Shown piece after piece: positions 1 through 64,000 of a DNA stretch of 64,000 nt. This DNA is from Anniella stebbinsi (lineage: Eukaryota; Chordata; Lepidosauria; Squamata; Anniellidae). The stretch covers positions 9,231,001 to 9,295,000 of the forward strand of contig JARDYH010000002.1 in NCBI GenBank assembly GCA_029215795.1, written 5' to 3'. The position numbers and the translations under genes were made by a program. The number at the start of each line of letters is the position of its first letter. Position 1 is the first letter of the stretch. Below the pieces are notes generated by a model. That model did no database searches and was not told the DNA's origin. It was given only the letters and a program-made list of their open reading frames with translations.

Positions 1-250
1 AACAGACAACATATAAAAACAGTATGCATTTAAAACAACTATGAACTCTCAGCCAGGCCTAAACATAGTTCTGGGGTCAATTAAAAACTCAGCTTTTGCA
101 GTTAAATGCCTGGGAGTAGAGGAGAGTCTTGACCTGGCTCTGAAAAGATAACAATGCTGGAGCCACGTGGGCCACATCAGGGAGATGGTTCCATAATTGG
201 AGGGCCACCACTGAGAAGGCCCTCTCCCTTGTTGCCATCCTCCAATGGTT
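1..250 (-). repeat. L2-type LINE 3' fragment
   Basis: Read on the minus strand this is the end of an L2-like reverse transcriptase frame plus 3' UTR: the stretch with GAGAAGGCCCTCTC on the plus strand is the complement of the codons for the usual C-terminal ERAFSVVAPRLWN-type motif, followed by the LINE tail. It matches other L2 ends in this window (10.7 kb, 23.0 kb). It is 5'-truncated, full of stops and cut by the window edge. Confidence 0.7.
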
Positions 251-480
251 AGTTAGTTAGGCCCTTGCAGCAACCATTACGTGACTAGCTATATCCTCCA
301 TGGGCGCCATTGGTAGTGTTGCCCGGAGCAGTTTCTCAAATTCTTGAACGTGCTCCCAGGTCCAAAAAGTTTGAGTCCACTGATGTATTGTTGTATAATT
401 TGTTGTGAATCACTTCAGGGTTTTTAAAATGGGAAGTGGTATATCACTAGTCTAAAATAAATAAATAAATACTGTAGTAG
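251..480 (+). repeat. Possible LINE/SINE 3' tail, ending in (AAAT)n
   Basis: The stretch ends with a GTGAATCACTTCAGGG...TATATCACT box followed by AAATAAATAAATA, which has the form of a LINE or SINE 3' terminus (GTGAGCCGCC...GCGGGATATAAATAAATA type) in decayed condition. Upstream of that, 250-370 is not recognised. Confidence 0.35.
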
Positions 481-1224
481 TGAAAAATAAATAATGGTCA
501 CGTGTGTGTGTGTAGGTACAAATCTGTCTTCTATCCATAATTCTATTCTGTTCCATTTCCACCTTAATCCAAAAAGAAAAAAAGGAAATAAAAAAATAAA
601 AGAATTCTTTCAGTCCTCATGTTTAAATGCATATTTTGTTACACTTAAACTGCCCAGAACTGTGACACAACATTCAAAGATATGTGAAACGCGGTGGATA
701 GCTAAGTACCGATCATCGCATGTAGTCTAAGAGGCATGGATCAAGTCATTTTGCATAGGAATTCACAAATATCAAATTCCTGTTTGTGTGTGTGTATGTG
801 TGCCCATGCAGTCAGACTGCCAATCATTCTGATGGCAAAGCTCCTACGTGCAAACAATGCTGAGGAAGTGACTTCCTCAGTTTGCTCCATGTGGAAACAA
901 ACCCAGTAGACCTTAATGCTCAGCGTATATAGAGAGCTTTTTAATGGGCTCCAAGCACTTGAACATAGGAATCTACTTTTTATGGAGTCAGCCTATTGGT
1001 TCCTCCAAGCCAATATTGCTTACTCTGACCAGCATCAGCTCACCCAGTTTTGTGGGGGAGATTTTTTCTCACTCCTGCTATTCAAGATCCTTGTCAATGG
1101 ACCCTGGAATCTTCTTCATGGAAAGGATGGGCTGTACTACACAGCTGTGGCTAGGGATGTTGGAGGAGGCTGAGAGGGGGGTGGAGCTGGATGGACACCC
1201 CACTGCTTGGCCTCTCCAACCCTG
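481..1224. other. Unassigned intergenic DNA
   Basis: No repeat or gene recognised. It holds a short GT-rich run near 784-806. Open frames of 70-100 codons here overlap one another on both strands and show no domain or codon bias, so they are taken as chance. Confidence 0.5.
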
Positions 1225-1530
1225 TTTGCTGAGCCCTGCGTAGTTTCCGGACCTGTGCCCCAAGCACCGCTCTGTCCACAGGTGCCCAGCATCCCCCACC
1301 CCTCAGCGAGCCACCATTTGGCATAAAGATGGCAGCTTGGATTCTCCAGAAACACAATGTTACGTTAATGGTGTCCGTAAAGGGGCCACTCATGTGACAC
1401 TGGATTTCTGGAAAACCCCAAGCTGCCATTTTTACACAAAATGGCGGCTCGCTGAGGGGATGGGTGGCCCCATGGCACTCGCCAGGTGCTCGCTGAGTTG
1501 TCTAGCAGCTCACACAGCACAGTGAGCATC
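1225..1530. mobile_element. Palindromic element PalK (foldback/MITE-like)
   Basis: A long imperfect inverted repeat. The left arm (about 1284-1372) carries CCCCTCAGCGAGCC and later ATGGCAGCTTGG; the right arm (about 1384-1480) carries the complements CCAAGCTGCCAT and GGCTCGCTGAGGGG. The centre is near 1377. The arms agree roughly 80% by eye. Such a design is typical of a non-autonomous DNA transposon, but no target duplication was found and there is only one copy in the window. Confidence 0.6.
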
Positions 1531-1680
1531 TTCCACACACAGGACAAGGCATTGCTGTCTGTGACCAACAGCTACATATATCCATGTGCAGACAATGGTG
1601 ATCCTGGTGTGATCAATAGCAACTGAAAAATTGGGGGGAAAGGGAGATAGAAAGGCATCCAATTTTTCCAAAATAACCTG

Positions 1681-1908
1681 GGGTTCATCTACACCTAGAG
1701 CCCTTTCAGGAGTGGGGAGGGATGATTGTGAAGTTTTCAGCTTCAGCGATCATCCCCTATGGGGCACATACCAGGGGCTTTCCACATTATTAGGAGAACC
1801 ATTATGAAGATAAGGTTTTTTTTTTTCACAACTCGTGTGGTTTGCGCAAGATCAGAGTCATGATCCTGCGCGAAGCTGTGATTGATATTTTTTTAAAAAA
1901 ACTCAGTG

Positions 1909-1951
<43 letters not shown>

Positions 1952-2305
1952 TATTTATTTATTTATTTATTACCCGCCTCTCCCTCCCATCGATACCCAT
2001 TCAAAACATGGCGACAATGCTTTTCCCCACACCCCTTCTACCCATGGGATCACTCCGCACAACTGCTTGCCTGGTTGCTGAGCCCCGCTACGTGCGAAGT
2101 ATAGCAGCAGCTTTGGGAAGGGAAGGCACACCACCCACCCCTCCCCCTCAGGATTGGACTGAGAGAGAGGGGGGGAAACGGGACAAAAGCCACCGTCCAT
2201 ATCCCGGGAAAACTGAAGGGTTATCCCCAGATCACCCCTAGATCAGCCTGGTGGGGACGACCTCACTATTGTCATAGAATAAATGGCTGGTGTGGATGAG
2301 GCCCT
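1681..2305. mobile_element. Non-autonomous TIR element PalL with embedded L2 tail
   Basis: The ends form a terminal inverted repeat: GGGTTCATCTACACC on the left and GGTGTGGATGAGGCCC on the right (complement GGGCCTCATCCACACC). No transposase frame is seen. The interior is interrupted at about 1912-1985 by an (AAT)n tract joined to TTATTACCCGCCTCTCCCTC, which is the terminal tail of the L2 subfamily seen again at 21.5, 27.1 and 35.9 kb, read on the minus strand. Confidence 0.55.
1912..1985 (-). repeat. Short L2 3' tail with (AAT)n microsatellite
   Basis: About 13 AAT units, then ATTTATTTATTT and TACCCGCCTCTCCCTC. This is a very short 5'-truncated L2 end on the minus strand lying inside PalL. 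The microsatellite probably grew from the LINE tail. Confidence 0.6.
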
Positions 2306-2559
2306 AGTGTTGATTTCCTTGTCTCCCCACCGCACAAATTTGAATCTATAAACCAGTCAGAAACTCAAAGCAAAACAACTATACTTATAAAGACACAGTT
2401 CATTAGTCATTGATGTTCATTATCCCCCACAGATGAGCTTGGCCTAAGAAATAAAATAATAATAATAATAAAATCTCAATGTAATGCTGTATAGTCATCC
2501 CCTATCATACTCTTGTTATATTTTCTTAATTGTTACTTAGAGGCTTATGTTTATTTTAG

Positions 2560-3245
2560 ATGTAAGGTTCTTGTTTTGAGTGCGTCGACAAATATCTGCC
2601 CATCAATAATGTATATTTCGCATTGAAAACAGCAAATATTTGGCTCAGCCGTCGCCTCTTTAGAACAATACAAATGAGCTCTCATAGGAGACCGATACGA
2701 GGGAGTTCCGTTTTCTCAATTTCTTGTTTCCCCTTCTGCACAAAGAATTATTTATGAGTCTGCAGGTGCTCTTTGCTGCAGATGTAGATGTTAGCTCTGA
2801 CCGGCCCTGTTTCCTACACTGAAAGAGAACAGTCTAGACAAAGGAATAAAACCTGCATATGGCCCAGAGTCCCGCTTTGTTGTCAGGATTTTCAATAACG
2901 CTGTAAGCCCGGGTGGCCTGTCGCTTGCTGCATGCCAGCAAGATGCTATTTTGCCTCGTTCCCCTGGAGTTGCACAAATGAGACTTGGCAGCAGATCCAG
3001 AGACGTTCCTCTCGTGGCAAAGAGCGGGCCATGGAAAGCTGGCACCTCCCACCCTGGCACATCTGGCCACTTTGACTGGCACATCCATGGGCACAGCGCT
3101 GCAAATGTAATTATATTTCCGAGCCTCGTCGCAAACAGTAAGCCCACGTGCCAAATGCTGATCTCTTGCATTGGTGCCAGATGTACGGCATCTGCTTCTC
3201 TTGACTGAGCTTAATTCCATTTGGCCATGAAGGTGCCGTCAAACA
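2560..3245. promoter_or_regulatory. Candidate conserved noncoding element (unique DNA)
   Basis: About 690 bp without resemblance to any repeat in the window. It keeps many CpGs (GTGCGTCGAC, GCCGTCGCC, CCGATACGAGG, TTCCGAGCCTCGTCGC) and AT-rich transcription-factor-like cores (AATGTAATTATATTTCC, GCTTAATTCCATTTGG). Three open frames of 85-128 codons overlap here in different frames, but none shows a recognisable protein, and low stop density in all frames argues for composition rather than coding. Regulatory function is an inference; the flanks 2306-2560 are AT-rich unassigned DNA. Confidence 0.35.
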
Positions 3246-3861
3246 ATGCAGGTGGATGCTGGGGGGGGCGGGGGGAGGCAAAGTAGCAACGGGGGTTCGG
3301 GGCTCATTGGAAGCTGTCACCATGTGATGCAAGGCATTCGAGACATGTTCATTATCACCATCAGTGGTCTTCTTGCGTTGCTTCCATCATATCATAAAGT
3401 CTCGACATCAATGTATGGTCGTTAGCACATCAGAATTGCCACACTGGATCAAACCAAGCTCCAGCTAATCCAGCTGTTCCCGGCTTCAGCCAGCCAGATG
3501 TGTATTTAACATCTCTGTGGCTATATCGGCATCCAGTCATTTGGTGTATTGTTAAGGCACTAAGGATGCTTATATTGGTTTCTGGGGGTACAGCATGGTG
3601 GTCTGTGATGCTGATATGTCATTGGTGAATTAAAGGATAAACCATTCCATTTCCATAAAGGTTGGTGAGGGGTTTTTTTCTGCATGGAAATGTACATGTT
3701 TTAGTGCACTCCCCCCCCCCAATATAGACATCAATCTTGTTCTATCTCCATTCTGTATGAGGAGGGTTTCCCTCCCCCAAATCCTGTACATATTTTTGAG
3801 TGGATTTTACAAATGTAAGCATTTTTAGCTACCTTTTGCAAATGCATTTCCATCCTTGTAT
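3246..3861. other. Unassigned DNA with a SINE-like scrap
   Basis: It contains G- and C-homopolymer runs (about 3260-3275 and 3710-3720). The part 3430-3560 (ACTGGATCAAACCAAGCTCC, CAGCCAGCCAGATG) resembles the body of the tRNA-derived SINE/CR1-tail repeats seen elsewhere (17.7 kb, 23.7 kb), strongly decayed. Nothing else is recognised. Confidence 0.4.
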
Positions 3862-4181
3862 TAGGGTGACCAGATTAAATCCAGGTCAGGGCTCATGTAA
3901 CTTTAACAGTTGTAGAGAAAAGGGAATTTCAGCCAGTGTCATTTGTATGCAATTACTTCCTGGTGAAATTCCCTCTTCATCACAACAGTTAAAGCTGCAG
4001 GGGCCCTGCCTTCTTTTGTATGTGGTCACTCTAGTATAGTGCCTGCACCTTTAATTGTTGTCATGAAGAGGGAATTTCACCAGGGACTAATTGCATACAA
4101 ATGACACTGGCTGAAATTCCCTTTTCTCTACAACTGTTAAAGTTACATGAGCCCTGACCTAGATTTTATCTGGTCACCCTA
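3862..4181. mobile_element. PalA copy 1 (hAT-type dimeric MITE)
   Basis: Starts TAGGGTGACC and ends GGTCACCCTA. It is flanked by an exact 8-bp duplication CCTTGTAT (3854-3861 and 4182-4189), the hAT signature. Two ~140-bp arms are inverted copies of each other (CTTTAACAGTTG...GAAATTCCCTCTTC); the spacer between them reads GGCCCTGCC...GTCACTCTAGTATAGTG. No coding capacity, so it must have been mobilised by a transposase from elsewhere. Confidence 0.93.
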
Positions 4182-4573
4182 CCTTGTATACATACCCCCC
4201 ATGGATTAAAGCATATGTGGATTAAAGCACTTCTTAGAAATGTGTTCCTTGTTTATGCACGTTTCAAATGTGTTCATATTGTACAACACATTGTTTATTT
4301 ATTTGTAATAGCAGACCACATTGCTAGCTGAGATGTATGGACAGAACTCTGATCATAAAATTGGTTCGGCATTCTGTTCTGGGAGGTGCAGATTGGATAA
4401 ATCCATTTTTTAAAAAAGAAATCAAAAGAGTGAATTTCTCACTCATCCCTACCTTAGACAAGTTCATGGAGGAGGAGAAAGCCATCAATGGTATGGCATT
4501 TTCAATGGTGATTAGCCCTGATCGCTTACCAGTATGTACTGAGGACTAACAACTGGGAAAGGCCATTGACATC
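4182..4573 (+). repeat. Unassigned DNA with a CR1 fragment
   Basis: The part about 4455-4560 reads GACAAGTTCATGGAGGAGG and continues like the 3' portion of the CR1 reverse transcriptase gene (residues of the DKFMEEEKAI type). The rest, 4190-4450, is AT-rich with a short direct repeat (ATGGATTAAAGCATATG, GTGGATTAAAGCA) and is not assigned. Confidence 0.5.
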
Positions 4574-5141
4574 GGCCTAATCTACACCAAGCAGGATATT
4601 GCATGTTGAAAGCTGTATGAAAGTGGTATATGAAAGGCAGAAGCCACACCAAGCAAGATATAACACTATGAAAACGGTATATGGTATGTGTCAATGGGTA
4701 GGCTGACCCTATGAAAAGGAGGACAGAGCTCATGTAACTTTAACAGTTGTAGAGAAAAAGGAATTTCAGCCAGTGTCATTTGTATGCAATTAGTTCCTGG
4801 TGAAATTCCCTCTTCATCACAACAGTTAAAGTTGCAGGCACTATACTAGAGTGACCATATACAAAAGAAGGCAGGGCCCCTGCAATTTTAACTGTTGTGA
4901 TGAAGAGGGAATTTCACCAGGAACTCATTGCCTACAAATGGCACTGGCTGAAATTCCCTTTTCTCTACAACTGTTAAAGTTACATGAGCCCTGTCCTCCT
5001 TTTCATATGGTCAGCCTATCAATGGGCCCCAACAGTTGCCAGTGCACTTCAATACTGCTATAAAGCAGTAGTATGGCTCCTGCCTCTTATATACCGCTTT
5101 CATGCCACTTTCATAGTGTGATATCCTGTTTGGTGTAGGCC
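4574..5141 (+). mobile_element. PalB copy 1, interrupted by PalA copy 2
   Basis: The left part (4574-4698) begins GGCCTAATCTACACCAAGC and carries repeated GGTATATG/GAAAGTGGTAT motifs; the right part (5019-5141) carries the complementary GCTTTCATGCC and ATATCCTGTTTGGTGTAG. The two parts join at the TCAATGGG duplication made by PalA copy 2, so the PalA insertion came later. The order of motifs equals PalB copy 2 at 19.39 kb read on the minus strand. The right end runs directly into PalC. Confidence 0.85.
4699..5018. mobile_element. PalA copy 2, inserted in PalB
   Basis: Starts TAGGCTGACC, ends GGTCAGCCTA, with an exact 8-bp duplication TCAATGGG at 4691-4698 and 5019-5026. The spacer reads CACTATACTAGAGTGACC...AAGGCAGGGCC, opposite to copy 1. 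The element splits PalB cleanly, which dates it after that insertion. Confidence 0.95.
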
Positions 5142-5719
5142 TCCATCACACCAGTGATTTCCTGCACTCCTGCCATGCCTGGTGTGTAGATATGCAGCAT
5201 AGCACTCCTGCTGACACCCCTCCTCTTCCCCAGCCTTTCCTGGAATGCTAAAGGTCTGGATTATTTTCCCTAAATGCATTAAATCTGCGGTAAGCCTCCA
5301 TGTAGTTTTAACGAAACTGGGGGCTTGAATGGATTGCATCAGGTCCTGGCAGGGAAAAGCCATCTCTCCCAGCAGTCAGCTCCAAGCCTCAATAGAAAAC
5401 CCAAACCTTGCATCCCTGGCTCAAAAGTCTTTTTTTAAAAATCATACAATGCCTGAATCTGTGCAGAGACAGGATTGTACTCCCTCGATGCCCCCAAAGA
5501 GTCAGACTAAAGGGGCAGTCTGGTTGATGTACTCATCTGCCAGAACCTGACTGGAGGGAAAATGAGAAGGGGAGGGGCAGAGTGGAGTGGAGTGTAACAG
5601 CAACAGAGTGAAAGAGCAGCTATTCAGGTGAAAGGGATCTTACACTTAACACGCGTTTGCCTCAGAGTTAAAAAAATGTGGAGGCAAACCAGGTGGGGGG
5701 AATAGGTGTGATGGAGGTC
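5141..5719 (+). mobile_element. PalC copy 1 (non-autonomous TIR element)
   Basis: Begins CCTCCATCACACCAG and ends GGTGTGATGGAGG, a short terminal inverted repeat. The interior matches copies at 44.5, 50.7 and 59.8 kb (for example GTCTGGATTATTTTCCCTAA, TGGATTGCATCAGGTCCTGG, and a GGAGTGGAGTG tract near 5580). No transposase frame. It abuts PalB copy 1; the same B-C junction recurs at 19.39 kb on the other strand. Confidence 0.85.
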
Positions 5720-6243
5720 ATAGAGTAGGCCAAGGTGTGAAACTATTTAGAATTCTGTCATACATATTCCTAAAGTATTTTAAAAAAGAGTTATTCAGAA
5801 CTAATACCTTTATGTCTATGCACTTTTTTATATATTAGGAAGGTACATTCCTCTCTCTGCCCTGCCTTCAAAGATAATCAAGTTCCGTGGATTCACGAGA
5901 CACCTGTGATTTAAAGAGGTGATGAAATATATTAATGGTTTGTTAAGTTTTAAGTCTAGCTTGTTGTGAATATAGTCCAGGTGTCTATGATGTAGGAGGA
6001 TAATGAGATTCTGGTGCTATAGAAACATTACATAGGCAAAATTGTTTTGGTGTATCTAAAGAAGCCATATTTTTTCAACACCTTTATTTTTTCAAGCCTT
6101 CATGTGCTGCTTGTTAGATCCTTAGAGCAGAGGTGAAGAACATGTGCCCAAAGCGTTGCATATGGGGCTCCATCTTCTTGTGCTTGGGCATACTTGGAAA
6201 CAGAATGCAACAGAAGATGAAACCTGGTCTGATCCAGCAAAAC
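5720..6243. other. Unassigned AT-rich DNA
   Basis: Unique-looking AT-rich sequence with no gene or repeat recognised. The left 8-bp duplication of PalA copy 3 (AGCAAAAC) lies at 6236-6243. Confidence 0.5.
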
Positions 6244-6562
6244 TAGGCTGACCACATGAAAAGGAGGACAGGGCTCCTGTATCTTTAACAGTTTCATAGA
6301 AAAGGGGATTTCAGCAGGTGTCATTTGTATATATGCAGAACCTGGTGAAATTTCCTCATCATCACAAAGTTAAAGCTGCAGAAGCCCTGCCCTCTTTTGT
6401 ACCTGGTCAAGAGGACAGGGCTCCTGCAGCTTTAACTGTTGTGATGAAGAGGGAATTTCACCAGGTTCTGTATGCATACGAATGACACCTGCTGAAATTC
6501 CCTGTCCTTTGCAACTGTTAAAGATACAGGAGCCCTGTCCTCCTTTTCATATGGTCACCCTG
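6244..6562. mobile_element. PalA copy 3 (older subfamily)
   Basis: TAGGCTGACC to GGTCACCCTG with an exact 8-bp duplication AGCAAAAC (6236-6243 and 6563-6570). It belongs to the variant with CTCCTGTATCTTTAACAG and GCAGCTTTAAC arms rather than the CTCATGTAAC variant. Its spacer is shortened (CTGGTCAAGAGGACAGGGC), and it is more diverged than copies 1 and 2. Confidence 0.93.
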
Positions 6563-6570
6563 AGCAAAAC

Positions 6571-6930
6571 CATTAGGTGGGTGACCACACATAAGAGGGC
6601 CTTCTCTGCAGTGGCACCACGCCTTTGGAACAAGCTCCCATTGGAAGTCTGCCATGCTCTGACATTGCAGGCTTTTAAGGAGGCCTTGGAAACATATTAT
6701 TTTACCATGGTCTTCTCGTGGTATGCTTACTGTTGTGGCTGCTGTTGCCGTTGTTGCTGGGGGGAGGTTGTATTGTTGGCTTTTATTGTTTTTAATTTTA
6801 TTCCGTTTATGTTTTTATTGCTTTTAACATTTTAACTGATTTTATGTATTTTATTGTTGTAACCACCTTGCAAGGGCTTCTGGCCAGAAAGGCGTCCGAG
6901 AAATGTTTTAAATAAATAAATGTATTGTAT
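6571..6930 (+). pseudogene. L2 LINE reverse transcriptase C-terminus and 3' UTR, dead
   Basis: On the plus strand the frame near 6585-6715 encodes the usual L2 C-terminal sequence (KRAFSAVAPRLWNKLP followed by an FKEALETYYF-like end). The 3' UTR follows, with T-rich DNA and a terminal AAATAAATAAATG. It is 5'-truncated, as is typical for L2, and starts directly after the duplication of PalA copy 3. Confidence 0.8.
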
Positions 6931-7259
6931 TCTCATTTGGCTGGTCCAAACTGATTTGGAACAGTATGCTACCCAAAAAAACCATTACTCTAACTTGGTA
7001 TGGCAGTTTTATCCTTATCTAAACCATTCATACTGACATTAATATGACTTCTTTGGAGCAAATGAGCTGTGAATTTGTGTCATGTGGCTGTTCACCATGG
7101 TGTGAGCCTTTTAAAAAATGCCTCTTTCTTGCACATCCGCTCTCCATTGCATCCCCCCTAAAAGAAAAAAAAGAAAAAAAACCTGTATTTACACAAACGT
7201 ATTTATCTTTCCTTTGTAATTAGCACTTATGTTCCACTCCCCTATTCCTCACACTTAAA
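6931..7259. other. Unassigned unique DNA
   Basis: AT-rich unique sequence with an A-rich run near 7161-7180. No feature recognised. Confidence 0.45.
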
Positions 7260-7610
7260 TGTGTCACCTTATTGATTGTACTCCAACAGCCCAACTCGCT
7301 AAACAATTTTATGTGGTAGCTTCCAGTGATTTACGGTGAGTAATGATGTAACTAAGGAGTATCATTTGGGCTAGCTAATAGGAAGTATGATGCCAATCAA
7401 TAGCCGTAATGGCTTTGCTAATAGCTGGGGGCTCCCTTTTTCCATGGGAATGAGTTGCCCTTGCAAACCTATTATCTCTGGGCCTGATCTTCAAGTTGAT
7501 TTAAATCAACTCATGTTGCGGACGAGTTGCATCAATTTATGCCTCTTATGACTTGGGTGTCTCTGGTCCATGTAATTAAGCAGCCCTGAAATGAATGCAT
7601 GCGCTGTGGT
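7260..7610. promoter_or_regulatory. Candidate conserved noncoding element
   Basis: Unique DNA with dense homeodomain/POU-like cores and no repeat similarity: GCTAGCTAATAGGAAG, CCAATCAATAGCCGTAATGG, GCTAATAGCTGG, a perfect GTTGATTTAAATCAAC palindrome (about 7495-7510) and CATGTAATTAAGC. The signature suggests an enhancer, but no alignment was possible. Confidence 0.35.
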
Positions 7611-7707
7611 GGACTCCTCCACTGGGTAACTGGAATGGACAAGTTTGGTGCATACAGAAAGTAACTATGAAGATCAGAGTCAGCAGAATGCAATGTTCTT
7701 ACCTTCC

Positions 7708-8242
7708 TAGGGTGACCATCTGGAAAGGAGGACAAAGCTCCTGTATCTTTAACAGTTGTATTGAAAAGGGAATTTCAGCAGGTGTCATTTCTAGGCATGC
7801 AGCACTTGGTGAACTTCCCTCTTCATCACCACAGTTCAAGCTGCTAACGTATAGTTAGAATGACTAGATACAAAAGAGGGCAGGGCTCCTGCAGCGTTAA
7901 CTGTTGTGATGAAGAGGGTATTTCACTAGGTGCTACATGCATACAAATGACACCTTGTGAAATTATATCCTGCTGGACATCAGAAAAAGCTCCCTGACTG
8001 TTACAGCAGTATGACAATGGAACCAATTACCTAGGGAGGTGGTGGGTTCTCCCACCCTAGAGGCCTTCAAGAGGCAGCTGGACAGCCATCTTGTCAGGGA
8101 TGCTTTCAGATGGATTCCTGTATTGAGCTCAATGGCCTTATTGGCCCCTTCCATCTCTACGATTCTATGATTCTAAATTCCCTTTTCAATACAACTGTTA
8201 AAGATACAGGAGACCCATCCTCCTTTCCATATGATCACCCTA
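7708..8242. mobile_element. PalA copy 4, interrupted by a CR1
   Basis: TAGGGTGACC to GATCACCCTA with exact 8-bp duplication TACCTTCC (7700-7707 and 8243-8250). The right arm is split at 7964/8175 by a short CR1 insertion. It belongs to the CTCCTGTATC subfamily like copy 3. Confidence 0.93.
7965..8174 (+). repeat. CR1 LINE 3' end inserted in PalA copy 4
   Basis: About 210 bp of CR1 3' end on the plus strand: remains of the reading frame (TCCCTGACTGTTACAGCAGT), GCCTTCAAGAGGCAGCTGG, ATTCCTGTATTGAGC, and the diagnostic tail GATTCTATGATTCT. A short target duplication AAATT flanks it (7960-7964, 8175-8179) within the PalA arm. It is therefore younger than PalA copy 4. Confidence 0.9.
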
Positions 8243-8250
8243 TACCTTCC

Positions 8251-8980
8251 CATTTTACAGCAATGTTTTGCTTTAGAGTATACCCTGATGGGCCACTTTT
8301 ATTAAAGATCTGCAGAGTGAGAAAACCTACACGGGCATTTTTATTTTCTCGGGCAGGATATTCCTTGCCTGTGAAGTGGTGCCTGCCAGTTTGCCACTCC
8401 ACAGGCTTGCCCATTTTGGGGTAGGGAGACCTTCCCGTGTCGCCTTCCCTCGCACCGTAAAGCTCCGAGTGGCTGAGGAAGGTAGGGGTTACCTTTGATG
8501 CCAATCTCACCAGCTGAAGCCATAAAACTCACGGCTTGGAGCCTCAGGCATTACCCATCGCCACAACAGTGCCTGTGAATGCGCACCAATCCTAAACCCG
8601 CTCCAGATGCCCGCACATGCCTGTCTTTTTAAGAATTGTGACTGAAACATTTAGCAAATAGCCAGATTAAACTATTTAATACTCCATACCTGTCTTGCAG
8701 TGTGAAGTAGGTGAAAACACACACAACCGGAAGCTGATTATGAGCAAAAAGATCCTACTTGGCCCTCAAATGAGCGACCAACAAACTCGCACTGCCTACA
8801 GGGAGGGAGCCACAAAACAAGAACACTTGGGGAGGGGTGAGCCACCATAAATATCTGCTTAGTTCCCTCTCCACCATGGTGGCATCACCAGTGGGGCAGC
8901 CAGTGGCTAGCCCCTACGCCACCTCGTCACCCCAACCCCACCCGCAATGGCCCTCACACGCCCAGGCATGCCGGGTGCAA
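8251..8980. repeat. Old GC-rich dispersed repeat, family J (candidate)
   Basis: Fragments resemble 42.6-43.5 kb: GGCCCTCAAATGAGCGAC here and GGCCCTCAAAAGAGCGAT there, CCTCAGGCATTACC versus CCTCAGGCATCACC, and CCCATTTTGGGG versus CCCATTTGGGG in the same order. Both regions are GC-rich and decayed. Family and class are unknown; open frames here are not recognisable. Confidence 0.45.
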
Positions 8981-9435
8981 TGAGAAGGCACTTTCTTTTT
9001 CCCTGTGATTCCAACTCTTCCCTCGGAACATAATCTCTTTTTCATCCAAGTCTTGGCGAAAATTTCCTAGGTCTGGCTTTCAACATTTGGGAGAACTGTG
9101 CAGTCCGTGTGTACACAGGACAGGCAGCAGGGGGCGCCAGATGCTGAGGAAGCCCTTAGTTTTTGAGAGTGAGCTTAGGGATGCCCACTAAATCAACAGC
9201 AAATAGCGAGGCAGATTCTGTAAGCTCCTCCCTTGGATGATGTGACCATAGGTGGGGCTGAGGGCACCCTCCCCAATCTTCATTGACAGGAAGAGCAGAA
9301 AGGAATTGCCCCATGTTGCTACATGTTCACAAAGATTTTTCCAACACCCAGACCAGGATGGGCTGCACCCTGAAAAAATGAGCCAATAGCTGCATTGATA
9401 TCAAATAGAGGGCACTGCCTACATAAAAGATGTAT
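8981..9435. other. Unassigned DNA
   Basis: No gene or clear repeat. Contains CAGCAGGGGGCGCCAGATG near 9125, which resembles the CTCF consensus core (CCAGCAGGGGGCGC); this is a motif match by eye only. Confidence 0.4.
9124..9145 (+). promoter_or_regulatory. CTCF-like motif
   Basis: The run GCAGCAGGGGGCGCCAGATG closely follows the vertebrate CTCF core motif (CCASYAGRGGGCGC). One strong match in a 64-kb window may be real or chance; occupancy cannot be judged from sequence. Confidence 0.4.
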
Positions 9436-9467
<32 letters not shown>

Positions 9468-9500
9468 GATTTATTTCTTACCCGCCTCTCCGTCTAGATT
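9436..9500 (-). repeat. Very short L2 tail with (AAT)n
   Basis: (AAT)n then GATTTATTTCTTACCCGCCT, the same minus-strand L2 terminus as at 21.54 and 27.08 kb, truncated to some 60 bp. Confidence 0.6.
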
Positions 9501-9860
9501 TTTGTGTCGTGTAGAATTTACTGTGTATTTGCATAAAGACGTACGAAACATCCCTCGCTGTAAAATGATTCTGTTGATGAACGTGCCACGGAGGCGCTAG
9601 ACTATTGGAGTCGGCCATGGGGATCATAAATTCATAAAACGGGTACATTTATATAACAGACACAAATAAATTTTATTTCCTTCTATCACGCAACTTCTTC
9701 TCTCCCCCCAAGCTTTCCCTTTTCGCGGAGTCGTTGAAATGACACCCCTCGAAAGCTCATTGATAAATGCTGATTAATTTCTTCAGAATGGGTTTTGTTA
9801 GAGAGCAGAAGACATGTAAATAAATATGGGAGGTGAAGCAGAGTTCAGGGTGTCACCGCA
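9501..9860. promoter_or_regulatory. Candidate conserved noncoding element
   Basis: Unique DNA keeping CpGs (GACGTACGAAAC, TTTTCGCGGAGTCG) together with TGATAAATGCTGATTAATTT, ATAAATTTTATTTCC and CATAAATTCATAAAAC. No repeat match in the window. The composition suits an ancient regulatory element; that is inference only. Confidence 0.35.
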
Positions 9861-10690
9861 GAGATTAAAGACCATGTCTAGCCCCTGAAGCTCACTTATT
9901 ACCACTGTGATGTCGATACATCTTTTTGACTGGAGTAGGATGTTTCCTTAATTGAGTTTCTCACTTTGCTTTTCTTTGCCTTACAGGAGAGACCTGGATT
10001 TTCAGAGCATGGGTTATGATTTTGGGCATTTTTTAAATATTTTTTTTCAGAAAGTGTGATAGAGGAAGTCTGACGAAGCTGGGCCGAATCTTTAGAGAAA
10101 GGCATCCCATGATCTTTGCTTTCCATTTGTTTTTAATTAAACTCTGTTATTAGCCATCTTGTTGTTTTCACAGTTAGGGTAACAAACTTGTGGACTTTAG
10201 ATCTTACAAGTTTTCAGTGCATACTTTTGAGTGTCTTGGGCATCTGTATCCTTAGCCTTCTGGATTAATGTGCAAAGTTAAACCGAAAACCCAAAGCATC
10301 AGGGAGAAGTAGAGAACTGTTCCTGGGAACACCTATATTGGTGATGCTGTCCTTCAGCTATATCACACGGACTTAGAAGGTGTGGTTTTTTTTTTTTTAA
10401 CAGAACTTGGCACGCACAGCAGTTTGCTTGCATGTTATCACACATGAGGGCAGAGAATTTCATCATGCTCTGTTCCACCACTCATTGATGAACCAATTAC
10501 TTGTTTTCTCAGAAGTCCCACTGAGAGTCCTTCCCTAGTAAGCGTGGTTAGGATTTTAGCCTGGTACCCACCCATGGACTCTTGCCTGTGGATTCTCAAG
10601 ATTTTGAAGCCAACTCTATAGATGTGATAGAATGGATGGAGGGGTTAGTTAGTTGTATTAAAGGTTTCATTGAACTTTCTTCTTTCTAAA
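9861..10690. other. Unassigned DNA
   Basis: No repeat or gene recognised in about 830 bp. A 75-codon open frame on the minus strand at 9899-10126 is lysine/serine-rich without domain and is taken as chance. Confidence 0.45.
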
Positions 10691-10699
10691 AATTATGCT

Positions 10700-11076
10700 C
10701 AACTTCTAAGTTCCTCCATAGGGTGCCTACTCCAAGGGAAGCTCGGAAAACGGCAACAAGCGAGAGGGCCTTTTCAGTGGTGGCCCCCCAATTATGGAAC
10801 TATTTTCTTAACAAGGCTTGCCTGACACCAACATTGTTATCTTTTCAGCACCAGGTCAAGACTTTTCTCTTCTCCCAGGCATTTAATAACATGTGTTGAG
10901 TTTTTAACTGACCCCAGAATAGTTGGTATGTAATCTGCTTTTAAGCTTTTTATGATTTTAAATTTTGTATATCTGTTTTTAATGTTCACTGTTTTAATCT
11001 TTGTAAACTGCCCAGAGAGCTTCAACTATGGGGTAGTATATAAATGTAAATAATAATAATAATAATAATAATAATA
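10700..11076 (+). pseudogene. L2 LINE 3' end, dead
   Basis: Plus-strand remnant of the L2 reverse transcriptase end: GCGAGAGGGCCTTTTCAGTG and TGGCCCCCCAATTATGGAAC correspond to the ERAFSVVAPQLWN motif, with FLFSQAFN-like codons after it. The tail reads CCAGAGAGCTTCAACTATGG and ends in (TAA)n at 11048-11076. Confidence 0.85.
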
Positions 11077-11429
11077 GCTATTTCAGGTGAAAATTGAACA
11101 GCTGTCTCCTGCTTGACAGCTGTGCGTCAGTGTAGTAACTCAATTTGAAGCTTCTCAAGTTGGTCTATTGGTTTTTGGGGTCTTTTGACTCAATTTAGAA
11201 TTTCACCCCTGCCCCCCAAAAGCCACCATATGCCTGTGAGTGGGGCAGAGACATGGGGGATGCTTGGGATGGACCCTTGTGTGAACTGCCTTTGAGATGA
11301 ATTGAAACAGGGTCTCAGATTGTAAGGTCCCTTTTTAAAGAGTTCAAAATTGGCTCAGAATTGTATTGTTCTTACCATACAGCTTGGTAATGGTAACGCA
11401 GGGATAGGAAAGACTTTGAATCTCCTAGA
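11077..11429. other. Unassigned DNA
   Basis: Unique sequence, no feature recognised. Confidence 0.4.
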
Positions 11430-11552
11430 CCAGACCTCCTCTACCTGGTGTCGAGCAGTTATTTTAGATTACAACTCTCAGGTCTCCTGACACAATACTG
11501 CCTGAAAGTTCCAAAACATCTAGAGGCCTCCAGGTTGGCAAAGGCTGTCCTA
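11430..11552. mobile_element. PalP copy 1 (short hairpin MITE)
   Basis: Decayed copy of a ~125-bp hairpin element: TTAGATTACAACTCTCAGG on the left pairs with the CTGAAAGTTCCAAAACATCT region on the right. Better copies are at 37.27 and 41.12 kb. Confidence 0.55.
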
Positions 11553-11595
11553 GACCAATTCAAACAAATGGTCCATGACAAGGTTGTATAATACA

Positions 11596-11712
11596 TAGTT
11601 CTCCAGAGTTTTTGGACTTCAACTCCTAGCATTCCTGCCCATTGACCATGCTAGTGGGGACTTCTGGTAATTGAAGTTCAAAACATTTGGAGATCTATCT
11701 TCTACCCACTCC
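11596..11712. mobile_element. PalP copy 2 (short hairpin MITE)
   Basis: The left arm TCTCCAGAGTTTTTGGACTT with CAACTCCTAGCATTCC pairs with GGACTTCTGGTAATTGAAGT and AAAACATTTGGAGA on the right. The two PalP copies lie 45 bp apart. Confidence 0.65.
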
Positions 11713-13165
11713 TGGTTGAGGGTTTTTCGCCACCAGCTCTGTGCACAAGCAAAGTTGGTGCCTATGAAATCTGTGAGAAACATCCTAGTAGCATCCAGTG
11801 AAGCCTCCAAGTCACAGTGTTGAACCTGGAGGAGACTGGAGATGGCATGCATCCATCATCACCACCACCACCACCACCACCTCACCAGCCAAAAAAAAAA
11901 AAAAAATGGTACATAACATTCTGGAGCCAACTGATTGACCAGGAGCCAATCTGCACTTCTTCAAAATTCATGCTCATTTTATTCAATTTCAGATTCAGTG
12001 ACAGTTTCATTGGAGAGTAGAGACTAAAGCAGGCATAGGGAACTTTTCTGTTCGCTTGAAGGCCATATTCCCCCACAAGTAAGTTTTTAGGAGATGCATC
12101 TCAGTGGTAGGCAGATATGGAACGAAAATTCGATGGAGCAAGATGGCATAGTTCCCCATCATTAACATAGATCAAAAACCATTGCTTGCAGAGGTCTTCT
12201 GCTGGCTTCCACCACCCCCATCACTCCATCCAACTCATTTCCATCATTTCCTTTTTTTCCCTTCCTCCCCCTTCTCTCCTTCTGGGTTCCCCACCACTGA
12301 GTTAAAGTAAGCAGCTTCTGAAAGTGCACAAAGTCTGTTTGCTTAGGGAATGATGACTACGCAGGTGCAAAATCAGCACAGTCACTTGTATCTCAATTTC
12401 AATTAGAAAAGGCAAGAATTTCAGGACAATGGAGCTTGTTGCAACATAAATATTGTTGCGTGATGCAAACTGGGGGTGAAGTATTCCGAGCCCATTATTT
12501 TCAAATTTCAAATTTTGGCAGAATAAATGTTTGTGATTTAACCATTTCCGGCATATTATCGATCAGTTCTTCAGGGGTTATGCAGCCAGGTCTGAAGCTC
12601 TATGTCATTTCCAGACTTCAGTAATACAATCCCTCCATGATCCCCGTCCCTGCCAACAGTTCCTAACAATTTTCTCTGCAGTGATATCTGAGATTTTGAA
12701 GACCACACATAAGTGAAAGCTAAAAGCATCCTCCAACACGGATCTCTGAATTTGGCTTAGGAGTCTTCACTTCTCCTTCCAAATCTCGTGGAAAGTGAAA
12801 CGTTTGGTTCCTGTTGAGAATGGGAATATCCCACTGTGATGAAAATGATCGACATGTAAGTTTAGCCTTGTGCGAAGAAGTGAGGAGGAATAGAAAAGAG
12901 CATGGCATGTACACACACATATATGTACACTCGCACACGGAGTATTACCAGATTGAATGATTGATTGATTGATTGATTGAAAAATCTTAACTGTGTGAAT
13001 TGAATCCTTAGTTAAAATGGCATAAGAAATAATCCTTTTTGTTTTTAAATATTTCATGCATATATCAGAACAGGCATGAAAAGACACTCCCTTTTGTGTG
13101 TATGTGTGTGTGAGAGAGAGAGAGGGGGGGGGGGAGATTCCAAACAAATACTTTGATCTTGTTCA
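11713..13165. other. Unassigned DNA with simple repeats
   Basis: No gene. Contains (CAC)n at about 11860-11882, an A-run at 11891-11905, (ATTG)n near 12957-12980 and a GT/GA/G run at 13095-13136. The part 12400-12620 is unique, AT-rich and keeps some conserved-looking motifs (GCAGAATAAATGTTTG, ATTATCGATCAG). Confidence 0.45.
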
Positions 13166-13169
13166 TCAT

Positions 13170-13560
13170 TAATTTCACCTTTCTTCTGCAAGGAATTTTG
13201 AACAGAGAACCAGCTGGAATTTTGAACCATCACCACAGAAAGGTGATGCAGCTGCAAAAAAGGAGAAATGCCGTTTTAGCCTTCATTAATAGAGCATTAT
13301 TTTCTAAGCCACTGAAAGTCAAAGTCCCACTTCATTCTGCTACTCTGACCTTATCTGGAATGCTGTGCCCATTTCTGGGTCATGTATTTAAGAACGAATT
13401 TGGGGTGGGGGGTGTTCAAAGGAGGGCAATGAAGATGGTTAGTAGTATAGAGACAAAGATCTCATGAGGACAAGTTGAAGGAATCGGATATGTTTAGCTT
13501 GGAGAAGAGAGAACTGAGAGGGCACATGATGGTACTCTTCAAATAGCAGTAAGGGCAGAG
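13170..13560 (+). pseudogene. CR1 LINE reverse transcriptase fragment, dead
   Basis: Plus-strand CR1 coding remnant. The reading includes a VQRRAMKM-type motif at about 13410-13440 and FSLEKRELRGHMMVLF-like codons at 13490-13540, with frameshifts between. It matches the better kept copy at 33.5-34.1 kb. Confidence 0.8.
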
Positions 13561-13887
13561 ACGTGTTCTCTGCTACTGGTGATGGTTCCATATATTCAGT
13601 ATTAATGTTATTAAATGTGATTTTACAAAACTTAATAATAATAATATTATTAATAATAATAATGAAGGCCGATGCATTATTCCAGTGTTTTTCCACCAGA
13701 TTTGCCAAATAAACACTTGAAGGTGGGAAGAACTTTCCTTCTTCATGAGCAATTGGCTGGAATACCACTGGTGTGCTTTTCTTTATAAATCCACTAGTAA
13801 AAGGGACTAGAGACTTAATTTTTAAAATGAAAACTGAGAGGTTAGGAAGGCAGTTGGAAGACCTTTGGGGATGCTAGGCCCCTATGT
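13561..13887. other. Unassigned DNA
   Basis: Contains an (AAT)n-like tract at about 13632-13665. Otherwise unique. Confidence 0.4.
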
Positions 13888-14088
13888 TTGTCAGGACCAT
13901 AGGAAGCTGCCTCTACTGAGTCAGACCATCGGTCCATCAACTAGTTCAGTACAGTTGATACTGGCTGCAATGGCTCTCCAGAGTTACAGCAGTGATTCTT
14001 TCCTAGCCCTATCTGGAGAACCTGGGACCTTCTGCACGCAAGGCGTATGCTCTACCACTGAGCTATGCCCTAGTCGCCATTATATTTT
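13888..14088 (-). repeat. tRNA-derived SINE, type 2
   Basis: Read on the minus strand the head contains a tRNA-like A box (GCATAGCTCAGTGGTAGAGC) and a B box (GGTTCTCC region), i.e. an Ala-type tRNA origin. The body follows with the plus-strand AGGAAGCTGCCTCTACTGAG and TCAGACCATCGGTCCATC. Further copies are at 15.9 and 25.85 kb. Confidence 0.8.
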
Positions 14089-14235
14089 CAATTTCTGAAT
14101 GGCGTGACAGTCAGAAATGTTAACGGCTGCAGCAGATTGCCCTTTTACAGAATTCCTTGTGACCTGTGGCATGTTTATCCTAAATTAATATTAGATGAAT
14201 ACTGCTTGCTACTGCGGTATATGCCCAGTGCAAGT

Positions 14236-14475
14236 GAGAGCCAGTGTGATGAAGTGGCTAGAGTGTTGGACTTGGAAGTTGAAAGATCCGGGTTCTCGTC
14301 CCCACTCAGCCATGGAAGCTCACTGGTTCACTTTTGGCCAGTCACAGGCTCTCAGCCCAACCTCCCCAACAGGGTTGTTGTTGTGAGGATAGACATGGAG
14401 AGGAGGAGGATTATATATGCCACCTTGAGTTCCTTGGAGGAAAAAAGGTGGGATAGAAATGCAATCAATCAATCA
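14236..14475 (+). repeat. tRNA-derived SINE, type 1 (squamate type)
   Basis: A-box-like GAAGTGGCTAGAGTGTTGG, B-box-like CCGGGTTCTCGTCCCC, a body with GCTCACTGGTTCACTTTTGG and GTTGTTGTGAGGATAGA, and a LINE-like 3' end GGGATAGAAATGCAATCAAT. This is the architecture of the SINEs widespread in lizards and snakes. Its 3' part belongs to the duplicated block that follows. Confidence 0.85.
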
Positions 14476-14961
14476 AGTATTGACATAGGTAAACTCTCTA
14501 TCTGGACACAGATAAACACAGCTGCCTGCATTTTTTGCCTCTCCTGGGGGCATAGCTATGCGGACTGTCAACTGTCCCCTATTGCATTGGGACCTGGCCT
14601 TGTTTTGTCCAGTTGGGCCAACCAGAGTGGTGCAACATTGTGGAGTCAGCTCTTCACACCACAACATGTTACATTGTCAAGTGCCATCAACACTGATGGC
14701 TAAAGGACGTTCCAAAGCGTGCAGAAGCTCCCCCAATATGGCCTTGCCTTTTGCATATTCTTCTTGGACCAGCTTTTGAAATGCACCTCACTGTTAGCTC
14801 ACTTGGCTTCTCGTCATTTTATGAATTGGCTAAATTTAGCATCACCCAGCGACCTTCAGCATGGATTCTTGTAAATGAGGCATCTACGGTTAACTCGGTT
14901 GATGAATTTAAAAACCTGACTGAACATTCAATGTTGCTTATGAAATAATCATGACTTGGCT
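14400..14961 (+). repeat. Local duplication X, copy 1
   Basis: About 560 bp, from the SINE 3' end (GAGGAGGAGGATTATATATG) to AATCATGACTTGGCT, that recurs in direct orientation at 16014-16573 with only scattered mismatches and one ~22-bp gap. The non-SINE part has no internal repeat and no recognisable product. A 73-codon open frame (14558-14779) is preserved in both copies, but so is everything else. Nucleotides around the unit are unrelated. Confidence 0.85.
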
Positions 14962-15899
14962 TGATGGATGGAACTGATTCCCCAAACTTCCAACTGAGAT
15001 TTTCAGCTTGAGTTTTCATTAGACAGACATGGATTGAGGCTGTTGTAATCCAGTTAGGGATGAAATTGAAAACCATTTCAACTGGGATTCTTTCCTCTCT
15101 CTTTTTTTTAATGAATAATTTAGATGGCTTCAGCTTGTTTCCCCCTTTGGAGTTCTCCAAACTAGCATCTTCATTTACGTTTCATTGGTGGAGTGACATG
15201 CAAGTCGAAGGTATTTTTATGTTTGCTATAAAAAAAATATGCTGTTGACAGCTCTAACAATTCTGGACTGTGAGGCCAACCAAGCGGCAGGATCAAGGAC
15301 CAAGCCAGGAGTTAAGACTGAAGAACAATCAAGGATGCACATCAAACCTTGCAGGAACATAGGTAACTGCCTGACCCCGAGGGGCTGTCTATACCTGATA
15401 AAAGCCCCAGGGTGGGTGTGCGGTGGCGTGGGGTTGATTAGAAAACGCAGAAGCCACTGTGCAGGCATCCCAGGGGCTTTCTCCCGTAGCAAAAAAAAGT
15501 TAGGGATTTACCCTGACTTTTTTTTCTGGAGCACAGCAAGGGCAGTGCATTGTTGTCTGTCCCCGCTGCTCTGGAGTCATGACGGAGGCATGGCCGGGCA
15601 GATAGCACCCCCTGATTGGTCACCATCTCCCCGGGCAGGGGGGAGGGGGGAGCCAGCGAGCCGAACAGCCAACGGAATGCCCCTGCGTTGCTTCCATGGG
15701 GAGAAGAGTCTTCCTTTGACTGCGGGGGGGGGGGAAGCCAAGGGGGACAGTAGTGGCAGTGGCAGCTCCCCCTCCTAGATCCATATAAACAACACCCTCG
15801 CTCCTTTGCATGGAGATAACAGGGCACAACCCCACAGGAGCAGAAGCGTGGGGTTTTCGGGGAAGGCGGTGCCAACTTGGCGCCGTGAAGATACTCCCG
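14962..15899. other. Unassigned DNA, GC-rich in its second half
   Basis: 14962-15370 is AT-rich and unique. 15380-15890 is GC-rich (CCCCGGGCAGGGGGGAGGG, a G-run at 15723-15735, GGCGGTGCCAACTTGGCGCC) and gives overlapping open frames of 99-179 codons on both strands. No domain is seen and the frames overlap in antisense, so they reflect base composition. It may be an old GC-rich transposon or a weak CpG island. Confidence 0.4.
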
Positions 15900-16078
15900 G
15901 AGTCATACTCTTGCTTCATCTAGTCCAATATTGTCAACACTAACTGACAATGTATCCCCAGTGTTTCAGGCAGGACTCTTTCCTGGAGATGCTGGAAATT
16001 GAACCTAGAACCTGAGGAGGAGGAGGATTATATATGCCACCTTGAGTATCTTGGAGGAAAAAAGGTGGGATATAAATG

Positions 16079-16109
<31 letters not shown>

Positions 16110-16597
16110 GTATTGACATAGGTAAACTCTCTATCTGGACACGGATAAACACAGCTGCCTGCATTTTTTGCCTCTCCTGGGGGCATAGCTATGCGGACTG
16201 TCAACTGCCCCCTATTGCATTGGGACCTGGCCTTGTTTTGTCCAGTTGGGCCAACCAGAGAGGTGCAACATTGTGGAATCAGCTCTTCACACCACAACAT
16301 GTTACATTGTCAAGTGCCATCAACACTGATGGCTAAAGGATGTTCCAAAGCGTGCAGAAGCTCCCCCAATATGGCCTTGCCTTTTGCATATTCCTCTTGG
16401 ACCAGCTTTTGAAATGCACCTGACTGTTAGCTCACTTGGCTTCTCGTCGTTTTATGAATGGGCTAAATTTAGCATCACCCAGCGACCTTCAGCATGGATT
16501 CTTGCAAATGAGGCATTTACGGTTAACTCGGTTGATGAATTTAAAAACCGAATGAAATAATCTTGACTTGGCTACCACTGAGCCACAGCCCCTCCAC
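15900..16597 (-). repeat. tRNA-derived SINE type 2, split by duplication X
   Basis: The SINE body 15900-16013 (TCATCTAGTCCAATATTGTC ... AATTGAACCTAGAACC) stops within the B-box region. The remaining head, TACCACTGAGCCACAGCCCC, resumes at 16574. About 25 bp of the tRNA-like head are missing and are replaced by 560 bp of duplicated sequence. Confidence 0.75.
16014..16573 (+). repeat. Local duplication X, copy 2
   Basis: Direct duplicate of 14400-14961. Differences seen by eye: a longer (CAAT)n run after the SINE end, single substitutions, and loss of about 22 bp (the stretch with CATTCAATGTTGC in copy 1). The left edge joins the SINE at GAACCT/GAGGAGG, the right edge at TTGGCT/ACCACTG. No terminal repeats, tail or target duplication frame it. 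Confidence 0.85.
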
Positions 16598-17399
16598 TGA
16601 GTGAGTGGAGTTAATTCAGAACTTAGGCAAACCTTGTTCAAGTAAGGCTCAGCTGGAACAGGAAGTTCTCTTACCGTCGTTCCTGCCCAGGATGATTCAA
16701 TAGCCAGCCTGGGTGGACAGAATCAGTCCAGAACCTGGGGGTATTTTACTGGAAACCTGCTACCTGCAGTTCAGTGGCTAACCATACAGGTGTGCTGCAT
16801 GCTGATCCAGAAGTTCCGTAACTTTCCCTTCCTTTCCCTACACTTTGTGCCTTCCTGCATTCATTTCCTGTTTTATCAATGCACACTAGTGGTAAAGCAG
16901 AATAACCAGGAGAATCTTGATGCAAACAGGCATATCTGATCACTTCACCACCTTCCCCCCATCTTCTTTTAAGGAACATTTGGTACATTGGACATTTAGA
17001 ATGGGAGGGGGATTCAAAAGAGAGAACTGAAACTTTCAGAAAACTCTGCATGTACAGTGGGAGGGGGGGATGGAGAATTCACTGCATTCCAAGATCTCAA
17101 ACTCCACATCAACATTCTATAGTTCCAAAGAAAACCATCAAAGAAAAACAGTGCATGGAGTCCTACATTAGGGCATCCTTTGCCATAATTCTGTACATAA
17201 TTATGGTCTGTACATAAATCTCTCAGTCTCTTCAGAGAAAGAAACCAGCTAACGAGAAAAGTCAATATTGAGCTCAGGAAAAGCTCGAACTGACTTGGCT
17301 TGGAGGAAGAAGTAGTGGTTTGATCCAATCCCAGACATTTTGAAGCTGATGAGTCAAAATGGGGAACGCTTTAACTTCAATGAAACAGCCTGTGCTCCC
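16598..17399. other. Unassigned DNA
   Basis: Unique sequence; minus-strand open frames of about 100 codons at 16746-17328 overlap each other and carry no recognised domain. Confidence 0.4.
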
Positions 17400-17700
17400 T
17401 TCATAGACCTGTCAACATGCCTTGGTGTGCCGTATCTTCTACCTTTATCTTTCGGCTGCCCTTAGCAGCAAGCGGCAGACTTTGGCATGCCTTATTGAAC
17501 TGGAACTTGGCAGCTTGTTGGAACCAATAAAGAAAATGCATGAAGGTTACCCCCAAATTGATATAAATCACTGCCCCACAGGAAAAGGCCTATTACTTTG
17601 CCCTCGTCAAATTGTGACTGTAATTGAAACTTGAAATGCTGGCTGCTTGTTTAGCCTAAGAATGACATCATCCTCTTTGATGTTGGCTCTCCTGTCCTGT
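17400..17700. promoter_or_regulatory. Candidate conserved noncoding element
   Basis: Unique DNA with ATTGATATAAATCACTGCC, AAATTGTGACTGTAATTG and GGCAGCTTGTTGGAACC. Balanced composition and no repeat match suggest constraint. The 70-codon open frame across it shows no known domain. Confidence 0.3.
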
Positions 17701-17859
17701 GATGACAAGGCCCCTGCTGGATCAGACCAAAAGTCCGAATTTATTTATTTATTGCATTTTTATCCTGCTCAATAACCTACAGCCCAGCTCAGTATTTTGT
17801 TTCCAACAGTGGCCAGCCAGATAGCTCCAGGGCCATAAAAGTAATATCCAACCTATATT
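17701..17859. repeat. SINE-like scrap
   Basis: CTGCTGGATCAGACCAAAAG and CAACAGTGGCCAGCCAGATA are body pieces of the CR1/SINE tail repeats, split by an (ATTT)n-containing piece (17740-17760). Confidence 0.5.
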
Positions 17860-18300
17860 GCTTGTTCTCAGCAATCTTTTTTTTTTCCAATCTTGAATTC
17901 AGTTCATCTCAAACTTTGAGAATTTGTCCAGTCTTCAGCTCAGTTAATCCTGAATTTTTCAGACATGCTCACATGAAAACCAAGCATCATTATTCTGCAC
18001 ATTTCTCCCAATATGTGAATTTTGTATCCATTTTTGCTCAATGCACATATTATTATTTTGTAAGGTGTTCTCCCAGCAGAGTGCATTTTGAATGCTGTTT
18101 TCTCCTAATATATGCATTTCTGCACACATTTTCCAACAGGAGAACTCATGCAAACTTTGGAGAAGTGCAATTTTTGAAAAATCACTAAGTTTCAGTTCAC
18201 ACAGTGGTTCGAAGGTGTGAAATGAGGTAAATCTGCATTAAAATGTGAAATGAATGAATTTCTCCCCTATCTCTAGCCTGGAGGTTCAAAATGTGCACAG
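17860..18300 (-). repeat. Family Q: decayed short-period repeat
   Basis: AT-rich sequence with loosely recurring units of some 25-35 bp (TGCACATTTCTCCCAATATG, TGCACATATTATTATTTTG, TATGCATTTCTGCACACATT). Read on the minus strand it resembles 34.5 and 54.2 kb in order and motif. Class unknown. Confidence 0.5.
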
Positions 18301-18414
18301 TTCCTGTTTAAACGAGCTGGAAAAACAAGTTGAAAACAAAAAAAAGGAATCAATCCAAAACTGGTTTTGAAGTGATTTTCAGAGAATTTAAGCAAGCTTT
18401 AAAGAGGCTGGTTC

Positions 18415-18700
18415 TGCCAATGACCAGATCCATTGACAGCCTTTTCCTCCATTTCCTCCATGAGCTTCCCCATCCTCTTTTTAAAGCCATCAAAGTTAGT
18501 GGCCATCACTACATCCTGTGGGACTGAATTTTATAGTTTAACTCTGTGCCGCGTGAAGAACTTCCTTTCATCTGGCTAGAATTTCCCACTATTCAGCTTC
18601 AATGAATGCCCTGGGATCTTAGACTTCTCCATCTCCATGCATAATTGTATACCTGTCTATCTTGCCCCCCAATTTCTTGCTTTCCACCCTAAAAGTATAG
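18415..18700 (-). pseudogene. CR1 LINE fragment, dead
   Basis: On the minus strand it encodes decayed pieces of the CR1 C-terminus (IVKLNSVPQDVVMATNFDGFK-like around 18470-18540), with ATGAGCTTCCCCATCC upstream. Frames are broken. The same segment is at 23.8, 47.4 and 63.9 kb. Confidence 0.7.
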
Positions 18701-19312
18701 CTCTGAACATTGCAACAATTTTTTTAGAAGCTTCCTGTGTTGAAGTCAAATGTTGGACTTCCTGGGCAATTTCCCACTTGTATGTAAATTCAATTTGATA
18801 GCAGAGTGATCACTACTTCTAGCTGGTTCAACAATACCCACATTTTACGCTAGGTCCTGGTCACCACTTCGAAGGATTAGGTCTGTTGACTCTCCTCTGG
18901 TCAGTTCTATGTAGGGGTGGGTGAACTCACCCGTGCCTGGCTCATTGGAGGTGTGCCCATTGCTGACTCTGGCTGCCACTGCTTATCTGGCCAAATGAGC
19001 TTCTTCTGAGGTTTGGTTCAGCCCAACAAGTGCTCAGCAGCCATCCACCCTCACTGCCAAAATTGTGCAACTCCCCCTGCTGCGCCAATGGTGGCCGTGA
19101 AAACCCCATTTACGCAAGGGCAATTTCCAGATCCTCCGTTGTGCATGATGGAGGCTCCGGAAAGTCCGCAATTCCCCCCGTTGCATCAATGGCAGCCAGA
19201 AAGGCCCCATTTACATAAGAATCGAGGTGCGAAAAAAGTGTTCGCACCTTTCCCCTTGCATAAATAGAGGCCTTTACAGCCACCATTGATGCAGTGGGGG
19301 GAAGTGTACCAT
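18701..19312. repeat. Unassigned DNA and GC-rich repeat H
   Basis: 18701-18990 is unassigned. 19060-19312 holds repeated motifs (GGCCCCATTTACATAAG, TTGTGCATGATGGAGGCTCC, CCGGAAAGTCCGCAATTCCC) also found at 25.52-25.68 kb and partly at 28.05 and 31.30 kb. It is probably the interior of a DNA transposon of unknown family. Confidence 0.4.
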
Positions 19313-19389
19313 TTCAACAGTGAAGGACAACAGCTGCAAATCTACACACCAGGCATGGCGAGAGTGCAGTAAATCGCCGGTGTGATGGA
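19313..19389 (-). mobile_element. PalC end fragment joined to PalB copy 2
   Basis: On the minus strand it reads CCTCCATCACACC, GGCGATTTACTGCACTCTCG and CATGCCTGGTGTGTAGAT, the first 75 bp of PalC. It is fused to PalB exactly as at 5141. Confidence 0.8.
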
Positions 19390-19629
19390 GGCTTACACCA
19401 AGCAGGATATCACACTATGAAAGTGGTATGAAAGTGGTATATAAGAGGCAAGAGCCATACTACTGTTTTATAGCGGTATTGAAGTGCACTGACAACTGTT
19501 GGGGCCCATTGACACATACCATATACCACTTTCATACCACTATACCCTGCTTGGTGTGACTCCTGCCTTATATATACCGCTTTCATATCACTTTCATAGT
19601 GCAATATCCTGCTTGGTGTAGATGAGGCC
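19389..19629 (-). mobile_element. PalB copy 2 (full length, long form)
   Basis: Minus-strand start GGCCTCATCTACACCAAGC; the plus strand carries ACACCAAGCAGGATATCACA on the left and ATATCCTGCTTGGTGTAGAT on the right. About 240 bp with an internal third GCTTGGTGTGACTCCTGCC motif, as in copy 1. No coding capacity. Confidence 0.88.
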
Positions 19630-19650
19630 TCTGTCTCTCTCTCTCTCTCT

Positions 19651-20136
19651 GGCCCTTTCCACAACTGGCAAAACACCTGGGATGGACCCTGGCTGCTCCC
19701 TGTGAGTCTGCATGACGCAGAAGGAGTAGCAGGGGATTTTTCCTGGATTCTTCAGCGGTACTGGGAACTTCCCAGGACCACGAAAGAATGCGGTCGCCCA
19801 CCCCAGTGAAGCCGCGCTTGCTCATGAGTAAGCATGGCTGTATCGATGGCCATGGAGCCATTCCACGCAGCTCCAAGGCCATCAGGATTGGGAGGAAACC
19901 AAAATTGCCACCCCTAGGATGATGGGGGGAGGGGGCGCAATCACGTGTGGCTTTAAAAAAAAAATACTTACATTTGTGGAGAAGCGCTCGTGTACTCTCC
20001 ATGGATCATTTTAAAAAATGGGAGATGCCCAGGCCATCGCATTAGTCATGCAATTTCAGCAAGCCGAGCCTGGGAGTGGCTACTTCTGGGTTCGCTCACG
20101 CTGGGCCCTCTACACCCCCATGGTGTAGAAAGGGCC
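19651..20136. mobile_element. PalN copy 1 (non-autonomous TIR element)
   Basis: TIRs GGCCCTTTCCACAAC on the left and GGTGTAGAAAGGGCC on the right. The interior is GC-rich with imperfect inverted arms and an A-run at 19948-19958; no transposase. A short form lies at 29126-29251. A (CT)n run sits at 19631-19650, just outside. Confidence 0.75.
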
Positions 20137-20289
20137 TCTCTCTCTCTCTTTCTCAAGATTCTCAAAACTCTTTATCTCTGCTCATGCTCTGCTTGTATAG
20201 AGACCTTCCATAAATCTGTTGTGCTCTCCCATTTGAAAGAAACCAAAACCTATAGTAACACTGCAATTAGAATGTCACTTCTCAGGAAA

Positions 20290-20730
20290 GCGGGGAGTGC
20301 TCAACATTGCTGATACTTCTACTGGAAAGTTCTGGCATTTAAATCACTTTGAGACTGTGTATTACAATGACACCTCAATGCCACAATCATCATCTTCATC
20401 TGACCAACAGACATACACATCCCCAAACATAAAGGTCATCAGAAATACCCCAAGTTTTGTTTTGCGTCTAAATGGGATTTATTTTAAGACATCTGCAAAA
20501 TGCCCCGAGATTGCTAATAACATCCATTTGTGCAACCGCAAATGAGCCAAAGGTGAACAGAATTACTGCTAATTACATGAACTCCAATTAAATGGTGGCA
20601 CATCAAATTAGGGCTAACAAAGCTCTCATCAGTCAGATGCGAAGATCTCAAAGGGCGAGTTAATGAATAATTGAGATAGGAAACATTCATCGGAATTTGA
20701 TTTGCGAGTCGTCGGACTTGGCCTCATCAC
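20290..20730. promoter_or_regulatory. Candidate conserved noncoding element
   Basis: About 440 bp of unique DNA with dense homeodomain-type cores: TACTGCTAATTACATGAAC, TCCAATTAAATGGTGG, ACATCAAATTAGGGC, GAGTTAATGAATAATTGAG. CpGs survive (TTTGCGAGTCGTCGGAC). Of all unique blocks this has the strongest enhancer look, though without alignment the call is inference. Confidence 0.4.
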
Positions 20731-21324
20731 AGTCTCAGAAAGATGTATTTGTCAAGGCAGCTTTTCTTCTTTGCTTGTACTGCAAGGTTTTGTGAAGTTT
20801 GATCCAGCAGACCAATCCCTTTCCAGGGAGCTTCCTCTGATGTTATTTTCATGGTGCAGGAAAGATCCCTGATGCCGTGACTCTCCCTCCACAAAGGTGA
20901 CATGAGAAGCTGTCCTTGGAGGCCTTCCTTGGACATGGACAAAGCGTTAAACTAGTTCCAAGAAGGTAGAACTTGTCTACAGCTCTGGGTTGAGTTCCAT
21001 GTGGCTGTGGTTAATTTGTCCCTTTGTCTCATTGGGGAACTTCTAAGGGCCCATTCTCACAAGACTTCCATGTTGTGGAGCCACTAAAGCATGGCTCTTC
21101 CTTGCAGCATAATATCAGAAGAGTGGGGCAGGGTCTCAATAGGATAAGGAAGAGCCATAGTGTGGGTTCTCGCTACGTGACATTTCCTTTGTGGTGCATG
21201 AAGGAGCTGAACTGCCCCATTTCCTGTGCAATGAAGGTTACATGATAAAGAGCCCAAAAAACAAACAAACACCCACACACATCCAAAATAATATCTGGGA
21301 GGTAATGCATTGCAAGGGGCTGGT
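20731..21324. other. Unassigned DNA
   Basis: No gene or repeat recognised; overlapping 60-73 codon frames on both strands are shadows of each other. Confidence 0.4.
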
Positions 21325-21538
21325 GAGGCATCCCAGGAAGCTGATTGGTGGGAGATTCAGGATAGAGAAAAGAAAGTACACCGTGCATAGTTAAACTATG
21401 GAATTAACTCCCACAAGATGTGGTGATGGTCACCAATTTGAATGGCTTTAAAAAGGGAGTAGACAGGTTCATGGAGGAGAAGGCTATTGATGGCTTCTAG
21501 TCCTGAGGACTATGTACAACCGCCAGTGTCAGACAGTA

Positions 21539-21539
<1 letters not shown>
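21325..21539 (+). pseudogene. CR1 LINE fragment, dead
   Basis: The plus-strand frame gives PRKLIGGRFRIEKRKY followed, after a stop, by codons for an ELPQDVV-like and DRFMEEKAIDG-like C-terminus (CAGGTTCATGGAGGAGAAGG). This is the CR1 reverse transcriptase end with stops. Confidence 0.8.
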
Positions 21540-21581
<42 letters not shown>

Positions 21582-21838
21582 TCTTACCCACCTCTCCCTC
21601 TGGATCGAGGCAGGGGAACAACAATAAATATAAATACAAAGACCATAAAATAGATAAAACATTAAAAACAAACAAAACGAATGCATTATTAAAACATCTT
21701 AAAGCTCAACTAGGTAGGCCTGCTGGAAGAGATCAGTCTTCATGGCTCTCTTAAATTCAAGAAGACTGCTAAGTTGTCAAATCTCTCCTGGCAGGCCACT
21801 CCACAGTCTTGGAGCGGCAGAAGAGAAGTTCCTCTTCA
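21540..21838 (-). repeat. L2 LINE 3' end with (TTA)n
   Basis: (TTA)n at 21541-21580, then TTCTTACCCACCTCTCCCTC, TGGATCGAGGCAGGGG, and the complement of the LWSGLPGEI-like frame (CTGGCAGGCCACTCCACAGT). It is closest to the copies at 27.1 and 35.9 kb. Confidence 0.85.
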
Positions 21839-21985
21839 CTCTAGTTGCTGCAGAAGAGAAGTGGGAGGGGGCTGTTGCACTCATGTCATGCTTGTGAGGC
21901 AGCTGGTTGGCTCCTGTGTGAACAGAATGCTGGACTAGATGGACCACTGGTTTGATTTAGCATAGCTCTTCTTACGTTCTTAGGG
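21839..21985 (+). repeat. CR1/SINE 3' body fragment
   Basis: CATGCTTGTGAGGCAGCTGG, GAATGCTGGACTAGATGG and TAGCATAGCTCTTCTTACG are the 3' body motifs shared with 24.2 kb and, in reverse, with 47.2 kb. Confidence 0.65.
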
Positions 21986-22469
21986 CCGTTCCGTAGGGGA
22001 AGTAATCACACCAAAATGTGTATCTTATTGCAAGTTATTTCTTTGTGCCTGTTACTACAAGTAAACTTTCCTCTTCCATTCTCCCCTTCTGAACTGCTGC
22101 TGGCACCCAAGGGAGAGAAGTACCTTGGTCCCAGCCAAAGGCTTTTGATCTGGGATCTCTCTAGTTGACTCCTGCCTGATGGGGCCAATCAGTACGTCCA
22201 CCTCCTCCCTCTCCTGTTGCTCAGGTATTTCCAACTCACCCCAACATATGGCCTATTTGATTTATAGGGTGAGCCTGGGCTTGCTCACCCATCCCTGTTT
22301 GCCAAAGCTTGCTTCATCTCCATTGGTTCCAAGGAGGCCCAGCTATAAGCATATGCTCAAATCTCTCCTACTGAAATCAATGGGATGAACAGGTGCTAAA
22401 CTTTGGGTAGATCATGACCATGAATAGCGTGGCACGCAACTCATCTTTACTATGTCCAGTGGTGCTTTG
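21986..22469. other. Unassigned DNA
   Basis: No feature recognised. Confidence 0.4.
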
Positions 22470-22740
22470 ACAGGTACTATTCCAGGGTATGATCCGATGC
22501 AGGAACCATCAAGCGCCAACACTTCTGACACAGCTGCGACTTTGATGCTCCAAATAACTCTTCAGCACTTAGGTAAGTGACAGCATTATAGCCGCAATCT
22601 GAGGAGATGAAGTAATTGGCTACTTTTCCCACTCTAATTGCGGCGGAAACTATCTCCCTGCTAAATAGGATAGAACTTTGCAGGCCCACCTGCTGTTAAC
22701 ACCAGCATCGAGAAGAGACCATTTTCAGTTAACTGTTTCC
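22470..22740. promoter_or_regulatory. Candidate conserved noncoding element
   Basis: Unique DNA with TCAAGCGCCAACACTTCTGA, GCATTATAGCCGCAATCTG, GATGAAGTAATTGGC and CTCTAATTGCGGCGG. CpGs are kept in an AT-balanced background. Function is inferred only from this look. Confidence 0.35.
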
Positions 22741-23039
22741 TGGGAAGCATCAAGAAGTGAGGTTGGACGTGAGCTGCATAACTGGAAAGTTGGGTGGTCT
22801 CATGGGCAGGCGCTCGACCAAAGAAGCAGCTAGTTGGCCGGTGGAATTGAGCAGGGTGTGAAGTGAATAACAGGCTTGGAGAAGCAGATAAGTGAAAGCA
22901 GCAGGACAGAGCAAAGAGAAGGAAAAATGAAGAAACGAAGCAGACCGCTACAGATATTCCGCATGGTCTACGACGGGTGTGAGAAACCCTTTACAGCCCT
23001 TTACATGTACAATTAAAACATACAAATATAAGTTTACAA
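22741..23039. other. Unassigned DNA
   Basis: No feature recognised. Confidence 0.4.
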
Positions 23040-23595
23040 AAGTTAAAATAGAATTAAACCTACAATAAAAAAAATAAAAAAATAAAAATTTTAAAAACAG
23101 CAACAGATTTTAAAAACAAAACAAAACCGTACATTAACATAGGTCCAGAGTATTTTAAAAAGCCTGCTGGAATAAAAACGTTTTTGCCTGCCTCCGGAAG
23201 TGTACAGAGGGAGCCAGTCTGGCTTCCTTGGGAAGGGAGTTCCAGAGCCTTGGAGCAGCCACAGAGAAGGCCCTCTCTTGTGTACCCATCAAGCATGCCT
23301 GGGATGTTGGTGGGACTGAGAGAAGGGCCTCCCCAGAAGTTCTCAGAGCACAGGCCGGCTCATATGGGAGAATACAGTCTTTCAGATAACCTTTATAGGT
23401 GATAACCAGCTCTTCGAATTGTGCCCGGAAACAGACTGGAAGCCAGTGGAGCTGTTTTATCAGGGGAGTTGTATGCTCCCAGTTGTATATCACCCAATAG
23501 CAAAAGCTCTTTGGCCAGCTCACAAAAATTAAAACCACAAAGCGCAACTGAAGTATAAAACTTAAACAACAATATAAAACCATGCTGAATCACAC
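23040..23595 (-). pseudogene. L2 LINE reverse transcriptase C-terminus, dead
   Basis: The minus-strand frame 23155-23583 reads HTTPLIKQLHWLPVCFRAQF, then an ACALRTSGEALLSVPP segment, then ERAFSVAAPRLWNSLPKEAR and a KTFLFQQAF end. This is the classic L2 C-terminal order over about 110 residues without a stop, the best preserved L2 coding remnant in the window. The 3' UTR (AAAATAAAAAAATAAAAA) lies to its left. Confidence 0.9.
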
Positions 23596-23665
23596 CAAGG
23601 GATGGCCTTGTAGGCCCCTTTCAACTCTACTATTCTATAATTCTATGATTCTATGATTCTATGAT
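23596..23665 (+). repeat. CR1 3' terminus
   Basis: GGCCTTGTAGGCCCCTTTCA and the tail ATTCTATAATTCTATGATTC, in four reiterations. Confidence 0.85.
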
Positions 23666-23945
23666 CCATCTAGTCCTGCACTCTGCTCACACAGTGGCCA
23701 ACCAGCTGTCACAAGCAGGACATGGTGCAACAGCACTCTCCCACCCATGTTCCCCAGCAACTGGTGAACACAGGCATACTGCCTCTGATACCGGAGGTAG
23801 CACATAGCTATCAGGACTAGTTCCCATTGATAGCCTCCTTCTCCAGGAATTTATCTAATCCCCTTTGAAAGCCATCCAGGTTGGTGGCCATCACGACATC
23901 TTGTGGTAGTGAATTCCATAGTTTAGCTATGAGCTGTATCTGTCC
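23666..23945 (-). pseudogene. CR1 LINE fragment, dead
   Basis: Minus strand. The plus strand shows CATCTAGTCCTGCACTCTGC, CAACCAGCTGTCACAAGC, TAGCCTCCTTCTCCAGGAAT and GGCCATCACGACATCTTGTG, the complement of the LPQDVVMATNLDGF end. It lies tail to tail with the previous CR1 terminus. Confidence 0.8.
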
Positions 23946-24149
23946 TGAATCCCACCAAAATGCCCAACATAATATACATGCATGATATTCCCAGGTGATG
24001 TATCCACCACTTTGTTAAGGCTGATACATCTTCTCAGGTCAACTAAAGGAGGATGTGTATGCTTTTCTCTCCAATTCATCATAACAGCAATATGATTGGC
24101 TTTGTTTGTCCTCAGTGCTTTCTTCACATAGCCATATCTATTGCACCCA
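23946..24149. other. Unassigned DNA
   Basis: No feature recognised. Confidence 0.4.
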
Positions 24150-24265
24150 TGTCCTGCTTGTGGGTTCCTGGTCAACAGTTGGTGGGTCCCTGTGTCAGCA
24201 GAATGCTGGACTAGATGGGCCCTTGGTCTGAACCGGCACAGCTCTTCTTGATTCTTCTTATCAGA
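24150..24265 (+). repeat. CR1 3' body fragment
   Basis: CCATGTCCTGCTTGTGGGTT, GAATGCTGGACTAGATGGGC and GGCACAGCTCTTCTTGATTC. Same family as 21.84-21.98 kb. Confidence 0.7.
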
Positions 24266-24454
24266 GATAAAGCTTCACACAAATGAATGTTCCATTAGTA
24301 GAACATTCATTAGTTGATGATTTGTGTTATACATTGTTTGCAAATACATGTGTGTGACATCCACAGTTTACATTTCCATGTGTACACTTGTAATATCTTT
24401 GGTGTGCACCTAGAAAATATAATCTGTGATGTAGCCGAAGTACCAATACAATAT

Positions 24455-24680
24455 GGCTGAATTCGGACAACACAATAGTCAATGGTGAGGTAATAATCAA
24501 CTTTACAGTTGTTCATTTAGGGGGTACTCCTCACACAACATGGTAATAAATTATCAACTGTGGTGTGGATTAGGATCAGCGCTGAGTTGACTATGGCAGC
24601 ATTCAGACGACACGATAGTCAATACAACTGACGATTGGTCCCCCCCCCCCAGTTGCTTATTGTGTCGTCCGAATTCAGCC
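24455..24680 (-). mobile_element. PalD copy 1 (TIR element)
   Basis: TIRs GGCTGAATTCGGACAACAC on the left and GTGTCGTCCGAATTCAGCC on the right. The interior matches copy 2 (40795-41021) in reverse orientation: GATCAGCGCTGAGTTGACTA here, TAGTCAACTCAGCGCTGATC there. About 225 bp, no coding capacity, no clear target duplication. Confidence 0.85.
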
Positions 24681-25179
24681 TATGAGTTTGTAACACCTCT
24701 CTGTTGGGATGAGAAGTTTTTTTTACTGTTCCAGTCTTTTATTGTTCCCCTGGGTGCTCTGCCCTGCGTTCTGCTCATCCAGAATTTGAGGTAGACTAGG
24801 AGAATTTATCAGTGGCAAAACCTACGGTGGTTTGTGAGTTATAGTTGAACTGATCCCACAAGAGCTGGGAAATCATTTCATTTCAACCATAATGCCAGCC
24901 CCCTTTCAAACCACAATGTGCCATGGACAAGGGGACCAGGACATATGTGACAAGTGACAAAGGACAGGAGCCCATTGGAATCCACTCATGACTAGGGATC
25001 TCATGGGCACCTGACTGGGTCTGGGAGTCAGTCAGAATCCCCCACATTCACACACCCCCCTCCAGACTCAGTCAGGCACCCAGGGCATTTTGCGGGGCCA
25101 TGGGTCAAACACCTGTGCGGCCTGACAAGCGCCCGGCAGGAACAAAAAACCAAAAGGAGGAGAGTATCCAACTCAGGGC
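24681..25179. other. Unassigned DNA
   Basis: No feature recognised; C-rich run at 25045-25065. Confidence 0.4.
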
Positions 25180-25510
25180 AAAAAAGGGAGAGAAGCAGGT
25201 TCTCAGAATGCTGAGATACGCATTTCGGCCCATGTTGTTTTTTGTAAGGCCTTCGTCAGCGGACTGTAATATCAAGAATACATTAAATTATGTTTATGGG
25301 GATAGCACAGGCGTTTGAGGCAATATGCCTAACTAACCTTTAAACCGATATATTAATGTTATGTGTTATCCCCATAAACATAATTTAATGTATTCTTGAT
25401 ATTACAGCCCCTCGAAGAAGGCCTTAAAAACAACAACATAGGCCGAAACGTGTTGGGCTTGGAAATGAAGTATCTTAGCATTCTGAGAACTGGCTTCTCT
25501 CCTTTTTTTC
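25180..25510. mobile_element. Large foldback element PalG
   Basis: Arms of about 130 bp are close inverted copies: left AAGCAGGTTCTCAGAATGCT, TTTCGGCCCATGTTGTT and GAATACATTAAATTATG; right CATAATTTAATGTATTC, AACAACATAGGCCGAAA and AGCATTCTGAGAACTGGCTT. The loop at about 25310-25360 contains ACCGATATATTAATGTT. No TIR family or target duplication established. Single copy here. Confidence 0.8.
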
Positions 25511-25844
25511 ACCCTCATCAGGAGCCTCCATTGTGCATGACAATAGAGGGTTCAGAAAATGCGCATTTCCCAAGATGTGTTAATGGCAGCCATAAAGGTC
25601 CCATTTATGCAAGATTAAAGGCATGACACACACAATGGAGGCTCTGGTACACAAGTTGGATACTGTGCAATATACTCTGTAAACCACCTCACAAAAAAAA
25701 ATTTTGACAGAATATTTTACATGATCACTGCTTTTTTTTTCTTCTTTTGTAACAATTTTATCAATGTACATGCTGGTGATGGTGTGGAGGGGGCAAACAT
25801 GATGAACCCAAGAATCTGAAAACTGCACGGTGCTTTGGCATATG
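25511..25844. repeat. Repeat H fragment and unassigned DNA
   Basis: 25515-25650 shares GAGCCTCCATTGTGCATGA, AATGGCAGCCATAAAGG and CCCATTTATGCAAG with 19.1-19.3 kb. 25650-25844 is unassigned. Confidence 0.4.
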
Positions 25845-25965
25845 GAAAGAGCCGTAGCTCAGTGGCAGAGTGCATTCAAAAGGTCCTAGATCTGTCCCTA
25901 ACATCTCCAGGTAAGACGGCCAGGAAAGATTGCTTTGCAGAGCCATTGCCAGTCATTGTAGATTG
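25845..25965 (+). repeat. tRNA-derived SINE type 2, 5' head
   Basis: Head in plus orientation: A box GCCGTAGCTCAGTGGCAGAG and B-box region GGTCCTAGATCTGTCCC, then CATCTCCAGGTAAGACGGCC. This is the reverse orientation of 13.9 kb. Truncated in the body. Confidence 0.8.
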
Positions 25966-26024
25966 GGATGCATCCAATGTTAGTCTTACTTAGAGTAAAC
26001 CCGTTGAAATGAATGGGACTTAAG

Positions 26025-26344
26025 TAGGCTGACCGTATGAAAAGGAGGACAGGGCTCATGTAACTTTAACAGTTGTAGAGAAAAGGGAATTTTAGCCAAT
26101 GTCATTTGTATGCAATTAGTCCCTGGTGAAATTCCCTCTTCATCACAACAGTTAAAGTTACAGGCACCATACTAGAGTGACCATATATAAAAGAAGGCAG
26201 GGTCCCTGTAACTTTAACTGTTGTGATGAAGAGGGAATTTCACCAGGAACTAATTGCATACAAATGACACTGGCTGAAATTCCCTTTTCTCTACAACTGT
26301 TAAAGTTACATGAGCCCTGTCCTCCTTTTCATATTTTCAACCTA
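26025..26344. mobile_element. PalA copy 5
   Basis: TAGGCTGACCGTATGAAAAG to the decayed end ATATTTTCAACCTA. Flanks GACTTAAG and ACTTAAGT form an 8-bp target duplication offset by one base. CTCATGTAAC subfamily; spacer CACCATACTAGAGTGACC. Confidence 0.9.
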
Positions 26345-26614
26345 ACTTAAGTTAGACTAATATTGGTTACAACCTATTGGATACAACCCATGAAATGAAA
26401 TAGATGGACAGTGGTTGGACTTGGTAGTGGTATTTCCAGTGCATCAGTTCCAGCTCAAAAACAGGACCAGATAATTTAAAACTCCAACATGCAAGGAACA
26501 TTTTGGAAGCTCCTGTAATTTCCCCATAAGTTTAATTTTCCTTTCATCCACTTTTCCCACAAGCTGTTTGAAGGCATTTAAGTGGGTAGGAGAAAAACAG
26601 AAGGGAAAAGATGG

Positions 26615-26653
<39 letters not shown>

Positions 26654-27076
26654 AAACCATACACTCCAGTTTCTATAATTTTATGTGTATGCTCTTTGGA
26701 ATGTATGATTCATCTGTGTTCAAGAGTTGGCTAGTTCCAAATTCCAACTTTGCAATTTGGAAAACTACTGCAGCTTTAGCCAGCTGTGTCCGCTTTGCCA
26801 GACCTCAAGGGGTCACCTCAAGAAGGTGTAGCGTAGAAAATGGAGAGGCAAGACTCTAAGTTGTCTGGGTAATTGCAATATGTCCTTTTGCATAAGGAGG
26901 TATCCAGGACCCAGGGAACTGTAATGCAGTTCTGTTCATCTTTGTAAGGCCACATCCAGTTAATTATGTTCAGGAAGGGCCACAGTCCAAGAAGGGTATT
27001 GACAAGTTGAAATGTGAGAAGCTGTATGGACCAATGGTTAAAGGGATGAGCTCGGTTGTGGAAGATCTAGTGTTAA
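26345..27076. other. Unassigned DNA with (AC)n
   Basis: (AC)n microsatellite of about 17 units at 26619-26651. Otherwise unique, nothing recognised. Confidence 0.5.
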
Positions 27077-27335
27077 GTATTTCTTACCCGCCTCTCCCTC
27101 TGGATCGAGGTTGGGAACAACATTAATACAAAACAGCATAAAATACATAAAACTGATAAAAACATATAAAACTAATACATTACTAAAAAGCATCTTAAAA
27201 TTCAACTGGGTAGGCCTGCCGGACGAGATCAGTCTTTATAGCTTTCTTACATTCCGGAAGACAGTTAAGTTGGCGAATCTCTCCCGGCAGGCCATTCCGC
27301 AGTCTGGGAGCGGCAGAAAAGAAGGCTGGTTGTAT
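27077..27335 (-). repeat. L2 LINE 3' end
   Basis: TTTCTTACCCGCCTCTCCCT, GGATCGAGGTTGGGAACAAC and the complement of a PRLRNGLPGEI-like end (CCCGGCAGGCCATTCCGCAG). Same subfamily as 21.54 and 35.94 kb. Confidence 0.85.
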
Positions 27336-27683
27336 AGCTTTGAGGAATTCATTCCTAAACTGGATTAATACATGCAAATGGTATCTTAAGGTGGACATTT
27401 TAAATGTAACCTCTGCCTATAAAAAGGCATTCAGTATACCCATCCACAAAATACTGGCCTGCCTTACAATACTTTTAATATATGCTAAGTGTTTTGCACA
27501 CTTCAAAGGTGTAACTAAAGAAAGTGGGGCATCTGTGACAAGTTTTCCAATTATTATCATTTTAGATTAAAAGATGTCATGGAGGGGCAGATTAGAGCTT
27601 TATCAAAAGGGGGGGTTTAATTATTTCTTCCTCCACATTCTCCCCTTTCCACAAGCTGTTATATACACTGCAGTGAAAAACCT

Positions 27684-27729
<46 letters not shown>

Positions 27730-27833
27730 CAGGATCTACACTACTGCTTTATAATGGTATTGAAGTGCGCTGATAACTGTTTCCTTACTGTCATTTCTCT
27801 GCATTTCCTCATTCTTCCCGGAGGGACATAAAC
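27336..27833. other. Unassigned DNA, (TC)n and a PalB scrap
   Basis: (TC)n of about 19 units at 27690-27727, followed at 27728-27785 by GGCAGGATCTACACTACTGC and GGTATTGAAGTGCGCTGATA, part of a PalB interior. The rest is unique. Confidence 0.5.
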
Positions 27834-28016
27834 TAGGGTGACCAGATAAAATCTAGGTCAGGGCTCATGTAACTTTAACAGTTGTAGAGAAAAGGGAATT
27901 TCAGGCAGTGTCATTTGTATGCAATTAGTTCCTGGTGAAATTCCTTCTTCATCACCACAGTTAAAGTTGCAGGGGCCCTGCCTTCTTTTGTATATGGTCA
28001 CTCTAGTATAGTGTCT
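27834..28016. mobile_element. PalA copy 6, left half only
   Basis: TAGGGTGACCAGATAAAATC through arm and spacer to CACTCTAGTATAGTG, then abruptly stops at the junction to duplication Y (TCTGATTGGCC). Left flank ACATAAAC matches the right flank ACGTAAAC of the PalA end at 28725, so 27834 and 28725 are probably the two ends of a single original element. Confidence 0.85.
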
Positions 28017-28017
28017 G

Positions 28018-28406
28018 ATTGGCCGGGGGGGGGGGGGGGGGAGGCAAAGCACACTTTCTGGAGTCTCCGGAAAGTACGCAATTCCCCCGGCCTCACTAAC
28101 AGTGTGTCCAGGGGAATTGCGCACTTTCTGAAGGCCCCAGAAAGCATGCTTTGCCAAGGGCTCAGGAAGCTTGTAGCTGGGCCGTGAGAGCGGGGCTTGA
28201 CAAGCTCACAGGGTGGGACCCAACTGAGCCCTCCAAACTCTAGGTGTACAACAGTGCAGATAATAAATGGTTTCAAATCTAATGCGATACAATCAAAAAC
28301 TAATATCAAACCACCAGGACAAAAAGACAGCAAAGAAAAATTACAAAACAAGGCTGAAGGATTATACAATTATAATTATACAGTCTCCCTCATGATTACA
28401 TAGAGT
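28018..28406 (+). repeat. Local duplication Y, derived copy
   Basis: From CTGATTGGCC to about 28378, identical to 31268-31617 over some 325 bp apart from the length of one G-run (17 G or more here). It then continues after a deletion with CAGTCTCCCT, CATGATTACATAGAG. A 112-residue minus-strand open frame is identical in both copies only because the DNA is. The content resembles repeat H (TCTCCGGAAAGTACGCAATT) plus a possible L2 3' UTR in antisense. Confidence 0.9.
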
Positions 28407-28725
28407 TGGGTGACCAGATAAAATCCAGGCCAGGGCTCACGTAACTTTAACAGTTGTAGAGAAAAGGGAATTTCAGCCAGTGTCATTTGTATGCAATTAG
28501 TTACTGGTGAAATTCCCTCTTCATCACAACAGTTAAAGGTGCAGGCACTATACTAGAGTGACCATATACAAAAGAAGGCAGGGCCCCTGCAACTTTAACT
28601 GTTGTGATGAAGAGGGGATTTCACCAGGAACTAATTGCATACAAATGACACTGGCTGAAATTCCTTTTTCTCTACAATTGTTAAAGTTACATGAGCCCTG
28701 ACCTGGATTTTATCTGGTCAGCCTA
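28407..28725. mobile_element. PalA copy 7
   Basis: Left end TGGGTGACCAGATAAAATCC, right end CTGGTCAGCCTA. It shares the rare variant GGGCTCACGTAAC with copy 10 at 31.7 kb. No own target duplication: its left flank ACATAGAG is instead the right flank of copy 10. The spacer is in the opposite orientation to copy 10. Confidence 0.9.
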
Positions 28726-29125
28726 CGTAAACAAAGACCACAAGGCCCATTCAGAGGCTGTTTTTATGGCACGGCTTTTCCTGCAAACTGCAGGAGACTG
28801 CGGCACATTCTGGGTTTTTTTTTTGTTTTTTTTAAAGTCGGATTAAAAGGGGTCTGTTTTGCTAAGGGAAAAGTGAGTGGAAGGCGTGGGGGGGTATGAC
28901 AGCATCTAAAAAACGCGCGCACATCCATAAGGAGGCAGCAGCGAGCGTGTGATAAGACATTCGTCTGACAAACCTCAAATTCCATATGCCGTTTTCAAAC
29001 TGCTTTCAAAGTGTTATATCCTGCTTGCTGTAGATCTGCCCCCCTCTCTCTCTGTCACACACATACACACACACAGAGAGACATGTGTGCACAAAGAAAA
29101 CAGCAGGTACGGGGAGGGAGAGTTA
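28726..29125. other. Unassigned DNA with a PalB end
   Basis: 28985-29033 (CAAACTGCTTTCAAAGTG, TATATCCTGCTTGCTGTAGA) is a right-end PalB fragment. (CA)n/(GA)n pieces lie at 29057-29085. Otherwise unassigned. Confidence 0.5.
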
Positions 29126-29251
29126 GGCTCTTTCTACACCATCGGGGTGTAGAAGGAGGGAGGGTGATCCCAGAAGTACCTAATACACACCTTCGGCGCA
29201 CAGGGAGCAGCCGGGGCCATCCCAGGCAAACAGCCTGGTGTGGAAAGGGCC
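29126..29251. mobile_element. PalN copy 2 (short form)
   Basis: TIRs GGCTCTTTCTACACC and GGTGTGGAAAGGGCC; about 125 bp, an internally deleted relative of 19651-20136. Confidence 0.7.
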
Positions 29252-29479
29252 AGTTTAAGGAACAGCATGAAAGAAAGGGTTAACATCCTCCCCCCACCAA
29301 GTGCACTGCCCCCAAAACAATCTCCCCTTGCCCCATGGCTGTTTTTAACTTTCACTTCAAATAATTCAGGGGGTGTAATCATATATCTTCCACCATTTCA
29401 TCTAGTTGGTCCCCCCCCAAAGGTTTGGTATTATTCATGCGAAGTAGCTTGACATTTCGTTCTAAAGATTGTCCCCGCT
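29252..29479. other. Unassigned DNA
   Basis: No feature recognised. Confidence 0.4.
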
Positions 29480-29790
29480 CCACCACACAAAAGTGTATGT
29501 AGATTTGTCGGGGGGGGGGGGGTTGTCAATTGGCATGCTGAAAATAATTAGAAACATTCCCTGATTTCCAAATTGCATCCCAATTTTAATGGATGGTCTT
29601 GACTTCTGTCTAATTGCCTTTTTATTCTTCACTTTGTTCCCTTTGTGAGACTTTTTGGAGCTCATATACATATCGGAAGAGTAAGGTATCAATTAAATGC
29701 CTCCTTGATGGTAATCTCAGCTGGCACAAGACTACTAATGGCCACATCATCCCCACTTAGCCAAGCAGTGGCAAGTCCCAGGGATAGCGC
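29480..29790. promoter_or_regulatory. Candidate conserved noncoding element
   Basis: After a G-run (29510-29522): GTCAATTGGCATGC, GAAAATAATTAGAAAC, CCAATTTTAATGGATGG, GTCTAATTGCC, ATCAATTAAATGCC and ACTACTAATGGCCAC. Dense ATTA cores in unique DNA suggest an enhancer; not aligned. Confidence 0.35.
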
Positions 29791-29945
29791 TATCCAGATT
29801 TGGTTTTCTTTAGGTGAGAAAGCACTGGAGGCAGGGGGGCATTAATGGAGGCAAACGGTGCAAACTCCTATGAAGCAACAGATCCCTGACCCCACATCAG
29901 ATTTCCAGAGAGTCCTAATTTGGACACTAAAGTCCATCACTTTAA

Positions 29946-30264
29946 TAGGGTGACCAGTTAACTCCAGGTCAGGGCTCATATAACTTTAACAGTTGTAGAG
30001 GAAAGGGAATTTCAGCCAGTGTCATTTGTATGCAATTAGTTCCTGGTGAAATTCCCTCTTCATCACCACAGTTTAAGTTGCAGGGTCCCTGCCTTCTTTT
30101 GTATATGGTCACTCTAGTATAGTGCCTGCAACTTTAACTGTTATGATGAAGAGGGAATTTCACCAGGAACTAATTGCATATAAATGACACTGGCTGAAAT
30201 TCCCTTTTCTCTACAACTGTTACAGTTACAGGAGCCCTGACCTGGATTTTATCTGGTCAGCCTA
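29946..30264. mobile_element. PalA copy 8
   Basis: TAGGGTGACCAGTTAACTCC to CTGGTCAGCCTA. Flanks CACTTTAA and (A)ACTTTAAG make an 8-bp duplication with one mismatch or one-base offset. Spacer orientation as in copy 1. Confidence 0.92.
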
Positions 30265-30392
30265 ACTTTAAGCCAACACCTACTCATGACTCCATGTATT
30301 TCGAAATGCCCTTAGGCACACACACAAACGCACACACATTTACAACCTCCCCTCAGCTGGGGTTTGGTTGTCACCTTCCCAGCACTCTAATT

Positions 30393-30712
30393 TAGGGTGA
30401 CCATATGAAAGGGAGGGCAGGGCTCCTGTGTCTTTAACAATAGCATAGAAAAGGGAATTTCAGCAGGTGTCATTTGTAGGCATGCAGCACCTGGTGAAAT
30501 TCCCTCTTCGTCACAACCGTTATAGGTGCAGGAGCTATACTAGAGTGAGAGATACTAAAGAGGGCAGGGCTCCTGCAGCTTGAACTGTTGTGATGAAGAG
30601 GGAATTTCACCAGGTGCTGCATTCATACAAATGACCCCTGCTGAAATTCCGTTTGCTACACAACTGTTTATAGATACAGGAGGTCTGCCCTCCTTTCCAT
30701 ATGGTCACTCTA
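30393..30712. mobile_element. PalA copy 9 (older subfamily)
   Basis: TAGGGTGACCATATGAAAGG to ATATGGTCACTCTA. CTCCTGTGTCTTTAAC and GCAGCTTGAAC arms place it with copies 3, 4 and 12. No target duplication remains. Confidence 0.9.
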
Positions 30713-31267
30713 TGTTGGTAATGTTGAGGATGGAAGCAAAGGGCCAAACGCTGCAAGTGTTTGTGTTAGCTCTTGGTGCAATAGTAATCCCAGAAGCAGA
30801 AGGAATACTCCAATATATATACAGCACAACGGTTTTCCATCAGATATGTACACAGTCCTTTACACAATACTCCTCACGTCCAAATACGTCTAGTCCGACC
30901 TCCACTCTCCAACCAAGCCATACAAATAAGACTTACTTTATGTTTCTCATATCATCTCATCCCTGCTTAATCTATCTTATCTGTGCTGGTACTTAGCAAT
31001 AATTAGGCTGACCTTTCCAGTACTGTACATACTCCCTCAACCATCATTGCTTGCAGCTGGCTGTGTCCTTCAGACTCTATCAAAATTTTCCTCCAATCCA
31101 CTTGGTCTCTGGAATTTTCCCCCAACAGGTAACCCTTTCCAACAACCAGGGAGACCTGCATCTAATTCCTAACCCAGAGGCAGGCAACCTGTGGCCCTTG
31201 TGACCTTATCCCACAGGAGTATTTTCTCCCTTCTCTGTAATGGTGGCCTTGCATTACGAGGGCATTT
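30713..31267. other. Unassigned DNA
   Basis: No repeat recognised. The part 30713-31000 is unique with several CpGs (CTCACGTCC, ATACGTCTAGTCCGACC). Confidence 0.4.
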
Positions 31268-31731
31268 AAGACCCTGATTGGCCGGGGGGGAGGCAAAGCA
31301 CACTTTCTGGAGTCTCCGGAAAGTACGCAATTCCCCCGGCCTCACTAACAGTGTGTCCAGGGGAATTGCGCACTTTCTGAAGGCCCCAGAAAGCATGCTT
31401 TGCCAAGGGCTCAGGAAGCTTGTAGCTGGGCCGTGAGAGCGGGGCTTGACAAGCTCACAGGGTGGGACCCAACTGAGCCCTCCAAACTCTAGGTGTACAA
31501 CAGTGCAGATAATAAATGGTTTCAAATCTAATGCGATACAATCAAAAACTAATATCAAACCACCAGGACAAAAAGACAGCAAAGAAAAATTACAAAACAA
31601 GGCTGAAGGATTATACAAATAAAAATGCCTGGGTCAAAAGGTACATCATAACCCAGCTCCAAATGAATTGTGAAGCAGTTGTCAGGATGGTTTTATCAGG
31701 CCAGAGCACCACTACTAGAAACAGTCTCCCT
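31268..31731 (+). repeat. Local duplication Y, probable source copy
   Basis: CTGATTGGCC to GGATTATACAA is the same as 28018-28378; here the sequence goes on with AATAAAAATGCCTGGGTC and continues to CAGTCTCCCT, a 110-bp stretch missing from the other copy. The extra part reads like an antisense L2 3' region (AATGCCTGGGTC, ATCAGGCCAGAGCACC). Being the longer, and having the PalA target duplication on its right side, it is likely the older copy. Confidence 0.85.
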
Positions 31732-32032
31732 CCAGGTCAGGGCTCACGTAACTTTAACAGTTGTAGAGAAAAGGGAATTTCAGCCAGAGTCATTTGTATG
31801 CGATTAGTTCCTGGTGAAATTCCCTCTTCATCACAACAGTTAAAGTTGCAGGGGCCCTGCCTTCTTTTGTATATGGTCACTCTAGTATAGTGCCTGCAAC
31901 TTTAACTGTTGTGATGAAGAGGGAATTTCACCAGGAACTAATTGCATACAAATAACACTGGCTGAAATCCCCTTTTCTCTACAATTGTTAAAGTTACGTG
32001 AGCCCTGACCTGGATTTTATCTGGTCACCCTA
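31732..32032. mobile_element. PalA copy 10, left end lost
   Basis: Begins at CCAGGTCAGGGCTCACG (the first ~18 bp and the left target duplication are deleted) and ends CTGGTCACCCTA. Right flank ACATAGAG (32033-32040). The lost left duplication is preserved in the duplicate at 28.4 kb. Confidence 0.9.
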
Positions 32033-32040
32033 ACATAGAG

Positions 32041-32345
32041 GGCGTCCAATAAGGGCAGTGCTTGAAATAACATCTCAGGAGAAGATTCTTAAGACACCGG
32101 CGGGGTAGTATGGGAAGAGGTTTCCCTTCAGGTCTTTAGGTCCCGAGCCGTTGAGAGGGCCATCCAGGAAACCACCAAATGACTGGTAGTTGTGGGTAAG
32201 AGGGCGGGGCCAGGGGAAGGGGGTGTCGCCATCTGGGGAACGCTGGAGGGCTGGATTGGGACCTACTGTAGTCCGGATTTGGCCCGAGGGCCTGAGGTAC
32301 AAGACGCCTGCTGTGCAAGGTACATATTCCCTCCCCCTCCCTGCC
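32041..32345. repeat. Old GC-rich repeat J, fragment (candidate)
   Basis: CATCCAGGAAACCACCAAAT, GCCAGGGGAAGGGGGTG and CGCCATCTGGGGAACGC correspond in order to GGCCAGGAAACCGCCAAAC and GTGACCATCTGGGAAAC at 43.45-43.53 kb. Confidence 0.45.
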
Positions 32346-32471
32346 ATGTATTCAGCGGTCTGGCAATTATTTAAGCCATTCTATAGGCCAGATGCCACTT
32401 GCTTTGAAATCTCTCCAATGGATTTTTAATCTGAAAAATCTACATTTGTGTTCTCCTTCCCTCTCATCCTG

Positions 32472-32512
<41 letters not shown>

Positions 32513-33225
32513 ACACTTTTCAATGCTTTGCACAGCTGTGCAGAGCTAATGACATCCTTGTTTGTTCTGTTGCGTATTTGACACAGGCTCTAAAGTTTCA
32601 CGATCCAAGCGATCCATTCCTGTGGTTCCAGGTAGTCCTTTAATAATGTCTGGCTGCCTTTCTTCCCTTTTTTCTTTCTTTTAAACTATTATCTACACAA
32701 ACACACACACTTCTTCAAAAGTTTGCAGACACCATCACTGTGCAAAGGGGCACACAGTTTATGAGTTGCAACTTGCCTTTATCTCTCTACTATACAGAGA
32801 GAGAGAGAAAGAGAGAGGATTTGCTTTCATGGCCAACAGCTGCCTTCCTCTTCCAAGGATCATTGGCACATGCTAAAGGAAGTGTAATCCCACATCTGGC
32901 AAGATGGTTGGTTGGTGACATCATGTAGTAAACACCAGCTTGACTTGACAGTCTATCTGGCTTCATAGACCACCAAGTGTTTATCCATCTCTGAACTTGC
33001 GAGGAGGGGTGCAAAATGGGGGGAGTTAGTGGGAATGTCAGGGAAGAATTTTCAAGGGGGAGGGGGTAGCTGTCACTTGAATATTTCTTTCATTTCGTGA
33101 GATAAGAGCACCATGACCTAAAAGACTGCCTCTTCCCCTCTGGCTGCCACGATTTTTAAATCTGACTGAGGACTAATTAGGGATATATGAGAAATTCCTT
33201 TCAATTCTTTAAAAAATAAAAAGGA
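32346..33225. other. Unassigned DNA, (CT)n, possible short conserved block
   Basis: (CT)n of about 17 units at 32475-32508. The stretch 32530-32650 (GCAGAGCTAATGACATCC, TGCGTATTTGACACAGG) has a conserved look. 32690-32820 holds (CA)n and (GA)n pieces. The rest is unassigned. Confidence 0.4.
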
Positions 33226-33500
33226 TTTACCCTGTTCACACCTTCAGGACCGAACATGGACACTTTCTATGGTCAGTCTGTACGTTTTCACACTTGCAAT
33301 GTGATTTGTGGCCTGCAGAAGAAATGTTTTTTTCACAACAGGCATATGTTAGAAAATGTTCATGAACAGATGCATACGTTTGAAAAATGTCCATAAATAC
33401 ACTTCAATCAATGAGGGAAAAATGTGTCCGTCTCAAAAATGCGCACAATGAGAACATACATGCGGAAAGATGCACGGATTTTCATGTGGGAAAGGGAAAA
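33226..33500. repeat. Family Q fragment
   Basis: Loosely periodic AT-rich sequence with AAAATGTTCATGAACAG, GAAAAATGTCCATAAATAC, AAAAATGTGTCCGTCTC and AAAAATGCGCACAATG; spacing about 30-37 bp. Confidence 0.5.
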
Positions 33501-33519
33501 AAAACAAAGCTCACAATCT

Positions 33520-34140
33520 ACTTGGCTCAGCAATACTACAAGCGAGAAGGAGCCTGGAATCATTGCAGATCACAAGCTGAATATGAACCAATAGTGTGAC
33601 GTGGCTGCAAAAAAGGCAAATGCTATTTTCGGTTGCATTAATAAAAGTGTAGCTTCCAAATCGCCTGAAGTACTGGTTAGACCATTTCTTGAGTAATGTG
33701 TACAGTTCTGGGCACCACACTTCAAGAAGGATGTAGACAAGATGGAGCATGTTCAGAGGAGGGCAATGAGGATGATCAGGGGTCTGGAAACAAAGCCCTA
33801 TGAGGAGAGACTGAAAGAACTGGGCAGGTTTAGCCTGGAGAAGAGAAGACTGAGGGGAGACATGATAGCACTCTTCAAATACTTGAAAGGTTGTCACACA
33901 GAGGAGGGCCAGGATCTCTTCTTGATCAACCCAGAGTGCAGGATGTGGAATAATGGGGTCAAGTTACAGGAAGCCAGATTCTGGCTGGACAGCAGGAAAA
34001 AACGTCCTGACTGTTAGAGCAGTATGACGATAGAACCAATGACCTGGGGGGTCGTGGGCTCTCCCAGACAAGATGCAGCTGGACAGCCATCTGCCAGAAA
34101 CGCTTGGGTGGATTCCAGCAAAGCTCACGTTCTGCTGTTT
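33520..34140 (+). pseudogene. CR1 LINE reverse transcriptase end, best preserved copy
   Basis: The plus-strand frame 33742-34017 (about 91 codons, no stop) carries [15 protein letters not shown], then [20 protein letters not shown] and [13 protein letters not shown] and LQEARFWLD, the typical CR1 C-terminus. Upstream, 33530-33740 continues the frame with breaks (GTACAGTTCTGGGCACCACA). The 3' tail is truncated after GACAGCCATCTGCC. Not functional. Confidence 0.92.
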
Positions 34141-34494
34141 CACAAATCCCTAGGGCCAATCCGTTGGTATTGCTGGAGATCTACAATCAAATCTATTAAT
34201 GAAGAGGTTTTTTTAAAATTTGTTCAACTTTGAATTCAGCACCAGGAAGAAACACTCCAATTTTGATCAGAGCAGCCATGATGAGTTTAGGGTTTTGTTT
34301 GTTTCTGTTGTTGCTGCTGGGTGGTGTTGTTTGTTTGTTTAAAAAAAACACCTCTTCCCCATGCCCTATTTAAATCTCCTTCCCGTAAAGTTGCTATTAG
34401 GCCTGCAGTGAAAACACCACTGAGCAAATCGCTCCCCACTCAGCACCTGCATGATAGAGGACGTACACTGTGGAGATACAGATCTGGAAGAAAG
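34141..34494. other. Unassigned DNA
   Basis: (GTTT)n near 34325-34340 and A-run; otherwise nothing recognised. Confidence 0.4.
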
Positions 34495-34628
34495 GGCGGG
34501 CGAGAAATTCGTCAGGTTCACATTTCGATACAAACTTGCCAAATTCGCACTTCCCAAATCTAAACACAAGCAGGAATACAGTTTGCCTTCAAAATCCATG
34601 ACCTTTAATATTATTGTTGTGGTTTGTC

Positions 34629-34661
<33 letters not shown>

Positions 34662-34930
34662 TAATAATAATAATAATAAATAATAATAATACATGCAATG
34701 CATACCAAAATAAATTTCCAAAAAATGTGCACAAAATATACTTCCATTTAAAAAATGCACACTGACAATGTGCATATTGTGGGGGAAGGGGAGGAATCCA
34801 CAGAAAAATACTTTATTCCATGAGGAAATCGCTTGAAAAACATCCGTACATCTTCAAAAGTGCACACCGAAATCTGTATACAGAAAACAGTTTCTTTTTG
34901 GATGGACATGTTTCCTCCTTTTTTCACCAC
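34495..34930 (+). repeat. Family Q copy with (AAT)n
   Basis: The order CACATTTCGATACAAACTTG, CAAATTCGCACTTCCC, AAATCTAAACACAAGCA parallels GAACGTACCAAATTTGC, CTGAATCTGAACACAAGCA at 54.25 kb; then (AAT)n at 34627-34690; then short-period units AAAAATGTGCACAAAATA, AAAAAATGCACACTGAC. Class unknown. Confidence 0.6.
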
Positions 34931-34960
34931 TAAGATGCATGGAATGATAACTGATTCAGC

Positions 34961-35280
34961 TAGGCTGACCATATGAAAAGGGGGACAGGGCTCATGTAAC
35001 TTTAACAGTTGTAGAGAAAAGGGAATTTCAGCCAGTGTCATTTGTATGCAATTAGTTCCCGGTGAAATTCCCTCTTCATCACAACAGTTAAAGTTGCAGG
35101 CACTATACTACAGTGACCAGATACAAAAGAAGGCAGGGCCCCTGCAACTTTAACTGTTGTGATGAAGAGGGAATTTCACCAGGAACTAATTGCCTACAAA
35201 TGACACTGGCTGAAATTCCCTTTTCTCTACAACTGTTAAAGTTACATGAGCCCTGTCCTCCTTTTCATATGGTCAGCCTA
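34961..35280. mobile_element. PalA copy 11, intact
   Basis: TAGGCTGACCATATGAAAAG to CATATGGTCAGCCTA with exact 8-bp duplication GATTCAGC (34953-34960, 35281-35288). Spacer CACTATACTACAGTGACC. One of the least decayed copies. Confidence 0.95.
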
Positions 35281-35939
35281 GATTCAGCCCAACACATTTT
35301 AAGTGAGGTTTCCATTAGTGGCATCATCGAACACGCTAGTCTCATGCAGGCATTTGTACTCAGGTCAACCGGGGACGACTTCTCAGTTGTCCTTGGATAA
35401 ATGGCACTGCCCTGGTCCTGATTTTTCCCATGGTCCCTGGATAACCCTGAGGTCCACAGGCAGTGTGGCATGGGCTCCCAGGTCCTCCCTCCTCCCCGCA
35501 AGTAGCGGGGCTCTTCACACGGGCACAGAGCTGCACGGGGTGACTCTGTGCCCATTGAGGGTGGGGGGAGCAATTCGCCATCACTGGGATGGCTGCTGGC
35601 ATTTTTCGGTGCTGAGTTTTGGGTTTATTGTTTGTTTGTTTGTTTGTTTGTTTTACTTACTTTTTCCACAGGATCGGGGCTGTGCAATTACGTGACTGCT
35701 CCTCCTTAAAACACACACATGCCTCACCGGAATGTCCCTCTTGACTTCCAGGATGACACGCTGACATATGGACCCAGGGGGACAATCCTGGAAGCAGGTA
35801 AGCCCAGAATTTCCTGGAAGGCCTGTAGTTGGATCTGCACATTGAGTCTGAAGGTCTGAAATAGTCTGTATAAGCCTGTTCAGCTGAACATGTTTACAGA
35901 GCTTCTGTGATCATGAACCCTGGCTTATCTGGGTTTCCA
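35281..35939. other. Unassigned DNA, GC-rich part
   Basis: 35380-35600 is GC-rich with overlapping open frames of 80-130 codons on both strands and no domain. (GTTT)n at 35628-35652. Nothing recognised. Confidence 0.4.
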
Positions 35940-36590
35940 ATAATAATAATAATAATAATAATAAATTATTTATTTATTTCTTACCCGCCTCTCCTTCAGG
36001 ATCGAGGCGGGAACAACATTGATACAAATGACATAAAATACATAAAACTGATTAAAAACATATAAAATTAATACATTATTAAAATACAGATAAAACTCTT
36101 AAAATTCGACTGGGTAGGCCTGCCGGAAGAGATTGGTTTTTATGGCTTTCTTAAAGTCAAAAAGGGTATTAAGTTGACGAATCTCCTCCGGCAGGCCATT
36201 CCACAGTCTGGGAGCAGCAGAAGAGAGGGTCCTCTGGGTAACAGTTGTTACCCTGGTTTTGGCTGACTGTAGCAAATTCTTCCCAGAGGACCTAAGGGTG
36301 AGGTGCAGATTTTATGGGAGAAGGCAGTCCCGTAGGTAACCTGGACCCAAACCAACACTTTGTACTTCACCCTGAAACTAATGGGCAGCCAGTGGAGTGA
36401 TTTTAAAGCTGGTGTGATATGGTCACCCCTAGGTGTACTGGTGACCAACCTGGCTGCCATATTTTGAACCAGTTGAAGTTTCCGGACTAGGCACAGAGCT
36501 AGCCCTAAGTACAGAGCATTGCAAAAGTCATGTCTCAAAGTTACCAGTGCGTGCACTACCGTTTTTAGGTCTTCCAACTCTATCAAGGCA
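35940..36590 (-). pseudogene. L2 LINE reverse transcriptase end, dead
   Basis: (AAT)n, then ATTTCTTACCCGCCTCTCCT, then the 3' UTR and coding remnant on the minus strand: ALVTLRHDFCNALYLGL, LVRKLQLVQNMAARLV, DHITPALKSLHWLPISFRVK in frame at 36248-36586. About 650 bp, the longest L2 piece here. Confidence 0.92.
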
Positions 36591-37268
36591 GCTCAGTAAA
36601 TTTGTTGAGTTGACCATGCTTACAAGTTCTCTTCTGACCTTCAAGTTCGATGTGCAAAGGTCTACATGGAAGACAGCTGCATGGAGATGCTGGGGGCAGG
36701 GTATATATGTGTGCCCACATCCACATTTTAATCCTACATGCAAGCAGCTGAAAGCCTGCCTAGGGCTTCTGTGTTCTCCACATGCTCTAAAGGGGATTCA
36801 CATGCCCCTCCTCATATGCATAGGGCTCATCCAGATGATGAAAAATCCTGGCCCGATCAGGAATTCCTCTCACCTAGGGGCACCCAAAGCATATACATCA
36901 GTACACAAGTAGGCCCCTTTCACACAGCTACGAAACACATGGATGGTGAGGGGGTTGGCTGAGGTACACAATGTTGGTGGGGATGAGCCTAGCAGTTTTC
37001 AAGGCATGATGGGGTCTTGTGGACCCCCTATGGTGATTGCTCTTTGAACTGAACACTGTGTAACGGAGAACACCAGGGAAAACACAGAAAGTTTTGCTTT
37101 CTGGTGCCCCTCAGAAAGATATTAATCAAAATGCATTGGTCTGAACGAATTATAATGTTGCACAAAATGATAATTTTGTGCATCTCACAAGTTCTAGCTC
37201 TTTTAGTGAATGTGTCGGTACCTTCATTTCTTTTCTCTCTGGAGAGAACCCAAAAGGTAATCCTAGAA
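36591..37268. other. Unassigned DNA
   Basis: No repeat or gene recognised. Confidence 0.4.
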
Positions 37269-37389
37269 CAGGGGTGCCCTCTAGATTTGAACTACAACTC
37301 CCAGAAGCCTCAGCCAGCACGGCCACTATTTAAGGATTACAGGAGTTGTAGTCTAAAACACCTGGAGGGCACCAAGTCGCCTACCTCTG
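37269..37389. mobile_element. PalP copy 3
   Basis: CAGGGGTGCCCTCTAGATTT, GAACTACAACTCCCAGAAGC pairs with AGGAGTTGTAGTC, CACCTGGAGGGCACC. About 120 bp hairpin, hAT-like end CAGGGGTG. Confidence 0.8.
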
Positions 37390-38377
37390 TGGCCTAAGAT
37401 GAAAGCCAGGAAATACTTGATTCAACTTCAGACCAGTGGGAATAAGCTCCCTATCTATCGACATTGGTTATCCTAATAGCAGGGGTAGTCTCTATGGCCA
37501 GCTGAAGGCATTCAAGTCCTAGATTTCTTCTATTAATATGCTGGGTCACAAGACAACAGATTCACCTGGAATAAGTCTCTTTTGCACTGATCATTTTCAA
37601 AGGGAAAATCTGTCCCGAGGCAAAGGAAAATGACCTATCACCTCAGGTCCCATCATACATGATGGACCTGCTGTAGCCATCACTAAGGTTCAGATAACTT
37701 GAGACACTCCTCCAAAAGAAGCAGGCCCCACTTGGGTTTCAGGGTTAAGCAACCGATTCAGCTGCATCACTCCTTCCTACGTTTCATCCATGGAAGAAAA
37801 GCTCTTAAAATTTTCAAACAAGGGGTCTGACCAAGGCATGGCTAAAAACAGGAAGGCATCTATTACATATTGCAATGAATTGGATCAGCCCTGCTTCGAA
37901 AGGGGAAACCAAACAAGCCAAATGGGAGCAAAGGTCTTCATTGCTTTTTTCTTATTCCTATTCTTCTCTTTCTCTCTCTCTGTTTTGCTTCACTTTGTCT
38001 TAATCTACTAGAAAAATATGCCCCGTGCCCCAGTCATAAAAACAAGCTGTTATGAAGTAACCGCATTATAAGTCAAACAGGAAGACAGTAACCAAACAAG
38101 CCCAGCCTGAGAATTTCCCACAAGTGAGCTTCCACAATGTTACTGAATTGTTGACGGAACTGAGGAGGTTTGAGCACAGTTGTATGGGCACCGCGTGACA
38201 CCACCACAGTCCAGCCACCACCCCACCCCACACACCACTTCCAGTGTTTGTTTTTAAATCATTCCAACACACCCTCTGACTGCTCTTATTTACCAGAAAA
38301 AAAGAAATATTATGGTACTAGTTCCCACTAACTCACACTGCCCCAAATTTGGCCAGGGTGTCCCCCATCCTAGTCCA
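37390..38377. other. Unassigned DNA
   Basis: About 990 bp without recognised repeat; (CT)n-like run at 37966-37982. Open frames short and without domain. Confidence 0.4.
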
Positions 38378-38690
38378 TAGGGTGGTCCTATGGAAAGGAG
38401 GACAGGGCTCCTGTATCTTTAACAGTTGTGGTGAAGAGGGAATTCAGCAGGTGTCATTTGTATGCATGCAGCACCTGGTGAAATTCCCTCTTCATCACAA
38501 CAATTTAAGCTGCAGGGGCTATACTAGAGTACCCAGATACAGAAGAGGGCAGGGCTCCTGCAGCTTTAACTGTTGTGATGAAGATGGAATTTCACCAGGT
38601 GCTGTGTGCATACAAATGACATCTGCTGAAATTCCCTCTGCTATACAACTAAAAGATACAGGAGCCCTGTCCTCCTGTCCACATGGTCAC
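38378..38690. mobile_element. PalA copy 12 (older subfamily)
   Basis: TAGGGTGGTCCTATGGAAAG to CACATGGTCAC, last bases replaced by the next copy. CTCCTGTATC subfamily with a shortened right arm (ACAACTAAAAGATACAGG). Confidence 0.88.
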
Positions 38691-39010
38691 TAGGGTGACC
38701 AGATAAAATCCAGGTCAGGGCTCATGTAACTTTAACAGTTGTAGAGAAAAGGGAATTTCAGCCAGTGTCATTTGTATGCAATTAGTTCCTGGTGAAATCC
38801 CCTCTTCATCACAACGGCTAAAGGTGCATGCACTATACTCGAGTGACCATATACAAAAGAAGGCAGGGCCCCTGCAACTTTAACAGTTGTGATGAAGAGG
38901 GGATTTAATCAGGAACTAATTGCCTACAAATGACACTGGCTGAAATTCCCTTTTCTCTACAACTGTTAAAGTTACATGAGCCCTGACCTGGATTTTATCT
39001 GGTCAGCCTA
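38691..39010. mobile_element. PalA copy 13, abutting copy 12
   Basis: TAGGGTGACCAGATAAAATC to CTGGTCAGCCTA, CTCATGTAAC subfamily. It begins exactly where copy 12 loses its end and lacks a target duplication, as if two PalA elements had been joined through their termini. Spacer CACTATACTCGAGTGACC. Confidence 0.9.
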
Positions 39011-39459
39011 CCCTATTAACAATCATCTCTCGGAAGCCTGTACCCTGCTCAGCTTCCTACAATTCCTACATCAACACCCAGTATCATGAAGTAATTCCTC
39101 CCATAGGGCTTTGCAGCTCTGGAAGTGCAGGCAGCCTGGGAGTCTAGGAATAATTAGGTAAGCTCAAAAACACCACAAAAAGAGATTATAAAACTCCCTG
39201 AGAGTTAGGTAAAACAATGGAAGCCTCTTTCATGGGGGAAGAAAAATTTAGGGTTCTAGACAAAACACTGCCCCCCCCCTCGCACCTGCATGTGGAGGAT
39301 GCACACTGGGAGCCAGCCTACCAACACAGTTAATGTTTAAGCACAGAAGAAGAAGAAAAAGCCTAAAAACAAAACAGACCTTTCAAAGTGTGGTGGAAGT
39401 GGTTTGAACACACATTCAAGGTCCTGAAAATAAGGGCCTTAGAATGCAGTAAATGTGTG
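39011..39459. other. Unassigned DNA
   Basis: No feature recognised. Confidence 0.4.
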
Positions 39460-40050
39460 TCATAGAATCATAGAATGGTAGAGTTGGAAGGGGCCTCTAA
39501 GGCCATTGAGTCCAAACCCCTGCTCAATGCAGGAATCCACATTAAAGCATACCTGACAGACAGCTGAATGCCTCCAGTGTCGGAGAGCTTGGTCATTGGT
39601 CCCATTGTCATACTGCTCTAACAGTCAGGAAGTTTTTCCTGATGTCCAGCCGGAATCTGGCTTCCTGTAACTTGAGCCCATTATTCCGCGTCCTGCATTC
39701 TGGGTTGATCGAGAAGAGATCCTGGCCCTCCTCCGTGTGACAACCTTTCAAGTATTTGAAGAGTGCTAACATGTCTCCCCTCAGTCTTCTCTTCCCCAGG
39801 CTATACATGCCCAGTTCTTTCAGTCTTTCCTCATAGGGCTTTGTTTCCAGACCCAGCCCTGATCATCCTTTTTGCCCTCCTCTGAACCCCCTCCAGCTTG
39901 TCTGCATCCTTCTTGGTGACCAGAAATGGACACAATACCCAAGATGAGGCCTAACCAGTGCTGAATAGAGGGGAAGCAGTACCTCGCATGATTTGGAAGC
40001 TATATTTCTATTCATGCAGCACAATGGAGTGTATTGGGCTTGTAATATGA
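39460..40050 (-). pseudogene. CR1 LINE 3' end, dead
   Basis: The plus strand starts with the tail complement ATAGAATCATAGAATGGTAG, AGAGTTGGAAGGGGCCTCTA. The minus-strand frame 39608-39808 reads [57 protein letters not shown]. It goes on to VQRGQKG-like and [12 protein letters not shown] codons up to 40050. About 590 bp. Confidence 0.93.
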
Positions 40051-40794
40051 CCCTTAGCTTTAGTGCCCCCACATCAGTGCCTGCCCCCCCCCCCAGTAAG
40101 CTTACCTGGAAATAGCAGTGGGCAGCAGCAGCAGGCAGCAGCAGCACTCCACTTGGCAATGGGAGTCCACACTTTAATTCCCACAATGCCCCTGTTGTGG
40201 CATCAGTCCAAGGCATTGTGGGAAATCAAAGCAGAAACTCCCAGATGCAGCCTCCAGCTCTGTTTTATGCACAAAGGGAAAAAGGGGTTGGGTAGGCAGG
40301 CTCTGGGATTCTGAGGTCCCAACAACCCTCTAAGGTTGCTGTGTGCTAACACGGGGCCTAAAGTTTAGCATGAGAATTGGGGCATTGCAAGCAATCAACG
40401 GGGGGAGGGGGAGAATCAACCATCCATTGTGTTGATTATTGTGTCATGGGTGGTGGGGGGGGACACACAACTCACAGTATGTTATTTTGTCGATTTAAAC
40501 AACGAAGAAAAACAATGGGCTGCTCAATTACTTATCTTGTCCCCCATTGATTAAAATGTCGTGTGACGGGCCCCGTTGTTGAATCCCCCTCTTCAAGTGT
40601 ACTATTCCAGCAGATCATCGAGTTCTCCGGCAGGAGCAGCTGAAAGCACCCGGCCACTCTTATACAGCCAGCAGAACTTCCAATGCATGATGGGATAGGG
40701 CTGGCAGGACTGAGGGAGGAGGGGGGAGGAGCACCATCAGCCCAGAAAGATGCCAGGAGTTTCAGCCGCATGATGGGGGGAGGAGCAACACATT
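40051..40794. repeat. GC-rich DNA and PalD-like motifs
   Basis: 40051-40370 is unassigned, with CAGCAGCAGCAGGCAGCAGC near 40125. 40380-40570 repeats PalD-type phrases (GTTGATTATTGTGTCATGG, CGTGTGACGGGCC) and may be the interior of a larger PalD relative that surrounds copy 2; its partner end may be ATGCCGTCCGAACGCAGCC at 41089-41106. Confidence 0.4.
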
Positions 40795-41021
40795 GGCTCA
40801 ATTCGGACGACACAATAAACAACTGGTGTGGGGGAAACAATCGTCAGTTGTTTTGACTATTGTGTCATCCGAATGCTGCCATAGTCAACTCAGCGCTGAT
40901 CCTCATCCACACCACAGTTGATTATTTATTACCATGTTGTGTGGGGAGTGCCCCCTAGGGTTAGCGTGAGGGTTAGGGTTAGTCAACCCACCATTGACTA
41001 TCGTGTCGTCTGAATTGAGCC
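40795..41021 (+). mobile_element. PalD copy 2
   Basis: GGCTCAATTCGGACGACAC to GTGTCGTCTGAATTGAGCC. Interior as in copy 1 (reverse orientation). A stretch of three to four TTAGGG-like units, AGGGTTAGCGTGAGGGTTAG, lies at 40957-40982 and is absent from copy 1. Confidence 0.85.
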
Positions 41022-41118
41022 ACTGTGTGGCAAGCACTGGGAAAATAATGCACGATGAGTGTGCTATTCCCCCCTCCATTGTCTAATATGCCGTCCGAAC
41101 GCAGCCTATGTCCTAGCA

Positions 41119-41253
41119 CAGGGGTGGGCAAAAGGCAGATACCCAGATGTTTGGGCTTCAACTCCCAGAAGTCATTGCCAGCATGGCCAATGCTTGAGAA
41201 TGCTGGGAGTTGCAATTCAAAGACCCTGGAGATCTACTTTATGCCCACCCCTG
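41119..41253. mobile_element. PalP copy 4, with full ends
   Basis: CAGGGGTGGGCAAAAGGC to TTATGCCCACCCCTG: a perfect 11-bp TIR with the CA..TG ends usual in hAT elements. Arms GGGCTTCAACTCCCAGAAG and TGCTGGGAGTTGCAATTCAA pair around the centre near 41188. Confidence 0.85.
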
Positions 41254-41429
41254 TTTCTGCCTTGTTTCACCAGTCAGAGTCAGTTGGCTAGGAAGAATTC
41301 TTACATCTGTACACGGGGTCAAACTAGATGACCTCTAGGTATCCTCCATCCCCTGCAGTTCTGTCATTCTGAAAAACCAGCACCTGGGTGGGGGAGTTAC
41401 CTTGAGTGGCTGTCCTCTCCCTGCACTCC

Positions 41430-41760
41430 TCCGTATTTCTCCAGCTGCGCCTAGTAAGACACACTATTATGCAGCGGCAAATTAACACATGGGGAGCCTT
41501 TGTCATTAAAGAAATACAAGCTCGTTTGTTTTATTATTGCTGGCAAGAGAGCCACGTTTGCAGCACAAACAGCAATGCAATTATCTGAGGTGATATTCCT
41601 CCATGTGGCGCGGTTCTAACTCACAGTAGCCTGGATTCAGAAACTGGGGTAATGTTTGCATTTTAAGTCCTCGGGGAACGAAACTTCTTCAAAGCTCCTC
41701 AGTTAGCCATGCAAGCTAACTATAAAGTTAAATAAATGCAGCCCATCAATTTTTCAGTCA
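41430..41760. promoter_or_regulatory. Candidate conserved noncoding element
   Basis: Unique DNA: GCAGCGGCAAATTAACACAT, GCCTTTGTCATTAAAG, TTTTATTATTGCTGGC, GCAATGCAATTATCTGAGG, GCATTTTAAGTCCTCGGGG. Cores for homeodomain factors and kept CpGs are frequent. A strong candidate by appearance. Confidence 0.4.
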
Positions 41761-42609
41761 TAATACAAAAAGGTTTTTTTTCAAAAAATAAAAACGTAGA
41801 CTGGGCAGGAAAGGAAGTTAAAGGCGTGTTGCGATTTTACATCAGACTGGAAATAGCCAAGATGTACGTGAATGTAACTGCTGGGTTTTGTCCAAATGGA
41901 ATTCAAGACCTCTCTCTCTCTCTCTCTCTCTTTTCCTCACAGAAAAACTTTTAATAAACAGTGTGGCCATTAATTTTTCCAAGAAGGCCGGCACTAGAGG
42001 TGTGTGGAACATTTAACATGAAGAAATTATTCTAGCTGGAAAATGTCATTTCAAGTACTTTTTTAAAAAAAGAAAGAAGTTATTTTCATGCTTTTGTAAA
42101 GGAGGAGGAGGAGGAGAATCCACCACTTACCCTTTGGAACAGCTTGGAAAGATTAATTATCAAAGAGTTCCAAGTGTCAGGTTTTACTGGGAAGAGGAAA
42201 TGAACCCACCCTCAGATCTCTGATCTCCATTTCTGTTGCAGAGAAAAACACTCAAAATATCGTCCAGGGTAATCTTTAGTAGTGAAGCCAAGGTGGTTTG
42301 CGGGAAAGACCACGGTTAGCAAGAACACCCGACCCATCCAAATGTGGCTCCCTGCATAGAAACTCAAGGTCCTTAAGCAATTAACTCAGAACGGGTGAAC
42401 ACATCACTTAACTATTATACTTGAACAAAGAGATTGTATGCTGAAAGACGGAGCCTGTTGTGAGTGAAGGAGGTGAGAAAATAAAGAGGTGACACAACGT
42501 TATGGATTGAAAATCTGGCCACATTTATTGAATGAGGTCTGCAAAGGGGGAATCCCTGGGTGGCTACTCCGCTATACCGGCACTAGCCAATCAATGTAAC
42601 TGGGCAAAA
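41761..42609. other. Unassigned DNA with (CT)n
   Basis: (CT)n at 41911-41930; GGAGGAGGAGGAGGAG at about 42101-42115. The rest is unique. Confidence 0.45.
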
Positions 42610-43540
42610 CATTCTTTTCCTGCTGTATATTGATTATAGAATCGGCACCCACAGGATTTCCCCATTTGGGGAAAGGGGGGAGCATCCCCTGTCACATCCG
42701 CCCAGGCCACAAAACCCTGGGTGTGCCAGGGGAGATGGCCCCTCAGGCAATCCTTATCCCCCCACCCACTGGGGCCATGACACCTGCAGCGGGAGGCCTC
42801 AGGCATCACCTGTCACCACCAATGAAGCCTCAGAATGATCACCATCCCTACCCAGACAAACATAGCCTGTCCAAACCAGCCTAACTAGGAGGATGTGACC
42901 AACTGGACCAAAAGAAAACCCACCAAATCAACCTGAGATGCTCCCACCCCACAAACAGTGTGAAGCAATCCAAAAGACACACAGCAATCCAATGGGACTG
43001 TGTGCCCCAAATTCTTGCCCGGCCCTCAAAAGAGCGATCAGTTGAACCCTCACACTGCACACAGAGAGGGAGGAAGGGAGGAGCGCTTTGAAGAGGCTGG
43101 GAGGAAACCCCCCAGGCTAATATTGCCCCCCATATCACGTCCTTTGATTTCCCTCCCACACCCACAACACACACACCCCGGTGGTAAGGCAAGGTAGGGC
43201 AGATATCAACAAACATGGGGATGTTGTACCTCATTCACCTTGAGGGCGGGATGCCATTTTGGAGAAGCTCTTGTGGGTTGCATTCCAGTAATGGATGGGA
43301 CCAGATGGAAAGGGGGTGGGGTCAAAGGAAAGATGGGTGTGGCCAAACACAAAGAATGCCACCATTCTTAAAGAACGTACTGCCAGGAGCTAAGCCTCAG
43401 GAGATGTATTCCGACCTTTTAGAACGTGGTGGTGGAGGGTGGGGGGAAGGCCAGGAAACCGCCAAACAGTTGGGGAAAGGGGGTTAGGTCCAGGGTCAGG
43501 TGACGTGACCATCTGGGAAACAGGAAAGATGTAGAGGGGA
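42610..43540. repeat. Old GC-rich dispersed repeat J, longest copy (candidate)
   Basis: Shares ordered fragments with 8.3-8.9 kb and 32.05-32.3 kb. GC-rich, CpG-poor, with open frames of 65-117 codons that overlap in antisense and show no domain. It could be the remains of an LTR or DNA transposon; nothing decisive is visible. Confidence 0.45.
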
Positions 43541-43599
43541 CGATTCAAACATGTGATTCCTCACTGTCTGAAGTGGCACATCCCAGCAGCACGGACATG

Positions 43600-44165
43600 C
43601 TCTGAGGCTGCTGGTCATGCAATGTGGCTTTAATATTCTTCAGGTGCTTATTCGTTTTTGACATCTATTGATGTTGTCGCTGTTCCTCAAAAGAGGAAGC
43701 ACCTGTCACGTTTCTTTCAGAGACAGGCAGATCAGGGTCCCACTGCTTTGGTTAAATATGTATCCGTTTGTTCAGTTCCGTCCTGGCCTACATAACGCAT
43801 TTCGTTAATATTTTAAGAGAGGGAATACAACAAAGAAAGGCAAAATTAACAGTTGTTGAACTTCTCCAATTACTGCTAATCACATTTACACCCTGGGGTG
43901 TGCGGAATTGGAAAATCAATCGCATCGTGACTCCCCGTTCTTTTCTTCTCCTTTTTTTTCTGCGGCGGGCAGTAAAAGCGACCGTTTCACAGGGCCCAGG
44001 AAGAGTTGGGACCCATCTGCAAGCAGAGAAGTGGCGTGTGCACCTCGCCATCATCACCGCTAAATATCCCCCAGTGAATTGATTTATCACCTCACCTTTG
44101 ACGTGACGGAAAGATTAGACAGAATCATTTAGTGGAATGCTCAAACGTTCTGCATGGTTGATATT
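43600..44165. promoter_or_regulatory. Candidate conserved noncoding element
   Basis: About 560 bp unique with CTATTGATGTTGTCGCTG, CATTTCGTTAATATTTTAAG, CCAATTACTGCTAATCACAT, AATCAATCGCATCGTGAC, GCTAAATATCCCCCAG, GAATTGATTTATCACCTCAC. Many kept CpGs. Enhancer-like, by appearance only; 44166-44460 is unassigned. Confidence 0.4.
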
Positions 44166-44460
44166 GAAAAGTCCCAGCCTCGTGTCTTGTCTCCACTCCA
44201 TTCAGCCTGCCATATTGGAGGAAATTGCATGCCCAGCAACACACATGCTTGAGATACTGCTGAAACACTTGATGGGTGATGCTTTATTTTTCAAAGGGAT
44301 TGAAAAATGAGTTTTCAAAAAAAAAATGTTGGGGAAGCAGGGATGGATGAAGGCTGACATCTAATATGACGAACCGCAGTTGGTTTTATGGAGCAAACCA
44401 TCACTTTTCCCAAGTCCTGAATGACAGCACTTTAGCCAAATCCGGCCAAGAAGAGTCTTC

Positions 44461-45117
44461 GAGGTCCATCACACCAGCGATTTAGTGCGCTCTCGCCATG
44501 CCTGGTGTACTCACATGATGCTGTGCCTGTCCGGTTGACACCCAACCTCTTCCCCAGCCTTTCCTAGGACTCTCAAAGTCTGGATTATTTTCCCTAAGCG
44601 CATTTAACGTTCCCTAAGCCTCCGTGTAGTTTTAAAGGAACTGGGGTCTTGAATGGATTGCATCAGGTCCTGGCAGGGAAAAGTGATCTCTCCCAGCAGC
44701 TGGCTCCAAGCCTCAATATAAAATTCAAACCTTGCATCCCAGGCTCAAAAACGGTTTTTTAAAATCATACAAGGCCTGAATCTCTGCAGAGACAGGATTG
44801 TACTCCCTCGATGCCCCCAAAGAACCAGACTAAAGGGTCGTTCCAATTTTGCCCAGCAGAAAGGCGGTCTGGTTGACATGCTCATCTGACAGGACCTGAT
44901 TGGAGGGAGAAAGAGAAGGGAAAGGGTGGGATGGAGTGGAGTGGAGTGGAGTGGAGTGGAGTGGAGTGGAGTGGAGTGGAGTGGAAGAGCAAAGGAGTGA
45001 AAGAGCAGCTCTTCAGGTGAAAGGAATCATAAGATTGACACACTTCTGCATCAGAGGTAAAAAAACAACAAAAAAAACAGAGGCAAGCCAGTGGGGAAAT
45101 TAGATGTGATGGAAGCC
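44461..45117 (+). mobile_element. PalC copy 2, full length
   Basis: GGTCCATCACACCAGCGATT to GATGTGATGGAAGCC. The interior equals copies 1 and 3, with the CTGGATTATTTTCCCTAAG and TGGATTGCATCAGGTCCTGG segments. A (GGAGT)n array of about 10 units sits near 44934-44985. No coding capacity. Confidence 0.9.
44934..44985 (+). repeat. (GGAGT)n minisatellite in PalC
   Basis: About ten tandem GGAGT units, the longest of four PalC-borne arrays (others near 5580, 51832 and 60240). Variable unit number suggests slippage within the transposon family. Confidence 0.9.
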
Positions 45118-45500
45118 TTCATCTCATTCTTGCTTCAAGCTGGCCTTTAACTAGAAAGCTTTGTCTAAAGGGGTCCGCCGCAGGTCAGTTTGGCCATAAA
45201 CCTGTGTTCACCATCATAAATGATCAAGCAGGAAGGCCGAGCAATCTGAAGGCACTCATGATCCTTTATACTGGGGAAATATCTTTGCAGATGGCTGTCA
45301 AAGGGAATGTGATTATAAGGGCATGAAACTTCACGCACACTCAAGTAAACCTGTGCGCTTGCATTGACAATATAGGATTGTGATGGCTGCTAGCAAGCCA
45401 GTTTTAAAGAGGAAGAAAAGGAGCAGGCAAATTGTTGTCAATGAGGTGTGGCTGATTCACAGATCAATCCTCCTACGGTTATGCAGGATGTGCGGAGATA
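45118..45500. promoter_or_regulatory. Candidate conserved noncoding element
   Basis: Unique DNA: CTGGCCTTTAACTAGAAAGC, GGCCATAAACCTGTG, CATCATAAATGATCAAGC, GATCCTTTATACTGG, GAATGTGATTATAAGGGC, GCAAATTGTTGTCAATGAGG. Reads like a developmental enhancer; not aligned. Confidence 0.4.
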
Positions 45501-46205
45501 GATCAAACACATTGTTCTGCCATTTTTTTCCATAGCCAGGGTTGAAGGTGGAGCAAGCCACTTTTTTTCATCATCCTTCCCATTGGCTATAATGGGAAGC
45601 ATTTTAAGACATCAGCCCAAATCCTGGAATAGGGTTCCACCAGTTCCCAGGGCATGTCAGAGAAACAATGGAGCTTAGGAAGTGGCATCACCATGTCTTC
45701 CCCACATCTATCCCAGTTCCCCTGGCTCCTGGTGGAACACCCATGCCAGTGGAGCTTTCCACATGTTGGCTGTGGGACATCTGTCCTCCCTCTGGTGGAC
45801 CATCATCTCTGCTGGCAGAACAGCATAGGTCACTTCCCCCTGCCAGCTTGCAGCTGAGATTAGGGTAGTGGCCTCAGTCCATTTCTGATTCATGTCATTT
45901 TCACATGTGTTCACTCAAGCATATGCCTGTTCCACCTCGCTTCCAGATGAGAATTCATATATCATTTATTTATTCTAAATAAATTAGGGATGTTGTGAGA
46001 GCTTGCCCATGTCCACGTAGCCAGAGGATGCCCCTGCATCTGGACTTCACAGGCCCAAGCGGATGTGCCCAATGCTAGAACAGACCTGTGCCCAAGTTCT
46101 TGCAAGACCCCAAGAGCGCTTAGGCACAGGTCCACATTGGCTTCTGGATTGTGCCCTTTCCCCCAGCAGTAGCTATTAATGCAGCGGGGGGGTGGGGGGT
46201 GGAAT
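45501..46205. other. Unassigned DNA
   Basis: No repeat recognised. A G-run at about 46184-46200. Confidence 0.4.
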
Positions 46206-46382
46206 ACAAAATTTCCCCAGCCTTAGGGAAATTGCATGTTTCTCTCCCCGCCCCGCGCCAACCAAGGGGAGCCATAAAAGCCCTTTTAACACTTCCGTTA
46301 ATAGGGCCTTTAAGGCCCCCATCGGCAGGGGAGGCAGGAGAAACACGCACCTTCTCCAAGGCTGGGGAAATCACATATTTCC
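46206..46382. mobile_element. Palindromic element PalI
   Basis: AAATTTCCCCAGCCTTAGGG, GCATGTTTCTC on the left pair with GAGAAACACGC, CCAAGGCTGGGGAAATC on the right. The loop holds GGGAGCCATAAAAGCCC. About 175 bp, single copy, MITE-like. Confidence 0.65.
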
Positions 46383-46389
46383 CACACAC

Positions 46390-46726
46390 ACACACTAAAT
46401 AAATTCTGCAATTTTAAAAAACAAAAAACATGTTAAACTGTTTGTTTCAACACTTCTTTTTAAAAGTATTTTCTCTCAACATATGCATTTCTAAACAAAT
46501 TTCCTTTTTAAAAGAGTGTTTAAAATGTATTATGAAAGAGAGAAAGAGAGTAATGTATAGATACATTTAGGAAGTGTGAACTTCATAGGATAATTGCACA
46601 TTAGCCCAGAAGGTCAAGCATCCCTACTTGAACCTTTGGACTGTGGATGATCAAGTCTGTTTCAGTCCCAAAATGTAAAAAAAAAAAAAAAAAAGAAGAA
46701 AAAAAAAGTGAACACAGGTGTCATAG
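46390..46726. repeat. Family Q-like AT-rich DNA
   Basis: TATTTTCTCTCAACATATGC, ATTTCTAAACAAATTTCC, with a (GA)n piece at 46528-46550 and an A-run at 46677-46710. Weak similarity to 17.9 kb. Confidence 0.35.
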
Positions 46727-47117
46727 GATAATAGAATCAAAGAATAGTAGAGTTGGAAGGGGCCTAAAAGGCCATCAAGTCCAACCCCCTGCTCAATGCA
46801 GGAATCCACTTTAAAGCATCCCTGACAGATGGTTGTCCAGCTGCCTCTTGAATGCCTCTAATGTGGGAGAGCCTACTAGCTCCCTAGGTCTTTGGTTCCA
46901 TTGTCATACTGCTCTAACAGTCAGGAAGTTTTTCCTGATGTCCAGCCGAAATCTGGCTGCCGGTAACTTGAGCCCGTTATTCCGTGTACTGCACTCTGGA
47001 ATGACCAAGAAGAGATCTTGGCGTGAGAACCTTCCAAGTATTTGAAGAGTGCCATCATGTCTCCCCTCAATCTTCTCCAGGCTAAACATGCCCAGTTCTT
47101 TCAGTCTCTCCTCATGA
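46727..47117 (-). pseudogene. CR1 LINE 3' end, dead
   Basis: The plus strand begins AATAGAATCAAAGAATAGTA, AGAGTTGGAAGGGGCCTAAA. The minus frame gives [30 protein letters not shown] near 46904-46985. About 390 bp, 5'-truncated. Confidence 0.92.
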
Positions 47118-47179
47118 TTAAGTGAATGTTGTGGAAACTAAACTTGATTTCCTTATTGACATGACTTGTTTGGAGGTTT

Positions 47180-48320
47180 AAGAACATAAGACTATAAGAA
47201 GAGCCATGTTGGATAACACCAAAAGCCTATCTAGTCCAGCATTCTGTCCCCACATTGGTCAAACCGGCTGGTGGACTTCCCAAGGGGAAATCCACCAGCA
47301 GGTCATAAGTGCAATAGCATCCTCACAGTCATGTTCCCCAGCAACTGTTATTATGAAGCACACTGCCACTGATCATGGAGGTAGCATATAGCCATCAGGA
47401 CTAGGAGCCATCGACAGTCTTCTCCTCTAGGAATGTATCTAACCTCTTTTCAAAGCCGTCCAAATTGGTGGCCATCACTTCATCTTGTGGCAATTTTATA
47501 CACCACAATGACTTGACTCATCTTTTTATATATAAACAAAACAGCCCCAGAGACTGTAACGCTCGTAGGGGAGTTGTTCCAGCCCCTTGATCATTTTAGA
47601 TGTCCTTTTCTGCACATTTTTCTACCTCTACAATTTTTTTTGAGGTGTCATGACCAGAAATGTACATGCTTATCCCAAGTGTAGCCAAACCCCAAATTTG
47701 TATCAAGCTATTATGAGATTGAGCATTTTAGCTTCAATTCACTTCCTAATTTTGTCCACCATGGAATTCACCTTTTTCAGAGCAGCTGGGTCAACATTTT
47801 CATAAAGCTAGGGTGACCAGATAAAATCCAGATCAGGGCTCATGTCACTTTAACAGTTGTAGAGAAAAGAGAATTTCAGCCAGTGTCATTTGTATGCAAT
47901 TAGTTCCTGGTGAAATTCCCTCTTCATCACAACTGTTAAAGTTGCAGGAGCCCTGCCTTCTTTTGTATCTGGTCACTCTAGTATAGTGCCTGCAACTTTA
48001 ACTGTTGTGATGAAGAGGGAATTTCACCAGGAACTAATTGCATACAAATGACACTGGCTGAAATTCCCTTTGCTCTACAGCTGTTAAAGTTACATGAGCC
48101 CTGACCTGGATTTTATCTGGTCACCCCAATAAAGCTCTCTATCGCAACCCCAAGATCTGTTTCTCCTCCAGGCACCTGTAGTTCAGAACCCCTCAGCATG
48201 AAGTTGGGGTTATATTTATGTTTTTGCATCCCATGTGCATCACCTTACCCTTGTTAACATTGAGCCGCACGTTAATGACCATTCCCCCGGTCTGGAGAGA
48301 TCCTTTCAATTCATCGCATT
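47180..48320 (-). pseudogene. CR1-type LINE fragment, split by PalA copy 14
   Basis: 47180-47500 holds the 3' body (CATCTAGTCCAGCATTCTG family). 47560-47808 and 48129-48320 are minus-strand reverse transcriptase remnants: CCAGCCCCTTGATCATTTT, TGAGGTGTCATGACCAGAA, CACCATGGAATTCACCTTTT, then after the PalA insertion CAACCCCAAGATCTGTTTCT, TGCATCACCTTACCCTTG. The coding order is right for CR1, and about 820 bp are present. The long-standing element was hit by PalA later. Confidence 0.85.
47809..48128. mobile_element. PalA copy 14, inserted in CR1
   Basis: TAGGGTGACCAGATAAAATC to CTGGTCACCCCA with flanks CATAAAGC and ATAAAGCT (8 bp, one-base offset). Spacer as in copy 1. Interrupts the CR1 frame. 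Confidence 0.94.
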
Positions 48321-48590
48321 TTCATCATAAACTGAACACACAGTTGTGTTTGTACTCTGTAACACAAACAATAAAAACGCCACACTAGGGCAAGCTGGAA
48401 TTTGTAGTTTTCATAAAGTTGTTTCTCCTGTGTCATATATTGGGCTTTTGCTCGTCGCGGGGGAGAGAAGGAGCTGAGAATAGCATTGACTCTGACAACT
48501 AGATATCAGCCAATCCTTCAGCTACTGATGTTTTGACAAACCTCTCTACAGACTTTCAAACCCATCTTTGCTGCCTTAAAGACTAGAGAT
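48321..48590. other. Unassigned DNA
   Basis: No feature recognised. Confidence 0.4.
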
Positions 48591-48793
48591 GGCTGAGGCT
48601 AATGGGTCTAATTTCAGTGGGGCTGTGAATCCATTCCGGCTTTCAGTCAGAACCAGCCAGAACTCTGAAAGAGCTATCCAAGGTGCTGAGCCTATTTTAT
48701 GGGTGGGGTTCAGCACCTTTAGAGTTCTGGCTGGTTCTGACTGAACCTTGAAACGGATTCACAGTCCAACTGAAATCGGAGCTTCCAGCCTCC
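48591..48793. mobile_element. PalF copy 1 (palindromic MITE)
   Basis: Left arm CTGTGAATCCATTCC, TTCAGTCAGAACCAGCCAGA; right arm TCTGGCTGGTTCTGACTGAA, GGATTCACAG. Ends resemble GGAGGCTGGTGGC/GCCACCAGCCTCC of copy 2. About 200 bp. Confidence 0.8.
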
Positions 48794-49519
48794 ACTGGCT
48801 AGACCTGAGTCAAAGAAAATCTCCATCACTCTATTTGCAGGTTGTGGGTTTGTGGAGGGCATTTTGACAAGAAGGAGGGTAGGAGACCCAAAGAGGGGCA
48901 GGAACAGAAAGCAATGGGTCTTCTGGGTCTGAAGAATGTTGAAAAACACAAAACAAAACAGAAACCAGTAGAGGGGGAGCAATGGGTGCGTCTCAAATTG
49001 AGATGCATGAGAGTTTCATTTCAGTTCGATTTTGTTAAGAATTCACCAAAAATTCAGGACGTTCTCCATATTCAGGACAAAAAGAATTTGAGATCTTAAA
49101 ATTTTCTGTGTGGTTAATTAGGGTTGCCAGCTCTTTTTTTTTTCTGGGATGCTCTCAAATTTGGTCCTCTCCAAGCTGATAGTAGTTGTACCTATTGAAT
49201 TTAGCTGATGCAGATGGCAACACATTTTGCTTCAGTTTATTTTTTAATAAGAGTTTACCAACTTTAACAGCAACATTCTTCATATTCAGGACAGAAAGAA
49301 TGTAAGAGTTAATAAATTTGACGGCAGGAGAGTCTGAAACTAAAAGATGCACATATCGCTACTGCTGCTACTTCCAGAATCACAAGAAGAGATGCAGCCG
49401 TGAAATGAGGGCACAGTTATAGAAAACCTTCCCCTATCATCACCACCCTCTAAATTTGAGCCAGAATATGTATTTTAACAATAGCTCCCTACTGCTATAA
49501 AGATTGACTGCAAATGTTG
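48794..49519. other. Unassigned AT-rich DNA
   Basis: Contains a 30-bp direct repeat, CTCCATATTCAGGACAAAAA near 49063 and TTCATATTCAGGACAGAAA near 49278, possibly part of an old element. No gene. Confidence 0.4.
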
Positions 49520-50711
49520 CATTTACTTGAGAGCTACAGATGAAACCTTAGGGACTGCTTCAACCTTGCCTGAGCCACAGCCTTCAGGACCAGCAGCAAG
49601 GGCAGGCGTGATCTGGGATCTGCCCACACCCCACACCCCAGTGGTGGCCCTCCAACAGAGCCCACTAGACTTACTCGTCCTCTTGCCCATTGCACAATTC
49701 TTGGACACCATCTGCTGGGAATAAATTCTCCAGTACGGGCCCCACTACAGTGAACGGAAGCACTATTAAGCATCATGTTTTTCCTCTTTGCTATCTGGCT
49801 CCTTGGGAGGATTCAAACAACCCTGTAGCAGATCTGGAACGAGGGGCTCAAGTGTGTCACGTGAGGGTTCAGACTGGGCTCCAGGACCGGCATCAAGGGT
49901 AAGGATGGCTGGGCACCTACCAAGGGCCCCCAACCCAGCAGGGGGCCTACTCACAAGAGCTTCCTGGAGGAGCTTCGCTGTTCCAACCTGCTTGTTGACC
50001 TGCCTCTCGCTCTGGCCCAGACCACGGTGGTGGTGAGAAGGAGGAGCAGGAGATGCCCCTGCCTACTTGCTCATTAGCTCTCTTCCTGCCAAGCAAGCAT
50101 TAGCAATGATAAGAAAGAGGGTGAGGCGCAAGACTCACACAGGGAGGGAGTTCACTGAGGAGATCTGGAGCCAGCACTGACTGTCTTCACGGGGGGGCCA
50201 AAGGAATGGGAAGGCAAGCCCTGAACACCCATAGCCATGGCAGTGAGATACATCCCTCTAAAAGCTTATCTTCTTCCCTTCTTGCATCAGCAACAAAGTT
50301 CCCTGAGATGTATGGCAAGTTGTAAAGAGATGCCCGGAAAGCATCTTTTCTCCAATAAGTTCCGTTTGCAGTGACTCTCTTTGATGCTTCTGTGCTCCGG
50401 GTGTGGGGTGGAGGGTTGTGAGCAAACTAACTGCACCTCCCCCCCCTTTCGTTAGCAGGTGCAGGGGGTTGACAATAATCTAATAGAAAAAGAACCTATT
50501 AGCCCTGTCTCCGCAACACCCACGGTATCCCTGGGACCTGCAGTATCTTTAATGTAGACAATAAATCCAGGCTATTTCCTCCTTCAATTGCTCCCAACGT
50601 GACTCCGACTCCTAGAGATGTTCCACTAACCTTTCTGTTGCTGCACATTTCCCTGGACGTAGAAGAGTTCTCTAATCTTTATAATAGAACAAGTGGTATC
50701 CCCACTAATTG
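49520..50711. other. Unassigned DNA, GC-rich first half
   Basis: 49520-50060 is GC-rich with overlapping open frames of 60-82 codons on both strands; CAGGACCAGCAGCAAGGGCA and CAGGACCGGCATCAAGGGTA repeat at about 49587 and 49881. The rest is unassigned. No coding domain visible. Confidence 0.4.
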
Positions 50712-51983
50712 AGAGCTCCATCGCACCAGCGATTTAGCGCTCCCTCGCCATGTCTGATGTGCGGATTTGCGGCACGGTACTCACATGATGCTGTGGCTGT
50801 CCTGCTGACACCCCACCTCTTCCCCCAGCCTTTCCTAGAACACTAGCTACAGTTATCCATGCTCTGATAACCTCTCCTCTGGATTATATGTGGAGCTGCC
50901 TTTGAAAATGGTCTGGAAACTTCAAAACAGGTCAGCCAGACTGTGACAGGGATTGGCCAACGAGACCACATTATGCCAGTCCTTTTCCAGCTTTACTAAC
51001 TGCCAGTCCAGGTCCGGGCCCGATTCAAAGTGCTGGTATTAACATTCAAAGCCCTAAACAGCTTGAGGCCAGATCCTTCTCCATGAGCCCCTGCCAAAGG
51101 AAGCAGGGAGCTACCAGAAAGAGGGCTTTCTCTGCTGTGGCACCTCGGCTGTGGAAGAGCTCCCCAGAGAGGTTCGCCTGGCACCTACATTATATTCCTT
51201 TAAACGTCAGGTGAAGACCTTTTTATTCTCTCAGTATTTTAACAGTTCATTAGTTTAATTTTTAACTTTACTGTTTAAATTTGTATTTTAAATCCATATT
51301 ATTTTCTGCATGGCTGCTTGATTTTTATCCTGGTTGTGCTTTTATACTGTATTTTAAATTATGTTATTATACTGTCATTGTTTTATATTTTGAATGGTTT
51401 TTATGGTTTTAATTTTTGTAAACCACCCAGAGAGCTTCAGCTATTGGGCGGTATAGAAATGCAATAAATAAATAAAAGTCTGGATTATTTTTCCTAAGAA
51501 CATTCAATGCACCCTAAGCCTCCATGTAGTTTTAAAGGAACTGGGGTCTTGAATGGATTGCATCAGGTCCTGGCAGGGAAAAGCGATCTCTCCCAGCAGC
51601 CAGCTCCAAGCCTCAATATAAAACCCAAACCTTGCATCCCTGGCTCAAAAGTCTTTTTTTTAAAAAATCATACAATGCCTGAATCTCTGCACAGACAGGA
51701 TTGTACTCCCTTGATGCCCCCAAAGAGCCAGACTAAAGGGTCGTTCCATTGTTGCCCGGCAGAAAGGCAATCTGGATAAAGTGCACATCTGACAGGACCT
51801 GACTGGAGGGAGAAAGAGAAAGGGAGGGGTGGAGTGGAGTGGAGTGGAGTGGAGTGGAGTGGAGTGGAGCGGAAGAGCAAAGGAGTAAAAGAGCAGCTAC
51901 TCAGGTGAAAGGGATCGTAAGCTTGATGCGCTGGTAAAAAAGCACGGAGGTAAACCAGAGGGAAATTAGGTGTGATGGAAGTC
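50712..51983 (+). mobile_element. PalC copy 3, interrupted by L2
   Basis: The left part 50712-50845 (GAGCTCCATCGCACCAGCG to CAGCCTTTCCTAGAACACT) and right part 51478-51983 (AAGTCTGGATTATTTTTCC to GGTGTGATGGAAGTC) together form a full PalC. A GGAGT array of about seven units is at 51832-51870. Confidence 0.9.
50846..51477 (+). pseudogene. L2 LINE 3' end inserted in PalC copy 3
   Basis: The plus strand gives in broken frames DYMWSCL-like and RQPDCDRDWPTRPHYASPFP-like remnants (about 50890-51000), FKVLVLTFKAL (51026-51060), ERAFSAVAPRLWKSSPERFA (51118-51180) and VKTFLFSQYF. The tail reads CCAGAGAGCTTCAGCTATTG, GGCGGTATAGAAATGCAATA. It separates two PalC halves, so it is younger than that copy. 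Confidence 0.9.
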
Positions 51984-52401
51984 TGAAACAGGTTGCTCTT
52001 GTTTAGATAACCAGGACTCGCTACAACTGGAGCAACTACCATAGAATTGCTATGAATAGAAATCCCAAATGAGCCGAACCATAAAATGCCAGTATCTTCA
52101 GCTCAAAGTTGGGGGGGGGGGGGAATTGTGGCAAATAATAAGCTAGTAATCACATACTAGGGAAAAGTGGGGAAGGAAATTAATAACTAATGGTACAGTT
52201 ATTTTGCCATAAATGCCACAGTAGTAGCAATGAAGCTACCTTGGATGGTACCAAGCTGTTGCTCAAAAGACTAGGGGTGGATAAATCTATTAATTTTGTT
52301 TTCTTCCTTGTTTGATCTTTTCATAAAACAAATATAATCATCTCAAATTCTTTGCATCCCGTTTATGAAGACGGTTGTGAATTTTGGGCAAACAGTGTGG
52401 T
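51984..52401. other. Unassigned DNA
   Basis: G-run at 52111-52123. No feature recognised. Confidence 0.4.
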
Positions 52402-52652
52402 CTGAGAGCCAAAGCGGCGTGACAGCCAAAGTGGTGTAATGGTTAGAGTGTTGGAGTGCGACTCAGATAATCCAGGTTCTATTCCCCATTCAGTCATGAA
52501 GCTCACTGGGTGACTTTGGGCCGGTCATTGACTTTCAGCCTTACCTACCTCACAGGGTCGTTGTGAGGATAAAATGGAGAGGAGGAGAAGTATGTAAACT
52601 GCCTTGGGTTCCTTGCAAAGGAGGGGATGGTGAATGTAATAATGTAATCATA
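52402..52652 (+). repeat. tRNA-derived SINE, type 1
   Basis: A box GTGGTGTAATGGTTAGAGTG, B-box region CCAGGTTCTATTCCCC, body GCTCACTGGGTGACTTTGGG, CACAGGGTCGTTGTGAGGAT, and a 3' end near TGAATGTAATAATG. A better kept copy than 14.24 kb. Confidence 0.88.
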
Positions 52653-52769
52653 AATCATAAGCAATGAATTGAACAAAATTCTCACTCATCTGCACTGGCC
52701 AAATTCAATAGGTACAGGAGAGGGACCATGATGTATCTGCCTGCCATATGGTCAAAGATGAGGAGCCTG

Positions 52770-52919
52770 TTGTGGGCTCCCCCACATTAGAGGCATTCAA
52801 GAGGCAGTTGGACAACCATCTGTCAGGGATGCTTTAAGGTGGATTCCTGCATTGAGCAGGGGGTTGGACTCGATGGCCTTATAGGCCCCTTCCAACTCTA
52901 CCACTCTATGATTCTATGA
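52770..52919 (+). repeat. CR1 3' terminus
   Basis: GAGGCATTCAAGAGGCAGTT, GGATTCCTGCATTGAGCAGG, GGTTGGACTCGATGGCCTTA, CCACTCTATGATTCTATG. Same end as inside PalA copy 4. Confidence 0.92.
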
Positions 52920-53045
52920 ACTCTAATTCACTGTCAGTATGTTTGAGTACATAGGGTTTCAACCCCAGACATTTATGAGCAAAGTACTCAAAGCCCAGGG
53001 CCTTGATGGATGCATCTGTCAATTCTTGCCCCTCCCCCACATTCA

Positions 53046-53046
<1 letters not shown>

Positions 53047-53080
<34 letters not shown>
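53047..53080. repeat. (TA)n microsatellite
   Basis: About 17 TA units in an otherwise unique context. Confidence 0.9.
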
Positions 53081-53082
<2 letters not shown>

Positions 53083-53089
53083 AAAGCAC

Positions 53090-53425
53090 CTCAAGCTCTA
53101 TCCTTTTTATGGAGAGATCTGTGGATTTTAGTAAGTTCTTATCACAAATCAAAGGGAATTTTCACCCGCCCCTATAAAAGTCCGGAATATTGTGTTTCTT
53201 CTCGGTTCTCGTCAAATGGCTAATCAGCGCAACAAATCACGGCTTCTTTTCTTGTTTCTGCAATAACTGCTCAGAAACTGATTGTTTATTTGAGACACTT
53301 ACTTGTAATTGCACGTGTGCAATGTTCACTTTGGGAACTGAAGAACATTTCGAAGGCGTGCCTGACAGTACAAGCGAAGCACAGCAAGAATTGCCAAGTG
53401 GTGTCTTTGTTTGAAGATGTTGTCC
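53090..53425. promoter_or_regulatory. Candidate conserved noncoding element
   Basis: Unique DNA with CGCCCCTATAAAAGTCCGG, GTCAAATGGCTAATCAGCGC, AACAAATCACGG, TGCAATAACTGCTCAG, CTTACTTGTAATTGCACGTG. CpGs kept. A TATAAAAG box with GC-rich surroundings at 53170 is promoter-like, but no initiator or exon follows. Confidence 0.35.
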
Positions 53426-53427
53426 AG

Positions 53428-53545
53428 GGCAGGATTTACACTACTGCTTTCAAATGGTTTATAACCGTAGTGACACACTCCAGATGCAGTTTTCAAAACA
53501 TTTTCAATGCGTCATATCCTGCTTGGTGTAGATCTGGCCCAGTTC
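53428..53545. mobile_element. PalB copy, deleted form
   Basis: CAGGATTTACACTACTGC at the left and ATATCCTGCTTGGTGTAGAT, CTGGCCC at the right; the left terminus is lost. Confidence 0.7.
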
Positions 53546-54224
53546 TACCAGATTACTCAGTAAGACTCCCGTTGCCTTTCAGGCCTTGACAAATGTTCCA
53601 TCTTGCTGCCCTCTGAAGCCAGCTATGTCCAGGGCAAATAATTCCAGAAAGAATAAAGGAAGAGGAAAAAATAAGTGGCTTACTTAGAATGCAGTGCACT
53701 TTGCCATGATTTAGAACACACTTTTTAATTCGTTTACATGGCTGGCTGGCCAGTTGGATAGAATTCAAGATTGTTTATAGACCCTATCTCAAATTTGAAT
53801 ATGTATTCCAAAGTTATGAAATTGCCTTTGTCCTCCAGACTTCAAGGCAGCTAAATATTATAATCCACATTCCCTCTCTTTCTTCCTCCTCCCATCTGCA
53901 AGAAGTCATCATTTCTGATTACATTTTCCAGTTCAATATCTCCCAAGATTTGCCTTTCTGCTGTGTATTCAACTGCTAAATTTCTTGTCCATTTTTTTAA
54001 AAAATTACCTCTGACCTAGAGTACAGGTAGACCTTTTTCACAACTAACAATGCAAAGACACCTGGAACTGTACAACTTTGCTATTAACCATGAACCCAAC
54101 AGTATAATGAGAACAGTCCCGGTCCAATAGGAACTTGCTGTGCCTTTCAGATTTGCCCCAGAGGCCCTGCTCCAGGTTCCCCCTATAATCAGAAGTGAGG
54201 CAGATGGTGACCAGAAACTAGGGA
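53546..54224. other. Unassigned DNA
   Basis: No feature recognised. Confidence 0.4.
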
Positions 54225-54670
54225 TGGTTAAGAAACCCATTCAGTTCATGTTTCAATGTGAACGTACCAAATTTGCTCTTCCTGAATCTGAACACAAGCA
54301 TTTTGACATTGAAATCCATAATTTTCTGAAAATCTGCAATGCAGCTAGAAAATGAAGATGAAGATTATGAAAAAGAAGGTGAGCAAATATGTATACATTT
54401 GAAACACTATGTGTGAACAATATGTATACTTGGGGAAATGTGCACAAAACCACTTTATTCAGTTGGAAAATTGCTTGGAAAAATGTGTACATTTGTGAAG
54501 GTGTATAGAAAAATGCATATATTTTGAAAAAAAAGTGCATGAAAAATACATACGAATTTTCATGCAGACTAAAAATAAATTGCCATCAAATGCAAAAATG
54601 TGGATGGAATGAACATAGCAGTGGAGAGAAAAACAAGTACGTCAGTAAAATCAAACATGACAGATTTGCC
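54225..54670 (+). repeat. Family Q, longest copy
   Basis: GAACGTACCAAATTTGC, CTGAATCTGAACACAAGCAT, then short-period units: GGGGAAATGTGCACAAAACC, GAAAAATGTGTACATTTG, GAAAAATGCATATATTTTG, AAAAAAGTGCATGAAAAAT. The order is as at 34.5 kb. Confidence 0.6.
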
Positions 54671-54674
54671 CATC

Positions 54675-55010
54675 GCTACTGAAGACGGGCTTTTCAGTGG
54701 TAGCACCTTCTGATGGTAGAATACCCTTCCCAGTTGACCAGTACCAATTTTGCTAGCTTTTTGGTGTCAGGTAAAAACAGATCCCATATTATCCCCCTAA
54801 CCCTTAAAGGGATGATTTATTTTGTTCTTGCTGCTGCTCTATTTTAATTCTGGGTGTTTTTTGTGTATTTGTGTGTGTGTGTGTTTTGTTTTTTGTTATT
54901 TTCAATTTTCAATTTTTTTAAATTTAATGTTAATTGTTGAATTTTAACGGTTTGTTAGCTGCTTGGAAAGTTATTGCTGAAAGTGGAAGATAAATATTTT
55001 GAATGAATGA
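54675..55010 (+). repeat. L2 LINE 3' end, strongly decayed
   Basis: GACGGGCTTTTCAGTGGTAG corresponds to RAFSVVA; GGTGTCAGGTAAAAACAG to the RQVKT codons; then T-rich 3' UTR, ending GGAAGATAAATATTTTGAAT with (GAAT)n. Confidence 0.65.
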
Positions 55011-55480
55011 GTAAGCATTCGTATATGAAAGAAGAGCAAAATGTGCTATAGAAAACGAATGTTATGCTGCATTATTTCAAGATATGATAAGTTATTCATC
55101 AGGTTGGAGAGAGTATATAGTTGAACTCCAATACGGACATCTGCAAGCCTTATGAAAATTATTTTAACTCCCTTTGAAATTTCTCTGCTGTTTTGCACAA
55201 GCAAGAATTCCTAAATTCACAGAAACATTGGTAGATGCTTTGGCCCAAATGATATGCCACATGTAAGACTGGCTGCAAAGTTTTCCAAGGAGACATTTCA
55301 GTAGAACTTGGGAGTGGGATGGGCAATAGGGATGTACATTTTGTTAAACCCATTCTGACTGTGTTTCATGGATGGTAAAGTCTTTTTCATTTCATCATCC
55401 ACTCACTGTCGGAATCAGATTTTCTTTGTACGAGGACAATTGGGCAAATCCACATTAACTACTGTGGGTTAGTTTGAATG
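55011..55480. other. Unassigned DNA
   Basis: No feature recognised. Confidence 0.4.
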
Positions 55481-55800
55481 TAGGCTGACCAGATAAAATC
55501 CAGGTCAGGGCTCATGTAACTTTAACAGTTGTAGAGAAAAGGGAATTTCAGCCAGTGTCATTTGTATGCAATTAGTTCCTGGTGATATTGCCTCTTCATC
55601 ACAACAGTTAAAGGTGCAGGCACTATACTAGAGTGACCATATACAAAAGAAGGCAGGGCCCCTGCAACTTTAACTGTTGTGATGAAGAGGGAATTTGACC
55701 AGGAACTAATTGCATACAAATGACACTGGCTGAAATTCCCTTTTCTCTACAACTGTTAAAGTTACATGAGCCTTGACCTGGATTTTATCTGGTCACCCTA
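55481..55800. mobile_element. PalA copy 15
   Basis: TAGGCTGACCAGATAAAATC to CTGGTCACCCTA. Flanks TTTGAATG and TTCTAATG match at six of eight bases. The two ends carry different end variants (GGCTGACC, GGTCACCC). Spacer CACTATACTAGAGTGACC. Confidence 0.93.
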
Positions 55801-56029
55801 TTCTAATGTTAATTAGTTAATGAGAAGTTGTGCAGATGTCCCCCAGCATGAAAAAAAGTCTTTCATCATTTTCACTACCATGTATACTTTTCCCCACATT
55901 GTAATAGTCCTTCCAATAATTGTCACCTGGTGGCTGCCATTTTTCCCCCCAGAAAGCCCCCTGCAAATGATGCCTATCAGAGGCAAACTTGAGAAACAGC
56001 CCTAAGAGTACCAGATCTATCTCCTCTCA
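55801..56029. other. Unassigned DNA
   Basis: No feature recognised. Confidence 0.4.
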
Positions 56030-56390
56030 GGCTGCCTCTACACAAGAGGTTTAAAGCTCTTTCAAGTCTCATTAAAATTTTTACCTCTACATGAGCGGAG
56101 CGCAAATCGGGAGTTGAGGTGCGTTATCTATCTGATTATGCGCATTATCGAATGCGAGTTAAATAGCGAGTTTATTTTGCTGCGGCCATTAAAGCGCATT
56201 TTGACTATGTTAACAAGCGATTCTCCGCATTAACTACTTCTAAAGCGCATTTCAAACAACCGGTAAAGCCACCAGTTGTGCGCTCAATTACCTCCTGTTT
56301 ACAGTCATTTAACCATAAAGCGCTTCCAAGAAGATGCGCATAATAGGAGAACCAGGCGTCAAACCGAATTCTTGTAGAGGGGGTCTAACA
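56030..56390. mobile_element. TIR element PalM with recurrent AAAGCGCATT motif
   Basis: Ends GGCTGCCTCTACACAAGAGG and ATTCTTGTAGAGGGGGTC form an imperfect TIR. The interior carries AAAGCGCATT twice (about 56190-56250), AAAGCGCTTCC, and ATGCGCATTATCG/GATGCGCATAAT. It is rich in CpG compared with its flanks, which suggests a recent insertion or constraint. Single copy. Confidence 0.6.
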
Positions 56391-56589
56391 TACAGATACT
56401 GAGAAAGTAAGTTTGCTTACTATAGGCATTACACTAACTAGTATGTTTTATATAAATGGTATGTTTTAAGAATTAATGTAAAATAATTATAAAAGGGAAT
56501 GGTAAAAAAAGAAAGAAAATAGTTTCAATTAATGCTGGGCCAAATCTCGCCCTCAGTTTTCAGGAACTTTCTCCCTGCGAAAGAGGCAT
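56391..56589. other. Unassigned AT-rich DNA
   Basis: No feature recognised. Confidence 0.4.
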
Positions 56590-56985
56590 TGTTTTTTCCC
56601 CCTCTTTCACAGGGAGGAGGGAAATTCGGAGAATTCTCTCCTTGGGGAGGGAGACACGGTTTCCACATACCTTTTTTAAGGTATGCTGAGGGGCCTTCTT
56701 CCTATATTTTTTTTAAAAAAAAAACACCTCTTCCCTGGGCAGTTGAAGGAGACTAGCAATTCTTAGTGAATGCCTGTTGGAGACCATGTGACCTTGCCCT
56801 CTGCAATAAGCATTCAGGAAGAACTCCTGGGCTTCTGAAAATGTCGGGGGTGTTTTAAACTAAAAATAAAAAAGAAGACGAGCCCTCAACAACTGGCTAC
56901 ATTTAAAAAGGTATGTAGAAACTCTGTCCCCCTCCCCAAGGAGAAAATTCTCAAAATTCTCACCTCTTCCAGCCTCTTTTGCTGA
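56590..56985. mobile_element. Long foldback PalR
   Basis: The left arm (56610-56680: GGAGGAGGGAAATTCGGAG, CTCTCCTTGGGGAGGGAGAC, TTTCCACATACC) is inverted at 56915-56980 (GTATGTAGAAACTC, CCCCCTCCCCAAGGAGA, TTCTCACCTCTTCC). The loop is about 230 bp. Probably an old transposon; single copy. Confidence 0.7.
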
Positions 56986-57539
56986 AAATGGAATGGTCAA
57001 AATTTTCTCCACAGCGCTAGTTTCAATTACTTCAGAGCGCAGTTTGTTTAAACTTCCAACACATTTGATTGTGACACAGGTGTTGATCATTCTTTCATTT
57101 CCACCATCCACCAGACAATGGGGATACAAAAAGAAAATTGACAGGGAAGAAGCAAAACAGCTTTGGGAGAGACAAGATACATCTCATTTATTAGAATCAT
57201 CCTAGGTTTCTCTAACTCAAACCGATATCATAACAAAAACCATTCTCAGCTGAAAGTAAGACCAATTGATTTCAGGGGTATTTGTGTCCAATAAAAGCCT
57301 GTGTAGATCTGAAGCGTTAGTTAAAATTATAATTTAAGATTCTGTTGAGCATAGAAAGGAAAAGAACAAAGACAAACATGCTGAACAAATGTATGTTCAT
57401 TGGGTAGAAATAAGGAAGAAAAACAATTATGGCAATAGCAGCATGACAGATTACTGGGTGCATTGCTAGAACATTGTGGGACATTTCAGAATGCTAAAAA
57501 CTTCACATTTTTTGTGAGAGGTTTTTGATGCAAGTAGTT
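56986..57539. other. Unassigned DNA
   Basis: Unique. 56990-57130 has CGCTAGTTTCAATTACTTC, GAGCGCAGTTTG. No gene. Confidence 0.4.
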
Positions 57540-58070
57540 TGCTTGTTTGTTTGTTTGTTTGTTTAAACATTTGTATCTTGCCCTATATCACTGAGATCTC
57601 AGGGTTGCATACAGATAAAATCAGAACAATGTAAACATAAATAATATACACAGCTAAAAATGTATTGGATTGTTAACAAATTAAAACCAGTAGAACATTT
57701 TTAAAAGCAATAAAAGCAATTAAAAACAATTAAACTATGTGTAACCATGGATAATTTAGCCCTCAATAGTTTTGATAAAGAGCCATGTTTTAACTTGATG
57801 CCGAAATGCAGCCAGCGTCGGCGCCAGTCGGGTCTCCACAACCAGGATGCCACCACAGAGGAGGCCCTCTCCCATATCCCACCATAATGTATGTCTTGCG
57901 TTGGTGGGACACAGAGGAGGGCTCCTCCAACTGATCTCAAATCTCAGTCATATATAGGGAGAGGCGCTCCCTCAAGTACCAAGGTCCCGAGCCATTTAGG
58001 GATCGAAAAGCCATTGCCAACACCTTGAATTCCATCCGGAAGCATATAGCAGTCAATGCAATTCTTTTAA
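57540..58070 (-). repeat. L2 LINE 3' end, decayed
   Basis: (GTTT)n, then a 3' UTR with TTAAAACCAGTAG and AATTAAAAACAATTAAAC; the coding remnant on the minus strand includes GALLCVPPTQDIHYGGIWER (57860-57925). CAAGGTCCCGAGCCATTTAG at 57980 is the usual L2 upstream part. Confidence 0.8.
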
Positions 58071-58365
58071 GTCCTGTGTGTCTATACTATCCAGCCAGAC
58101 ATTTCTGATGTAGGAAAACTAGTGATATTTATATTTATCAATATAAATAAAAGTTGAAAAGCAATGGGCAGTATTCAACCAGGCCAATGTGCTCCCACTG
58201 ATTGCAAAAGGCTGCTAATGCAAAAGGGTTTGAAATTTAACTCTGGAAACAAGTGAAAATGTTTGCTTCTAGATAGGGACAGGACAGGGGAGATCCGTTC
58301 TGCTGGCCTGTCCGATTCCAGAAATATACATTTCTGCTCATTTTGGGTTGCTTTAAGAATCATTA
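58071..58365. other. Unassigned DNA
   Basis: No feature recognised. Confidence 0.4.
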
Positions 58366-58495
58366 TAGATTCATAGAAACATAGAACAATAGAGTTGGAA
58401 GGGGCCTATAAGGCCATCGAGTCCAACCCCCTTAAATCCACCGTACAGCATCCCTGACAGAGGGCTGTCCAGCTGCCCCTTGAATTCCTATTCCA
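58366..58495 (-). repeat. CR1 3' terminus
   Basis: ATTCATAGAAACATAGAACA, AGAGTTGGAAGGGGCCTATA, GGCCATCGAGTCCAACCCCC, CATCCCTGACAGAGGGCTGT. Confidence 0.9.
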
Positions 58496-59339
58496 CTAGT
58501 AGTCAGCCCTGCTGTCCCATGCCCACAATAGGATACTGCCCAATGTTTAAAATGAAAAGAAAGTTGTGTTTAATTTGCAGTTTAAAGGCAGGGCTGGATT
58601 AATGAAGAACTATTTTCACAGCTCTCCATTTGTTGAAGATAATCATTTTTTTAAAAAAAATGTTGTGGTTGTTCTGCTAGTAGAATTATCGTGAACTGCT
58701 TCCCCCCCCCCCCACCCCCATCATGCAATACAATTCATATTACATACATCAATCAAGAAGACATCTCTTCCCGGAATCATTGGAAATAGGTGCGTATATT
58801 TTCATAATTACTTATATGTGTTTTATATGCTTCTTCTGCATAATCCAAAGTTATTAATGAACATTTTTTTCTTCTTTATACATCCTCACATTTTAAATAG
58901 CTGATTGAAAAACAAAACTGCTCTCTATCTACAAGAATTAATTAAAGATGTTCAATATTTTTTTAACAAATTATTTTCCCTCTTTCTCTTTCTTCTGCAG
59001 TTCTAATATAAGATGCTAATTTTCCAGAATGGTAAAATGGGGCCTTAAATACCTGAGTTGCTCACAGCCTGGGCACTAGCTTCTGACTCCATTTGCTCCC
59101 TGGTCCTAATGCCTTATTATGTCCCACTTTGGTTGACTTAAGTAGCTCATAAGTAAACCAAAGGACAGTGTTTTCTGCATCTCACACTTTACACACTTTT
59201 CCCAGACCAGTTCACTTTTCAGATTTGGCTTGTAAAACGTTATTGAAGCTAGACCACATGAAGAGAAGAAATAATGTGGTCTTGAAACAATGCAGAAAGG
59301 AAGATAATGTGACTGAAATTAGCTCTGTTTGAAGTTCAG
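58496..59339. other. AT-rich unique DNA with splice-acceptor-like site
   Basis: C-run at 58702-58717. TTTTCCCTCTTTCTCTTTCT followed by TCTGCAG at 58974-59000 is a textbook polypyrimidine tract and AG; no open exon or matching donor is clear after it. 58740-58960 is AT-rich with TTATTAATGAAC and AAGAATTAATTAAAG and may be conserved. Confidence 0.35.
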
Positions 59340-59660
59340 CCCCACATATGAGACAGGTAGGCAGCTGTCAGAGCAGAATTCCTTCGAGTGCCTTAATTAG
59401 TCTTTTTATGCTGTTTAACGTTATGAGAAATTACTTGCCTGAAGTTATAAATTTAGTTATTAAAGACTCATTATTCATTAGTAACATGACATATGGGACA
59501 AGAAAAATGAATAAGCGGTATTATGTACAGATCATGTTTTACCCCTAAGTTGCTTGCGGGGTGTACCAATAGGTAGCCACATACCTAAAGGTAACTTGAT
59601 GGTTAGGTGTAATTAATGAGAGATAAGTGATATCATTAGCAAAGAAAAAGAAGACGCCAC
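59340..59660. promoter_or_regulatory. Candidate conserved noncoding element
   Basis: Unique: GTGCCTTAATTAGTC, AAATTTAGTTATTAAAGACT, CATTATTCATTAGTAAC, GGTTAGGTGTAATTAATGAG, GTGATATCATTAGC. Very dense TAAT cores. Not aligned. Confidence 0.4.
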
Positions 59661-59791
59661 ACTCTAGCTGTACTTAGCATGTTGCCTCCCTACCTGTTTG
59701 CCTCCACTAACAGGTTGAGCTGCTGTGATGTCATAGAATGTTTAGAAACATTCTAAAGTTCTGGGTGAAAGTGTAAAAGTCTGGCAAACAA

Positions 59792-60377
59792 GAGCTCCGT
59801 CACACCAGCGATTTATCACATGCTCACCATGCCTGGTATGTGGTTTTGCAGTATGGTACTCACATGACATCGACCCTGTCCCGTACTCATGTAGCCTCTT
59901 CTCCACCCCCTTGTTGTGTTTTATTTTGGGGCAGGGAAAGTCTGGATTATTTTTCCCTCTCACTTTTTCATTTGTTGGGGGCAGCTGCTAATGGAGTCTT
60001 GCTGATGAAAGAGGAGGGAGGTTCTCCTCCTCCAGCACGTCGTCATACGAACTTTTGCTTAGTCAGTTGAATGGACTTTTTACTGCTCCAAACCCCCAAC
60101 TTATTGCCTGCAGAAACAGAGCCCAGATGAAACCTTAAATCAAGAAATCACTAGACAACAAAGTCAGAGCGAGAGGGAGGAAGACCCACGCCCATCAGAG
60201 TACCACAACCAATGAACTGGAGGAGGAAGGAGAAGGGGCGGAGTGGAGTGGAGTGGAAGAGCAAACAAGCGAAAACCCACGTGAAAGGGACCATGTGTGA
60301 CAGAGCCCTTGACGCACTTATGAAACAGAGGTAAAACACATGGAGTCAAACCGGGGGGGAAATAGGGGTGGTGGAGC
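59792..60377 (+). mobile_element. PalC copy 4 (divergent interior)
   Basis: GAGCTCCGTCACACCAGCG to GGGGTGGTGGAGCCCC. Shares the ends, GTCTGGATTATTTTTCCC and a short GGAGT array near 60240; its middle (about 59960-60180) differs from copies 1-3. Confidence 0.8.
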
Positions 60378-60811
60378 CCCACATCAACTTCTTTGTTGGA
60401 ATTGAAGGGTCAGGTGAGTTGGGAGAGAAAAGTTGCAGAGGGCTTAAGGGTGTGTTCAGGGAGTTGGTGGGGAGAGATTCCCCAAATGGGATGCCATCTA
60501 GAAGACCATCCCAAAGAAACTTCCTCCAACCAGCACCTCGGTCAGGGCATCTTCACCTGCCCTGCACCAGTCCTATTAGGGAGGATGTGAGTAGATGGAA
60601 GGAATCCATGCTGTTATCTCCAACCATTGATCAGAGATAAAAGTGGGGATTCCCCTGCATGCTACTCGCCCTAACAATTGGGAGCATAAGAGGCTCACTA
60701 AGCACAATCCTTGGCGTGCTTTGGGAGTTCCTCTCACCACTAGCTTTCAGGGAGAGGGATTATGGGGAGAGATCATCTCCACTGTGGGGTGCTAAAGGTC
60801 ATAATGACTTA
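60378..60811. other. Unassigned DNA
   Basis: Balanced composition, open frames of 62-90 codons without domain; possibly an old repeat interior. Confidence 0.4.
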
Positions 60812-60994
60812 GGCCAGATCTACACCAAGCAGGATATAGCGGTATGAAAGCGGTATGTAAAAGGCAGGAGCCACACTACTGCTTTACAGCGGTATTGAAG
60901 TGCACTGACCACTGTTGGGGCCCATTGACACATATCATATACTGCTTTCATACCACTTTCATACTGTTATATCATGCTTGGTGTAGACCTGGCC
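60812..60994. mobile_element. PalB copy 3 (short form, both ends)
   Basis: GGCCAGATCTACACCAAGC to GCTTGGTGTAGACCTGGCC: the cleanest PalB, about 183 bp. Interior AGCGGTATGAAAGCGGTATG mirrors GCTTTCATACCACTTTCATA. No coding capacity. Confidence 0.92.
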
Positions 60995-61219
60995 TTTTGA
61001 TTTGATACACTGAATCAATCAAAAGAATCTGTTGACTCAGTTTGAATTCTATGTATGGTCAGCTATTAAAAGTCATACGATTCCTTTGATTTGATCATTG
61101 ACCATTAATTGTTGCGATAAACCTTGTGCAGGATAAACAAATGTCTCCCATCCCATTCTTACATTGCCTTTCTGCTCATGCGACACACGCTGGCGCTGGT
61201 TGCTGCATAGCTTCCCAGC
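60995..61219. other. Unassigned DNA
   Basis: No feature recognised. Confidence 0.4.
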
Positions 61220-61390
61220 GGAGGCTGGTGGCATCGAAGGTATGTGATGGTGGTGAGTCCACTCTGGGTTTCAATCAGAAGCCTACAGGTGCTATCCAAG
61301 GCACTTCAGCACTTTTAGAGTTCGGGCTTGTCCTGACTGAAACCCAGAGCAGATTGACTGCCACATACCATCGGAGCCACCAGCCTCCAT
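61220..61390. mobile_element. PalF copy 2
   Basis: GGAGGCTGGTGGCATCGA to TCGGAGCCACCAGCCTCC, with CTCTGGGTTTCAATCAGAAG mirrored by CTGACTGAAACCCAGAG. About 170 bp. Confidence 0.85.
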
Positions 61391-62493
61391 GGTAGCTCCG
61401 TTTGGTGCAGTGAACAGTGAGCAGGAGCTAGGCCAAATTGGCTGCAAGGCATTGGAGGACTGGGTTGGGTTTGCCACACCGCCTCTGTTAGCCTGGTGCC
61501 TTCAAGCGCATTGGAAGATGCTGTCCATTCACCAGTGGTGAAGTAAGATTCAACTGCAACTATTGAACAGTCAATACAGGCAACGTCCATACCTGGAATA
61601 GAGGGGCCCCTCAGGGTGGAAGATGCCATGGTCCAGCCCTAGTTAATTCAGAACTCCCATCACCCAGAGGGGAATAGGATGAGGAGAATTTCAGAAGCAT
61701 TCCTATAGATTGCTTTATTCAAGAGAGGCTATGCATGTTGAGAGCTGCTTTCTCCACGTTCCATTACCATACACAATCTACTACACATGTGTGTGTTCCT
61801 TATAAACTTTTCACATAGAAGTCAGAGTTCCTAAAGCACATACAATTGACTTCAAAAGCTGAAGTCTGCAGAGCCTCTTGACAATCTCTGCGCGTGTGTG
61901 TGTGTTTTAAAAAAGAAACCACACTATTCTGCAGCTGTGGAAAATAAAATAAAATAAAGTAAATCTCTTGAAATATTTTCCCCTAGTCTGATTGAAAGCA
62001 GACTTTAAAATTCTCCAGGGGCCCTTGCTTTTATAAGCAAAGGTTTGTTTGGGGGGTGGGGTGGAATACGCCTTCCCATTTCTTACAGAATGAGCTCCTG
62101 ACTTCCCTGTACAACTTTGACAGACTACCATCTACACTTGACAAGACTTGTCATCATCAAAATTTTAATATAGGAAACCCCCCACGTCCACCCCTAGAGT
62201 TCCGTATTAGGCTGAAACACATCTCTGTGTTTAGACTAGATCCAGATTGATTCGACTGCCCAAGAAAAGGCCGGGTTTCACTTCCTGGCACCATTGGACA
62301 GGTTGCAAATCATAACCCGCCCTAATTACCAAGCCCTGGATTTTGAGGCATGCCAACGAGGGGGTCATTCACAGGAGAAAGGGGAGGGGGTGGAACTTGA
62401 GCAGTTGTGAGGTACTGAAATATGGGACAGATGGTGGAATTCATGCTATGGCATACCAACCGTTCGCTTGCTATTTTGTGGTGAAACTGAATA
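61391..62493. other. Unassigned DNA
   Basis: About 1.1 kb; (GT)n piece at 61893-61905. No repeat family or gene recognised. Confidence 0.4.
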
Positions 62494-62500
62494 TATATAT

Positions 62501-62533
<33 letters not shown>
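62494..62533. repeat. (AC)n microsatellite
   Basis: About 15 AC units preceded by (TA)n at 62490-62500. Confidence 0.9.
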
Positions 62534-62536
<3 letters not shown>

Positions 62537-63321
62537 ATTATTATTACTATTTATGTAGCTGTCAAATAGACCTTTAGATGGAGAGAACTGACATATTTGT
62601 AGTTGTCCATCTGCCATAGCAAAGGCTATTTTGTTCCCATTAACCTCATAAAAGGATGGAATAAAACAGTTATTTCTTCTATTATTATTTTTTGGCATGT
62701 GTAGAGCCTATTCTAGGAATCCGTCATCACTGGTTGCCTCTGAGGGTCCCCATCACTAATTCAGTGGTAAGGGAATGCATGCCGAAGAATCAGCAGCAAT
62801 GTCCATTCATCTGGCCGGCTGCCTACTTTGAGAAGTGTGGGGTGGCCTCACAATAGACTTCCAGTAAAACAAGACGCTGGCCTGGAATCTTCCACACATA
62901 TTGCCCTTAATCTAAGGAATTCACTACCTCAAAGTCTAGGAATAGCCACTGTTTCCGGTGAATTTAAATTCTGTCCACAGCTAAATTAGCAGTTATGACC
63001 CTGGGGGACAACCCACAGGCAGTGTCCAGCACCTTCATATCATCCGTGTGGCTTCCTTGAAGCATCTGGTTGGTCAATGTGGCAAAAGGGAATAATGGAT
63101 TGTGGGTGTGATCCAGGAGCAATCTTCTTAGAGCACAATCCTATACACGGTTAGACAGAAAAAAAGTTCTACAAAAAGTACAACAATTGGATTTTGTGAG
63201 TTTGGGGACTTATCCCCCCATCCAAACATGCATGGAATTTCACCTTTACATTCTTATCTTTTCATTCTTAGGATTGCTTCAAGGGCTTGACTTTTACAAG
63301 ATGATCTCTGGATCAACTGTT
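62534..63321. other. Unassigned DNA
   Basis: No feature recognised. Confidence 0.4.
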
Positions 63322-63508
63322 CATTTATTTATTTATTTGAAATATATATCACACTTCATTATCCAATCGCAGGTACAAAATTCATTAAAACAGCAGTCAA
63401 AATCAAATACAAATGTAAAAACAATAGCAACAGCAAAAATCTACCAAGCCGGCTATTAAAATCGGTAATTGTGTGGGTACACAGAAACGTTTTCATCGGG
63501 AGACTAAG
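63322..63508 (-). repeat. L2-like LINE 3' UTR
   Basis: ATTTATTTATTTATTTGAAA, then CATTATCCAATCGCAGGTAC and A-rich UTR, ending at GAAACGTTTTCATCGGGAG. Truncated. Confidence 0.6.
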
Positions 63509-63519
63509 AGCGTTTTCAG

Positions 63520-63741
63520 ATGGCGGCGGTGGGGAGGAATTATGTTTCCGTGCTGTTGCTTTGTCTCCTGCTTCTTCCCACCATAGGGATGAGCAGCTTC
63601 CTCTTTCTTCACACTGGGAAGACCGAGGAAGCAAGTAGCAACCATGTGGCCCATTCAGTGGGTGGTTTTGTAGTGCAGCATCTCCTGCACACAGCAGGAA
63701 ATGGCGCCAATTCTTGTCTGAGCCAAGAAGAAATAGATTAA
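63520..63741 (+). other. 73-codon open frame with signal-peptide-like start (doubtful)
   Basis: The frame begins MAAVGRNYVSVLLLCLLLLP, i.e. a short polar start, a run of leucines and a possible small-residue cleavage region (TIGMSS), which looks like a secretion signal. The remaining 45 residues (FLFLHTGKTEEASSNHVAHS and onward) resemble nothing known to me. It sits between an L2 tail and a CR1 fragment, the antisense strand is also open for 162 codons, and the region has imperfect symmetry, so a transposon interior is the likelier reading. Confidence 0.15.
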
Positions 63742-63751
63742 CTGGGTTGTA

Positions 63752-64000
63752 TTTTCTGTGTTCACACAGTGGCCAGCCAGCTGTCGACCAGGGACCCTCA
63801 AACAGGACGTGATGCCACAGCACTCTCCCACCCATGTTGTCCAGCAACTGGTGTCTACATGCTTACTGCCTCTGATACTGGAGAAAACAATTGGCTATCA
63901 GGAGCCATTGACAGCGTTCTCCTCAAGGAATTTATCCAACCCCCTTTTAAAGCCGTCCAAATTGGCTGCCATCGCTACATCTTGTGGTAGCGAATCTCAT
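63752..64000 (-). pseudogene. CR1 LINE fragment, cut by window edge
   Basis: CACACAGTGGCCAGCCAGCT, CTCTCCCACCCATGTTGTCC, GTTCTCCTCAAGGAATTTAT, CATCGCTACATCTTGTGGTA. The minus strand carries the LPQDVVAMAANLDGFK-like end. It matches 23.7-23.9 kb. Confidence 0.85.

Follow-up and report, generated by a model that had tools for sequence, protein, structure and literature searches.

A duplicated block inside a palindromic PalA element of Anniella stebbinsi, probably copied from a neighbouring source by break repair

The window analysed here is a 64-kb stretch (positions 9231001-9295000) of the Anniella stebbinsi genome, which comprises 1.89 Gb in 91 contigs; the evidence comes from this one assembly. 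The window contains 47 open reading frames of 110 to 209 aa, and a scan with Rfam at gathering scores returned nothing. It carries several copies of a palindromic repeat, PalA, as well as two near-identical copies of a sequence block, one of which is located within PalA copy 6 while the other one lies to the left of PalA copy 10 (Table 1).

Table 1. Features of the duplicated block, its presumed source and the adjoining PalA elements (positions in the window).
Feature	Position	Strand	Remark
ACATAAAC, left target-site copy of PalA copy 6	27826..27833	+	7/8 match to 28725-28732
PalA copy 6, left arm and spacer	27834..28013	+	right arm missing beyond; family consensus continues CCTGCA
Left junction TCTG	28014..28017	+	intact PalA and source both CCTG
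Derived block	28015..28369	+	17-G run, then 328 identical bp
TTATAATTAT filler	28370..28379	+	in place of 102-103 bp of source
ACAGTCTCCCTC in derived copy	28380..28391	+	equals 31721-31732; continues the right flank of the source
ACATAGAG left of copy 7	28398..28405	+	8/8 identical to 32033-32040
PalA copy 7, whole element	28406..28724	+	spacer in the orientation opposite to that in copies 6 and 10
ACGTAAAC, probable right target-site copy of PalA copy 6	28725..28732	+	7/8 match to ACATAAAC; overlaps last A of the element
Source block	31274..31618	+	parts of two old repeats
Source-only stretch	31619..31720	+	start is the unbroken continuation of an old repeat (6/6 aligned loci)
ACAGTCTCCCTC in source	31721..31732	+	next to PalA
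PalA copy 10	31733..32032	+	first ~20 bp missing
ACATAGAG, right target-site copy of PalA copy 10	32033..32040	+	

According to the consensus of eight window copies, PalA is a 320-bp palindrome consisting of 137-bp arms, which pair at 136 of 137 positions, and a 46-bp spacer; its termini read TAGGGTGACC and GGTCACCCTA. The copy at 3862 folds as a single long hairpin (-148.9 kcal/mol, z -30.6). Exact 8-bp target-site duplications were found at 41 of the 75 genomic copies examined (5/20, 17/29 and 19/26 by sample) and also at the window copies 3862, 4699 and 34961. As 8-bp target-site duplications and terminal inverted repeats are both features of hAT-type MITEs, PalA would fit this class of elements.

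The two block copies, whose starts at 28015 and 31274 are separated by 3.26 kb, share a 328-bp core extending from AGGCAAAG to AAGGATTATACAA (28042-28369 and 31291-31618, respectively) without a single difference. The 10 bp preceding the G-run (CTGATTGGCC) are also the same, giving 0 substitutions in 338 positions, while the G-run itself comprises 17 residues in the 28-kb copy vs 7 in the 31-kb copy. BLAST aligned the pair over 341 bp with 99.4% identity (E 5e-175). An earlier note, made from the letters of the window, had placed the duplication at 28018-28378 and 31268-31617 and had stated that the copies differ in the G-run alone. Indeed, the duplication is real and the G-run accounts for all differences, whereas the bounds could be refined to 28015-28369 and 31274-31618. 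Among the matches listed in a genome search with the block (best 40 of 722 candidates), these two were the only near-identical copies. The remaining matches in this list were short parts with 73-92% identity, nearly all of them inside query bases 1-160, with two extending to 204 and 219. Repeat counts from these genome searches are lower bounds, since at most 40 candidates were scored in each. G-runs are hard to sequence, which could raise the suspicion of an assembly artefact. However, the flanks as well as the G-runs differ between the copies and the junctions are biologically sensible, making an artefact very improbable.

The block is composed of pieces of two old dispersed repeats. Concerning the left repeat, all 10 distinct loci (12 were fetched out of several dozen listed, two places twice, and some were picked for early-starting or long matches) align to the source leftward past the breakpoint at 31274; the match to CCTTGCATTACGAGGGCATTTAAGACC is plain in six of them and ragged in L007 and L009. 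The right repeat behaves similarly: 8 of 10 matches outside the window span the right breakpoint at 31618, and all six aligned loci continue past it much like the source, typically with GATTATACAAATTAAAATGCCTGGGT. The 28-kb copy is cut at both of these breakpoints, whereas the 31-kb copy is whole at both. Since the two repeats run on across the breakpoints in the latter only, the sequence comparison supports the 31-kb block as the source and the 28-kb block as the derived copy, in agreement with the direction proposed earlier. Given the continuity of the old repeats across 31274 and 31618, the reverse polarity was rejected. The same breakpoints bear on the idea that the block is a mobile element, which inserted into PalA copy 6. 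Pieces of dispersed repeats are present in the block as this idea would have it, but both of its ends fall within old repeats, and these run on in the source, which practically rules out mobile insertion. Moreover, neither a target-site duplication nor a poly-A tail was seen when looked for in the sequence, and the flank of copy 10 was carried along with the block together with its target-site copy, as detailed below.

On the left side, both the left arm and the spacer of PalA copy 6 are intact, and the element breaks off at 28013, placing the junction at the edge between spacer and right arm. Positions 28009-28017 read TAGTGTCTG, where intact PalA at 3862 has TAGTGCCTG and the source has GACCCTGATT. 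At the breakpoint, CCTGATT in the source thus faces TCTGATT in the derived copy, which would correspond to a microhomology of 4 bp with one C>T exchange, or to one of 3 bp plus one added base. In random joins, at least 4 shared bases are expected in 1.6% and at least 3 shared bases in 5.1% of the cases. The junction is as the earlier note had described it, i.e. the derived copy joins PalA copy 6 within the spacer via a short shared motif, and CCTG occurs in both parents. The size of any deletion in copy 6 is masked, as this element passes into copy 7 on the right.

On the right side, the block is followed in the derived copy by TTATAATTAT, ACAGTCTCCCTC, ATGATTACATAGAG and PalA copy 7, whereas the source continues with 102-103 other bases, ACAGTCTCCCTC and PalA copy 10 minus its first ~20 bp. 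The TTATAATTAT filler repeats the adjacent ATTATACA and may represent a templated insertion of the polymerase-theta kind. The octamer ACATAGAG in front of copy 7 is identical to the right target-site copy of PalA copy 10, and therefore the derived copy seems to hold the ancestral left flank of copy 10. In comparison with the derived copy, ~34 bp including the left target-site copy are lost at the tip of copy 10, so it looks like this flank has since disappeared from the source through a deletion of this size. At the other end of copy 7, ACGTAAAC matches ACATAAAC left of copy 6 in 7 of 8 positions. As judged from these flanks, copy 7 is bounded by the flank of copy 10 on its left and probably by that of copy 6 on its right, and can be read as a copy-10-like left end combined with the right end of copy 6. 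Several claims that had been made for this side withstood scrutiny, namely that the outer flanks look like one original 8-bp duplication (7/8), that the left flank of copy 7 is the target duplication of copy 10 (8/8), and that the derived copy runs into copy 7 through PalA homology. The common ACAGTCTCCCTC, the 102-103 bp confined to the source, TTATAATTAT, the tip loss in copy 10 and the spacer inversion in copy 7 had gone unnoticed before. Unequal crossing-over between PalA copies was dismissed, because the stretches between the blocks are single in the window.

Taken together, it is likely that in the core event the 31-kb source was copied into PalA copy 6 by a repair-type process. This estimate overlaps with two readings that are weighed below, a single recent event and replicative template switching, as both are variants of the core event. 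Our best reading is synthesis-dependent strand annealing (SDSA) at a break, primed by PalA on one side and joined by microhomology on the other. A double-strand break would have occurred in PalA copy 6 where the hairpin has its inner end, that is, at the edge of spacer and right arm. The right-hand break end, representing a PalA arm, would then have paired with PalA copy 10 at a distance of ~3.7 kb. Extension would have proceeded leftward through the tip of copy 10, then through the ACATAGAG target-site copy of this element and ACAGTCTCCCTC, and across the source block up to 31274. At this position the new strand would have been released and joined to the left break end at CCTG, so that SDSA was finished by microhomology joining. 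The 102-103 bp would have been skipped in copying or lost afterwards, leaving the short filler. While the two copies, their polarity, the junction sequences and the shared flanks are directly visible, we infer the break, the repair pathway and the strand order.

FoSTeS/MMBIR is a replication-based process, which is characterized by microhomology and template skips. Serial template switching of this type, taking the place of two-ended break repair, would fit the microhomology, the skipped stretch and the filler observed here. However, one-sided homology and proximity suit SDSA equally well, and switching during replication leaves the same sequence, making the two inseparable by sequence at this locus. 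We regard FoSTeS/MMBIR as possible but rather unlikely and prefer repair, because it matches a process described in vertebrates (PMC2671141).

In that study, Pace, Sen, Batzer and Feschotte (2009, PLoS Genet) reported more than 1,000 probable human repair-mediated duplications (RDs), which were recognised as interruptions of transposable elements and attributed to SDSA (PMC2671141). The donor was located within 5 kb for 824 of 1,136 duplicons, RDs of the proximal class reached lengths of up to 619 bp, and the breakpoints exhibited microhomologies of 2-9 nt and filler of 1-68 nt; poly-A was absent in the 39 proximal RDs examined (PMC2671141). RDs were further counted in chicken (6) and zebrafish (80) (PMC2671141). 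Our locus resembles these RDs in four features: donor distance, interrupted transposable element, insert length and breakpoint signature (PMC2671141). The donor resides less than 5 kb away on the same chromosome, and the acceptor element is interrupted, as PalA copy 6 ends where the family continues with CCTGCA. The insert (28015-28405) measures ~390 bp up to copy 7, within the range of 50 to 619 bp; any part of copy 7 that was also copied would add to the length of the tract. Finally, CCTG microhomology and the TTATAATTAT filler are present, and there is no poly-A tail. Most likely, the case is a repair-mediated duplication, a kind already described in vertebrates and not a new type of system. 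It departs from the RDs reported in PMC2671141 in two respects. One end was apparently primed by homology between members of one palindromic family, and through this priming a foreign flank and a target-site copy came along. In addition, the block is more alike than the adjoining PalA elements. The terms 'gene conversion' and 'palindrom' do not occur in the main text of PMC2671141. A literature search combining hAT MITE, lizard and palindromic transposable elements retrieved no paper with all of them. Filler DNA at transposon-linked breaks in plants reflects the same kind of capture, but in plant genomes, unlike the lizard case. Two articles on plants mention both filler DNA and synthesis-dependent strand annealing (PMC4423477, PMC3445842).

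The unequal divergence deserves closer consideration. PalA copies 7 and 10 have opposite spacers and differ at 12 of 300 sites (4%), as compared with no substitution among the 338 positions of the block (Fisher p 0.0001). When only private arm changes are considered, 8 are found in at most 264 arm sites, some 20 of which copy 10 lacks, vs 0 of 338 (Fisher p 0.0013); the count becomes 9 if arm-35 of the right arms is included. As the blocks are identical while copies 7 and 10 differ, either a second step or a tandem PalA recipient must be added to the history. The earlier proposal of a template switch or conversion between PalA copies therefore holds for the direction, the microhomology, the PalA homology and the copy 10 flank, but is not supported as a single recent event between copies 6 and 10, given 12/300 vs 0/338 and the inverted spacer.

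We lean towards a history in which the duplication is about as old as the divergence between copies 7 and 10, copy 7 had its spacer inverted once between the arms, and the blocks were later homogenised by gene conversion ending at the heterologies on either side. The inverted spacer demands an extra step in this history: a flip would need arm-to-arm exchange, for which there was no general excess within PalA copies (2 instances seen vs 1.4 expected, a number reached in 2070 of 5000 shuffles), in a count that dropped copy 6 and all variants at >=10%, arm-35 C among them. Arm-to-arm conversion as a general habit of PalA was accordingly discarded for the variants kept.

Alternatively, a single recent event would be conceivable if the recipient already held PalA 6 and 7 as neighbours. 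The right end of the break, situated in the left tip of copy 7, would have paired with that tip of copy 10 which is now missing. The body of copy 7 would then be native, with only its outermost bases and the flank having been copied. This would explain why the block has zero substitutions, and why copy 7 is normally diverged and has a spacer orientation of its own. Tandem PalA copies do exist: copies 38378 and 38691 abut in the window, and the target site was a PalA tip in 2 of 26 sampled copies (L073, L020x). However, ACGTAAAC past copy 7 would have to be the target-site copy of copy 6 after a further collapse, the 34-bp loss at copy 10 would have to fall within the same short time, and two variants common to copies 7 and 10 would be left to chance. 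We consider this scenario unlikely, and continue to favour, with some reserve, an older duplication followed by conversion.

The two variants in question are uncommon ones, arm-35 C in the left and arm-48 A in the right arm. Sharing of two uncommon variants was observed for 2 pairs among 528, copies 7 and 10 being one of them, in a sample whose members had mostly been selected for their resemblance to the copy at 55481, so that variant frequencies are lowered. This looked like strong proof of descent, but was weakened by a broader sample, with relatives of copies 7 and 10 over-represented and three places fetched twice, in which column 35 C occurred in 9 of 99 and column 286 G in 24 of 93 copies; five fetched copies besides copy 10 carried both. 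All PalA variant frequencies come from samples that were selected for being similar to one window copy or another. Being found in other PalA copies, arm-35 C is a weak marker of copy 7/10 descent; it may represent a retained CpG. Recent overwriting by another PalA was rejected for copy 7 as well as for copy 10, as no near-identical donor was listed for either: the best other match reached 97% for copy 7 (best 40 of 2674) and 98% for copy 10 (best 40 of 1942). A fold-back of the left arm of copy 6 as origin of copy 7 was also rejected, because the uncommon variants of copy 6 are absent from copy 7.

Donor, acceptor, polarity, microhomology end and homology end are all readable from one genome, which makes this a well-preserved case. 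It illustrates that a repair tract can be followed by means of the target-site copies of a MITE, and the PalA-primed right end and the unequal divergence make it instructive. If palindromic MITEs were recurrent acceptors genome-wide, hairpin-forming transposons would be linked to neighbour duplication, for which a single case is insufficient. A far-reaching and quite improbable extension would be that palindromic MITEs, where dense, serve both as paired break sites and as primers: breaks at hairpin tips would be mended from a neighbouring copy, thereby capturing unique flank, inverting spacers and keeping the block identical by repeated conversion, and MITE clusters would constitute a standing engine of small neighbour duplications. 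In one sample, the match stopped short of the right end in 4 of 20 PalA copies, which were read further (L093-L096); a clear neighbour duplication was found in none of these four. L096 carries an interruption of ~358 bp, which does not occur a second time in the stretch read. In two others the rest of the arm was absent from the 1.9 kb read, one of them ending at a TTA run, and in the remaining one a tandem satellite follows beyond the break.

In the window, 15 PalA-like copies were counted in 64 kb, and judged by their ends (CAGATAAAATC vs CATATGAAAAG) they fall into at least two kinds. At arm position 35, corresponding to consensus columns 35 and 286, the motif CACG is present on both arms in copy 10 of the window, which lies beside the source block of the 28-kb/31-kb duplication, and in PalA-bearing loci elsewhere in the same genome (L097, L099, L101, L103 and L109). 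This set may represent either a subfamily or elements that have retained the CpG.

PalA elements were also detected next to each other, as illustrated by a head-to-tail arrangement within the window. In L073 and in the second PalA of L020, two further loci of this genome, the 8-bp target-site duplication is GTCAGCCT, i.e. the PalA tip itself, and PalA tips may therefore serve as sites for insertion of PalA. A PalA copy interrupted within its right arm was found at L096; the remaining part of this arm (columns 278–320) resumes after the interruption of ~358 bp, and no second copy of this insert is present within the 1.9 kb read.

In addition, the window contains a further proximal direct duplication and several inverted pairs, and one member of the 180-bp inverted pair starts immediately after a PalA copy.

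Coordinates of PalA arrangements and additional repeats (window positions unless indicated)
Feature	Position	Size	Identity	Remark
PalA-like copies	3862-55800			overall span
PalA elements, head to tail	38378-39010			
PalA copy preceding inverted-pair member	4699-5018			
Direct duplication	14400-14924 / 16017-16556	~541 bp	94%	1.6 kb apart
Inverted pair	5019-5198 / 19333-19512	180 bp	92%	
Further short inverted pairs	46731-46876, 52772-52919, 39460-39560		94%	
L020, second PalA	2374-2702			locus positions
L096	G000:C4:81748470-81750400			right arm split at 319-676
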